A DNA stretch of 64,000 nucleotides. It comes from Polychytrium aggregatum (lineage: Eukaryota > Chytridiomycota > Chytridiomycetes > Polychytriales). Below, piece by piece: positions 1-64,000 of this stretch (position 1 is its first letter; every line of letters begins with the position of its first letter). The stretch is from contig NW_026516260.1 in the NCBI RefSeq assembly GCF_025602895.1, forward strand, positions 230,484-294,483, written 5' to 3'. The translations under genes were made by a program, and so were the position numbers. A model generated the notes under the pieces. The model did no database searches. It saw only the letters and a program-made list of their open reading frames with translations, and was not told where the DNA came from.

Positions 1-227
1 ATGGTCGATGGGAGGTGGTTGACTCCCTTGTGCAAAGTGTGTGTGTGCAAAGTGTGTGTGTGCAAAGTGTGTGTGTGTGTGCAAAGTGTGTGTGTGTGTG
101 ACGGCGAGAGGCTTCTCGCCTTCCCTCGGGGGTCTCTCGCCAGAGACTGCTCTTCTCGCCGACCGAGGTGGCTCCGAGAGCGCGTTTTTTCGTTCTCGCT
201 CATTTTTTTAACAAGAAATTTTTTCAT
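1..227 (+). repeat. Dispersed structured repeat, copy 1 (left edge cut by window)
   Basis: Positions 110-227 are base-for-base identical to 20810-20937. Upstream, both copies carry the same leader with a GTGCAAAGTGTGTGT unit, present about four times here and once in the other copy. The identical block holds two perfect hairpins, GGCGAGA-GGCT-TCTCGCC at 113-130 and GTCTCT-CGCC-AGAGAC just after, followed by three T-runs. It ends about 110 bp before the GID4 start codon; the other copy ends about 125 bp before a different gene. It may be a SINE-like or MITE-like element, a structured RNA, or a promoter module. No coding potential is supported. Confidence 0.75.
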
Positions 228-338
228 AGTGTCCTCGACCTTCCCGCCAATCGAGCCGGCTGCTCGATCGCCCCTCTCCCCAAGACCGTACCTCTGCTCA
301 GCTTGGCACAGGCTCTCGCCTCTCTCATCCAGCCTTCG

Positions 339-2207
339 ATGCCCGGCACCGCAGAGCGAAAACGCCGGCTCCAGCTGCACTCCATGAACTGGAATCGCCC
401 CTTACCACCGCCCGCGACCGATCCGTCCCCAGACACCCCACATACCCTCTCTCCGACCCAGAAGGCTCGGCTCCGAAACCGCGAATGCCGCCATCTCTAC
501 TCGGGCTCCCGATTTCAGGGCACCCAGAAGAGCGGTCGTTGTAGCTACAATGTTACAGTCCAGATACAGGTGTGTTGAGCGGAGCAGATACGAGAATGTC
601 CTCGCTCCGGACATGCCGATCCTGCGATTCGGCGAAACTGTGGTCGTTCGCCAGCCGGACTCATGTGAATGCATCTCAAGGATCGATCCTGTGTCGTTCC
701 ACCGCCATGTGGGCACTCTATCGATCCATCCACACCTGATCCTCGGCTAACAATCGGAAGGTCTCCTCCACTCCACAGCATGTCGATTTGGACACGTCAT
801 TCCTCTGCGGATATCTGCATATCGAGGGACTTACAGAGGTGTGTCTGGGTGCCATGATCCAACCCAGGGAGCCCATATTTTCCTTCTCCTTTGCAGGCCC
901 GAGTGCGATCGCCGTTCGACATTGTTGCTGCAGCCATTGTATCGCATGGAACTGTGCCTTGATCTGATCGTAGCGTCTCTGCTTTCCGGCGGCCATCCAG
1001 GAATGGCCCACGCTTTGCACGTTCTTCGAGGCAGAGATTGTCGGCGATCGCTACTCGTTTCTGACCAAGAAGTGGGATGCCGATGCCGACGTCGATCGCA
1101 TGCACTGGGTATGGCTTCGTGTCATTGGAGCTCTGAGGCAGTGTCAAGGGGGGGGGAGACTCGGATTGCAGGCTGGAAGACAATTGGCCAACTTTCGATG
1201 TCTCTGTGTCCGATGCGGGCATGATAGTCCATCGGCACGTCGGCACATCGGCATCATAAGCGTGCAACTGGCTGACTCACGACACCTCTTCGCTCGCCGC
1301 TGGTGCTTCGTTGGCCGATCAACTCCATCAAACGATGCAAATCCACTAACCAACTGTCCAACGGAATGGCGATGGGATTTAATACTTCGACCGACGATTC
1401 CTGCCCGCACACCGCTATGGATAGACAAAGTTCCCAGCCTTCGAGCCCTACCAAGAGTGCTTTGTTTCAGAGAACTTTCAGTGCGACAACACGAATGCGA
1501 ATGTACTCTTTATGCGATGGAAGGCAAGGCATCGCCGTGTTTGAGTGCATGGGCAACCGTAGGGACTCGTCACCACCACTTGCTCAGCCTCTAATCTCAC
1601 GACAAACGGGCTGTACTTGCAGGAGCACTTTCTGGTCCCAGACCACCGTATCGAGACCATCACCGGTGCCTCGTTTGCAGGTTTCTATTACATTGCGTAC
1701 GACCGAACCGCTGGGACACTTGTTGGATACTACTATGTCGGTATTGTCTGCGCCGCCAGCCCGAGTCTCGAAACAAATTGCCTTTGGCGAGATTTTGTCA
1801 GAGTCTGGCAAAGGCAGCACATTGACCGGATACTCCCACTCGGCGCTGGTCTTGTTGTGGCCGATCCGAGTCTTTCCAGTTTCCGCTGATACGCGCTCTG
1901 ATACCCGCTACCCTTTAACTCATTATCGGTATCCAACATCTTCCTCACCACATCATCGTGGGGCGCTATCTTCTGCGACAACAGCACAAGAGCTCTGAGA
2001 AGTTCCAAAGACTGAGCCTCCGCCACCAGTCCGAGCGGCACTTTGGGGGTAAGCTCGAGTGCTGTTGCTCACAGTCTGTGAGACCTTTACCCATCACACT
2101 GTCTCTGGAAACCTGGTTGACGAGCCGAGTAGATGCATCTCGGCGACGTCGTGCTGTGCTTGCGACTACTAAGAATGCTCCGTGTTACAGTATACGAGTT
2201 CCGATAG
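339..2207 (+). CDS. GID4: GID4/VID24-type substrate receptor of the GID/CTLH E3 ubiquitin ligase (7 exons)
   Basis: GID4 is the substrate-recognition subunit of the GID/CTLH E3 ligase, which in yeast binds N-terminal proline degrons of gluconeogenic enzymes. The spliced product is about 230 residues. I place exons at 339-569, 779-838, 1001-1108, 1425-1523, 1623-1736, 1985-2048 and 2191-2207. Family blocks appear in order: [85 protein letters not shown] and [14 protein letters not shown], with the C-terminus YEFR then stop. All exon phases agree. Intron 4 uses a GC donor (gcaagg at 1524), and the last coding exon has only 17 nt. A LisH-CTLH-CRA protein of the same complex type lies 11 kb downstream. 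The start ATG at 339 is the first in frame before the conserved region; the N-terminal 45 residues are low complexity. Confidence 0.92.
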
Positions 2208-2973
2208 GGGCACCAGCGCGCCTGGTCACCGATGAGCATTGCATGGACCAAACCGAGGCGGCCCGATCGCTGAGCGACACCGATCCCGGACGGATTCTCA
2301 CCGACTTTGATGCGACGGATTGTGTCTGAAAGATACCAAGCAGGAACAACGCGCGCGTCCTGAAGTTGCCATCCTGTTTGCAACGGAAGATCACCTCGTC
2401 GACACCATCTCCGCACCAATGTTCATTGCGGCCGTTTTCTTTTCTTCTCTCTCTCTCATGATTCACCTGCTGCTGTGATATGCGCCCTCGACTGTGCCTT
2501 ACTGCTCGATGCCGCCCGACGAGGCGTTGTTTTGCTGATGCGTTGTTTGCTGGGAGCCTTGGCGGCGGTAACCAGCGATCTTGTTTTTGCTGTATAGTCA
2601 TTCCAGGAAAGAAAAAACCTAAAATCGGGACAGTGTCCCTGTTTCTCTGCCATCGGAGGCCGTTCCAAGATCAAGCCCAGGCGCATGGAGCCGCGGTCGG
2701 CCTGGCCGTCGCCATGAGCCGCCTGGGACAAGCGGCCGGCGCGCACGTGCTGCGAGCCCCGACACGCGATTCGCCCGTCCGGCGCACGCGCTCGGCGACA
2801 AAGGCCGCGACGGGCAAGGGGCGTGCCGGCATATAAAACCCGCGGCTTGCGATCTTGCATCGGTCGCCACTCGTCGCCCCGAAGCCTGTTTCGCTCCCGC
2901 CTGCTCGCCCGCCCACTCGCTCGCCCGCCCGAATCTCCAAATCGCCGAGTCGCTCAATCGTCGTCTGCCAGCC
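2208..2973. other. Intergenic spacer between GID4 and the CYBC1-like gene
   Basis: No reading frame here shows family similarity or good splice structure. The right part is very GC-rich and holds the probable promoter of the following gene. Confidence 0.5.
2832..2838 (+). promoter_or_regulatory. TATA-like box of the CYBC1-like gene
   Basis: TATAAAA lies in a GC-rich context about 135 bp upstream of the ATG at 2974, on the coding strand. The spacing is reasonable for a core promoter with a roughly 100-nt 5' UTR. This is motif-level evidence only. Confidence 0.4.
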
Positions 2974-4105
2974 ATGTTCAGCCAACTCCGGGTCCTGTGG
3001 AAGAAGCTCAGCAACAAGGTCATCCAGCCCAGGGTGGTGCGCCAGAGCTCGTCGCTGCTCGTCTACCGCCTCAACGGCCCCGAAACCCGCGACTATGTCT
3101 GGTCGGCTGTGGTCCTGTTGATCGGCCTGCTGTTTATCCTGTTTTCGACGATGCGCACCGAAAACTTTGACATCACCCGTCACTGGTGGAAGATTGCGCT
3201 GAATGCCAGCGTGGCACTGTATGTCGCCTTCGCCGTGCTCGACGATACCTTCACCGTGACCATTAACCAGAAGAAGAACACCATCAAGGTCAAGAAGGCG
3301 GACCTCATCCGCACCAAGTGGATCAAAGGAGCGCCGGTACGTCGTCGTCCACGGGACCTCGTGCAGGGGGGGGGTGTAGCACTAAATCTGACGGTTGGAG
3401 CGATGTTGCGAGCCGAGTTTGGTCTGCGGCACCATCGTGCATCTCAGGCCAGACCTCTCCAGCCCCATGCAGTGTCTGCTTTTGGATGTCTCGCTGGGCG
3501 ATGTGGCTGGCTGGCTGGCTGGCTGTGTGTCCAACATGATTCTTACGGCGTGGGCCGATCTGTCGATCCGAGATTTTGCTGACTCGATCGTCCCTCTATC
3601 CACTCCTGTTGGTATCCAGCTGGACGAGCTTGTCTCCGTATGTGTACCCTCGTTGCTTCGTCCTCCACGGCACATCCGAGCTGCGATCTCGCAACTGCAA
3701 TCAGGATATTGGCTTTGGTACATCTTGCACTGGCTCTAAAGCAACATCTGTCTGGCGATTGCTTGTCCCGCAGGTCGAAAATGTGCGCGTGGAACTTCGT
3801 CGGGGAGTCTATGGCTACAGGTAAGCAAATGACCCACAGCAATCCACAGCAATCCACAGCAATCCATAGCCATTCTTGCACTCCCCGCCGGTCTCTGTTT
3901 GGTACTGACCCTCGCTCCTCTTGCTGCTCGCTTCAGGATCGAGTTTGCGCTGGTGTCGGAGACCGGCACAAGCTATCGCCTCCCGAGCTGCGACGTCTAC
4001 TATTCTGGCGACGCCAATCTCCATGCCCTCCGCAAGCTGGTTGCGGAGCTCACCGAGTTTGCCCGCAACAAGCCCAATGGCACCGACAAGAAAAAGAAGA
4101 ACTGA
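2974..4105 (+). CDS. CYBC1/Eros-like small membrane protein (4 exons)
   Basis: Exons are 2974-3336, 3620-3637 (an 18-nt exon), 3774-3820 and 3937-4105, all phase-consistent, giving about 198 residues. Visible features are a first membrane segment around residues 44-60 (VWSAVVLLIGLLFILF) and a second around 75-92 (IALNASVALYVAFAVLDD). A basic/beta stretch follows, with VENVRVELRRGVYGY, then a C-terminal helix LHALRKLVAELTEFA and a KKKKN tail. The order of two TM segments, a short beta region, a 'V..VRV...GYG' strand and a final helix resembles vertebrate CYBC1/Eros, an ER chaperone of the NADPH oxidase cytochrome b subunit. The role in fungi is unknown. I am fairly sure of the gene model and moderately sure of the family. 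Confidence 0.7.
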
Positions 4106-4873
4106 GCGAAAGCTCGAAACGAGCGGAGGAGGAGGAGGTCTCTCGTCTCTCTCCTCCCTTCTTCCATCTCCTCTCCCCTCTCAAGCAAAGTTGATGATCT
4201 GTGACCCGCACCTGTCACTTGGCATACGAAGCGGGTGGATGGATTCGGGTGGGCTGTGAATTGTGAATGGTGGCCCTATCCTGCGTCCTCCTTCCCTTCT
4301 GCTTTGGTTTCTCGTTGTTGGACGACACCTTGTCTGTGGCTCGATCTGCTGTTTTCATCTGTGTCTGCCCCCATTTGTATCTGCATCCCGCACACATGCT
4401 CACGCTGCTTGGTGGCATCGAACGCCCCTGTTTTCCGCTGTTTCCTTTTCTTCCCTCTCGTCCGCGTCGATGAACCCGATTCGGTTGCCCGTCTCATCCA
4501 CACAGCTCCTCTCCTTCCTCACCTTCGTTGCCACCACGCCGCTGCAATACATCCATTTACGTCGCTCCGTTATCTTTTATTTTGGATTTGCAAGTGTACG
4601 GAAAAGAGTGCAAGCAACTTGCACACGTACATCGGCTCCGGTAACAGCTACCATGCTGGAGGGGGGGGGAGAGGCTGGATGTGTCGGTTTCTTTGCGTTC
4701 GGCAGGCTTTCCCTTCAATACCCTATACCCTGCTCACCTCCACGCACGCTTTCGATTGGATAAAGTCTCCGCCCACACAATGCTTCCCACAAATCGATGA
4801 TCCGTGTTGAGTGGGTGGGGTGAAGGAGAGTAGGAATCGCTTGTGGCTTGCGGCGCGAACCAACAGTCTCCCC
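4106..4873. other. Convergent intergenic spacer, no gene recognised
   Basis: Pyrimidine-rich sequence lies between two genes that end toward each other. It contains no motif or plausible exon that I recognise and should hold the 3' UTRs of both neighbours. Confidence 0.5.
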
Positions 4874-12498
<7,625 letters not shown>

Positions 12499-12931
12499 GG
12501 CGCCGACAGAGCAGAGGAGGGAAGACAGGACGAGAACCCCAAAAGACCAGACGGCCAAGCCAAAGACAGCGCTGTGTGTGTGTGCGCGTTCCGTGCGTTC
12601 TGTGCACGCGGCGCACACGTGGGTGGCTGTGCACGTGGCGTATCGTCCGTCCCGGGTTTGTCCGTCCCGGTTTGCGTCCAGAGCCGCGTCGCATCTCCGA
12701 CGCGCTGGGCATCGATCGGAGGTTTGCCATTCTGTCGGCATCATCGGCATCATCGGCATCATCGGCATCATCGGCATTATCAGCATCCTCATCTCGCCAG
12801 CTGAATCGATACGCTCATCTCGCTAACTGAATCGATACGCTCATACGCCAGCGCTTCAACTGATCTCACAGCCTCGCCACCTCCCACGCCCTCATCTCCT
12901 GCTATTCTCTGTCGCCCTGCGCTTTGGCATC
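12499..12931. promoter_or_regulatory. Bidirectional promoter region between UBP15 and the LisH-CTLH gene
   Basis: The start codons of two divergent genes are 433 bp apart. The segment holds a GGCATCATC tandem repeat (12738-12785) and a duplicated CTGAATCGATACGCTCAT motif at about 12801-12845, close to the + strand gene. No TATA box is obvious. Confidence 0.45.
12738..12785. repeat. 9-bp tandem repeat (GGCATCATC)n
   Basis: About five units of ATCATCGGC/GGCATCATC decay at the right end into ATTATCAGC. It lies in the shared 5' region of two divergent genes. Confidence 0.9.
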
Positions 12932-14412
12932 ATGACGCTTCCGTCCCTCGCAGAGAAAGTCGGCTCCCTCCAGGGCACAAAGAACGACTCGCTCGCCTCG
13001 CTTGCCCTCCAAAACAAAACATTTGATCAGATGATCCACGAGTATCTGCTGCACCACTGCTATGCCGACACGGCCGTGGCATTCTCGCAGTCCTCTGCCT
13101 CGCTCTCCGCGTCGCCGTCTCTCAAAGCCGAGCCCGCCGATCGCTCGCTGCTTTGGAGGAAGAGGCTCTTTTCCCTCGTCCTCGAGGGAAACGTTCGCGA
13201 GGCCATCCAGATCTGCACCACGGCGCCGCTCTGCGTGCTGGATACAAGCGTCTATCCATCGGCCCTTCCAGTTCTGTTCGATCTCAAGTGCCAAGAGTTT
13301 ATCGAGCTCACCAAGACTTCCGCCGAGGCCGCGCTGACATTTGCCCATGCGGGTGCGTGCGAATGTGCACGCGACGGCCTGATCATGGACCTGCATGACG
13401 CTATGGTGCTTTTCGCGGAGACTCTGTCCTGGTGTCGGAGTTGCATCGGGTTGCATCGGGTTGCATCGGGTTGCATCGGGTCGCAGCGGCAGCGCAACGG
13501 CATCGTAATGCGTCTCTGTCGGCTCTCCTCCTGACCACACCTATCATCTTCCCTGTCGTCCCAGAGCTCGGCCAATTCAGCACGCTCGACTCAAGCTACG
13601 TGGCCATCCTGCAGGACATTGTGTCGCTGATTGCTTATGCCGATCCACAAAGCTCGCCCATGGCCGAATACCTCTCGCAGGAGCGGCGCGAGCGAGTGGC
13701 CGAGAAGCTCAACAGCCATATCCTAAGTACGCTCGAGCCGGAAGAGATTCACCTTGCCATTCACACACAAGCACCCACGCGATCATACCATCCGCCTCCT
13801 GACGAGACGTATTCGTTCCTATCCCTTTCTGTTGACATTTCAGTGTGCGAGAATCTCTCGCCCACCACCGGGATCGAGCAGATCGTCAAGCACATCACTG
13901 TTTTGCATGACCAGTTGCATGCCGAGACTACCAAAGACTCCAAGATGATGGTCGACAAGGTGCGTCATTCGCTGAACTTTTCTTTTTTCAAGCAAAGCCG
14001 GTATTGGGAGGGCTCGTGGCCCACAGATGGATGGATGGATGGATGGATGGATGGCATTGTCGCAACAGCCGCACAGCCAAACGTGATCATTCCGAGTCAT
14101 TTGTGCCCGGAAACTGACTTGCAGATCCCCACCCTCACCCTGGTCGGATGCCGCTTCCGCCATGCCGGCAGTCATCGAACGTATGGACTGTCTCTGATTT
14201 CATGGCCAATACCAGTGCCATGGCCAACTACGAGTGAAGGCTTGTCCAGCAACGATGCCATGTCTGACACCAATCCTACTAGCGAATCGCGAAGGTTGTC
14301 GCCCCTCCCCAATCCATTCTATACTTTACTCGGAGTAGCGGAGCGCCGAAATATGCAATCCATTGGTCCGCACAGATCGCTCGAGTACGAACAATCGAAC
14401 GACATCAAATGA
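12932..14412 (+). CDS. LisH-CTLH-CRA protein, RanBPM/GID8-like GID/CTLH complex subunit
   Basis: Exons are 12932-13352, 13565-13726 and 13844-13959, plus an uncertain last exon. Domains in order are: LisH (IHEYLLHHCYADTAVAF, residues about 30-50), CTLH (LFSLVLEGNVREAIQIC, about 77-135), and CRA (HAELGQF; LQDIVSLIAYADPQSSP; RRERVAEKLNSHIL). The join across intron 1 restores HAELGQF, a CTLH/CRA hallmark. No SPRY domain precedes the LisH, so this is GID8-like in architecture, while the 'AYADPQSSP...LN..IL' CRA resembles RanBPM/GID1. In the GID/CTLH E3 ligase such subunits scaffold the complex. The 3' end is unsure: the phase-0 continuation from the acceptor at about 14125 stops at 14412, while another frame stops near 14200. 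Intron 1 holds a 10-bp tandem repeat. Confidence 0.8.
13441..13480 (+). repeat. 10-bp intronic tandem repeat (TTGCATCGGG)n
   Basis: Four near-perfect units lie inside intron 1 of the LisH-CTLH gene. Confidence 0.9.
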
Positions 14413-14806
14413 CAAACAAACGAAGATCAGAAATACATTGTGGACGGCTCCGTGTTGCAACTTGGGATTTGTGCTTGCTCATGCGTTCGAGCATTCATCG
14501 GTTTGGGTGCGGTTGTTGTACGTCACCGTCTTTGTTTCTGGGCGATAAGTTTGCTCATCGACCACATACAATCCAAACGATGGAGATGGGATCATCTGCA
14601 ATGTATTTTGTCGATACTTCTCCCGTTGTAAGAGGCCAGCGATCAGCAGTTCAACAGGAAGCAAGACTCAAAATGGTGAGGATACTGCTACTTCACCAGC
14701 CCGAGAAGAATATAGGGACAGCAAAGTCCGAAGAGGATGAGGGAAGTTGGCCATCTCAGAGAATGGTAGAGTCTCACGCGTGATAAAATGAGGCCTGGAG
14801 TGCCAC
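14413..14806. other. Convergent intergenic spacer
   Basis: Nothing recognisable lies between the tail of the CTLH gene and the stop codon of the oxidoreductase on the other strand. Confidence 0.4.
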
Positions 14807-17472
14807 TCAGGCTTGGTCTGCGGACGACACCGCAAATTCCATCCTCTGCCTTCGAAGGCGGTTCACCAAGACCATGCCCATGGCCGTGGCAGGGGTCAGA
14901 ACACCTCCACGGAAGGGCGCAAACGGTCCCACGACTGCCGGGTCGGCCGTCTCGAGCTTGCCCCGGTCGAGGGCGAGGCAGAGGGCAGATTCGGCAACCA
15001 TCTTGCCAGTTTCGCCGTATCCTGTCGCAGCAACGAGGGTTCAGATTCGGCTGCAGCGTTGGTCGAGCGCAGGAGATTGGCCAACCCAAGCCACAGCGCC
15101 CACCATCAACAGAGAGACAGAGGGAGGTGCGACGCCACGATGCAAGTCCACGGTGCCTCACCTGGATCAAACTCGGTCTTGATGGATCCGCGAGCCTTGA
15201 CGGGCTTGGCGGTCTGGTGCCAGAGAGTCGGTACCTCGTCAGCGCGACTGCCTCATCATTTGCAGTATCAACCTCCCCCAGCACATTCCAATCATGCAAT
15301 GCCTTGTCCAAACCAGGACAAGTCGTTTGGTCACACCAGCAACCTGCTAATCCCCACGGGCGCTGGTTTATACAGTCACAACCTGGGGCGCTGTCTCTTA
15401 CCTCGTCCGTTATGCCCTCGCCAAGGAGCTCGATATGGCAGTATCCCTTCTCGACCTGCTCCTCCGTTGGCCCGGCTCCGCTTGGAAACTGCCTCTGCAC
15501 CAACGTTCGCAAGGGCGGAATCAAAAACAAAAGCGCCGCCCCAAACTTGAAGACAAACGACAGGATGAAGGCCGCGATGACGTTTCCGGAGAGCGGCGCC
15601 ACCATCATTTCCTGATACATAACGTTGTTTCCATACGACGCCTGGGCAGCCTGGTCAATGTGGCGCTTTGCAAAGAGTCCGATCGATCGAAGGACAATCG
15701 GGATATTGGTGCCCTCCATAAAGTAGTAGCTACACCAAGCCTTGAGAGCAGGGACGTATTCGACAAAGGTGGATTTGGATTTTGGCGCGATCGACTCGGG
15801 CAAATCATCTTGGATCAGGATCCTGGGATCGAGCAGCTCGCGAAGCTCCTTGATGGGCTTGGAGAACATGTTGCACACCGAGGCGATGGTTCCTCCGGAA
15901 ACACCGCCTTTGGCCACCTTGTTGACCAGCTGGATCGATGTGGTGGAGGCTTTGTGGGCGGTGCGAAGGTGGTCGGCGATCCTAATGACGAGGCGAGGAG
16001 GGGCAATTCCGACAGCTGCGAGTGAGTCCACAGAGCATACCAAGCGATGCTGGCAGAACATTTCATTTGGCTCACGAGCCGTCGACCTGAACTGCGGTAC
16101 ACTCTCCGACACCGATTCACGGTCTCACATCAGCGCACCCAGATCGGAGGGGATCGAGTCGAAGCCACACTGACTGACGATCTTGATGCCGGCCTCTACG
16201 GCCTGCTGATGGTGCAGGTCTTTGACCTTTTTGACAAAGTCTGTCTCGCCGGTCGAGTCGACATAATCAGTCTTCATTCGGATGCACGACTCCACTGTAG
16301 AATGCAGTGGTGGTAGATGGGGAGCGATCGAGTCCAACGGTGAGTATGTACCACTTGCTCAGACTGCCGACCTCAGCGGCAAGCAGAGATGGGCTGCCTG
16401 GCAAACAGTGCTGCGGGCAGCATATGCATTATGGCAACGTACCAAGCGGAAAGCCATAGATTGCAAAAGGCCCTGCAGGGAGTTAGCGGACGGAAACGGA
16501 TCAGCCAAATGCAGCATATGTCTTGCGATGCTGTGGTTGGAGGGTGATGCCATTGTCGACCTTGGCGATGCAATTGTCGACCTTGACGATCCAACTCACC
16601 AACAGTCGATGCGACCACCCGAGTTTGGCCAACCATGGCATCCAGACTGGCAGAGTCACCCGAATCAGCGATGATGATCGGCAGATTCTGGCATCATTCC
16701 CATGAGCAAGAGCGCCAAAAATACATAAAAGCAAGCTGTCAGCGACATATCCAATAGGCGTTCGAGCAGCAAGACCCGTGTGTGCTTGAAGAGCTGGCTT
16801 TGGGTGGCTACCTCGACCTTGGTTCCAGCCCAGGAGATGAGCTTGTTTCGGACCTGAATGAGCTTCGACTCGCTTCTGCCGGCGATGGCCCATTTCAGTC
16901 CCTTTAGTTGTCATTGGGTGGAGGAGGGGGGCAGCATCAGCACAGATGACGATGGAAACTGCTGGTGGCGATCAAATAGTTGATTTGGGCATAATCCACC
17001 CCAGCGAGCGCATGCTGAATCGATGTGTCTGTGGTGGTGTTCAGGACCCAAAAAATGCAATGGGAATGTGCACTGACCGCGGGGCCGTTGAGGGCAAGAT
17101 GCTTGGCGACATACTGGCCGGTGAAGCCAGTGGCACCCCTGAGATGCAAGGGGTAGGGTGAATTGTAGTTTCCTTGGATCGCAAGGAAGCCATGGGCGGC
17201 ATTCCAGCGATCGGAGGGCAAGCCTCAGGCGATACGATGTGACCCAGTGCAATTGCAATGCAGTCCGATGCGGCGAGAGCATGGTGCGCATACCAAACTG
17301 ATGCAGGGAAATGTCCGTCGTTTGGAGATCATGCGAACCGTATCGGAGCAGGTGGGATCAATGGACGCGATCAACAAAGTACTCCTCGATCTGCAGCGAC
17401 GATGGCCACAGCACAGGGCGGGCACTCACGGATGACATCGAAGGGTCGTTCGTTTCGTGCGATCGGCGGCAT
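14807..17472 (-). CDS. Saccharopine dehydrogenase-like oxidoreductase (SCCPDH family), with a 4-nt microexon
   Basis: NAD(P)-dependent Rossmann protein of the SCCPDH/trans-acting enoyl reductase-like family; its substrate is not known. The start is ATG 17472. Exon 1 (17430-17472, ending RPFDVI plus one base), a 4-nt exon 17294-17297 (TTTG between CAG and GTATGC) and exon 3 (17079-17140) splice to DVILWGATGFTGQYVAKHLA. That is the family's N-terminal dinucleotide-binding motif, and without the microexon the frame breaks. Later blocks are LKWAIAGRSESKLIQVR, DSGDSASLDAMV, RVVASTVGPFAIYG, TDYVDSTGETDFV and GFDSIPSDLGA. Hydrophobic segments follow (VIAAFILSFVFKFGAALLFL), then TGYGETGKMVAESALCLA and a C-terminus ending at 14807. 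The length and the internal membrane-associated helix fit the eukaryotic family. Confidence 0.9.
17294..17297 (-). other. 4-nt microexon of the SCCPDH-like gene
   Basis: On the minus strand the sequence reads ...catCAG|TTTG|GTATGC. Inclusion converts ATC C + TTTG + G GGT into codons I-L-W-G and restores the conserved DVxLWGATGFTG motif. Skipping leaves the phases of exons 1 and 3 incompatible. Confidence 0.75.
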
Positions 17473-17844
17473 GGTGGGAGCAGGCGAGTAGGCAAGCAGG
17501 CGAGCAGGATGAGCGAGAGTGGGGCGGATGAGGCGGTCAAATATCCAGGGCAATCAGGGAAAACTCGTGCGCCTGACAAATCGCACTATCAATTTTTTCC
17601 GGCCCCCTGGCGGCTGCTCATCTCGGTCACCTGAAAGTCACGTTGTATGTGGAGCAGCAATAGTTGGAATCCGGCCATGGTCGGTTGACGGCATTTGGTA
17701 TCACCTTGAGCCGATTGACGGTGGTGGTGGGCAATTGGTGTGGAGGAATGACCAATTGTATCATTGTTGGAAGCTCCACTCCGATTGCGGACAAGAACCA
17801 CCACCGTCTGAATCTCTCTGGTTGGAAACCTAGTCAAGCGTGGC
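17473..17844. other. Spacer upstream of the oxidoreductase; left edge of transposon-derived sequence not located
   Basis: No gene is recognised. I looked for the transposase-side TIR of the Fanzor element here and found no convincing copy, so the left end of that element appears deleted or eroded. Confidence 0.4.
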
Positions 17845-17948
17845 TGTGTGTCAGCGAGATGACATGATCGTTTGACTATCAGGCAAGACTCACCTTGACA
17901 AGATGTCTTCCCACGACTGATTGAGCGAGCGATGCGTTTCTGGATCTG
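17845..17948 (+). pseudogene. 3' relic of a DD34E Tc1/IS630-like transposase
   Basis: GATGTCTTCCCACG at 17897 begins a stretch reading DVFPRLIERAMRFW then a near-immediate stop (TGA 17946). This matches the C-terminus of the intact transposase encoded at 57726-58781. Upstream to about 17845, nucleotide similarity continues with small indels and stops. Everything 5' of this is lost. It ends 112 bp before the Fanzor ATG; the equivalent gap in the complete element is 130 bp. Confidence 0.8.
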
Positions 17949-18059
17949 AATCAAGGACGCCACTGCGCAGTATCTCTGCCAGCCCAAAATGCGCTGGTTT
18001 TGAGGAGATTCTTTCTTCCCCAAGGGCAGAACCAGCCATCGTCGCTATTTTCTCGCCAG

Positions 18060-20690
18060 ATGGCTCCCAAGCGAAAGACACCCCCCGATCCCGACCCGGG
18101 ATCACCCAATGACTCTCCTGTGGCCAAGAAACCCGTCATCAAATCGTGTCGTGCCTGTGGCCTGACCAACCATGTTAGGCCCTTCACCAAGAAGTGCACA
18201 GCCAGAATCGACAGCAGCCCTGCCTCTGGCTCTGCCTCGGTCGCTGAAATGGTCAGCCAAGCACCCAAGGTCCCTGTATGTGCCACGTGCGGGGAAGAGG
18301 GTCATGCCAGAAGCAACAGTTCATTGTGTACCAAGAAGAACCCACTCTGGAGCTCTACCTTGCCTGACTGTGGCCCAAACGAGCAAGTCAAGGCCGACTA
18401 CTCCACCGTCAAGTGCACCCTCGATGCCATCATCAAGAACGACACCTTGCACGACAAGATCGAGGAGACTGTCCGAGCCATGACTCAAGTGCAGTACGAA
18501 GCATCTCGTCTCCTGGAGCTGCATCTCAGGCGGTGCTTGGACGAGGGCATCACCCTCCCCATCGTGTCGTCGAGTGAACCCGCGTTTGTTCGAAAATGCT
18601 TCAATATGGTGCAGACAGGAACAGTGAGTGCCAAGAAAGGCACGACTCAAGAAGACAGGCACATCCTCGACACATATGAGATGTACCGAAGTACATGGAG
18701 TGGATCGTGTATCCTGCCTCCAGTGTCCCTCCCAAAGGGCACTGGGTCACAGGTCCTTGGTTTGGCTGTCAAGACCTATGCAGTCAACTGTGAGACCCAC
18801 GTTCTCGATCGATACTGGTCTCTCCTCCGTCGATTCTGCAATTTGGTCCTGGTTGCTCCCAAGGGTGTCAAACGTCATACACACGTCGATGAGTGCATGA
18901 AGCTGATGGAGAATCCCCTCTCCAAGACACTCCTCGGTGATCTGAGAAAATCCTTCGCCCACCATGCCGACCAGTTGTATGAGTTTCGGTACGAAAGCCA
19001 CCAGGACCTGTACAAAGTCGTACCAATTCTGGCCAGTGAAGTCTCTCGCCTGACCCACCTGAAGGAGGCCCTCTTCATGGTGGTCTTTCAGAAGATGATC
19101 ATTCCCAGGCTCGCGAGGGATACCGATGTTCTGAAAGGAGAGCGTGGACGACTGAACGAGGAGATGTGTCAACCCATCCACCACATCGGGGCTGACAAGC
19201 ACAACGCACTCCAGACCCAGCACGAGGAGGTGTGCAAGCAGATCACCATCAACACGAAGCGGATCAAGCGCCTCGCCGACCGGCTTGCCCAGACCAAGAA
19301 GCGACACAATGTCCCTCGAGCACAGTGCACCTTGGTCCCGCTCTGCGATGCCAGAGCCAAGTACATCAAGCTCGACACCACAGCATTGTGGGAGATCCTT
19401 GGATACCAGACTGGCACTGGGCTCAAGTGGGACGACCTGAAGACCAAGGTCAACGACACCACAAAGCAAGAGACCTTCTGGCAGACCAACTTCAAGCTGG
19501 ATCCGAGACTCTTTGGTGTCAGGAAAGAGGGGAAGCAGCTCTTTGGTTGCGAGATCACCACCGATGGGGTCGGGTGCTCGATCACCACACTCAGATACAA
19601 GATTCTGAAGCAGGACCCTGATGCCAAACCAAAATCCACGGACAAGACGAGCGCACTCACTCCCGAGCAGAGGATCCAGACCAGGGTCGGTCCCATTGAC
19701 GACTCTCGGACCACATGGATTGGGATCGACCCTGGAGTAGGATCGATCTTCACCGTTGTCATTCGAGCACCCGGTCAACCATCCATCCAGGAGCGAGACG
19801 GTGTCAAGGTGACCAAGGCACAGCGTGCCAACGAGAAGATCGTGTCGTTCTCCAACAAGGAGTACCAGCATCGAACTGGCACCACCCAAGCGACCAAGTG
19901 GATCCAGAGCACCCACAAGATCCTTGGTCTGCAGCAATGGATGAGCACCACACCGAGCCCCAAGATCCCTGGAGTGCCTTCTTTCTTACGATATATTCGC
20001 CATGTGTTCACTGGAGACATGCTGGACAAACAGCTGTACTTCAGCCTGACCCGGCGACGGCGATTCAAGCGACTCGATCTCCACGGCAAGCGACAGCGCA
20101 CCGTCCACGAGATGTGCAAGCAGGTCATTGACCAGGCACTGAAGGAGACCGAGGTGGTGATTGCCTTTGGGAATGCATCCTGGAAACAGGGGAAGGGATA
20201 CGCATCCAGTCCCAGAAGACTCAGGTTTGCCAAGTACTTTGAGCAATTCCACCACCACCAGAGAGGCCCACCAGACCGATCCGTCTCCAAGATCCATGTG
20301 TGCTCGGTGAACGAGTTCAACACATCCCAGGTGTGCTCACATTGTCGGGATGCCAAGCGACTCGAGTCACTCGAGTATCTTGATATCGAGAAACCACACT
20401 TTGTACGGAGCTGTGCAAGCTGCCATACGCTGTGGGATCGAGACGTCAATGCAGCCAGGAATATGATCTCGGTATGCCAGTCGATCATCGCCCATGGAGA
20501 TCGACCGGGTGTATTCAAGACTGTGCTCCCGAGACCAACAAAACAAAGCGATTGCCGACGAAGACAGGAGTGCAATGCCACGGCCTGCCCGCTGGGCCTA
20601 CAAGTCAGTCAGCGGGTTCAGACATCTGATGCCCGAAATGGGATCTGTCCCGTTTCTTTCTGGATAGACTGTAAGCATCTTGTTCCTTGA
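18060..20690 (+). CDS. Fanzor (eukaryotic TnpB-like RNA-guided nuclease), full length
   Basis: Single-exon gene of 876 residues. ATG 18060 (MAPKRK) is chosen because the second Fanzor here starts MPPKRK. In order: a basic NLS-like PKRK/AKK N-terminus; two zinc-knuckle-like motifs (residues about 30-46 and 74-90, CATCGEEGHARSNSSLC); a long helical wedge/REC-like region; and the RuvC-like nuclease. RuvC-I is WIGIDPGVGSIF with D about 557. The RuvC-II region is KETEVVIAFGNASW with E about 696 and 698. A zinc ribbon CSHC...CASC follows (about 759-786), then RuvC-III WDRDVNAARNM with D about 795. Fanzors are known to be guided by RNAs encoded at the element's 3' end and to cut DNA. The acidic residue before AFGNASW rather than a canonical TnpB glutamate fits the shifted RuvC-II Glu known in Fanzors. 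The last ~50 residues read through the TIR into flanking DNA, so the ancestral stop was probably earlier. Confidence 0.95.
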   Translation: MAPKRKTPPDPDPGSPNDSPVAKKPVIKSCRACGLTNHVRPFTKKCTARIDSSPASGSASVAEMVSQAPKVPVCATCGEEGHARSNSSLCTKKNPLWSSTLPDCGPNEQVKADYSTVKCTLDAIIKNDTLHDKIEETVRAMTQVQYEASRLLELHLRRCLDEGITLPIVSSSEPAFVRKCFNMVQTGTVSAKKGTTQEDRHILDTYEMYRSTWSGSCILPPVSLPKGTGSQVLGLAVKTYAVNCETHVLDRYWSLLRRFCNLVLVAPKGVKRHTHVDECMKLMENPLSKTLLGDLRKSFAHHADQLYEFRYESHQDLYKVVPILASEVSRLTHLKEALFMVVFQKMIIPRLARDTDVLKGERGRLNEEMCQPIHHIGADKHNALQTQHEEVCKQITINTKRIKRLADRLAQTKKRHNVPRAQCTLVPLCDARAKYIKLDTTALWEILGYQTGTGLKWDDLKTKVNDTTKQETFWQTNFKLDPRLFGVRKEGKQLFGCEITTDGVGCSITTLRYKILKQDPDAKPKSTDKTSALTPEQRIQTRVGPIDDSRTTWIGIDPGVGSIFTVVIRAPGQPSIQERDGVKVTKAQRANEKIVSFSNKEYQHRTGTTQATKWIQSTHKILGLQQWMSTTPSPKIPGVPSFLRYIRHVFTGDMLDKQLYFSLTRRRRFKRLDLHGKRQRTVHEMCKQVIDQALKETEVVIAFGNASWKQGKGYASSPRRLRFAKYFEQFHHHQRGPPDRSVSKIHVCSVNEFNTSQVCSHCRDAKRLESLEYLDIEKPHFVRSCASCHTLWDRDVNAARNMISVCQSIIAHGDRPGVFKTVLPRPTKQSDCRRRQECNATACPLGLQVSQRVQTSDARNGICPVSFWIDCKHLVP
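20588..20662 (+). ncRNA. Candidate omega/fRNA scaffold at the 3' end of the Fanzor element
   Basis: A perfect 7-bp stem, CCCGCTG (20588-20594) with CAGCGGG (20610-20616), is followed by the palindrome TCAGA-CA-TCTGA (20618-20629), 17 nt before the TIR. The MITE derivative keeps an analogous hairpin, CTTCAG-AGAC-CTGAAG at 22326-22341, 13 nt from its TIR. In TnpB/Fanzor systems the guide RNA overlaps the 3' end of the gene and ends at the element boundary, so position and structure fit. The 5' limit and the expression are unknown. Confidence 0.45.
20647..20662 (+). repeat. Terminal inverted repeat, Fanzor side, first element
   Basis: GTCCCGTTTCTTTCTG is the reverse complement of CAGAAAGAAACGGGAC, which starts the MITE at 22297, and near-identical to the end at 55500. 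Confidence 0.85.
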
Positions 20691-20761
20691 GTATTTCGAC
20701 AGTGGATGCCGGGTCGCCCATATTCTGGGCAGTCCACTTCGGGGTTGCCATCCCTCTTGGG

Positions 20762-20937
20762 ATGGTCGATGGGAGGTGTTTGACTCCCTTGTGCAAAGTG
20801 TGTGTGTGTGACGGCGAGAGGCTTCTCGCCTTCCCTCGGGGGTCTCTCGCCAGAGACTGCTCTTCTCGCCGACCGAGGTGGCTCCGAGAGCGCGTTTTTT
20901 CGTTCTCGCTCATTTTTTTAACAAGAAATTTTTTCAT
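20762..20937 (+). repeat. Dispersed structured repeat, copy 2
   Basis: It is identical to 110-227 over the 118-bp hairpin/T-run block and colinear with the left edge of the window before that, with fewer GTGCAAAGT units. It starts 100 bp after the Fanzor element's TIR and ends 125 bp before the ATG of the next gene, so it lies in that gene's presumed promoter or 5' UTR. Confidence 0.8.
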
Positions 20938-21061
20938 TGTGTCGCTGCTTCGATCACCGCTTCGATCCTTCCGGGGTCGCCCGTGCTGGATCTGGATTTG
21001 CCGTTCTCCCTCGGCACCAAGTTTGCATCCGGCCCGCCCGGCTCGGCATCCCTCCGTCGAC

Positions 21062-21958
21062 ATGGCCCAGACGCCTGAATCCATCTATGCCCTTTGGGAG
21101 CAAGTCTGTCAGCAGGCGTTCAGCCTGAACACCCCGTACCTCGAGCTGGCGATTTCCCTGGCCGAGCAAGCCCACTCGTCGCCGTCTGGAACCCGTATCG
21201 ATCTGGACGGCTTGCACAGCTTGCCCCGCGAGCAGCAATCCCAGGCGCAAACGCTTCTAGCTCAGCTCGGCATCGACCCGCAGTCTGGAGTCGCTCTCCA
21301 GACTCTTGATCCCGGGCGGCTGGGCCGCATCAAGAACTTGGCCCGGGAAGCCTTCCACCGCACTCACCAGGATCACCTCTCGGCGGAGCTCGAGCGACTC
21401 CTCCAGGAGAACCGCAGCCCAAACGATGCCAAAGTTCTCTCGGAGCGTGACCTGCATGCAGTCTCGCAGTTCGTTTCCAAGTACCAGAAGCATGTCGGCG
21501 CTGTGCCGTTTCTGCTGGGGCTGGCTCAGCTCGTCGATTTGACCCGGCAGTCTCCCCGGCAAAAGGTTGTCTGGGTTCTGGACGATGCCGTCTTTACCCA
21601 GAGCGCTGGCGATGGGTTCATGGAAAGCGCCGTCCTCCTGCTCTGCCAAACACTTGGTATGCAGTTTCAGCAGCCCTCATCGGCCGACCAAGTCCGGATC
21701 CAGGTGGGCGAGCCGACTGCAGACCTGTCGGCCGACGGAGGGGTGCGAGCCTGGTTCCTGGTATCGTCGCTGTCGCAGCTCGATCTGGTCAAGCTCTCTA
21801 TCGCCACCCACCTCAGATCCTCCGCCCGGGCAACCGGGACGATTCGCCGGGAGGCTGCTGGATCCAAGCCTGCACCCGAGCCTCCAGGTTCACTGCTCGA
21901 CTGGATTATGTATATCTGGAACAGCCTGCGGCTGCTACTCATTCGGGCACTGTTCTAG
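21062..21958 (+). CDS. Unknown protein with C-terminal hydrophobic anchor
   Basis: An uninterrupted 298-residue frame with strong codon-position GC bias; I do not recognise the family. It is largely helical (LYALWEQ-type start, LAISLAEQ, LGRIKNLAREAFHRTHQ) with a middle beta-like segment, KVVWVLDDAVF, and an Ala/Pro-rich linker. The last 20 residues (LLDWIMYIWNSLRLLLIRAL) are hydrophobic with an interior Arg, suggesting a tail anchor or an amphipathic membrane helix. No signal peptide is visible. It is transcribed away from the structured repeat at 20762-20937 and is followed by Fanzor debris. It could be a lineage-specific host gene; nothing links it to the transposon. Confidence 0.7.
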   Translation: MAQTPESIYALWEQVCQQAFSLNTPYLELAISLAEQAHSSPSGTRIDLDGLHSLPREQQSQAQTLLAQLGIDPQSGVALQTLDPGRLGRIKNLAREAFHRTHQDHLSAELERLLQENRSPNDAKVLSERDLHAVSQFVSKYQKHVGAVPFLLGLAQLVDLTRQSPRQKVVWVLDDAVFTQSAGDGFMESAVLLLCQTLGMQFQQPSSADQVRIQVGEPTADLSADGGVRAWFLVSSLSQLDLVKLSIATHLRSSARATGTIRREAAGSKPAPEPPGSLLDWIMYIWNSLRLLLIRALF

Positions 21959-22067
21959 AGGGACGGTGACTCCACCATGGACTGGTTTTGGGTCAGACAT
22001 GTCACTTTTTCTCGATCAAGAATACACGCCTATCCACCATGGTCAAACAGCATGTCCAAGTGGCCGG

Positions 22068-22151
22068 TTTGTGGCTGCCTTTGGGGAAGTTTCAGGCAAG
22101 CAAGGGAAGGGATACGCAGTCAGCCCAGGGAGACTCAGACTTGCCAAGTAG
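22068..22151 (+). pseudogene. Fanzor RuvC-II fragment
   Basis: The frame encodes FVAAFGEVSGKQGKGYAVSP and GRLRLAK then a stop. It aligns to VIAFGNASWKQGKGYASSP and RRLRFAK of the full Fanzor. Nothing before or after is Fanzor-like on this strand, so it is an isolated shard of about 28 codons. Confidence 0.75.
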
Positions 22152-22296
22152 TGTTGGCGACCCACCACCACTATAGGAGCTCGAACGCCGAGAAAGCACA
22201 GCGAGCAACCTGTTGGCCCGAAATCTGGATGTCGAGAAATTACGCCGGCGCGGCGCTGTCTAGAGAGTCCGATGTATATTGCATCCGCAGTCAATA

Positions 22297-22586
22297 CAGA
22301 AAGAAACGGGACGGTCACTTTCTGACTTCAGAGACCTGAAGCTCCATACTAACTCGATATCAAGATACTCGGCTTTCTCGAGTCGCTTGGCTTCCCGGCA
22401 CTGTGGGCACACCTGGAGATCGAGTCGCTTGAATCGCCGTCGCCGGGTCAGGCTGAAGTACAGCTGTTTGTCCATCATGTCTCCATCGAACACATGGCGA
22501 ATGTATTGCAGGAAGGAACGGTCATGGCCAGCGCGCATTGGACTTGCGCGACAACATAAAGGATCAGTGGGAAAAGGATCGTTTTG
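22297..22586 (-). mobile_element. MITE-like internally deleted derivative of the transposase-Fanzor transposon (290 bp)
   Basis: It begins TA|CAGAAAGAAACGGGAC at 22297, and the right side is an eroded TIR ending at 22586 followed by TA. On the minus strand it reads: the transposase 5' flank (GCGCGCTGGCCATGACC, as upstream of the gene at 58781), directly joined to Fanzor codons (FLQYIRHVFDGDMMDKQLYF, SLTRRRRFKRLDLQ). These jump to the zinc-ribbon segment (VCPQCREAKRLEKAEYLDIE), then the 3' hairpin and the TIR. The transposase body and most of Fanzor are deleted. It is non-autonomous and could be mobilised in trans. Confidence 0.85.
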
Positions 22587-22779
22587 TAGAGCCAAAAGGT
22601 TATGGGGCGGGTGGAAACGAGCCCTTGAATGTTATTGGACAATACGACGACTCAGCATCACACTAGGAGGGATATGACATTCACAATGCTGATAAGGAAA
22701 GGATGGGGCAGCTACACGATGAGGGACATCTTTTATCGTGCTAATACTACAGCTTCTTCGAGGATTGATATCGAAACTC

Positions 22780-25700
22780 CTAGGCTCGCTCGATGATTTG
22801 TTTCTCGGTTTCAGCAATGTTTCCCATAACCATCTGGATATACGGATGCTCGGGGTCATTGAATGCCTTGGTCCAAATTGCCAATGACTCTTGGAAGAAG
22901 GCAAGTGCATCGTCCAGGCGCCCTTGGCCACTTGCCACTGCACCCATGTTGTTAAGGGCCATGGCAACATCGGGATGTTCGCGGGTGCCATAGTTATCGA
23001 CCTTGATATCGAGGGATTCTTGATAGAAGGCGAGTGCTTCGTCCAGGCGTCCTTGATCATTTGCCATATTACCCATGTTGTTGAGGGTCGAGGCAACATC
23101 AGGATGCTTGCGAGTACCATGGACCTTGACATAGATATCGAGCGACTCTTGATAGAAGGCGAGTGCTTCGTCCAAGTGTCCTTGGTCACTTGTCACCAAG
23201 CCCATATTGTTGAGGATCCCGGCGACTTTAGGATGCTTGCGCGTACCATAGACCTTGACAAAGATATCGAGTGATTCTTGGAAGAAAGCAAGTGCATCGT
23301 CCAGGCGTCCTTGGGATCGTAACACATTACCCATGTTGTTGATGGTCATGGCAACATCGGCATGCTCGCGGGTGCCATAGTTATCGACCTTGATATCGAG
23401 GGATTCTTGGTAGAAGGCGAGTGCTTCGTCCAGGCGTCCTTGATCATTTGCCATATTACCCATGCTGTTGAGGGTCGAAGCAACATCAGGATGCTTTCGG
23501 GTACCATAGGTTTTGATCGTGATATCGAGTGATTTTTGGTAGAAAGCAAATGCATCGCCCAGGCGTCCTTGGTCACTTGCCACAATACCCATGTTGCTGA
23601 GGGTCGTGACAATATGAGGATGCTCGAGGGTGCCATAGACTTTGGCATAGAGGTCGAGTGATTCTTGGAAGAAAGCAAGTGCATCGTCCAGGCATCCTTG
23701 GGATCTTGTCGCTTCACCCATATTGTTGAGAGTCAAGGCAACATCGGGATGCTCGCGTGTACCATAGATCTTGACATAGATATCGAGCGATTCTTGATAG
23801 AAAGCAAGTGCATCATCTAGACGTCCTTGTCCATAAGCAAAATTGCCCATGTTGTTGAGGGCCATGGCAACTTTGGGATGCTCGCGTGTACCATAGACCT
23901 TGACAAAGATATCGAGTGACTCTTGGAAGAAAGCAAGTGCATCGTCTAGACGTCCTTGAGATCTTGCCACAATACCCATGTTGCTGAGTGTCCCGGCAAC
24001 ATCAGGACGCTCGCGAGTACCATGGACCTTGACATAGATATCGAGTGACTCTTCATAGAAAGCAAGTGCATCATCTAGACGTCCTTGGAATCTTGCCACT
24101 TCACCCATATTATTGAGAGTCATGGCAACATGAGGATGCGCGCGGGTGCCAAAAAGCACCGTAACTCGTTCCAAGTGCCTCTTGTATGTCTCCATCGCCT
24201 TGGTGTAGAGTGGCTTATGGATGGCCAATGTGGCAACTTGGAACTCGAACCGGTCATGCAGTTGCTTGGTGTAAACCTCTGGCACTGTATATTCGGCGTA
24301 TTGATCGAGATGCTCCGCAAATGATTGTGCCTTGAGATCCATCGACTCGGTTAACTCGATCAATACTTCACCAGTTGCATCTTCAATTGCCTCTGCATCC
24401 AGGTCTTCATGTCGTTGGACGTACTCTCGAGCCACCTGCTGGGTGAGCGAGTGTGTCGAGTACTGTCCCTCGGTTCCACTTCGGAGGAGACCACTCTGGA
24501 CCATCATCTTGATCAGATCGGTCACTGTGGACAGATGGGCTGGTCAGTTCCATACACTGACACCATTGATTGCACTTTGATCCACTCGCAACTCACCTTC
24601 GGTCTTGAGTTCCAACTGCTCTGCAATCTCCTTGATCAACTCGAACTGGATGTTGGTCGGCGCCACCAGACTGAGGGCCCCGAACAGCCTGGCTGCCTCG
24701 ATGCCCTCATCTCCTCGCTTCATCAGCGAGTCCAGCGACAGATCCACAATCACCTTGAGCGACGACCGCGTGTCGTCCTCGCCATCCTGCAGCGCCAATG
24801 CTCCTGCAAACGTGGCCTCGAGCACCGACAGGGGAGTGTCGTAGTTCTCGGCAAATGTCATGAATGTCTGGATGACGAGCGGATATCCACTGATCTTGGC
24901 CACGATGCTGTCGAGGGACTTCTTGGCCTCGTCTGACACAAGTCGCTGGACAATCATTGGCGACGACGACATGATATAGTCGAGTGTGGTTTTGTCGTCC
25001 CAGTTGCCGAGACGGAGCAGATCGTGCTGGAAGCACGGTGCCTTGGTCTCAAGAGCACTGGCGAATGCACCAGGAGGCAGCGAGGCCAGCCGGGTCGTCA
25101 TCACCACATCGCCGCTGAACCCGACCGACTTGGAGTGCTCAAACACAGAGTCGACCACGTTGATGTCATCGACATTGTCGAGCACCAGGAGATAGCCGTG
25201 GGTGTTGGCGAGGAACCTCGAGGCATACTCCTTGATCTCATCGGGTTTGACACCAGGGAACATCTCGATGAGTCCATCGATGGCAGTCGACTCGGTCGAG
25301 CAGTTGAGCCAGAAGACCTGGCGGTACTGCGGCTTGATGCCGATGGTTTCGGCTTTGATGACATGGAGGTCGTCCTTGTTGCTCGCATTCAGAATGCCCA
25401 TCATGAAGAACAGAATCTGGATGGCGAGGACAGACTTGCCCATGCCACCCATGCCGGAGATGACGGCGCGGCCAGTCAGGGTGAGGTGCTTGAGCAGGGT
25501 GTCGAGGTGGGCGGGATCGAATCGGAACTTGGAATCACAAAAGTATTTGTCATGAATGGCCGTAATGAGATCCATGTTGGGTGGGATGGGATGGACGAGG
25601 TTGAGGAGGCGGTAGGCTCGCTTGTGCATCTGGTCGGGGCGGAAGCCAAAGGACTGGATCTGGTTCACTCTGCCGAGGGTCTGGTTGAGCGAGGCAAAAG

Positions 25701-26169
25701 CTGGTTCGTCGGGGAGGGACATCATATAGGGCAGGAAGGGAGTGAAGACATCGACTCCGTCTTTGGTCTCCTTGGTGGCGATTCCGAGGGGAAGGACAGG
25801 GAGGGAACGATTGGCATCCTTGAGGTCGAGGGCGGTCTTGATTTCGAGGACGACATTGTCCTCTTGGTCGGAGAGTGCCTTGTCCTTCATCATGTCCATC
25901 GAAGCCTTGCTGAGGAGCAGGATGATGACCTTGCTGGTGGAGAGGGCATTGATAGAACTGGCTGGAGGGTCGTTGGGATTGTTGAGGCAGTCGACATCGT
26001 GGAAGACGGAAAGGGTTTTGCCATATCGACGGAGGGCGACCGAGGTGAGCACCTCCTTCAGAGCCTGGACAGTGTCGGCATCAGTCTGGGCTTGGTAGGA
26101 GAGGAACAAATCGTGGTCGGTGCCGTGGGCAGGACAGGAATAGTGCTGGCTGCTGGTGGGTGTCAACAT
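22780..26169 (-). CDS. TIR-NB-ARC-TPR protein (NLR-like immune receptor)
   Basis: Two exons (26169-24597 and 24524-22780) joined by a 72-bp intron give about 1,105 residues. N-terminal TIR-like domain, residues 17-150: DHDLFLSYQAQTDADT; VFHDVD; VIILLLSKASM; and the DNVVLEI Glu about 109 as the possible NADase residue. NB-ARC/STAND: P-loop GMGGMGKS at 239-246, Walker B YLLVLDNVDD, and sensor VVMTTRLASLP. Winged-helix-like region: ARLFGALSL and TDLIKMMVQSGLLRSG, with THSLTQQVAREYV. C-terminal array: ten 42-residue kinesin-light-chain-type TPRs built on NNMGxxxxxQGRLDDALAF and QESLDI. In plants, animals, bacteria and fungi such proteins sense non-self and trigger cell death or TIR signalling. 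The ligand here is unknown. Repeat units are unusually similar to each other, which suggests recent amplification. The gene heads a cluster of receptor and kinase genes. Confidence 0.9.
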
Positions 26170-26518
26170 GGCTGGACGGGGTTGGAGGATGGTGAGAGAC
26201 AGAAACCGAGGCAGCCAAGGGATGGACAGAGCGAGCTGCCTCTGGGGTGACAGGGTGGCTCAGTCCGCCCAATATTGCCACATGAAACACTTTGTGGCAG
26301 TGGGGTGGCGCCGTTCGTCCATGTTCGAGATTGGGACTGTGTTTGTCAGGGACCGCCTCGGAAAGAGGAGGCACTTCTTGGGTCGCAAGTGCCCAACATC
26401 ATCCCATCCCTCACATCAGCCCTCGCTCTCATTGTGCACTCGTTTCAACCGCAGTGCGCTAGCCATCAGGACCCCGTGGTCCCCGGCATCTCGCGCTTCA
26501 TGGAGTACATCGAGTGTT
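26170..26518. other. 5' region of the TIR-NB-ARC gene abutting the LINE 3' end
   Basis: It contains the promoter of the NLR-like gene and probably the LINE 3' UTR. No A-tail or target duplication is clear. Confidence 0.4.
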
Positions 26519-28870
26519 TTAAAAGTCCCACTCGGGAATGTCGCCGGGCCTGGATTGCCATCCAGCGAGTCTCCACATCAGGGTATGGAATATCTGTTCC
26601 AGATCAGTCCACAGACCGCTGAAGGCCTGTCCCACGATGGGTTCTTCGTTTTCCAGCTTGCCAACCTCTCCCGGCATATCCAACAATTTATCAATAGGCC
26701 CGACACCTTCGGTCTCGGGCTCGGTCCATCCAGTGAAAATATCCTTATAGCCCTGTACCAGGGCGTCCAAGGCGTCTTCCTCATCCACACACGTCTGTGC
26801 GTGGGATCTGCTCAGTTCGATTCGGCCTTCGCCGTTGCGTTTGCACTTTTTGCAGAGGCGGTACTTGCCGTGTGGGTGCCAGGTGAATGCCCCCAGTCTC
26901 CACCACACCATTACTACGTGTAGTCTGCGTGGGATGCTTGGTCCAAGTTGGGTCCAGACTCCCGACATCTTCGTTCTTGGTGTGCACGCAGCCGTCAGCT
27001 GCTGTCCTCGCTTGAACGATGTGTGGGCATCGTGGGTCAGCATGAGTGTTTTGACCGACAGAATCTGTGTGCGATCCGTGGTCGAGTCGTCGTCCTTGGC
27101 AAAGGCCATGGACATCGAGAACGTGGCGTTCTTCTCCTTGCGGGTGCAGGTCAGGTTCCATTGGATGCTTTCGTAGAAGGGCTTGCCAAGGTATGGCTGG
27201 TCCTTCATCGCCGTGGATCGGATAAAGCGGGTGATGAGGGCGATCATCTTGTCGTCGTGTGTGGCGACGTCTTCCCATCGTGCTCGGCATTGGATGCCGA
27301 GGACCTTGGCTCTTGTTGCCATCGTGGGTAATCCGCAGTTGAGGTGCAGTGCTCCGTGTGATGTTGAGAGGGCTGTGCGGAACAGCAAGTTCAGGCAGAA
27401 TGTTTGTGTCCGGTGGAGCCGCTTCTGTTCGTTCTTTGGGATGGCGTCGAGGGCGAGGCCGTATTCCATCATTGGCCGCAAGAACGTGCGGTATGCAATC
27501 TTTGAGGTCTTGGCCGTGAGGTTCCCAAGGGTCAGGCCCATCTTGGCCATGTTGGATGCTGCTTCTCTTGTCCTGGTCACCATTCGGTCCTGGTAGATCG
27601 TCGATGAAGGCGCTGAACATGAGTGGGCTCAGCACCGATCCTTGGATCAGTCCTTTCTGGAGCCATACTGGCTTGGATCTTCGACCCTTGCTGACCATTT
27701 GGATGGATACCTGGTCAAACATGGCTTTGAGGAAGCCGAGGGCGATGCCGTTCATTCTTCGCTGCTTGAGCTTGGTCCACAGTCGCTCGCGCCATACTGT
27801 GTCATAGGCGGCTTTGATGTCGAGGAAGACGAGGGAGTACTCCTCGCCGTTCATCTTGTGGTGCTTGATCAGGGTGTCCAGGGCGACGATCTGGTCAAGG
27901 GTTCCTCGTCTGGCTCGGAATCCGCCTTGGGCGACGTCCATGTCTCCTGCCTGTTCTGCCAGGAAGGGGAGCATGATCCTTTCCACGATCTTCCTGCAAG
28001 TCTGAGTGAGACCGATAGGGCGATACATGGCCGGGTCTAGGGTCGATCCCTTCTGCTTGTACACTGGGTGGATCAGCACGCTGTTCCATTCGCTTGGCAC
28101 CACACTGGCCTTGAGCGCCGCCATGATGATCAGGCGGAGCCACTCGGCTATCACTGGTGCGACTGGTATGAGCATTTCGCTCTTGATCTTGTCGGATCCC
28201 GTTGCCTTGCGGCGTGGTGCCTTCTCGATGGTCTCTTGGATGTGCTCCAGCGATACTTCTGGGAGCCGGTTGTCGGGCGGCAGGAGGGTCGCCTCCGTGC
28301 CCAGGGGTGGTGGGGTCATACTTCTGTCGTACTCTGTCCCGCTGTCCTGCGAGGCAGAGGATACCTTGCCAAAGTGCACCACGAGTTTCTCGAGAGTCGG
28401 ATCCGAGTTGTCAAAGAGATGGGATCCTTCCCTCTCCTTCCTCGTGCGCATCGCTCCGATGGTCTTGGTCATCTCGGAGCACTTCTGGGTGTCCATGGTG
28501 GCCATGGACTCCTTCCATGACCGTATGCCGTTCTTGCGCTTGAGCTGGGTGATGGCCTTTCTCGTGGACCGAAGCTGACGACGCAGGTCGTCCAGCTCTT
28601 CCGTGTCGTACTCGGGGGTTTGGGCGAGCATTCTGCTCAGGCATCGCCGTTCTCGTTCCAGGCGTCGGATTTCGGGCCCCTGTGTGCCCTCGATCCGACC
28701 AGGGTTGATGCTGGCGCTTCCGATGGTCTCGCTGGCGATCAGGTCGATCGTGGTCTTGAAGATGCTCCACGCGTCGTCCATGGACTTGCGGGCTGTGGCT
28801 TCGCTGATGGCAATCTGGCTGCCTTGTTGCTGTATATTCAGACGCCGAGGCGGCCGACATGTTAGACTTG
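26519..28870 (-). mobile_element. 5'-truncated, internally deleted non-LTR (LINE) retrotransposon
   Basis: Minus-strand reverse-transcriptase codons run from about 28850 (ATARKSMDDAWSIF) through PVYKQKGSTLDPAMYRPI, the GFRARRGTLDQI region, motif A FLDIKAAYDTVW and motif B GLIQGSVLSPLMFSAFIDDL near 27600. The frame then jumps to RMVTRTREAASNMAKMGL, with the C-terminal part ending at 26519. That part carries a zinc-knuckle-like CKKC...SHAQTC. The (Y/F)ADD motif C and roughly a hundred residues between the two parts are missing, with a frameshift. No endonuclease domain precedes the RT. It cannot encode an active polymerase. It sits between the NLR-like gene and the kinase-WD40 gene, both on its flanks within about 550 bp. 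Confidence 0.88.
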
Positions 28871-29407
28871 GTTTCCATGGCAGATGATTGATATCTCTGC
28901 CGCTCATGGCTCCCGCAAGAATCGAGGCCGGGCGATGGATCAGGAGTAACGAACGATAGCGCCTCGCCAAAGGACGACAACGCGCATGGTTCGATGCAGA
29001 ATCTCCCAGAAGGACTGAGCGGATCGCACAGAGCCGACATGCGGGCGAAAGGACCTGGCGGCTGCACACAAACAATAGGCGAGATCAGAAAACAGCCAAG
29101 CACAAAGCGACAGACTGGAGTGGCCAATGCCATTCGTCAAATCTCCCAGATGAGGCGGGGTCTTCCAAATTCGAATCATCTCGTATAACACAGTGTTTCA
29201 GAATCGCGTCAACAACATGAAACAATCAAAGTTGTGTTCTCTGCAATTTCCGCATTTGATCAAATGGAACACCCATCTCCGCCACCATCTGACGGCCGAA
29301 ATCGGGAGATAAAAACCAAGAATTGTCGCCCTCCCAAGGCGGTTTGGTCCCCATCCCGTTTAGTTTCGCCAGCAGCTGCCCTCATTCCATCTTCCTTCTG
29401 TCGAACC
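28871..29407. other. Upstream region of the kinase-WD40 gene
   Basis: No coding features are supported. ATG 29408 was preferred because it aligns with the start of the paralogous kinase. The frame is open upstream to about 29234, but that extension is low complexity. Confidence 0.4.
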
Positions 29408-32400
29408 ATGATCGAAAAACCCTGGTACATCCCCGAGGATGCCATCACCGACTGGTCGGCCAATCCACTGGCAGCCGGCGGCTTTGGCGAGGTGTTCACT
29501 GCCTCATACTATGGTGCCCCTGTCGCTGTCAAGCAGCTCTATCGAGGCTACAACCAGAACGAGCTCGCCGACTTTGGTCGTGAGATTGGCATCTGGCACA
29601 AGCTTACTCATCCACATGTCCTTCCCCTACTTGGTGCCTGCGACACTACCGCCAAGCCCTTCATGGTCTCGCCCTTCATGCCCAACGGCACCCTCCACAG
29701 CCACTTCTCCGCCACCGAACCTCGACCCTATGGCGAGAAGATCCGCCTCCTCTACCAAGTCGCCTCTGGCATGGCCTATCTCCACGGCAACAACATTGTC
29801 CACGGCGACCTCAAGTCCCTCAATGTGCTGCTGGATGGTTCATCCAATGCCGTCGTGACTGACTTTGGCATGGCCAGGACCAAGTACACCTCGGCCACGG
29901 CCAACCGCACTCGCCGCGACCAGCCAACTGGCGGCACCCTTGACTACATGGCTCCGGAGATGCTTGATGATGACGACCCCATGGGATCTTCAATAACCAC
30001 AGACATTTATGCCTTTGGCATCACCATGTACGAGGTCCTCAACGACTGCAAGCCCATCTGGGTCACCGCCGACGGCCAGCCAATGAGACCCACAGCCATC
30101 GAGCGCCAAGTCCTCCGAGGCAACCGTCCCAAGCGTCTCGACGACATCCCCGACGACATCCGTGCCCTCATCGAGCGCTGCTGGCACCAAGATCCCGCCA
30201 TGCGACCCAAGTTTCCCGAAATCCTTGCTATCCTCCGTCAGTCCACTGAGATTTCTCCCATTCAAGACGTAATGCAACGACCCACTATCATCGCCCCTCG
30301 TCGCTTGGAGTCGTTCCAGCCAATCCTCGAGGCTTCCACCGCTACAGTGTCTTTGCTTGCGCCCCACACTCTGGAGACACCTTCTTCCGCAATCCTGGCA
30401 TACAAGCCCGTCTCCGTCCCCTTCCTTGCAGACATGCCCGAGTTGCTTACCAACGATGAGAATGACGATTTCGATTCGGACGATGATTACGACGATGAGT
30501 TTGATCTGTGGTTTGCAGCTATCGGTGGTACCGATAATGCCCACTTCCAACGAGCCTTCACCAACGTCTATGCCCAGTCCCGCAATCAGCAGCAGCTCCC
30601 TCTGTTGATCTCGGCTATCGCCATATCGCAGTCTCCTCTGAACATCCGAATGATTGCTGACCTCTTTGGAGTTGATATCCGAATCGTTCGTCGGTGCATC
30701 AAGGAACTTGGACCCGTTCTCGATCCCGGCAAACTAAGCCGCGATAAGGAGGGTAGCTTGATGGTGAAGGCTCAGAAGCACAAGTCGATTGTTGCCTATC
30801 TGCTCGGAGACGAGTCTGCCAGCGAGCTTTTCCATGTCTCCCCCAAGTTCCACGTAACATTCGCCTCACGTTGCCTATCTGTGATCCTCTCCCACGAGCC
30901 TGTGATCAACATCTGCGATATCTTCGACTTTCACGACAACATCCCAGACCTCGAGATTAGGGTCGCAGCCAAGATTACACCGTCGCTCCGATACAGCGTT
31001 GCCCACTGGATCACACACTTTGTGTGGTGCGCCACCGACGAGTCGTTCGATCGGCAGATCTGGAAAAAGTATCGCGCGGAAAATCTCAGTGATCTGCTTG
31101 ACCGATTCTTGACGAGTCATGTATTCTTCTGGCTGGAAGCCGGCTCGCTGGTTCATGTGATTCCGGAATTCGCAACCCAGCTTGGCTCGCTGGAAGAAAC
31201 ACTCGCCTTGACTCCCAGCACCGCCTTCGATGACACGGCCCAAGAGTTGGTCAAGGACACACACAGATTCGTCCGCGAGTTTGGCGATCCGATCAGCAAG
31301 AGTGCCCCTCAGGTCTACAACTCGGGGTATGCATTCACACCCAAGGATACAGCCATCTACAAGAAATACGCTGCCCGACTTGAAGGCAAGATCCCGTTCC
31401 TGGTGACCCAGGGTGTCAAACGCCACTGGGACAGTCCTGAGCCATCAATCGAAGGACAACCGGGAGAAGTAGCCCTGCTTGCGATTTCGCGGGATGGAAC
31501 CTGGTTTGTCTCGAAATCAAAAGTTGGGGTAATCAAACGGTGGGATGTTGCAACAAGCAAAATGAATTGGTCTTCCTCAGGACACCCGGATGTCTCTTCC
31601 ATAATGGTCTCGGCCGATGGCGAGAATGTCGTGGTTGTGGAGGTCGATTGCACGATCAAGCATCTGAATGCTAGCACTGGCCAGATCATGAGAACCTTCA
31701 CTGAACACAAGACCAAGGTCCATACGTCCGCAATTTCGCAAAATGGTAGCTTTGTTGCTATTGTCGATCAAGGTGACTACAATAGGATCAAAATATGGGA
31801 CACCACAACCTTCAGTCTGAAGTACACCATTGATGGACATGCAAACGCTGTGAGCTCTGTTGTGATTTCCCCCGATGGCAAGTGGTTTGCCTCTGTCTCT
31901 GCATTGGGGGACAAAACCATCAAGATGTGGGATGCTTTGACGGGGAAGTTGCAGCACAGTCTCGTGGGACATACCCATACTGTCACCACTGTGGTCATTT
32001 CATATGATGGGAAGTGGATTATCTCTGGCTCGAATGATAAGTCGGTGAAAGTTTGGGACTCTGCCACTGGCCTATTGCAGTCCACTCTCGAAGGACACAC
32101 CGAAAGTGTAAACTCCGTGGCGATCTCGCCCGATGGCAAGTGGATTGTTTCTGGCTCGAGTGACAAGATGGTGAAAGTTTGGGATGCCACAACCAATCGT
32201 TTGGAACAAACTCTTGAAGAACACAATGATGGTGTGAACTCCGTTATCATTTCGGAACAGGGCAACTCGATATTGTCCCGCGATTATTCAAACAACCAAA
32301 TCATCTGGACCTACCATGACAAAATATTTTCTCGCTCCTTCGAAAATCCAACTGACTTTGTCTCAGCGTCCAAAAAGCCCATCATGCTTGCACCATCCGA

Positions 32401-32991
32401 GTGGGCTAACATCGACAAAGCTCCCCAGTGGATTCGCCACGGAAACCATTCCATCAAGGTCCCCCTTTGTCCCGGTTGGCCGAACGAACTCCGTATCTGC
32501 TATATTCTGGTAGGTCCAGCCGTCGCATAAAATGCTCACAAACTCGGACTAACTTGAATCGTGCTCCGTAGCCCATGTACCTGAGCACCCCCGAGATCCA
32601 CATCGCCTTTTCCAACTACCTCAACAACTCATCCGATCTCGAGGGAGAAATTCGAGCCAAAGCCGTCCTTGAGAGCTCCTCGGTCAAAGGCTATTACGAG
32701 GAGCGAGCTAGAAGGGCCGAGGCAGTCAGAATAGCCGAAGAAACCCGAATGGCCGAAGAAGCCAGAAGAGTTGAGGCCGCAAGAATAGCTGAGGAGGCTA
32801 GACGAGCTGAGGAGGCTAGAAGAGCTGAGGAAGCTAGAAGAGCTGAGGCCAGAAGAGCGGAGCTCGCCAGAAGCGCTCAGCCGACGAGAGTCACGAGGTC
32901 CACCACTTCAGAGAGCCACTCAGGGTTTTGTTGGTTTGTGATGATCTGCATTGTTGTGTTTTTTGTTTTGATTTTTCTCCATGTTATCTGA
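29408..32991 (+). CDS. TKL kinase - winged-helix - WD40 - coiled coil - TM fusion protein
   Basis: Exons are 29408-32509 and 32572-32991; the intron has a CTAAC branch site. The product is 1,173 residues. Kinase, about 15-280: GGFGEVF; VAVK Lys42; NIVHGDLKSLNVLL with HGD in place of HRD; VVTDFGMAR; YMAPEML; RPKFPEIL. An acidic linker follows, then a helical/winged-helix part (SPLNIRMIADLFGVDIRIV and RYSVAHWITHFV) like the region between NACHT and WD40 in fungal NLRs. No P-loop is present. About seven WD40 repeats follow (ISPDGKWIVSGSSDKMVKVW). The C-terminus has an Ala/Glu/Arg coiled coil and a terminal TM (FCWFVMICIVVFFVLIFLHV), so it is probably tail-anchored. I infer a receptor-like kinase in which a kinase replaces the STAND NTPase. 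Its ligand and substrate are unknown. Confidence 0.88.
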
Positions 32992-33423
32992 GTTCGCAAC
33001 CCTGGTTGTCGGAGCGGCAGTCCTCAACTCGGCAGTCCGCGATGCCATCTATAGCACCTCGATAATCTTCTCAAGACTGCCGAACCATTTCACAATATAA
33101 ATCGTTGGGAATGGCGCTTGATGTGGGCGCTGTGCTTTGGTTATATGAGTGTATGGATTTGTGGCAGTTTGAGTGGTGGGATTTGGTCCTCAGATTGGCC
33201 TGCTAGAGGAGACCAAGTTCAACTGGCGAAATCGTGGCAAGTACAATAGAGATTAAAGTAAAGAACTTTAGTTTGATGGTTGAGCCGATTCGAGACAACC
33301 TAAATTGCGACTCTCACCGACACGTAGAGGCAGATGATGTCGGTGTGCCTGGGATCGGTGTGGGGGCCGTTTTGCTTGGCTACCATATGGTTGTTCGGGA
33401 GTGGATCGGGAGGAGCTCGGAGA
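32992..33423. other. Convergent spacer between the two kinase genes
   Basis: No feature is recognised; it should carry both 3' ends. Confidence 0.4.
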
Positions 33424-35436
33424 TCAGGGCCACTTGCCGAGGGACTTGAGTATGGTGATGGCATCCCAGTGGCCTTGGTCGGCGGACTTGCGGTACCAAA
33501 AAATCGCAGTTTCGATACTCTTGGGGACACCACGGCCAAAATGGAAGCAGTTGCCGAACCAAAACTCACCATATTGATTGCCTTGCTCGGCCGACTTGCG
33601 GAGCCACGCATTTCCCTTGGTGAGATCTTTGGCAACTCCATATCCACAGAGAATACACACACCAGCCATCCACTGACCGTACGAGTTGCCTTGATCGGCC
33701 GACTTGCTACACCACTCATATGCCTTCTTGTGATCCTCCGATCCCACCCAACCAGCGTAGAAACACCTTCCCATTGCGAGCTGACAGTCACTGCGACCAT
33801 CATTGGCAAGTTGTTCGAAGTCGCCCATTGCCTTGGTCTGATTTTTCGTGGTTCCAAATCCAAGGAACAAACACATGGCCAAGAGATACTTGCACAACCA
33901 GTCGCGCTCTGATCCCAGTTGGCATAGCTCAAAGAATTTGCGGGCCGCTGATGAATTCGATTTTCTGTCGCAAACTGACCATGCCAGACATTCGGCTTCC
34001 CCAAGTGTGAACTCATCCGATTTGTTGTCTCGGATGATCTTGACACCCTTCCGCTTGTCCTGTTGGGTTCCCCGGCCAAGATAATGCATCCAACCGACCA
34101 TGTGGGTCGCGATGGGTTTCAGGACCTGGTCATCCGACTTGGTGCTGACTTCCTGCCAGAACCACAATGCGCTGCGGTCGCTTTGGGGAATTCCCACGCC
34201 AAGGAAACCGAGCCAGCCCATCTGGAAGGATGCTTCGAGGCTCCCGCGGTCGGCAGCGGCCTTGTAGAGCTGGGCGGCGAGCTTCCAATCTTTGTGGCGA
34301 GCAGGGAGACCCTCCGAGACCAACTTGGCAGCATTGAGACAGGCAGCGGGGTCACCTTGCTTGACGCGGGACAATAGGACGCCAGGTAGTCGGCGACGGG
34401 TGCTCTTGATGCCATCGAACACGAACTCGGCGGGCCGACTGGACTGGGACGGGGGCTGGTTGTTCACGCTGAGAGTGGCGAAATGGCTGGCAACCTGACT
34501 GACGGAAGGGGACTTGGCGGCGGCGGGAACGGCGAGAGCAGAGACAGCAGCTCGGTTGTATGGCTGGAGGACGGCAAGGATCTCGGTGAAGGCAGGGCGG
34601 GCGGCGGGATCTTGGGCCCAGCAGCGTTCGATGAGGGCCCAGATATCGTCGGGGATGCCATCGAGACGCTTGGGGCGCTTGCCGTTGCATGAAATGCGTT
34701 CGATAGCTCGGCCTAGCATGGCTTGTCCGTTGCTGGTGACCCAGACGGGTTTGGCATCGTTGAGGACTTCATACATTGTGATGGCGAAGGCGTAGACGTC
34801 GGTCTTCATGGTGGATCCGCTGGGATCATCGTCGTCCAGCATCTCGGGTGCAATGTAACCGTCGGTACCGCCGGTCGGGCCCATGGATCGGTTGCGGTCC
34901 AGCGAGGCAGAGGTGTGCTTGGTGCGGGACATGCCAAAGTCGGTGACGACGGCGTTGTTCAAGCCGTCCAGGAGGATGTTCAGGGCCTTGAGATCGCCGT
35001 GGATGATGCGGCGGGAATGGAGGTATGCCAGAGCCGATGCAGCTTGGAAGAGGAGACGGAGCTTCTCCTCGAGTGGGACATTGTTGTTGGCAACATGGTT
35101 GCGAAGGGTGCCGTTGGGCATGAACGGCGACACCATGAAGGGAGGAATCGGGTTGCCGTCATCGTCTTTGTCGCAGGCACCGAGCAGAGGGAGGATGTTG
35201 GGGTGGCTGAGCTGCTTCCAGATATCGATCTCATGGTTGTAGTCAGCGAGCTCCCGGTTGTTGTGGTTTCCAAGGAGCTGCTTGATGGCGACCTTGGAGC
35301 CAAAGTATGTGCCAGTGAAGACCTCGCCAAAGCCACCGCGGCCGATGGGGTTGGCTGAGCGGTCGGTGATGTCCCTGGGCGATATGTACCAGGACGGACG
35401 CTCGGGAGCGGGGCGGATGATGGCTCTGCTGGCCAT
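33424..35436 (-). CDS. TKL kinase with C-terminal Sel1-like repeats
   Basis: Single exon of 670 residues from ATG 35436. Kinase, about 20-285: GRGGFGEVF; VAIKQL; IIHGDLKALNILLDG; VVTDFGMSRTKHTSAS; GYIAPEMLDDDDPSGS; CWAQDPAARPAF. It is clearly paralogous to the kinase of the neighbouring WD40 gene (same HGDLK and same DDDDP segment after APEML). After a Ser/Pro linker come Sel1-like repeats of about 36 residues (AAQLYKAAADRGSLEASFQM; AYEWCSKSADQGNSYGQWMA; GVPKSIETAIFWYRKSADQG). Kinase-Sel1 proteins are expanded in some early-diverging fungi; Sel1 arrays bind partner proteins. No TM is seen. The gene is convergent with its paralogue, suggesting an old tandem or inverted duplication with exchange of the sensor half. 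Confidence 0.9.
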   Translation of the reverse strand: MASRAIIRPAPERPSWYISPRDITDRSANPIGRGGFGEVFTGTYFGSKVAIKQLLGNHNNRELADYNHEIDIWKQLSHPNILPLLGACDKDDDGNPIPPFMVSPFMPNGTLRNHVANNNVPLEEKLRLLFQAASALAYLHSRRIIHGDLKALNILLDGLNNAVVTDFGMSRTKHTSASLDRNRSMGPTGGTDGYIAPEMLDDDDPSGSTMKTDVYAFAITMYEVLNDAKPVWVTSNGQAMLGRAIERISCNGKRPKRLDGIPDDIWALIERCWAQDPAARPAFTEILAVLQPYNRAAVSALAVPAAAKSPSVSQVASHFATLSVNNQPPSQSSRPAEFVFDGIKSTRRRLPGVLLSRVKQGDPAACLNAAKLVSEGLPARHKDWKLAAQLYKAAADRGSLEASFQMGWLGFLGVGIPQSDRSALWFWQEVSTKSDDQVLKPIATHMVGWMHYLGRGTQQDKRKGVKIIRDNKSDEFTLGEAECLAWSVCDRKSNSSAARKFFELCQLGSERDWLCKYLLAMCLFLGFGTTKNQTKAMGDFEQLANDGRSDCQLAMGRCFYAGWVGSEDHKKAYEWCSKSADQGNSYGQWMAGVCILCGYGVAKDLTKGNAWLRKSAEQGNQYGEFWFGNCFHFGRGVPKSIETAIFWYRKSADQGHWDAITILKSLGKWP

Positions 35437-36310
35437 GGTGCGAGAGATGGATGCTGGATGGATGCTCGTTGGTGATGACAATGGCAAATGGACAAGAGAC
35501 AGAGAGGGAAGCCAGACCCAGGCAAGCCAACACTGGCAAGCCAAACCCTGGTCATCGAGCACACACACACACACGCAAGCCTGGCTCGATCCGATGATTT
35601 GCTGGCTGGAGTCGGTGTTACCCTACACTGCCACATACACTGGTGTTCCCAGCGATGTTCCGCATACTCCGTGATCAAGCTCAACCGCAAGGACACCCTA
35701 TTCAGGTCCATATTCAGCACTGCCATCGAGCTTTTGCTCTCTGCCATCGAATCCGAGTACAACAAGCGAGCAATGAGATCCGGCACTCCCGCTCACACCG
35801 CGATGATCGACATGATTCGATCATTATGAAGTCTCGCAGGGATCAGGTCGACTACGTGCCGAACCTCCGCACGACATGCAGCGGCACAATCATCTGCGAG
35901 CAACTCAGCACATCCCGCACCGACGATGCGCCTGGCCCCGCCTCGATTCCAGTTGTCAAGATCGGAATCATCTCCGTTGTGTTGCTGCGCCTCCCTTGAT
36001 CCCAGCCAGCCTGCAAACGAAGCCTCTTCAGCCACAGCCGCCTCTGATGATATTCGCGGGAATCGACCATGTCTCCAATCTCACTCCATGCTAAAATGCA
36101 AGCATCGATGCAATTCTCAACGATCCTGGATGATCTGTATTGTGGTGCTGTCAAACTCGCATCCGTCAACAGTCGGCATTCACGCTGCTGTGCATTTCCT
36201 GGTGCAGTTTCCGCAAGTTTCTCGAGCGCTTTTGCTTCCGAAGGATACTTTTTTTCATTCCCAAGCCCGTTGCGCAGACGGCGCAGTGATGTGTCTGCAC
36301 TGCGATGGGA
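35437..36310. other. Spacer upstream of the kinase-Sel1 gene and downstream of LUC7
   Basis: It has a short CA repeat (about 35564-35574) and no gene I can support. Confidence 0.4.
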
Positions 36311-38593
36311 TCAGTAGCGTCTTCGTCCTGGCGAGCGAGATCGACGGCGGGCCTCTGGCGAGCGCGAGCGCCATCTGGGTCGGCCTTCGTCGCGTCGTCG
36401 GTCGTCGTATCGACCGCCCCGATATCCGCGATCGTCTCGGGGGTCTCGGAAGTCTCGGGAGTCCCGAGGGTCGCGGAATTCTCGGCCGTCTCGGCCTCCG
36501 TCTCGGCCTCCGTCTCGGCCCGCATCTCGTCGTCGGTTGACGCCTTTCTCCTGGAGTTCTTTGACAGTCTGCCGGATCTTCATGTAACCCAAGTGCATCT
36601 AGAGTCCGGCCCAAGCACGTTAGCTTCTGGATGAGACGTATACGCCTTTCGAAAACACTAGCATGCTATTGCCTGGCAATTGCCTGAACAAACCACAGCC
36701 TAATCTGCTGGGCCAATGGAGCTCCGTGCCTACCTTTCCGCCAAAGTGATCCGCTGCGATTGGGCCAGTCCACCATATACAGCAGAGTCAATATGGAGAA
36801 TGTGAAAAGGCAAGGGCAACTTGGCCACGCCAAACCAGACCAAACCAGACCAAACCAGACCAAACCAGACCAAACCAGACCAGACCAGACCACATCTACG
36901 CATCGTTATCGGATTGACGCTGTTGCTGGAGGGTGTGTTGCTTCCCACCAACACGCAAACAGTACGTTACCTAGCCGGCGGTCGCTGTCAAACACCGACA
37001 AGAAAGCAGAGCAAACGTCGCAGACCCGCAGCTTCTGTTGCTGCGAGGTGGTTTCGCTGCTGATATACTGCTTCAACTCCCGCTACGGACACATGGACGA
37101 GCGTAAGCGGTACTCAACCCAAGGCTGTTCTGACATGCATACGCGCATTGAAGCGAATCCAATCAGGCGCACCTCTTTCCTGGCCTTCCGCTCCTGGATC
37201 TCTTCAAGATCTTTCAGAACCCGCAGGGCATTGGAAACCTCGCCATCTTCAGCTGCAGGCCATTGGCGGTGGGTGGATTATGATGAGAGAGTGAGCACGA
37301 GTCACAATATAGGTGTATGCGACCGATGACCTGGAGCTACAGCCACACCGAAACCAAAGTGCATCGCCCGGCGCGCCAACACACCAAGTTTTTCAGTTTC
37401 GTCGACCAGAGACGTGATCTCGGCATTGGCATCGGCGATCTCCTTCATCTGTCGAGGAGAGTCGAGAATGGTTATTTTCCCCCTGTGGGCAACGAGCCTA
37501 TTCCGCTTCGTGCATCGGCAGTGCCTCATAGAGATGCTTTTGCGTCCGCTTTGTTCAGCCATCTTGCCGCCACTTGCCATGTTGATGCCGGCGTCTTCGG
37601 GATTCTTGTCCAGACGCTTTTGTGCACTATGGATCTTTCGGTCGCACTCGGCAATAAACTCGTTCATGTTTCGGCACCACTCTTCTTCGTAGTTCACATT
37701 CCGGTCTCGTTTGCGAGCATCCTCGTAGTCCTTCTTCAGCTTATCCGAGTGGATTTTGGTACAGGCGCCTACAGATGCAGTCGGGGGGGGGATGTCAGCT
37801 CTGCGGCAAGGGCAGTCCAGCCCAGACCGGATAGCGATCACGATAGCCTTCTGCCATCACGGAAAAGAAATACAGCGGACGAGGCGGCAAAGTATATGCT
37901 GCAAACTAGCGAGATCGCTCGGCTGGCGCACTTACCGAGGTCCATTTTCTGAATCGTATCGACGAGTTGGTCAAGCGAACAGATCGTCAGATAATCGTGG
38001 CCATCCTCTGATCTCGGCCAAGCAGGTCCTCCCATTCACCCTCGTCTCGAACATCTCGCGGTGCTCCGGACATACCGTATTCCTAGACAACCAAGGGAGG
38101 GATGAAGCGTCAGCGACTCATCGTCGTCGAGAAGCAGCCATGTGAGCCCCATTCTGACAGTGCTCCATCCGAAGCTTTGGTAGACTTACGTGAACAGTTC
38201 ATGAGGACATACTGGCCAGTCCGATCGAAAGTCATTCGATCAAATAGAGCAACAAGGTGCGTCAGACAAATCCTGACCCGCACAAGTGTTTGGAAACGCC
38301 TGGAAGTGCACGACAGAGATGCTCGACTGCCTCCCAGATATGGCCTTACATCCACACAGGTAGTTTTTGCAAACCTTGGGGTCGTCGAAACGCAGATTAT
38401 CGGGGGTTCCGCCTGCCGGCGTGATCGACGAGGCAAGGGAAGGTCAGTGCAGCACTGATACCGAGGGCTACAACGCAGGCAGCCTTGCGAGAGTTGAGAG
38501 ATCGTTTGGCTACCGCGATGGTGGCCAGGCCTTACCGAGAGCTTCCTTGCCCATAAGCTGCTCCAGCAGCTTTCTCTGTTCGGCGGCACTCAT
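36311..38593 (-). CDS. LUC7: LUC7-like U1 snRNP-associated splicing factor (multi-exon)
   Basis: LUC7 proteins sit in the U1 snRNP and influence 5' splice-site choice. The start is ATG 38593, MSAAEQRKLLEQLMGKEALG (exon 38536-38593). Later exons give DDPKVCKNYL, CPHELF, MDLGKC and CTKIHSDKLKKDYEDARK with the coiled coil that follows. The next pieces are EIADANAEITSLVDETEKLG, ALRVLKDLEEIQERKA and MHLGYMKIRQTVKELQEKG. The protein ends in an RS/RD-rich tail (residues encoded 36540-36314) with SRSPEARRRSRSPGRRRY. The first CCCH-type and second CCHH-type zinc fingers of the family are represented by CPHELF and MHLGYMKIRQ. The intron before the last exon contains a 10-bp tandem repeat. A start-to-start divergent arrangement with NEDD8 leaves 215 bp for both promoters. 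Confidence 0.9.
36831..36890. repeat. 10-bp intronic tandem repeat (CAAACCAGAC)n
   Basis: About six units lie inside a LUC7 intron; the last copies drift to CAGACCAGAC. Confidence 0.9.
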
Positions 38594-38808
38594 GGCTGCA
38601 GGTATGCGGGGGAGGCAGGAGGCCGGTGCGGATGCAGATCGGCGGCAGATCGGCTGGGGATCGGCTGCAGATCGGTCGCTGACCTGCCGGCGCTTGGCTC
38701 GCTGTGCCACGGCCTCAAAAGCCTGTCTGTGCCGCGCCAGCACCAGCTCGTCTCTCGTCCGATCTCCGTCGCCTCTGCCCTCTATCATCACAGACAACGC
38801 CTCCCAAG
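38594..38808. promoter_or_regulatory. Bidirectional promoter between LUC7 and NEDD8
   Basis: The 215 bp between two divergent start codons include three spaced GCAGATCGG units (about 38630-38675). No TATA box is obvious. Confidence 0.45.
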
Positions 38809-39837
38809 ATGCTTATCAAGGTCAAGGTAGGGTGCACGCTGCCGGGCCACCCCGAGGTCGCCGGCCTCGACGTCCTTGGTCCGTTGGACATTTTCTGCAC
38901 GGTGTCTTTATGTCGCCGAACGCTGCTTGGCCTTTCCCCGGGCTGACATCAACTCCTGCTCTGTCTTGCCGGACCACGGCTACTCTCTCCCCAGACCCTT
39001 ACCGGAAAGGAGGTGAGACTGAATCGTGGAGTGTTGCCGTGCAATCGAACGTCCCTGCCAGTTCCCGGCAAGCCCGCCCCGTAGTTGTCTGTTGGTGTTC
39101 ACCGAGCCGCCTCCCGTCGGCATCTGGCATTGCCATCCGGTATCACCCGGCATCACCATTGCCCTCTGTCCGGACCACCCAGATCGAAATCGATATCGAG
39201 CCGTCAGACACCGTAAGTCGATTATCACTCGGCCCCTTGGCTTGTGCTGGCACATTTCATGCTGGTTGGCATCTCTGTCGGTGTGAACGCACGGCGAATT
39301 GCGCCACTGATTCTTGCCGCTCGACAGATTGGCCGTATCAAGGAGAGAGTTGAAGAGAAGGAAGGCATTCCTCCTGCTCAGCAGAGGTGAGAGCGTGACG
39401 GATAATGTAACAGATCACCGGGACGCAAGAAGCATCGTCAGCTCAAGAAACTGGAAGCTGCACCGAGATTCGCCGAGCTGCGACATGCCGTATCCGGGGC
39501 CGTTCGGGCTCGCAGCCGACCGCTGGAGCCGCAGCCTTCCAACGCAACAGCTCCCGCCGCGGACATACTAACGTACACCTCCGTCTACCAACCATCTTGC
39601 TAGATTGATCTTTGGTGGAAAGCAAATGTATGTATCGCTCCGCAGCCTTAATTGTCGACCAGCCGATCTTGCCCAGACGCACGCTCATGCTCGCCATCAT
39701 CGCCATCATCGCCTAACCACTGCCATATTATATTTCCGCCGCCTCGGTATAGGGCCGATGACCGAAGCGTCGTAAGCTACAACGTTGAGGCTGGCTCTGT
39801 CCTGCATCTCGTTCTGGCCCTGCGTGGTGGATGCTAG
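38809..39837 (+). CDS. RUB1: NEDD8/Rub1 ubiquitin-like protein precursor (6 exons)
   Basis: NEDD8 is conjugated to cullins to activate SCF-type ligases. Exons are 38809-38826, 38995-39012, 39183-39212, 39328-39386, 39604-39627 and 39753-39837. They encode MLIKVKTLTGKEIEIDIEPS, DTIGRIKERVEEKEGIPPAQ, QRLIFGGKQMADDRSVVSYN and VEAGSVLHLVLALRGGC. The IKERVEEKEGIPPAQQR stretch and the Ala in QQRLIFGGKQMADD are NEDD8-like; ubiquitin has an Arg at residue 72. A single Cys after GG means the precursor needs processing to expose the diglycine. Two 18-nt exons make this an extreme micro-exon gene. Confidence 0.95.
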
Positions 39838-40026
39838 ACCGCCGCCCTCTCCGAACCGATCCCGGCTGCCCAGGCCGTGTGTGTTGACCAGTCCGAGCAT
39901 TGTCCTCGGGCCCTGACCCTGGCCTTGAAATAAAAGCCCAGATCACTCCAGCCTTTGTGAGCAAATACATAGATCGGTCCTTGACTTCTTGCTCCCTTGC
40001 CGGTGTTCCGATCGGTAGCGTCCATT

Positions 40027-40700
40027 CTACTTTGCCTTCTTCTTCTTTGTCTTGCTGAGATACGACGCAAAGACATCCACTACCTGGGCCCTTGGCTTGG
40101 ACGAGCCTTTTGGCGTTGCCGATGCTGATGCTACGGCCGCCGCTCGGCTTTCGCCATCGTTGAGGGCTGGGACCAAGAGTGGGGGCAACGATGTGTGAAT
40201 CGAGGGCTGACAACGATTCAAGAGAGAGGGCAGCGACTCTGGGCCCAGCATCATATATTACCTTTTTCCGCAGCAATCTGGGCTTCCTCCTGTCTCTTCT
40301 TCTTGGCAGCAACTGACTTTTGGACGTCTGCCAGCCTCGCTCGCTTGTTTTCAGGTGTTTTGTAAAGGCTGCCGAGTCTATCAAGCAAGCGGTAAGGGGG
40401 GGGGAGGATCAGATCGCGGCAGAACCAGTCGAGTGCCTGGACCAATGTCGATGCACATTATCGGATGCTGATACGCATCGATCCCGCCGCACTTGCAGGT
40501 TCCGGGGCAACGAATCATCGCCATAGCTCCATCGGTGGTTGGCAAGTAAGCAGCAAATGCGGATATTACTTTGGTTTGGCGGCAGTCGAAGCGCCATCGT
40601 TCGTGGAGGCCTCGGCCGGCAGCCAGCTGTCCACGAGCTTTCGGGCCAGATGCGCCGAGACCTCTGCCTTTGTCCTGAGCGCCTCGACGTCCTCGGGCAT
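40027..40700 (-). CDS. Small basic protein of unknown function (3 or more exons)
   Basis: The ATG is at 40700. Exon 1 encodes EDVEALRTKAEVSAHLARKL and VDSWLP, and ends KPK on a GTAATA donor near 40572. An exon around 40382-40254 encodes LGSLYKTPENKRARLADVQK and AAKKKRQEEAQIAAEKG. The last exon (to 40027) ends DVFASYLSKTKKKKAK. The middle is a charged coiled coil and the C-terminus a lysine tail. The 'LARKLVDSWLP' start and 'SYLSKTKKKKAK' end vaguely recall DUF3245-type nucleolar proteins, but I cannot be sure. The gene could have another 5' exon. It converges on NEDD8. Confidence 0.55.
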
Positions 40701-41143
40701 GGTGCGCTGCAGTGGTTGCGATCGTCGACACCAGGCATCGCTGGGCTCTTGTCCCCGAGCAAATGGATCTGCATGTGCATCAGTGTGTGTGTGTGTGTGT
40801 GGATTACATAATGTGCGACTTTTTTGTTTTTTTTTGGAAACGCAAATCGCATCGCACATCAGGACGGCCCGCCTCCCAGTCGTCGAGCTCCGAGCATCGA
40901 GCAGCGAGCACGGATCGAGCTCCGAGCACCAACCGGCTGCACAAATTCCAGGTGCGTGATAGCCAGACGCAGGGCCGCCTTGCTTGGCCAGCCGGTGCCA
41001 GCAGTATGAGTGATCGCGACGCAAACGACATCACCAACCCCATCGACATTGTCGATTGATGCCCTGCTGCCGTTTTTCAATGTATGCTCCGATGCAGACC
41101 AGTCCTCCACAGCAAGTCGAACCAACTTTGAAAAACAGACACA
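40701..41143. promoter_or_regulatory. Divergent 5' region shared by the small basic protein gene and UTP13
   Basis: It contains a (GT)n tract (40784-40801) and a T9 run. A short + strand frame ending at 41059 has no family support. Confidence 0.4.
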
Positions 41144-44100
41144 ATGAGCGAGCCCGTTCACCTCAAATCCAGGTAACGAGCGCGCTGAAATGCTCTGCAT
41201 CGTATGCGACTCTGCTAATGTGCGCTTGCTGAATAAACGCCCGACTGAACAATCTCGATCGGTGCCAACTTTATCCACTCCGATGCGACAATTCAACCCC
41301 TCGATACGATGATGCCTGCATATTGTCGACGGCGATCACTCTCGGCGTGGTGGCTCCCGTGTGCTTGCGCGGTCATTTCGCAATCGATCAACAGCTTCGA
41401 TATCGAGAAGAGCCTCGAGGAGATCTACACCGGTGGCAAAGTCGTTGTCACCAAGGACAACAAGACCCTGATCACCACCATCGGAGAGGACGTTCGCATC
41501 ATGGACCTGGAGAGCGGTCAGATCGTCCATACTCTTGAAGGGGTAATGCTGCTGCAGCCGCAAGGCATCCTCCGAATGTCACCATAGCAGCCGAGGAACG
41601 GCGGCGTGCGAGGCTACCCAGAGGTCCCTCGGATATGCAATGAGCGCTGCATGTACCGCTCCCACCGGTTAGTCCTGGGCAATCAACACACCGAGATGAT
41701 TAACAAGGCCCGCTGACTCTGTCTCATCGACACACTCTCCGCAGGAGGCCGATGTTGTGACCTGTTTGGTCGCCAGACCCGAGGGCAACCATCTCGTCAC
41801 AGCGAGCCGAAGTTTGTTGCTCCGAATATGGGAGATTGCAACCGGCAAGGAGATCCGGAGCTGGAAGGTGGGCAAAATAGACACCGCCGGGTCTGCTGGA
41901 GGGGCGTCGTGAGCGCTTCCAAGGGAAACATTCCTAACGATCCTGTCCTCGAACACGCCCTTCCTCTCTCGTATTGACCTCGTCGCCTGGATCGCGTGCG
42001 TTCATCAAATATTCGCCGATGTTTGGACTGATGCCTTGAATCTGTAACGAAAACTCGGGCAAACCTTGTGATATGTGCCATGAATGCGACACGGCTCAAA
42101 GGCTCACCAAGCTCCTGTCCTGACCATGGACTTTGACCCCACGTCAACCCTGGTGGCCACGGGCTCAGCCGATAGCACAATCAAGCTCTGGGACGTTGAT
42201 CGCGGATTCTGCACCCACAACCTGACCGGCCATAGCGGCATCGTTTCCATCGTCAAATTCCATCCAAATGCCAAACAGCTGAAACTCGTCTCTGGCGCGG
42301 ACGACTGCACGATTCGCATTTGGGATCTGACCGAGAAGCGGTGAGGACGGGCGGTGGACAATGGGCGATGGGTGGTGGGTGTATTTGGTGCTGTTCATGG
42401 TGATGAGGTGGACCTGGGAGCCTCGCCGCCCAAACCTTGCATGGCTCGAGAGGCGTTTGGACATGGCGCTAATCTGTGTTTGCATCGTGTCTTCTGATGG
42501 CATTCGGGTCTCCCAGGTGCATCTCCGTGCTCGACTCGCATGTCAGTGTCATTCGTGGCTTGGACTTTACAAAGGATGGCAGCCAGCTCATCAGCTGCGC
42601 TCGCGACAAAGTCGTTAATCTCTGGGACTTCAAGTCCGGCAACCTTCTCAAGACGCTTCCCATCCTCGAGGCAAGTTGAGCCGAGCGTGTTTTGCAAGAT
42701 AGTCGCCAGCATGATCGTGATGCGATCCCTCCGCCCTCTCGATATTGTCATGGCCGGAAAGCGTCTGGCTTGAACGGGCTGCTGACTCGCCATCAATCAC
42801 CGTCACTGCTCTGCTGGAACCGATGGACCTGTCCTTCTCGCAGTCGGTTGAGGCTGTCGGTGTTCTGACGGCTGCTCCCCACGGCGTGCAAGCATCCAAG
42901 GACGATCTGTTCATTTATACTGGAGGCGACAAAGGTATGGTATTTCCGCTGGCTGCTCTTCCTGCCTGTCCCGTCGACCTGTCCAACGAGCAGCGTCTGG
43001 CTATGGACGTCCTCGTCAAAGGAGCGCTATTCAAACGGTGCGTGCATTGTTCCCTGCTCCGCTCAGGCTTCATCCGTATATGGAACGTCAGGACGGGTCA
43101 GTGCGTTGCCCAGGACAAGTCGGGTGTGATCGGCGGTCATACGATTATGGATGTTCAGTAAGTAGCACACTGGGATGTCGTGGCGGCTTGGATGCATCCC
43201 GATCGATTGCAGTCACCGATAACATGATTGCAGCTTAATCACGATCGGGCTCGGTCAAATAAGGGGGGCGAATCGCCCGAATGTGCCGATAGCTGATGTA
43301 TACTCATGCATTCTCGTCCAGACTGCTCAAGTCACGGAACCAACTGATGGCGGTGACCAGCGACCAGAACCTGTTCTTCTTCAACGGCACGACTCTCGAT
43401 AAAGTCAAGCAAATTGTGGGCTACAACGATGAAATCCTGGACGCTACCTTTGTCGGGCCCGACCATACCAAAATTGCCGTCGCCACCAACAGCGAGCAGG
43501 TTCGTCCCCACCCTTCACACGTCGTTACCAGGAGCCAACAGATGAGAGGGAGAGGGACGTGCAGTGTCGTGATCGGTTTGGACCTGTGACCGATGTACTG
43601 CCATCGACAACATTCATAGAAGTGGGCGTCATTCTCAATGAATCGTTGCCCTCCATCATCCAGATCCGCATCTTTGATCTGGAAACCACTGACTGCGAGA
43701 TCCTCCAAGGACACAAGGAGATGGTCATCTCGCTCGACAAGTCGTCGGACGGCACGCTACTGATCTCTGGCTCCAAGGACCATCGCGCCCTGGTGTGGCG
43801 GATGAACGAGCACTCCAAGTAAGTGCCATTCCGTTCGCTATTGGCCATGACGATGATGATGTCTGCCTTTGATCGCAGTCGCGCTCAAGGACCATTTTGC
43901 TGTACTATGGATTGCTGCTGTTCAGATAGCTGATCCTGTCAATGGGACGATTTGCAGATTTGATTGTGTCGGTGAATGCGTTGGCCACACAGAAGCTGTT
44001 GGCGCCGTTGCATTTTCTCGTCGTTTCTCCAGCTTCGCCGTAACTGGCTCGCAGGACCGAACGATCAAAGTCTGGGATTTGTCTACGATAGGTGGGCTTG

Positions 44101-45815
44101 GCGATCCTGTGCGCAGAGTCCACACTCGGCTGCGACCCTGTTGTTCGTACGTCGCATGGTGGCAGCGATGTGCTGTGGTTCGCTGACATGTGTGCCTCCT
44201 CACAGCCGATGACCACATTGCCAAGCTCAAGACACTCTACACGTTCCAGGCTCATGAAAAGGACATCAACTCAATCGCTATTGCCCCGAACGACAAGGTC
44301 TTTGCCACCGGCTCACAAGACAAGACTGCCAAGGTCAGCAAAGCCTTGCTGGAACGGCGGGTGTACCGCGATTTGGACCCAGGGTGAAATGGTTGGAGTG
44401 CTCGGTGAACGCTGTATTCACGCATGATCGCTTGTTGGTCTGCTGGCAATATTGAATTGTCACTAGATCTGGTCGGTCAGCGACGGATCCCTGCTTGGCG
44501 TCTGCAAGGGCCACAAGCGCGGTGTATGGTGCGTTGAATTTTCACCTGTCGATCAAGTCCTGGCAACATCCTCCGGCGACAAGACCATCAAACTATGGTC
44601 CATCCGCGACTTTACCTGTCTGAAGGTAAAGCAGTCGGCCGGTCTCTGGAGGAGCACCGCGTCGGGCCTGTGGGGGATTGCTGTCGAGGAAACCTATTGA
44701 AGCCGATACTGACCATACGCCGCCGGACATGCCCACATGACCGTTCATCCATCCATACTTTGGGCTCGCTAGACTCTGGAGGGGCATTTGAACTCTGTGC
44801 TCCGGGTGCGCTTCATTTCCATGGGCATGCAGCTTGTCTCGAGCGGCTCCGACGGTCTTGTCAAGCTCTGGACCATCAAGACGAGCGAGTGCGTCGAGAC
44901 TCTCGACAAGCACGAAGACAAGGTCAGTCAATGCCATCCGAGCCAAACAATGACTGCATGCTCCGGCAGACGTGGCTGTCTCAACTTGCATACATCCTTC
45001 TATCTAATCGCGCTCCAATACTGCTCCCTGTGTAGGTGTGGGCACTGTCTGTGCGCAAGGACGAGAAGCAGATTGCCTCTGGCGGCGTCGACTCGGCCAT
45101 TCATCTGTGGAAGGACGTGACGATCGAGAAAGAGGAGCAGAAGCAGGCCGAGAACGAAAACAAGGTGCTGAAGGAGCAGGATCTTTCCAACTTCCTCTTG
45201 AAGAAGGATTATCGGAACGCGGTGTTGCTGGCGCTGGAACTCCGGCAGCCCATGAGGCTGCTCAAGATCTTTTCGCAGTTGATCGAGGCCAAGGATGATT
45301 CCGACAGTCTGCTTGGATCCAAGGCTCTGGAGCTGGTGCTCGGCAACCTCGAGGACGACAAGGTATGTTGCCGATGGGTGCTCTGCATTGCCCTGAACAA
45401 CCAGTGGAAAGAACAGCGATGCAAATGCAAATGCAAATGCAAATGCAAATGCAAATGCAAATGCAAATGCAAATGCAAATGCTACTCAAGACTGATACAT
45501 TCCCTTTCTTGTGGGCGCGCCGACTAGATCGAATTGCTTCTGCTCTACGTCCGAGACTGGAACACCAACACCAAGCACTCACAGACCAGCCAGGCGATTC
45601 TTCGTGTAGTTCTGGAGAAGCTGCCTCAGGAGCGCATTCTGGGGCTGGCAAAGTCCAAGGAGATCCTCGAGGCACTGCTGCCGTACACCGAGAGGCACTA
45701 CCAGCACGCCGACCAGCTCATGTCGGGCAGCTACCTTATCGACTACACCCTGCATGCCATGGATAATCTGCTGCAGCTGGATGAGAACCTGGAAGACGAG
45801 ATGGACGACAACTAA
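41144..45815 (+). CDS. UTP13: UTP13/TBL3-type WD40 subunit of the small-subunit processome
   Basis: Nucleolar UTP-B component needed for 18S rRNA maturation. The first exon is 41144-41172 (MSEPVHLKS), followed by many short exons. WD40 repeats are seen in order: TGGKVVVTKDNKTLITTIGE; EADVVTCLVARPEGNHLVTA; HQAPVLTMDFDPTSTLVATG; HVSVIRGLDFTKDGSQLISC; EMVISLDKSSDGTLLISGSK; HTEAVGAVAFSRRFSSFAVT; KDINSIAIAPNDKVFATGSQ; RGVWCVEFSPVDQVLATSSG; and a last VWALSVRKDEKQIASGGVD. That is enough for the two propellers known in Utp13. After the propellers comes the Utp13 C-terminal helical domain (FLLKKDYRNAVLLALELRQP through LMSGSYLIDYTLHAMDNLLQ), which binds other UTP-B subunits. The acidic end is EDEMDDN. 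The penultimate intron (45364-45526) carries a hexanucleotide array. Confidence 0.92.
45419..45482 (+). repeat. Hexanucleotide array (AAATGC)n in a UTP13 intron
   Basis: About ten perfect ATGCAA/AAATGC units lie between the last two coding exons of UTP13. Confidence 0.95.
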
Positions 45816-46378
45816 GGTTCCGCACGACTGGCCACTGATATGTTATGCTCGTTGGGCAACGGATGGTGGTGCGCAGCGTATTGGTGGGAGATCGGTTGCC
45901 TGAACCTTGATCAAACAGCGGAAATACGAGTTGGATAGACGCTTGGAGCGACGTCCGATATCCTCGAGCAGTGGCTGATTCTCGGAGTGAGTCCTTTTCT
46001 TGTTCGTGCCTTTCGCCTCTCCCATCGGTTCGCTTCGGATGGAAGTTCCTGGCGACGACTTGTCCGAGAAGCGACCCATGGCACAGCACAGAGCGTCTCA
46101 GTAATTTGGCTCAGCAAGATATCGTTTTATTGTCTCACGTAAAGGAGAGGCAGGCGGAGAAGGGGGGCGGAAGGGGGATGCCGGAGTGGCGGTATCGAGG
46201 GCACAGCCGATGCCAGCGTCATGCAAAGGGCAGCACGGAGAAAGGCGGCGGGTATGCAGCGGGGTGGCGACCGCATAGCCAAGGAGGAAAGTCATCGACC
46301 CGATGGACGCCCCCCTCGCGCAGGCATCTGGCCCCGACTGCCTCCAGCGTTGTAAGATCCGGGACGAGTGCATTCATT
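45816..46378. other. Convergent spacer between UTP13 and UBC9
   Basis: No coding feature is recognised in these 560 bp. Confidence 0.4.
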
Positions 46379-47339
46379 CTAATCCTTGTTGCTGTATTCG
46401 CGAGCCTGCTGCCGAACTCGCTCACGATAGGCCTCCTTGTCTTTCTTGAAGAGCAGATAGGCGTCGTGCTGGGCTGGCGAGTCCGGGTTGGGGCTGTCGA
46501 GCAGATCCTGGATGCCCAGAAGGATCTGCTTCAGGGTGATGGAGGGTTTCCAGTCCTGCTCCTCGTTCAGGATCGACAGGCAGACGGTGCCGGACGGATA
46601 GACATTTGGATGGAAGAACAGGCCTGAGTTGGCAACAAACTGGCACTTTGGCGGCTTCTGGGGGTAGTCTTCAGGGAAGATGAGGACGAGCTTGTAGAGG
46701 CCACCCTCCCAGTCGGTGTTGGCTTTGCCAGGAATGCCGGCGCTCCACCGCATGAGATTCAGGTTGCCGTTGCTATCCTTTTCGGGACGGGCATAGAAGC
46801 CGAATGCTGGTCGCAAAGATGATGGAAAGACAAGATTGCAATATCGCAGCAATGAAATTTGGCGATCGGATGATCCGAGGGTTCGTGGGATTCGTTGCGT
46901 GAGATTGGCGATCGAGGAGGAAGTGCCAGGCAAGCAGTATAGCGTTGTCCATCGGAAGAGTGTCGTACACGGTGAGATCGCATGTCGTAGTAGGGAGATC
47001 GCAGGTCGAGTCGGTGAGTATTTGGAGAATGCGGATCGCCAAGGCATACGATGGAACATGAGGCATAGACATCATGGCAGAACGAGGCATAGACATCATG
47101 GCAGAACGAGGCATAGACATCATGGCAGAACGAGCACCGCCAATCGCATCTCCATCCTCCGAGCAGCCAAGCCGATCTGACCGGAATAGTCCTGGCACGA
47201 CTGTGTCTGTTGGTGCTTGGACGCCACCGGGTCGGTTCCTTCCCGGACAGACAGTTGCCGGAGCGAGGTGATACGTACGCTGGTCCTTTCTCCACTGTTT
47301 TCGCTCCTCGGCCAGACGGGTTTGGCAAATGATGGACAT
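46379..47339 (-). CDS. UBC9: UBC9-type SUMO-conjugating E2 enzyme (2 exons)
   Basis: Exon 1 is 47279-47339 ([20 protein letters not shown]) and exon 2 is 46379-46806. The splice restores [14 protein letters not shown]. Family features are [26 protein letters not shown], and the catalytic site [15 protein letters not shown] with its Cys. Then come [31 protein letters not shown] and a short C-terminus. SRLAxERKxWRKD and [11 protein letters not shown] with no acidic insert separate UBC9 from ubiquitin E2s. The length of about 162 residues is typical. The single intron of 472 bp contains a 24-bp triplicated minisatellite. Confidence 0.95.
47061..47132. repeat. 24-bp minisatellite, three identical units, in the UBC9 intron
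   Basis: The unit AGGCATAGACATCATGGCAG plus AACG is repeated exactly at 47061, 47085 and 47109. Confidence 0.95.
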
Positions 47340-47995
47340 GATGGACTAATCAGACAGAGGTGTTGGTGGGATGCGACAGGGACTATTCGTGTGAGTGTGC
47401 GCGGATAATGCTGCTGCAGATACTGCTGCCGATACTGCTGCCGGTACTGCTGTCGCCGCTGCTGCTGCTGCGTCGGATCGGTGGCTCAGCCAGGCCAGAC
47501 CTGAGAGGATCGGATGGGTGCGTTCGGGGGCCGCCAGATCAATGACAAGTCAGCCAGGCCGCCCAAAGCAGGGATGAGGGGAGGCACGCGCGTGTGTGTG
47601 TGTGGGACGGGCGGCTTGATCCGGCGGCTCGAATGCGCGGCGCGATGAAATTAATGATGACATAAGCGGCGCACTTTTTTTTGCCCCAGACACGAAGCAG
47701 TGTCGGAAGGCGAAAATCGGTCAAGCACACCAGGCGATCGACGACAGCGACAGGGTCTGGCACGCACATCTCTTCGATTCGGCCAGCAACAGCAAAAGCA
47801 GCATCGACAGCGATAGCAGTAGCAGCAGCAGCAGCAATAGCAGCAGCACCTCCACACCACGGGTATTCTGCTCTGTACAGATCGATTTTCAAGCAGCTTC
47901 GATCAGCCGGCCCTCTGCCTCCCCTCGGTTGCCGCTCATCACCGCAACCTCCACCTAAATCCGCACCGATTCGATAAAGCGAGCATCCTGTGAAT
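47340..47995. promoter_or_regulatory. Divergent 5' region between UBC9 and PUF6
   Basis: It is rich in CTG/CAG-type triplets: CTGCTGCCGATA-like units at 47408-47475 and AGCAGC units at 47815-47850. A short GT run lies near 47592. No gene is seen. Confidence 0.45.
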
Positions 47996-48225
47996 ATGGC
48001 CAAGAGCAAGTCGAGTCAGCTCGCCAAAGCGAGCAAATCCAGCGCGCCGCCCAAATCCAACACGGGCACCATTGCCAAGAAGCAGAAGAGCCAGGCACAT
48101 GTCAAGTCCAAGGTCCAGGAGGAGCCCGAGGACGAGGTATTGGATGAAGCCGAGGACGGCGCGGACGACAACGGCGACTCGGACGATGGCTGGGAGTCTG
48201 ATGACAGCAACATCAAAAACGACGA

Positions 48226-48258
<33 letters not shown>

Positions 48259-50998
48259 CAACGATGGTGATGAGATCGATGGAGACGACGATGGCCAAGA
48301 CGAAGATGAGGGCGAGGGGGCCTCGCCTCGCGGCGCCAAGCGAGCCAAGAAGGATGACGAGGACGACAAGTCAGGTTCGTGGCAGCGGTACTTGTGCTCT
48401 AGGATGAAAAATGTATTGTCCGAATACTCGTGAGGCTCCTATGAGCGGGTTTGTTGCCTGTTTTCTGGTTTCTAACCCCAAAGTCGATGTGGCAACTCGT
48501 CCCGCAGTAGAAAAGTCTCGGCCAGATCGCGAGGGCCAGAAGGCTCTGCTCCTCGAGCGCAAGGCTCAGAAGCCCAATGCGCCGCTTGTGCTCAAGATCA
48601 AAAAGCTTTGGGAGCGACTGCGGGTCAAGAAGCTGACAGCGAAGGAGCGCGCGCCGTTCATGGAGGAGATGATGGGACTGGTCACCGGCAAGATCCACGA
48701 TGTAAGGATAGAAAGGGCGGATTGCAACTGCCTGTGGCATGCTGGTGCATTTGTATGGGCCGTGGTGTGATCATGAGCTAACTGACCTCCATGCGACCGA
48801 TGGTGCCCCACAGATCATTTTCAAGCACGATGCCTCACGCATTGTGCAGTCCATTCTCAAGTACGGCACGTTGGACGACCGCAACATTGTGGCTGCGGAG
48901 CTCAAGGGCTACTATGCCGAGCTGTCCAAGAGCCAGTATGGGCGCTTTATCGTGTCGAAGATCTTGAACTATTGGTGAGTCACGCTGCAGGAACAGCCCG
49001 ACACGATGGCGTTATGGCGCAGGAACAATGAATGTGGGCTAAAGGGTGCTCGAGAGCAGCTTTGTTGCAAACGCAGCGCCGTCCACGGGCACAGCATGAT
49101 CCCAAAGGCGCCCAAATCAGCACTCGGATCCGCGGTTGAGTTTCTGACCCGTATCTGCAAACTCGGCTTGCACTTGGTCCCCCACCAGCCCCAAATATCG
49201 CAACAACGTTATCACGGAGCTGTACGGCAATGTTCGCAAGCTCATTCGCCACCGCGACGCATCGCATGTGCTGGAAGAAGCTTACTCGCAGTTTGCGAAT
49301 GCACAGCAGCGAACGGCGCTGATCGAGGAGTTCTATGGCCCAGAGTTTAGCATCTTCAAGAGCAAGGGCTCGAAGAGCGTCTTTACGATTGTCCAGGAGA
49401 ATCCCGCAAAGAAGCCGTCGATCGTGAAACATCTGCGCGAGAGTCTGACGGGCTTGCTAGAGAAGGGCTTCAGCAGCATTGGCCCATACACAATCGTCCA
49501 TCGAGCCCTGCTGGAGTACATGCAGCTCACCGATGAGAAGGGCCTGAACGAGATGATTACGCTGGTGAAGGAACACCTCGCCTCGATCTTGCACACCCGC
49601 GAAGGCTCACAAGTTTGCCAGCTGGTGATCCTGCACTCGACCACCAAGGATCGCAAGCTTATCATCAAGTCGTTCAAGGAGTATGTGATCAAGATTTCCA
49701 AGGAGCAGTACGGACATGTGGCTCTTTTGACGCTCTTTGACTCTGTGGACGACACCGTCCTGCTCAAGAAGGCGGTCGTCGGCGAGTTGGTAGCCGGCAC
49801 GCCGATTGTGGCTGGCGGCGAGGGCAACCTGCTCGACCTGGCCAAGGACCAGTATGCAAGCCGTGTGCTGCTGTTCCTGCTCTGCGGCCGCAATCCCAAA
49901 TACCAGCCTGCATACATCATCAAGGAGATGGCCCAGCTGGACGAGGTCCGTGCCAAGACATCCAAGAAGGACGATGTCCAGCGGCGGGCTGAGATGCTGG
50001 AGGCCATCTCGGAGCCGCTGATAGCAGTGGCCGTGAAGAACGCCAATTTGCTGATTCGCGACAAGTACGGCTCGCAGGTTCTGCTCGAGCTCTTCCGGAC
50101 CAGTCAAGGTTCGTATCCGCTGTGTCAGGGAGCGTGCGGGTAGGCGGCAAGGGCAGTTGGGTGTGGGAAGCGACGGCGGTATCGCTGTTGCAGAAGGAGC
50201 GCACACTGAGGGGTTCCCTAGTACCGTCTTGGGCGGGATGTGGGAGCACAGGCCACACAGGCCACACAGGCCACACAGGCACTCACGATACCGAACTTGT
50301 TTCATGGCACACCAGGAGACAAGGCCGCCCTGATCGAGGCTGTTGCCGCGTTGGTCGAGGGCACCGGATCAGCCAAGCAGGCTGAGAAGTCCGGCGAGGA
50401 CAAGTCAGGAGCGGCTTCTGGCGAAGTGTTCCATCCCATCAAGAAGCTCCACGCCGAGGCAACGGCTGCCAAGAAAGCTCAGGCCGAAGAGGGTCTGGAT
50501 CTCGACACCCACGTCTTTCTCCACTTCCCCGCCTCGCGCATCGTCAAAGACATGATTGCGGGGTCGTGGGGCGGCAAGAAGAGCGAAAGCCAAGAGGTGT
50601 CCAGCGAGCCTGCGCGCTCGGAGCAGTCGATCCAGTTTGCTCGGGCAGTGACAGCCAAGATCCAGGACCACATTCCGTTCTGGATCGGGCAGGCGGCGCA
50701 TGACCCGCACCACACACAGCGCCTGTCGTTGATTCTGCTGGCGCTTCTCGAGACCGAAGACGCCGAGGTCCACGCGATCTTCAAGAGCAAAGCGAGCAAG
50801 ACCGTGATTGCAAAGGCCCAGGATGCCATCGCCGCATCCAAGCAAGACCCGCAACCGGCAGCAAGCGACAACAAGAAGCGCAAGAGCGGCGACAGGGCTG
50901 CCAAAAAGGGTGCCGAGAGCGAGTCATCCAAGGGGGAGGTCAGGGCAACGTCCATTGAGCAGTTTGTCCGCAAGATTGGCGAGATTGCCAAGGCATAG
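47996..50998 (+). CDS. PUF6: PUF6/PUM3-type Pumilio-repeat nucleolar protein
   Basis: Puf6/PUM3 proteins are nucleolar RNA-binding factors for 60S assembly and, in yeast, ASH1 mRNA control. ATG 47996 (MAKSKSSQLAK) is the first ATG in frame. The N-terminus is basic then very acidic (an Asp run near residues 78-100). Puf-like repeats follow in several exons: KHDASRIVQSILKYGTLDDR; AELSKSQYGRFIVSKILNYW; HRDASHVLEEAYSQFANAQQ; KGSKSVFTIVQENPAKKPSI; HTREGSQVCQLVILHSTTKD; ISKEQYGHVALLTLFDSVDD; and DKYGSQVLLELFRTSQG. The C-terminal CPL-type region runs to the stop at 50998 (THVFLHFPASRIVKDMIAGS). Divergent repeats lacking the classical SxxxEK code match Puf6 rather than PUM1/2. One intron has a 10-bp repeat (50246-50281). 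Confidence 0.92.
50246..50281. repeat. 10-bp intronic repeat (CACAGGCCACACAGGC)
   Basis: About 3.5 units of GGCCACACAG lie at or just before an intron acceptor of PUF6. Confidence 0.85.
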
Positions 50999-51911
50999 AT
51001 CATGGAAACACGACCGCTGGACCGATGCAAGTACAGATCGCCCCGGCCTGGAGATGGGTGGGCCTGGCTGCGCAAGCGGCACACCAACACGGCTGGGCCG
51101 CCAGCCTGACGGGCCAACAAGCAGCGGCAGACGGCCCGCGCCAGATGCTGAGCAAGCACGTTGCAGGGGAAGGATGGTGTGGCGACCTGTCCGGCCCTGG
51201 TCATGAGGGTCGTGGCAGCCTTGGAGCCGAGCGACGAATGCGTGCCGGGGTGCGTTCGAGATGTGGTCAAGATGTGGTCGAGATTCGTGCCGGGATGCAG
51301 TCGAGATGTGGTCGATCTGCAGCATGGCCACGGCCTCCTGGCGATAGCAATGCGGTGGCGTTGGAGGCACATCGTCAACAGTCACGACGGGGCCAGGAGC
51401 GTGCTTGGGGCTCAGGCAACGAGACAGGAACGTGGTGGGACGCGCATGGCGGTGCGACGCGAGCGGCAGCCCAAAAACGTGTTTGGCGGTGGCGTCATGC
51501 GCGACCGCGGCGGCGGCGGCGGCGGTGACACACGGCGAGCGTCGCAGTCTCTGTCGACAGCAACAGCGCAGTCCAGCTGTCATTGCCATTGCCGCGCTGC
51601 GTGCGACCGCGTCACACAGCCGCGTCACACAGCCGCGTCCACGTCCGCTGCGCCGCGCCGGCCCTTCGCCCTTGTCCTGTCCTCCGGCACCGTCCTTTTT
51701 AGCGGCGTGCTCCGTCCGCCCAGACTTCCTTCTGATCTGCGATCGGGTCTCTCCTGTTTCCCCAAGCCCGTCTCTGCTTCCTGATTCCTTCGCAGTCGAC
51801 CCGCCTCCATCTGCCTGCATCTGCCTCCATCTGCCTGCATCTGCCTGCACCTGCCTGCACCTGCGCCCATTTGCATCCAGCCACACCAGTCCCAGCCGCA
51901 TATCGCACACG
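50999..51911. other. Spacer upstream of the SAM-LRR gene
   Basis: It holds low-complexity units (GGTCGAGAT-like about 51260-51320; CATCTGCCTGCATCTGCCTC about 51808-51865). Long open frames here on both strands lack family similarity and look like GC-rich by-products. Confidence 0.45.
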
Positions 51912-54640
51912 ATGCTGACTCTGCAAGAGGTCCTGAACGACTCGGTAGCCGACAATGGCGTCGATGATGAGACCGACATCCCCATCGAGCACACCACCCT
52001 GCCATACAACGTCCGCACCTGGACCGGTCTGCATGTCGCCACCTGGCTGCATCTCAACGGATTTTCGCTGCACTCCTCCAACCTGAACAGTAAGACCGCG
52101 ACTGTCCTCTGGGTTCTGCTTGTCGACCAGCATGTCGCTCGCCACCGATCTGTCCAGCGCAACCTTGTCTCCAGTCCCGATCGACACCTGCTGATAGTTT
52201 CTTTCTCCCACTCCATGTCCTTGTATCGGTACATCCTCCATGGCTGTATTTGCCGTACCCGTCATGATCCCCAATATCTGCCACTATGTTTGTCCGTCCT
52301 TGTCCGTGTTTGGCGTTTCTCTGTCAACAGATAGCTTGACTGGAAATCACCTGCTCAAAATGACAAGCGAGGACCTCAAGATCATCCTGCGCATTGCCGA
52401 CTGGGAGCAGCGCATGAAGCTCTGGCGTGCCATCGAAAAGCTGCAGCTTCGCCAGCAGATGCTGAGCTCCAACGAGTACAGCCGCCCCGCCACCAAGAGC
52501 GTTGTGCGCGAAGACCAGCTCCAGTATCCGTGCAAGGTCCACCTGTCCTCCCAGGAAAAATCCGTCATGGAGGTGCGCCGCCGCCCTGTGGCCGCCCAGG
52601 ACCGCTGGCGAAAGCTTTCCGACCTGGATCTCAAGTCGGACATCAGCTATCCGCGCCGAGAGTCTGGCTACAGCTCAACCGGTACGTGCGAATCATGTTC
52701 TCGCAGAGCCAACGTGTTTCGCCAAGATTCCATCTCCGCGCTGTTAGATCGCCACACTCTACCACCGTTCCGTCGGCTCCGTCCTCGTCATTGGCCTCAT
52801 TCGTTCCACCCCATGCTCCACAACCCAGCAGCCTCCGAGTCTGAGGAGATTCTCACAGAGTCCAAGGAAAAGCACCTGGAATGCCTCAAGATCTTTGAAG
52901 AGTCGCTGCAGGCCAAGGTTCTGCTTGGCAGCTGGGGCTACAGCAACTGTTCGCTGATTCAGCTCTCGGACTCCGAGATGGCCCTTGCTATGGAGCTGCT
53001 CGAGCACAACTCGTCACTCCAATCACTGACGCTCTGCTGTAAGGATACACGATTGCGATGCTGCCTCTCTGTTTGCATTAGCTCAGGGTAGATCTTGCCC
53101 AGTATTGCAGCGGACTCGTCGGTGTGCTGATAATCCCCTGTACCGTAACCCACAACAAAACAGACAACGGCATCAACGACGAAGGCGCCAAGCTGATTGC
53201 CCAGGCCCTGTCAAAGAACACCACCCTCAAGGAACTCGACCTCAGCTGTGAGTGGCGTCAGCTTTGGGATGCTGTCGTGGGTCGCCTCATGGCCTCGGTT
53301 GCTCATACTGCGGCCCCTAGTGAGCCTTACTGACTGCTCCACGACGTCTTCAACCACACCGTCGCTCCTGTACGCAGCCAACTGTATTGGGCCCGTTGGA
53401 GCTCAGGCAATCGCCAACACCCTCGTCCATCACAACACCACCCTGACTTCTCTCCGACTGAACTGTGAGTGTGCCACGGTCCTTATTGAAGCGGATTGCG
53501 ACTGCGGCTTTGCTTGGCTCGTCCTGACTCAGAGAGTCTGCTGCCAGAGCATGGCACTGGAAGTAGAGCGCCCACTTTGGTCCGGCTGATGCACCGATGC
53601 TTGCGGCACACTGTGCTGCTCTTGCCGTAGAGTTGCGCATGTGATGCTCACCATTCCCTCTGTGACATGGCTCGAACGACCAGGCAACTCTCTTGGAGAC
53701 GCCGGTGCTATTGAAATTGGCTTTGCTATCCGTGGCAGCACCTCCCTGACGGACGTCGATCTGACCCGTGAGTACACCTTCACCAACCGGATCTGCTGGA
53801 CTCCGCCCAAGGTGGCGACATATGTGGGCTTGGTAGACCAAGCGCATGCGCACTCCTGACGCACACCCTCGATCTTCAGAGAACGACATCACGGACAAGG
53901 GTGCGGTGTTCCTCGCCGAGTGTCTCACGGCCAGCACCCGGATCAAGTCACTGAATCTAATCGGTAGGCAGCTCCCGCATGTCTGAAGCATACAGGCTAT
54001 GGCAGTTCCTGCAGCAGAGACGCTTGCGTCTCGCGATCTGTCCGCTCTTGGCAGCAAAGCTGTGGCTGGGTGGGTGTGTTGGATGTACCTTTGCAAGCAT
54101 CGCTCACACGCTCCTCTGCGTATCGATTCGCCCACTTCCACCAACAACCGACTTTTAGGCAACTCCATCGAAGCTGCGGGCACCAAGCGTCTCCTGGCTG
54201 CTTTCGAACGCCACACCACGCTCCATGCAATCCACATGAATGGCTCAGGTATGGCGTTTGCATCCAAGATGTGATGGTGTTGTCCGACAATCTCAGTCTT
54301 GATGGCGTGCTGTCTCAGAGTCCCACCAGCCTTAATGGCATCTCTTGCATCGTTCCTTTGACGTGCATCCCTTGATGCATGTCGACTTTTATGACCGAGC
54401 AACTCAGCTCTCGTTTCATGTTGTGAACCACTATGCGACTGACTCGGTTGTGTATGCTTGCCATCAGGTGGCTGGGGCCAGCGCACATCGCCTGTTACCA
54501 AGGTCAAGATCGATCCCAAGAACCGGAACCAGCAGCCTCCGAGTCCCGAGCCGCTGACGCCCACTGCTGCAAAGCCGCGTTTGAAGCGGAGTGTCTCGCA
54601 GACACTCTTTTCGTTCCTGAGCCGAGGCACCACCAAGTAA
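51912..54640 (+). CDS. SAM domain plus leucine-rich-repeat protein, one LRR per exon
   Basis: Exon 1 (51912 to about 52090) starts MLTLQEVLNDSVADNG and enters a SAM domain (VRTWTGLHVATWLHLNGFSL). That domain continues after the intron with LTGNHLLKMTSEDLKIILRI and MKLWRAIEKLQ. A linker follows, then ribonuclease-inhibitor-type LRRs: NGINDEGAKLIAQALSKNTT; NCIGPVGAQAIANTLVHHNT; NSLGDAGAIEIGFAIRGSTS; NDITDKGAVFLAECLTASTR; and NSIEAAGTKRLLAAFERHTT. Each sits on its own 84-87-nt exon with phase-1 borders. The basic Ser/Pro tail ends SVSQTLFSFLSRGTTK. SAM gives self-association, and NLRC3-like LRRs bind proteins. No NTPase domain is present. The biological role is unknown. Confidence 0.85.
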
Positions 54641-55499
54641 AGGGAAGCATCGATCTCTCTCTCCTGCCCCAATCTCGAAGGCCCATCGTCCGTTCTCTCC
54701 GAACAAGGGGACTCCAAACAGCAAGCTTCGCCGCCATTCCCACCCTGTTCCTTTGATTCTGATTCTTTGCCGAGATTGAGGTGCTCCATGCGAGACTCAT
54801 CCCCCCCCCTTCGAGATGTCTGCGACTGCTCTGCCTCACACACCGGGCGTTTCTCGGTGTGAATTTTGTTAGATTTGAGATATGTCGAACCTGCTTCTTC
54901 CTCCTTCCCATCACCCCTTCGATTCACACATTCTCTTTGTCTGGACCCATTTTTGTATTCTGTACTTTCAAAAGTGGGCAGGGGGAGCCCGTGGTGTGGC
55001 TCGAGAAGGGGGAGGGACCAGTGGTGATGCTGTATCATCGAGTAGCAACCGCTCTCCAAGTGCCGTGATGGCTGATTTCCGCCGTGTCGATCCCTATTGC
55101 GCCCCATCTTGCCAAGAAGATCCCACCACCCTGTTCTACTCTCTGCCGCATCCCTGCACCACGTTGATCACCCCGCGCCCGTTCTATTGTAGTCATCGCT
55201 TGTTTCTATAGATCATCAATGCGCTATATAGTGCATCAGGGAGGAGTATGTACGTCGCTCAGCCTTCCCAAATACAGTGCAATCCAAATACAGTACAATC
55301 CAAATCCAAATCCAAATCCAAATCCAAATCCAAATCCAAATCCAAATCCAAATCCAAATCCAAATCCAAATCCAAATGGGTTCCCTGGTCGTCCCGTCGC
55401 CAGCCGATCTCTTGACCTGTGGCCACCATCCCCGGATCTCGCTCAGGAGCTGGAAGGTCACCGTTATTGAAATCGACGCAGAGTATCCTACACTTTATT
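54641..55499. other. Spacer between the SAM-LRR gene and the transposon
   Basis: There is no gene; it contains a hexanucleotide array near the transposon end. Confidence 0.4.
55302..55376 (+). repeat. Hexanucleotide array (CCAAAT)n
   Basis: About twelve units of AATCCA/CCAAAT, preceded by two ACAGTRCAATCCAAAT units (from about 55272). The array ends 124 bp before the transposon TIR. Confidence 0.95.
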
Positions 55500-55516
55500 C
55501 AGAAAAAAACGGGACA
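55500..55516. repeat. Terminal inverted repeat, Fanzor side
   Basis: CAGAAAAAAACGGGACA; same core as 22297-22312 and, inverted, 20647-20662. Confidence 0.88.
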
Positions 55517-55552
55517 ATATAGCCGTTTCCATGAACATGTAGTATGTGCTGT

Positions 55553-55565
55553 GCTTGCGTCAAGC
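55553..55565 (-). other. Hairpin inside the Fanzor-side TIR
   Basis: GCTTG-CGT-CAAGC forms a perfect 5-bp stem between the Fanzor stop codon and the TIR. Its position is similar to the hairpins at 20618-20629 and 22326-22341, although its sequence differs. It is a possible part of a guide-RNA scaffold. Confidence 0.3.
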
Positions 55566-55588
55566 AAAGCCACAAGAAATAAAACAGA

Positions 55589-57595
55589 TCACTTTGGCAG
55601 CCTCCGAGTGAAGACCACCGGTCGCTCTCCGGTCTCCACAATCGACTTGCACATCCTGTCGACGGCCACTTGGCGCCTCTTGTGGCCCGTGAAGCGATGG
55701 TGACGGGCCTTCTTGCCAAGGTGGAAGTCGAGCTGCACTCGCAGCTCCGGTCGCAGGACATGGGTGAGATGGACTTTGAAAGCCTCCGAGGACGACACCT
55801 TGGGCGAGGGGGTGGTCGACATCCAGGTCTCGATGCTGAGTCGATACTTCATGGTGTTGTGCCAGTCGGTGTTGGACGTATGGCCACACATTTGCTGATA
55901 GTGACCATTGGAGAACGAGACCACCTCGTCTTGGTGGCCCGGTGCTTGGATGACCGCCGTGAAGATGGAGCCGACTCCAGGATCGATGCCAATCCAAGTG
56001 GTGCGGTTGGGGTTTGGGTCACCGATGTGGGCCTGGATGCGCTACTCGGCAGTCGGAGGAGGCTCGGAGGTCTCGGTGCGATCGGTTCGAGGCAGAAACT
56101 TGACGAGACCGATGGTGCATCCAATGGCATCGGTGCTGATCTCGTAGTTGAACAGTTTGTGATTGATATCCCGGTCACGGAAGAGGGAACTACGCAGCTT
56201 GAAGCAACTGCGCCAGAGACGATCCTGGTTGTTGACACCGTCCTCACCTTCTTCCTTGAGCATGTCCCTGGTGAGTCCAAGACGATGTTCGGTGTCAAGG
56301 AGATCCCAGAGAGTGGCCGTGTCAATCTTGATGTACTTGGCCTTCGCAGTGCACAGAGGGACCATCGTGCACACGGCCGGAGGAGTGTCGAGAGCGAGCT
56401 GCTTCAGTGCCCACTTGATCCTGGATGCCAGCTTGTTGATCTTGGCCTTGGTGGTGCCGAGCTCAGACTTGGCCGTGGTGAACCTCTTGTCGTCGGAGGG
56501 AATGCCTCGGGCAGTGAGGCTGTCCAGCTTGGCCTGGCGCTGCAGCTCGGTGACTCGGAGGGCGGGCATGTCACAGTCGATCCACTTGTGGACATTGTCG
56601 ACCATCTTGTCTCGGGCGAGGATTCTCACATGGTGTGAGAGGCGATGGAGGGCCCGGAAGTGGTCCTGGTCGTTGCTGTACCGAAACTCGTCCAGGATGT
56701 GGCCAAAGCCCGGGTAGAGGAACTTGATATCGGCCTTGGGTGGAGTCTGCCCTGGTTTCTCGAAGAGCTCGAGACAGGCCTCGATGGCTTCGTGCTTGTG
56801 CTTGTTGGCAGGGAAGACAGCAGCACAAAAGCGACGAAGAAGTCTCCAGTAGGCCAGGTCGAGGTGGGTGGTGCAGTTGGTAGCATAGGCGTTGACAGCC
56901 AGGGTGAGAAGCTGACTGTGAGCACCATCAGGCAGACGAGGGGCCGGAGGCAGGTCTGCGTGCCGAGTGGTCTGGTAGTCGCGAAAGGAAGCGACCAGAT
57001 GCTCGTTGTATTTCTTGGTGTCCCCGGTCGGCGAGAGGGCATCGGCCTCGACAATCGTGAAGCATTGGCGGATGAATGCAGGTGTGGTCTTGGAGATGAC
57101 GGGGATGGGAATATCCTGCTCGATGCACCGGAGGATGTGCAGGTTGAGCAGCCTGGATGCCTCGAACTGGATCTGGGTCATGGCCTCGACGGTGGCCTGG
57201 ATCTTGTCGCGGAGAGCGGGATTGAGACAACAGCCATCCATCGTCTGCTTGAAGCAGCTGAACTGAGGGGCGGATGACCTTCCATCCACGAGTGGGACGA
57301 CAGAACTCTTGAGGGGCCGGTATTTTGGACACTTGCTGGTGTTGCAACGTTCGTGATCGGTGCCATCGCACTTGGGACATCGCTTGCCGGTACTCGAGGA
57401 AGTAGATGGACCAGGCTCGGTGGGATCGACATCCATTGGATCTGCAGAAGCAGTGGTGAGCGACGGAGCAACAGACGAACAAGCATGCGTGGGATCAGAA
57501 TACGAACCAGAGACAGGCTCCGACTGTGACTTGGCTTTCTTGGGCCTGGGTGGCCGAGGCTGGCCATCACCGGCACCCTTGCGCTTCGGAGGCAT
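55589..57595 (-). pseudogene. Fanzor pseudogene: one amber codon and an in-frame deletion of the catalytic C-terminal half
   Basis: From ATG 57595 (MPPKRKGAGDG) the frame is open to a TAG at about 56042-56044. It then continues in the same frame with RIQAHIGD, TTWIGIDPGVGSIF (RuvC-I Asp present) and WMSTTPSPK, to a TGA at 55589. The TAG falls exactly where the full Fanzor has CAG (EQRIQ versus E-stop-RIQ). A single zinc-knuckle-like motif CPKCDGTDHERCNTSKC is near residue 80. Downstream, RRQVAVDRMCK is fused directly to SIVETGERPVVFTRRLPK. This skips about 120 residues that in the full Fanzor hold RuvC-II, the CxxC...CxxC ribbon and the RuvC-III DRDVNAARN. It is therefore nuclease-dead even if the stop were read through. 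Confidence 0.92.
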
Positions 57596-57725
57596 GGGGA
57601 CAGAGGATGCTGGATGCCTGCCAGTGGTACTGGTCAGAGCAGAGACTTTTTTTTATCGTACAATAGCGCGATGATCAGATCAAGGCGAGATGATGGAAGA
57701 AAGCAGCAGGACGAAGGTGTGGCAT

Positions 57726-58781
57726 TTATACCCGAGAGCAGGAGCCCGTCTTTGCGGGCTGGTTGGGGAAGTGACCCTGTTCAAAAATCGCCGAGAGGTT
57801 CAAGCCAGGGATGTGAACGCGAAAATGGCGGCTTGATTGGAGGGAACTCAAACCCCAGAAGCGCATCGCTCGCTCAATCAGCCGTGGGAAGACATCTGGA
57901 AGCACCCTCCGAACGGCAGACTCAAACAATATGACCATCCCGGCCTTGAACCCCTCGGACACATTCAGCGCTGCCACCTTCCTGTACTGATGCTTCACAA
58001 CCCCAAAGAAGTTCTCGATGGGATTGAAGTCGGGCGAGGCAGGTGGGGTGAAGATCACTGACCATCCTCGGCGCTCGATGCAGTCCAGGACAGCCATTGT
58101 CTTGTGCATGCTGACATTGTCCATCACAATCACAGAGTCGTCTGGGAAGGTCGCTCGCTCAAAGAACTCGACCATCGAGTGTGTCTTGAATGATGTGGGG
58201 ATGTACATGCGATGCAGCACACCAGAGTGGTTGATGGCAAATGCAGCCGAGACAGACTTGTGTTTCATGTGATTGCGCTGACGGAGTGGGACGCCCTTCG
58301 GTGAGTATCCGTAAAGAGAGAAAATGGATCTCCTGATCCCTGTCTCGTCGACAAAGACGAATCGTCGTGGGTCGATGGAGCGGACCTGGTCCCTGAACTG
58401 TGCCACTCGCTCATCCAGTCGCTTGGACTTGTAGAGGTGTGTGGCTCTCTTGTGTGAGAGACCTGCTCGGTGGATGGCAGTGTGGCAGAGTGAGAGTGAT
58501 ACTTTCCTCTGGAGGATGGACTCGAGCTTGCATCGCAGCACAGGACCAGTCTGGAACGGGTCCTGTTCAATCAGGGTGCGAATGACTGGACATGCCTGCT
58601 CGAAGAAAGTGGATCTGCGAGCTGGGACCCGGGATGGGTCATCCAGCTTGCATCCTCGGTGCCATCGATGGATGGTGCTCTTGGATACACTGAATATGGA
58701 GGCGACCTTACGCAGGCTATGGATGAGGGCGTAGCATCGCAATGCGGCGGTGCGAAAGTCGGATGTGTGGCGAATGGTCAT
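57726..58781 (-). CDS. DD34E Tc1/mariner-IS630-like transposase
   Basis: Intact single-exon gene of 351 residues starting MTIRHTSDF at 58781. An N-terminal helix-turn-helix (LRKVASIFSVSKSTIHRWHR, about 23-42) should bind the TIRs. The catalytic core has FVDETGIRR (first Asp), VIVMDNVSMHK (second Asp) and SPDFNPIENFFGVVKHQ (Glu). Exactly 34 residues separate the second Asp from the Glu, the Tc1-like DD34E spacing. Tc1/IS630 enzymes cut and paste elements at TA dinucleotides. The gene precedes Fanzor on the same strand inside matched TIRs. A relic of the same gene's 3' end precedes the first Fanzor at 17845-17948. No stop or frameshift is seen, so activity is possible. Confidence 0.93.
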   Translation of the reverse strand: MTIRHTSDFRTAALRCYALIHSLRKVASIFSVSKSTIHRWHRGCKLDDPSRVPARRSTFFEQACPVIRTLIEQDPFQTGPVLRCKLESILQRKVSLSLCHTAIHRAGLSHKRATHLYKSKRLDERVAQFRDQVRSIDPRRFVFVDETGIRRSIFSLYGYSPKGVPLRQRNHMKHKSVSAAFAINHSGVLHRMYIPTSFKTHSMVEFFERATFPDDSVIVMDNVSMHKTMAVLDCIERRGWSVIFTPPASPDFNPIENFFGVVKHQYRKVAALNVSEGFKAGMVILFESAVRRVLPDVFPRLIERAMRFWGLSSLQSSRHFRVHIPGLNLSAIFEQGHFPNQPAKTGSCSRV

Positions 58782-58839
58782 GGCCAGCGCGCGATAACAT
58801 TGGGTAACAAAATATTCGATGAATGGTCAAAAACCCGGG

Positions 58840-58856
58840 TGTCCCGTTTTTTATTG
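58840..58856. repeat. Terminal inverted repeat, transposase side
   Basis: TGTCCCGTTTTTTATTG, inverted relative to 55500-55516 with two mismatches; preceded by ACCCGGG on the inner side. Confidence 0.8.
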
Positions 58857-58857
58857 G

Positions 58858-59249
58858 ATTGCCTGTAAACTACGCTGCAAAAGCGTCAATTGGAAACGAT
58901 CCCCTGTCCTTGAGTGCGCTTTCTGTATCACTCAAACGAGAAAGTATGTGCTGGCCCTGGGGTGCTCGGCTGCTTCGCTCTCGCTCTCCTGATGCAGTCT
59001 CGATATGATGCGATATAGATCGATTTGATTCATAAATAAGTGGACAACACCGCCGCTGCCTCCTCCTCCAGCGGGGACTCTGCAGCTGTGGATGTGATGA
59101 AACCATGATGAGCTGCTCTGCATGGCTCCAAGACTATGACATGACTTGATGACAAAACTGCAGCATATGCTTGCTGACAGCACAGAAAAGAACCCGAACA
59201 GGCTCTCAGCACTGAGTATACAGAACTTGACCGCTTGTTGAAGAAGGTC
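58858..59249. other. Spacer downstream of the mannosyltransferase gene
   Basis: No recognisable gene; it probably carries the 3' UTR of the Mnn1-like gene. Confidence 0.4.
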
Positions 59250-61061
59250 TCAGGTCGTCAGTGGCCTGACAACCTCGTTCCAGACCCGAATGATTCCCTT
59301 GGCGGCCTCGGCATATGGGCCTTTGAGCAAGCCCATATCCTCAGACTTGGCAGGCCTCATGCAGCTCGGCTTGGTCTCCGTATCGGTGATCCAGCTGACG
59401 TTGTGCCACGTGGAGTCTGTCGCCCAGTGTGTCAGATTGAATGCGTCGTCGCCTTCGAAGCGCTTGTTGGGGACAATGCCACCGTTGAACCAGAGGGGCT
59501 GTCTGTTTTCGTCGGGGTGGTAGAGCCCGCCGCAAACATAGTTGTTGTCTGGATCGAGAAACCCTACGGCGCCGCCTCCGTTCGGACTCATGAAATAAGG
59601 GGTCTTCATGGCTTCGAATGCGATCCAGAAGGTCTCTTTATCGCCTGAACACAGAATGGTGGCGCCCAGAGCACGTCAGCGATGCAATTCCAGCGATGCA
59701 ATTCGAGCGACGACCGCTGTCGGCCGATAGTGACCCCCAAACGAGCGGCAGCGGCACAGAAGCAGGCTATGCCATGACTCTCTGCACTCACCATGAAAGG
59801 CCTTGTAAAAGTCCTTCTTGAAGTAGTCTGTGTTCATCTTGCTGTTCAGAAGCAGAACATGGAAGGTTCGGGCCTTGTCAAAGACCAGGACGCCTGAGTC
59901 GCCTTCGTCCGTGCTCATGTTGCGGAAGAGGCGCCCGTGAACAACCTTGTCGGACGGGCTCGGAACGATGCTAAGGGTATAGTTGACCCGCTTTCCGGCA
60001 ATGTCCTGCAGCAGCAAAGTGCGATCCCGGAACAACACCGCGCCAGTCTCGATGTATCCCTTTTGCTGGAAGAGCACCGCTGGGTCCTGCAGGAACAGGG
60101 CATCGGCATCCATAAAGATCACTTCGCTGAAGGACGAGAACAGAATCATGAAGGGCTTCATGGACCAGCCGCCGATGCCGACTGGGTTGAGCATCTTGGA
60201 GAGATCAACAACTCGGACACCCGAGATCGCTTTCAGCGCCGCGGTTCTGTTGGCGCTGAGGTCCTTTACACCGTTGTAGAATACCTCGATAGGCAGAGTG
60301 CAGTTGAGGACCATGCGGAGGGATTGAATCAGATGGAGGGCATACCGATAATGGGTGTTGCCGGTGGAGATGACAATGCCACGCTGGCCATTGTAGCTCC
60401 TCAGGAGCCCGGTGAGCGTCTGGATGTGGTAGTCCTTGCTGAAGTAGGGATACAAAAAGGACTCCATCTTGCTCACAGCATCCCGAACCCTCCTCAACTT
60501 CTCCTCTCCACCGGCTTGAAAGACAGCATCGACATAGAGGCCACCACGGGAGTCATAGATGGTGCCGAAGAGATCACGGAAGAGCTGGCAGCGCTTGGAC
60601 AGGCCATAGATGTCGTTTTCCCGGAGCTGGACCTTGTCGCTAAACTCGAACAGGTCCAGCAGTCGATCAACCGTGGGATTTGCCAAACCAACGGGCACAG
60701 TCGGAGAGTCTGTGTTGTTCACTCTGAACTCGGGCTGATACACAAAGTCTGCGTTTGGAGTCTCCCTGGACATGTTGGCGGTATCGATGGGTCAGAAGAC
60801 AGGCGGGAGGCGCCGCAGCCGCGAGCGGAGCCAGGAACAGCTCCACCAGGGGGAGGGATGCAGCGATCCGGGTGATCAGGAGTCGCGGGATCTGGCTGGT
60901 AACTATTTCACTCTTGCATGCAGAGCAGGGGACGGTGTCTACCTGGCCACAGCCCTGCCCAGGACGACGATGCCGATAGTCAGAAGCAGCGACAGCACGA
61001 TCAATGGCAGCACCCGCCTGCTCAGAAGCCAAAGCCGCCTTTGGAGAGATTTGTGTGACAT
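59250..61061 (-). CDS. MNN1-family alpha-1,3-mannosyltransferase (3 exons)
   Basis: Type II Golgi glycosyltransferase that adds terminal alpha-1,3-mannose to fungal N- or O-glycans. Exon 1 is 60943-61061 (MSHKSLQRRLWLL then the membrane anchor VLPLIVLSLLLTIGIVVLG). Exon 2 is 59792-60765 and exon 3 is 59250-59644; the splice phases agree. Family blocks are RGIVISTGNTHYRYALHLIQ, LPIEVFYNG, GWSMKPFMILFSSFSEVIFM with the DADALFLQDP DxD motif, DSGVLVFDK, DKETFWIAFEAM and the C-terminal GGAVGFLDPDN. The DAD motif binds the metal-GDP-mannose donor. The length of about 495 residues fits the family. This gene is a clear fungal marker in the window. Confidence 0.92.
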
Positions 61062-61798
61062 CCGGACTAACAGAATTCTGGAGCGAGGGTCGCCTGGAGA
61101 CATGGGACGAGGAGCAAGCGAACGAGTCAAAGACCGGACCGCAGAGAGGACGAGGAGTTGGCGGAGGACGCAGAGCAGCAAGATGTATCAGGGACAGAAC
61201 GGCGGCCTGGGCGCAGGGAACGAGGAGCCTGAGAAGCGGCAGCAGCCGGCAAGCCGAACTTGGTTCGGGGCCACGTTTGCTGAAGCGCACGCCCAACAGG
61301 ACCCGCGCTCGACAAAGGTACATTGTCTGCTGCGCTGTCGATTGGCCGGCTGGCGGTGTTGCAATCCACCCGAGTCGCCGCTGGGCTTGTGGTGGCGGAA
61401 CGGCGGGCTGGATTTCTGGGGATGGACGCCAGGCCCTGTTTCAGCAGCCCAAGTCGGCCAAGGGGATGCACTGTTCCGAGCATGGCCGCCTTGATACTTT
61501 TGTTTGTCCGCGGTTGGTTGGTGAATACAACCGCCCACATTGAACGACATCGATCGGCGCTCGCTCGATGACGATGGATTCGGCCGGTGAGATATCGGGG
61601 TTTGCACAGACAGATTCCACGGGGCCAATGGAAACGATGTCGCCCACTTGGTCGCTCTCGGCCAGGCGTGTTTGTGTCTGAGATACCATGTCTCCTTCAA
61701 CACGCTGTACATCCATGTCCATCTCCATGTCCATCATGTCCATCATGTCCATCATGTCCATCCCGCCCTTCCAGCCACAATTCGGCTCATTGTCCAGA
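61062..61798. other. Spacer upstream of the mannosyltransferase, with a 9-bp repeat
   Basis: Apart from the CATGTCCAT repeat at 61711-61762, nothing is recognised. Confidence 0.4.
61711..61762. repeat. 9-bp tandem repeat (CATGTCCAT)n
   Basis: Five to six units of CCATGTCCATCATGTCCAT lie just downstream of the LRR gene's stop codon. Confidence 0.9.
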
Positions 61799-63673
61799 TC
61801 AGTATCTGCTCGACCGGAGATCCAGCGGACGCACTTCGTTGTAGAAGAAGACCCTGCATCGCGGCGAAAGTGTTTGGACAGATCGCGGCACCGTCTGCAT
61901 TCCGTTTTCGTTGATGTAGAGGTCGGTCAGAGCCTGCAAGGAGCCCAGGTCGTCGGGCAGGGTCTCCAGACGGTTGCTCTGCAGGCACAGCTTCGAAAGC
62001 GCCCGCAGATGCACAAACGATGCTGGAAGGGCCGTGAGACGGTTGTGCTGCAGGTTCAGGATGCGCAACCTGCACAGCTTGCCGATCTCGTCCGGAAGAG
62101 CGCTCAGTCGGTTGTTCTGGAGATTGAGCTTCGTGAGCGACCCGAGCCGGCAGAACGACACCGGCAGCTGTTCAAGCACGTTGTTCTGGAGGTAGAGCTC
62201 GGGGAGCATCGTCAGCTCGCCGAGCGACGGCGGCAGGGCCCGGAGCTTGTTGCTCTTGAGGTACAAGTACCGCAGCGACCCGAGCCTGCCGATCGACTCT
62301 GGGAGACGCTCGAGCTCATTATCCTGCAGGTACAGCCGCACCAACGAAGCGAGATTGCCGAACGTCTCGGGCAAGTGCCGCAGCCGATTGCCCTCGAGAT
62401 GGAGCTCGGAGAGCGACGCCAGTTGGCCAAAGGTCTCCGGGAGTGCTTCCAGGCGGTTGTTGTCGAGATGCAGCTCGGGGAGGTGCACAAGCCGGCCAAA
62501 GGACTCGGGCAGAGCCGCCAGCAGATTGTTCTCGAGCCGCAGGTACCGCAGCGAACGCAGATCCCCAAACGACTCGGGCAGGCCGGCCAGCCGGTTGTTT
62601 TCAAGATGGAGGAACTGCAGCGACGTCAGACGGCCAAAGCTGGCCGGCAGGGTGGCCAGACGATTGTCTTCGAGCCTGAGATTGAAGAGCGACGTCAGTT
62701 CGCACACCGAGTCGGGCAGCCGGGCAAGGCCAGCCTGTCGCTGGAGAAACAGCTCCGAGAGCGACCGGAGCTGCCCGAACGACTCTGGGAGGGTTGTCAG
62801 CCTGTTGTTCAGCAGGTTGAGATGCTCGAGGGAACGCAGGAATCCAAAGGACGGCGGCAGAGCCTCGAGGCGATTGTTCTGCAGATACAGGCCCGTCAGC
62901 GCCGTCAGATTGCCGATGGTGTGGGGCAGGCTGGATAGACGGTTGTTCTCGACCCGGACGTTCGACAGGGCCGAAAACGAGGCCATCGAGTCCGGCAGCG
63001 ACGAAATGCTCCTGTTCCAGATGTTGACGGAATCTCGACCCAGGCTGCCAAACTCGCTTGCCCATGCAGCATGCAGATACGGCCAGCGGGTCATCAGCAG
63101 ATGGTGTCGCTCTAAGCAGGCTCGCATCGCTGCCCGGAAGAGCGTCTCGTCCGAGCTCACAAGGTTCCAAAAGGCATCTTCGCAGGGAGCACTCTTGGCA
63201 GAGGTGCGGGCGAAGAAGCGAAAGCAGCCGAGGGCAATGTGTTTGAAGGACATGCTGGCCTCCTTCAGCCTGGATGGCAGCAGCGCATTGGTCTCGGAGG
63301 AGGGGGAGTCTCGTCGGCCGATGCCATGATGGCCATAGACTTCATCCAGGCCGATGGAGTCGCTGTCTCTGCTGTCGGCCTTGAGCGATCGTCGGAGTTG
63401 GGCATCGCAGAGGTCAGCTATCGGGACCTGGATGAGTCTGGAGATGTGGCATTTCCAGAGATAGTGGCCGTCATCGTATCGATATCGATACAGCCTTGCG
63501 AGGCTGGTACACTTGAGCAGCAGCGGGAGCGGGGCATATTCGGAGTGGAGGACGATGTCGATGACGAAACCAAAGAGCAAGTGGCTCGATATCGCAGGTG
63601 GGAGCAGAGCGGGCGAAGCACAGGCTGGGGATGCAGTGGGCTGTGCAGGCGGTGGAAGCGAGAGATGCGACAT
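61799..63673 (-). CDS. Large leucine-rich-repeat protein with about 15 regular 23-residue LRRs
   Basis: ATG 63673 (MSHLSLPPPAQ) is the first ATG of a 624-residue frame. The N-terminal region around residues 25-90 (PPAISSHLLFGFVIDIVLHS; LKCTSLARLYRYR) could be a degenerate F-box-like helical domain; I am not sure. From about residue 255 onward come highly regular repeats of the form LxxLYLQNNRLEALPPSFGF. They are Shoc2/PIRL-type with invariant N-x-L-x-x-LP and no insertions. The C-terminal cap (RCRVFFYNEVRPLDLRSS) closes the array. Such LRR arrays act as protein-binding scaffolds, often for Ras-type or ubiquitin partners. No TM or signal peptide is seen. An additional 5' exon beyond 63673 cannot be excluded. 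Confidence 0.85.
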   Translation of the reverse strand: MSHLSLPPPAQPTASPACASPALLPPAISSHLLFGFVIDIVLHSEYAPLPLLLKCTSLARLYRYRYDDGHYLWKCHISRLIQVPIADLCDAQLRRSLKADSRDSDSIGLDEVYGHHGIGRRDSPSSETNALLPSRLKEASMSFKHIALGCFRFFARTSAKSAPCEDAFWNLVSSDETLFRAAMRACLERHHLLMTRWPYLHAAWASEFGSLGRDSVNIWNRSISSLPDSMASFSALSNVRVENNRLSSLPHTIGNLTALTGLYLQNNRLEALPPSFGFLRSLEHLNLLNNRLTTLPESFGQLRSLSELFLQRQAGLARLPDSVCELTSLFNLRLEDNRLATLPASFGRLTSLQFLHLENNRLAGLPESFGDLRSLRYLRLENNLLAALPESFGRLVHLPELHLDNNRLEALPETFGQLASLSELHLEGNRLRHLPETFGNLASLVRLYLQDNELERLPESIGRLGSLRYLYLKSNKLRALPPSLGELTMLPELYLQNNVLEQLPVSFCRLGSLTKLNLQNNRLSALPDEIGKLCRLRILNLQHNRLTALPASFVHLRALSKLCLQSNRLETLPDDLGSLQALTDLYINENGMQTVPRSVQTLSPRCRVFFYNEVRPLDLRSSRY

Positions 63674-64000
63674 GGGTGGACCGGGCAAGGGCAATGTGTG
63701 AAATGCGACGGATGCAGACAGAGCCGGTGACGGTGGCCGAGGCAATCAAGACGATTCGGACACTGGTGGCAGCATCGGTGTGCTTGTATGCGTCTTGAAT
63801 GCCGGCCAACGAGACGGAGTGCCCTGGAAAGTCGCGAATATTGCCAGGGTTCGTCCGAAGGAGCAAGGCCAGCAGGCACATGTCATTGGGACGGTGCATG
63901 AGGCCAACGATCAGGAGCAGATAGCAAGTTCCCTGAATGGGCTCATGATGACCACAGCGAACATGCACTCCAAGTCTGCCGACTCGAGTAGCTTGGGTGG
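63674..64000. other. Right edge of window, no gene assigned
   Basis: It holds the 5' region of the LRR gene. Short open frames on both strands show no family resemblance; a neighbouring gene may begin beyond the edge. Confidence 0.35.

Follow-up and report, generated by a model that had tools for sequence, protein, structure and literature searches.

In Polychytrium aggregatum, the window (the whole 64,000-nucleotide stretch of DNA that was analysed) holds one copy of a high-copy, non-autonomous CACTA/EnSpm-type transposon with a single gene, which encodes a Fanzor1 protein. The mobile unit spans positions 17584-20941 (3,358 bp), with the following features:

17581..17583, unstranded: left target-site duplication TCG; TCG flanks the element on both sides
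17584..17900, + strand: CACTA 5' arm, starting with the left terminus CACTATCAATTTTTTCCGG; sharp homology edge among copies
17901..17953, + strand: C-terminal relic of a DD34E-type (DDE_3) transposase, 53 bp, translation QDVFPRLIERAMRFWI and stop
18028..18032, unstranded: insert site, occupied in 13 of the best-scored 40 copies (split matches 1-188 / 184-2818), empty in the window copy
18060..20690, + strand: Fanzor1 open reading frame, 876 aa, intact, no internal stop
18147..18197, + strand: zinc-knuckle-like motif 1, C-x2-C-x4-H-x7-C, residues 30-46
18279..18329, + strand: zinc-knuckle-like motif 2, C-x2-C-x4-H-x7-C, residues 74-90
19728..19730, + strand: RuvC-I Asp, D557 of DPG, invariant in alignment A1
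20313..20315, + strand: catalytic Glu, E752, in the rearranged position (ExxxxxxCxxC, within NEFNTSQVC), invariant in A1
20334..20423, + strand: zinc ribbon CSHC...CASC; PF07282 match, residues 744-802
20442..20444, + strand: RuvC-III Asp, D795, invariant in A1
20585..20671, + strand: candidate omega-RNA scaffold, a structured 3' end stopping at the former Tc1-type right end
20646..20671, - strand: relic right inverted repeat, Tc1/IS630-type, two mismatches to CAGTCAAACCAGAAAGAAACGGGACA (0 matches in 100 shuffles)
20672..20673, unstranded: TA, target dinucleotide of the former host, unchanged across the 15 compared copies
20674..20941, + strand: CACTA 3' arm, with the right terminus at its end
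20942..20944, unstranded: right target-site duplication TCG, pairing with the left TCG

The Fanzor1 reading frame begins with an NLS-like segment (MAPKRK), and its final codons extend across the inner repeat into CACTA-arm sequence. A Pfam search of the 876-aa protein returned Cas12f1-like_TNB (E 1.1e-9), and a profile built from four sequences matched SpuFz1 (8gkh, E 1.1e-25) and Guillardia Fanzor1 (GtFz1, 9cer, E 2.2e-7), neither of which was found with the lone Fanzor1 sequence as query; a further homology search with the alignment as query gave no matches. The ribbon cysteines C759/C762/C785/C788 are likewise invariant in A1, with CSHC at residue 759, CASC at 785 and WDRDVNAARN around D795. 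The Fanzor1 features present are DPG, a Glu in the ExxxxxxCxxC signature described for this family (PMC10711439), a C4 ribbon and an Asp after the ribbon; the DPG-to-Glu spacing is 192 residues, compared with 120-160 in the PMC10711439 search pattern, and the within-ribbon spacing is 22, compared with 12-18. An earlier note on this DNA had described a full-length Fanzor gene with an NLS-like start, two zinc knuckles and the DPG, CSHC/CASC and DRDVNAARN motifs, all of which are present, and had proposed alignment with an active Fanzor, in which D557, E752 and D795 align with SpuFz1 D383, E541 and D606. The catalytic glutamate had been misassigned there to the acidic residue before AFGNASW, which is unconserved in three homologues. 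An AlphaFold2 model with the four sequences as input had a mean pLDDT of 35 and was unusable. Judged from its sequence, the product of 18060-20690 is a Fanzor1 with the catalytic triad D557/E752/D795 in place, and it is likely an RNA-guided DNA nuclease.

The Fanzor1 protein is under purifying selection. Among 15 copies (20 fetched copies minus five segmental duplicates, with L016 also omitted and stop or gap codons skipped), dN/dS was 0.32 overall and 0.28 in RuvC and ribbon, dN was lower than dS in all 105 pairs (the pairs being non-independent), and codon positions 1, 2 and 3 diverged by 6.2, 5.6 and 11.3%. Decay of the whole family, with the intact window ORF a product of chance, would accord with the state of the fetched copies, most of which are no longer intact (an ORF of 854 codons or more in 7 of 20), and with the internal stop, or main match starting past residue 40, seen in 35 of 52 scored protein matches (best 52 of 1683). 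Such decay is nevertheless quite improbable in light of the dN/dS ratio, the higher divergence of third codon positions and the 17 of these 52 matches that run stop-free from residue 5 or earlier to residue 834 or later.

The hallmarks of CACTA/EnSpm elements found here are CACTA-type termini and a 3-bp target-site duplication. Family ends read CACTAT...ATAGTG (CACTATC / CACTATG); the window copy ends in ATTGTG on the right (CACAATG). An exact 3-bp duplication was observed at 36 of 48 unique sites (shuffled pairing, mean 4.7, maximum 14; the count omits L016, a copy without a left end), compared with a 4-bp duplication at one and a 5-bp duplication at none. The 5' arm (17584-17895) was found at 40 scored places (best 40 of 179), and copy numbers are lower bounds because the genome searches score best candidates only (40 of 1262 candidates in one search, 40 of 160 in another and 40 of 179 in the arm search; places listed are the first 100 of 128, of 120 and of 384). 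Among 15 copies, the 3' arm was 97-99% identical outside a TG-repeat stretch (95.6%), third codon positions were 88.7% identical, and the transposase relic, which has no known function, was 98.1% identical; low arm divergence is weak evidence of function because the relic is equally conserved. One insert at 18028..18032 was read, that of L027; it is 366 bp long, has a copy of the 5-bp site on each side and is interpreted as a solo LTR; its TG...CA ends and 5-bp duplication speak against an intron, as do, for a 63-bp stretch in four longer copies, in-frame coding and a position between GCACCC repeats.

Pairing of the listed ends, 100 left and 100 right, gave 64 elements, all of at most 3.9 kb and all lacking a transposase, and the family is non-autonomous at best because a transposase is missing between family ends. 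L033, an isolated left end adjacent to a host gene, was weighed as an autonomous partner and dropped. The CACTA-superfamily transposase PF02992 was found at 29 places in the genome, 28 of them above cut-off. One PF02992-bearing element (G000 C113:315756-321445, the C113 element) is 5,690 bp long with an ACG/ACG duplication and has an empty site on another contig. Its terminus CACTATGAAAAAA is identical to the right terminus of the family at 13 of 13 positions, or at 12 of 13 when compared with the window copy, and the 3-bp duplication is a further feature in common; unlike the family, it carries a transposase and no Fanzor, and its 11 sites show no oriented target motif. Agreement with the left terminus of the family is limited to 8 of 13 positions, and beyond the short terminus no 12-mer is common to the C113 element and the Fanzor family.

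Between the CACTA arms lies the scar of a Tc1/IS630-type former host, of which both the transposase relic and the downstream repeat had already been recognised in the earlier note. The relic is identical at 47 of 53 positions to the end of the DDE_3 frame of a sister Fanzor element, L145 (score 35; the best of 300 shuffles scored 14), and is all that was found of a DDE_3 transposase within the element; paired inverted repeats with a TA duplication were not found in 17584-20941, which holds the right repeat and one TA only. Right sides were read in six sister elements, and in five of these CAGTCAAACCAGAAAGAAACGGGACA forms the right end and is followed by TA and variable flank, the exception being C2, with no inner-repeat end. 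Among the five upstream regions read, the transposase end is uninterrupted in three, internally gapped in one and represented by its last part only in one, and the single uninterrupted transposase tested is DDE_3 (E 4.7e-24). Full-length transposase matches adjoin Fanzor matches at C63 (two), C24, C2 and C157, with a contig-edge case at C326 (best 148 of 387). At C364 (451.5-456.5 kb), an A-type Fanzor with 91% identical DNA follows an open DDE_3 transposase frame. The ends of the type-C element, which the repeat finder had missed, were set from matches in the genome and from a scan for repeats flanked by TA.

The relic and inner repeat are real, and the locus had been taken for a Tc1/IS630-like remnant at 17845..20662 carrying a passenger Fanzor. 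A static remnant is nonetheless extremely improbable: the CACTA ends, the 3-bp duplications and the large number of copies demonstrate mobility as another unit, whose boundaries are 17584 and 20941 and which is flanked in the window by TCG/TCG. The genome survey suggested in the earlier note for TA-flanked copies yielded many copies with 3-bp duplications. The TA, from which a TA-containing target-adjacent motif had been expected, belongs to the ancestral Tc1-type host.

The sister DDE transposase frames with the same right repeat, the scar and the CACTA ends thus argue that Fanzor1 was very probably taken from a Tc1/IS630-type element by a CACTA-type element and then amplified. A Tc1/IS630-type Fanzor element would have inserted at a TA within a CACTA element, its left portion being lost, and the composite would have been mobilised in trans by a CACTA transposase. 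The protein would act as an RNA-guided nuclease, with its scaffold RNA remaining the structured stretch that reaches the old right repeat (20585-20671); with the scaffold still there, the guide would be adjacent CACTA-arm sequence and the natural target a Fanzor-less CACTA element. Mobilisation in trans and the native scaffold are less certain than the capture itself. Against the capture model stand the missing transposase in the 64 paired elements, the resemblance of the C113 element to the family in the short terminus alone, the 12 of 48 sites without exact duplication and the broken state of most fetched copies.

For 20585-20671 the predicted fold had a z of -2.1 in the window copy, where 7 of 200 shuffles do equally well, and of -3.8 in L019, where 1 of 200 does. 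Covariation gives this RNA fold no support: in the inner scaffold no pair has a double compensatory change, and 93.0% of cells pair, with shuffles reaching 93.3%. An Rfam search of 17400-21200 returned no matches. The native scaffold also leaves an oriented motif in the left flank of the insertions unexplained.

This motif, G-A-C/A-T-C/A, is present at CACTA insertion sites in the left flank only, and may be either a target-adjacent motif or a transposase preference. After near-duplicate sites were dropped (48 to 46 sites, 36 to 34 with duplication), the 34 unique sites with duplication held 2.21 bits over six left positions versus 0.43 over six right, and this difference of 1.78 bits was reached in 0 of 5000 orientation shuffles (largest 1.70). 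The pattern RRMTMN, derived from the very sites on which it was counted, occurs in 15 of 34 left flanks, in 0 of 34 mirrored right flanks and at 0 of 11 sites of the C113 element. T is the first duplicated base at 4 of 11 C113 sites versus 27 of 34 family sites (p 0.02), and C/A precedes the duplication at 8 of 11 versus 33 of 34 (p 0.04); exact duplication is seen in only 6 of these 11 sites, and the C113 transposase may be a different one.

We consider it probable that the motif reflects an insertion preference of the CACTA transposase, which would handle two unlike termini differently (inside, left CACTATCAATTTT versus right CACTATGAAAAAA), with Fanzor uninvolved. Fanzor-less derivatives carry the motif too (6/24 sites vs 11/22, p 0.13), although it is absent at the C113 sites. 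Alternatively, the RNA boundary may have moved to the CACTA right end, with the scaffold in the 3' arm (20818-20941), genomic flank as guide and G-A-C/A-T-C/A as target-adjacent motif; the nuclease would cut the empty site after excision and repair would restore the copy, and copies at such motifs would therefore persist. The confinement of information and of RRMTMN to the left flank is consistent with a moved boundary, as are the near-identity of the 3' arm, the predicted fold of 20691-20941 (z -2.96) and the precedent of SpuFz1, for which PMC10432273 and PMC3627910 describe a conserved CA on the left side of the element, which has TA duplications, and identify its motif as CATA. However, the motif in Fanzor-less derivatives, four TCTCGC copies in the 3' arm as possible transposase-binding sites, the 268 bp that separate the native scaffold from the CACTA right end, the origin of RRMTMN in the same sites and a relic of no known function that is as conserved as the arm make a moved boundary rather unlikely. 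Unlikely too, and by a little more, is the fuller scenario in which Fanzor switched transposon superfamily and then relocated the boundary of its guide RNA to the right end of the new host, becoming an RNA-guided nuclease that guards a cut-and-paste CACTA transposon against loss at empty donor sites, with G-A-C/A-T-C/A as target-adjacent motif.

Under the preferred reading, capture by a CACTA element, the locus can be set beside SPu-1 of Spizellomyces punctatus, the element of SpuFz1, which PMC10432273, PMC3627910 and PMC11423790 describe as about 2.1 kb long, with 30-33-bp repeats and putative TA duplications. Both are chytrid elements whose single ORF is a Fanzor1 with the same triad of catalytic residues, both lack a transposase and both have Fanzor-less ghost copies; the P. 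aggregatum element differs from SPu-1 in its CACTAT ends, its 3-bp duplications, the zinc knuckles at the N terminus of its protein and the scar of a former host. The Tc1/mariner Fanzor1 elements PUl-1 and PGv-1 (PMC3627910) combine transposase and Fanzor1 with a TA target, like the sister and type-C elements here; in contrast, the window copy has neither transposase nor left repeat and is housed in a CACTA element. No CACTA-borne Fanzor was found in the literature searched. PMC10432273 gives the biological role of Fanzor as unknown and reports no transposase flanked by SPu-1 repeats. The locus bears on what benefit Fanzor brings to its hosts and on how it passes between transposon superfamilies; donor-type elements, recipient and scar lie in one sequenced genome, and the transfer, together with its effect on the guide RNA, is therefore directly testable.

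The window lies on contig C373 of the 64.7-Mb genome of the chytrid fungus Polychytrium aggregatum, the species to which the top five of eight protein matches belong. The full-length Fanzor frame proposed in the earlier note was recovered, together with the following features.

17584-20941: CACTAT-ended element of 3,358 bp, with arms at 17584-17900 (left) and 20674-20941 (right)
18060-20690, + strand: Fanzor1 ORF, 876 residues
20646-20671: Tc1/IS630-type right inverted repeat (inner repeat)
22288-22518: inverted scrap belonging to this Fanzor family
22288-22313: inner-repeat match in the scrap, 3 mismatches
22414-22518: Fanzor gene piece in the scrap
55491-58865, - strand: second Fanzor element
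57726-58781, - strand: DDE transposase ORF of the second element, 351 aa

Set against 20 fetched copies, the window shows sharp edges of homology at 17584 (CACTATCAATTTTTTCC) and at 20941, where the family ends in CATAGTG and the window copy in CATTGTG. Pairing the ends listed (100 of 128 left and 100 of 120 right) yielded at least 64 elements. The three 1.58-kb elements that were read lack approximately 18085-19880, and L036, the one member of the smallest size class that was compared, keeps the ends only.

Paired elements by size (n = 64)
278-295 bp: 4
1.55-1.64 kb: 26
3.33-3.43 kb: 18
3.70-3.88 kb: 13
Other sizes: 3

Across the 64 end pairs read, an exact 3-bp duplication was present at 36 of 48 unique sites, compared with an average of 4.7 and a maximum of 14 when end pairing was shuffled. 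CACTA ends and 3-bp duplications are hallmarks of the CACTA/EnSpm superfamily. A transposase of this superfamily is present in the genome, where PF02992 matches at 29 places. One PF02992-bearing element of 5,690 bp is flanked by ACG/ACG duplications, has an empty site on another contig and begins with CACTATGAAAAAA, which equals the right terminus of the family at 13/13 positions (12/13 for the window copy) and matches its left terminus at 8/13. Outside the terminus, the family and this element have no 12-mer in common, and the 5,690-bp element does not establish that this transposase mobilises the family.

L029 and L030 have a fold-back structure, in which each end is a left terminus and the right arm is missing. 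L033 is a lone left terminus immediately upstream of what is presumably an inorganic pyrophosphatase gene. L010 (C135:254411-263217) arose by segmental duplication of the window region and is 98.3% identical to it; its Fanzor frame ends in a stop at codon 98, whereas the window copy is open. In L027 the leader of the Fanzor gene holds a putative solo LTR. Of 40 scored copies, 13 have their matches split at this site (query 184-188), and the element therefore probably continued to transpose with the LTR inside; the LTR might act as a promoter.

The Tc1/IS630-like remnant in which the earlier note had placed the gene was traced through related elements. Among the best 52 of 1683 protein match candidates, nine define a sister group, with 80-85% of residues identical over approximately 60-862, and the remainder resemble the window copy. 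Sister elements carry a transposase frame upstream of the Fanzor; the one profile-tested matches DDE_3 (PF13358, 4.7e-24), and its motif type (VDETG...VMDN...SPDFNPIENFF) corresponds to DD34E. In the five upstream regions read, the transposase is uninterrupted in C63, C24 and C2, has an internal gap in C68 and retains only its last part in C5; genome-wide, scoring covered the best 148 of 387 transposase candidates. Five of the six sister right sides read finish with TGTCCCGTTTCTTTCTGGTTTGACTG, followed by TA and a variable flank, C2 being the exception. Upstream of the window Fanzor, a 53-bp transposase-end piece is identical to C63 at 47/53 positions, and the inner repeat has 2 mismatches to TGTCCCGTTTCTTTCTGGTTTGACTG with TA directly after it. 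The relic and the repeat of the earlier note are thus confirmed, but as a scar left by a former host. The relic also agrees at 41/43 positions with the transposase that a further Fanzor element of the window carries. At C364:451933-455463, a Fanzor of the window type lies directly behind an open transposase frame; its DNA is 91% identical over most of the gene and 75% near the start, and it is probably close to the donor.

The second Fanzor element in the window consists of its transposase ORF followed by a Fanzor ORF that shares 33% identity with the first, between TA-flanked repeats with 17/24 matches. Its Fanzor is frameshifted and, relative to other copies, lacks approximately 355 bp at the expected catalytic Glu and zinc ribbon; the best 35 of 1084 candidate copies of this element were scored.

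Above its cut-off, Pfam recognized only the zinc-ribbon part of the window protein (Cas12f1-like_TNB, 1.1e-9), and a PDB search with the single sequence as query found no Fanzor. A profile of this sequence and three distant homologues retrieved the Fanzor1 proteins of Spizellomyces punctatus (SpuFz1, 1.1e-25) and Guillardia (2.2e-7). In the alignment, D557/E752/D795 fall on SpuFz1 chain positions 777/935/1000, which, by a single constant offset of 394, are D383/E541/D606, the catalytic residues according to PMC11423790. E752 also agrees with the rearranged Fanzor position ExxxxxxCxxC described in PMC10711439, although two motif spacings exceed those permitted by the search pattern given there. 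The catalytic acid originally proposed, before AFGNASW, is unconserved in the three homologues. The C-terminal residues of the ORF are encoded through the old inverted repeat and on into the CACTA arm.

Divergence among 15 copies from separate sites is 6.2/5.6/11.3% at codon positions 1/2/3, and dN/dS is 0.32 overall, 0.28 for the RuvC and zinc ribbon, 0.46 for residues 1-110 and 0.67 for the tail. Seventeen of the best 52 of 1683 protein matches are stop-free from residue 5 or earlier to at least 834, and a frame of 854 codons or more is present in 7 of 20 fetched copies. Pieces resembling the window Fanzor also occur in annotated P. aggregatum proteins (P0002-P0006, including one F-box, one kinase-like and one male sterility protein), which may reflect fused gene models or the exonisation of Fanzor fragments.

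Immediately to the left of the element, the consensus over 34 unique duplication-bearing sites is G/A, A/G, C/A, T (27/34), C/A, N, with nothing alike on the right (2.21 versus 0.43 bits); the difference of 1.78 was reached in 0 of 5000 orientation shuffles (largest 1.70). RRMTMN occurs at 15/34 left flanks (17/46 with duplication-free sites included), at 0/34 mirrored right flanks and at 1.4% of window positions, although the shuffle is the real test because the motif was derived from those very sites. For a cut-and-paste transposon, one would expect no orientation in the choice of targets. The flank would fit a target-adjacent motif, since such motifs have orientation (CATA for SpuFz1), but would also follow from a transposase handling two unlike ends differently. 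The motif is not significantly more frequent in copies with Fanzor than in those lacking it (11/22 versus 6/24, p 0.13), and RRMTMN is found at 0/11 sites of the transposase-bearing CACTA element.

The SpuFz1 omega-RNA spans the right repeat and extends 14-15 nt into the flank, according to PMC10432273, and by analogy the scaffold RNA of the window copy should end at the inner repeat. The tail before this repeat is 88% identical and variable in length and frame, and the repeat itself is 98% identical; such low divergence alone proves nothing, because the transposase relic, for which no function is known, also reaches 98%. Hairpins are predicted before the repeat, with z -3.8 for L019, -2.1 for the copy of the window and -2.6 for one sister element. 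In this fold 93% of cells pair, shuffles equal that and there are no double compensatory changes, so it is a candidate and not proof. Past the repeat, the 15 CACTA copies that were compared continue into arm sequence, of which at least two similar versions exist, and the guide would thus be nearly fixed. The target of such a guide would be a CACTA element without Fanzor; by size, no uninterrupted Fanzor-free element occurs among the 64 paired, and the smallest-class element compared lacks the would-be target site.

The accessible text of PMC3627910 lists Tc/mariner, Helitron, IS4-type, Sola2, MuDR and unclassified elements as Fanzor1 hosts, with 0 occurrences of CACTA or EnSpm, and PMC10711439 lists hosts "not limited to" hAT, Mariner, Crypton and Helitron. 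In PMC12633428, Fanzor and EnSpm are separate repeats. Literature searches with CACTA, EnSpm and Polychytrium returned no CACTA-borne Fanzor, in a collection that omits many subscription papers, and do not prove absence. The window protein is a newly described Fanzor1; the novelty is a CACTA host bearing the scar of a former host, as a variant of a known arrangement.
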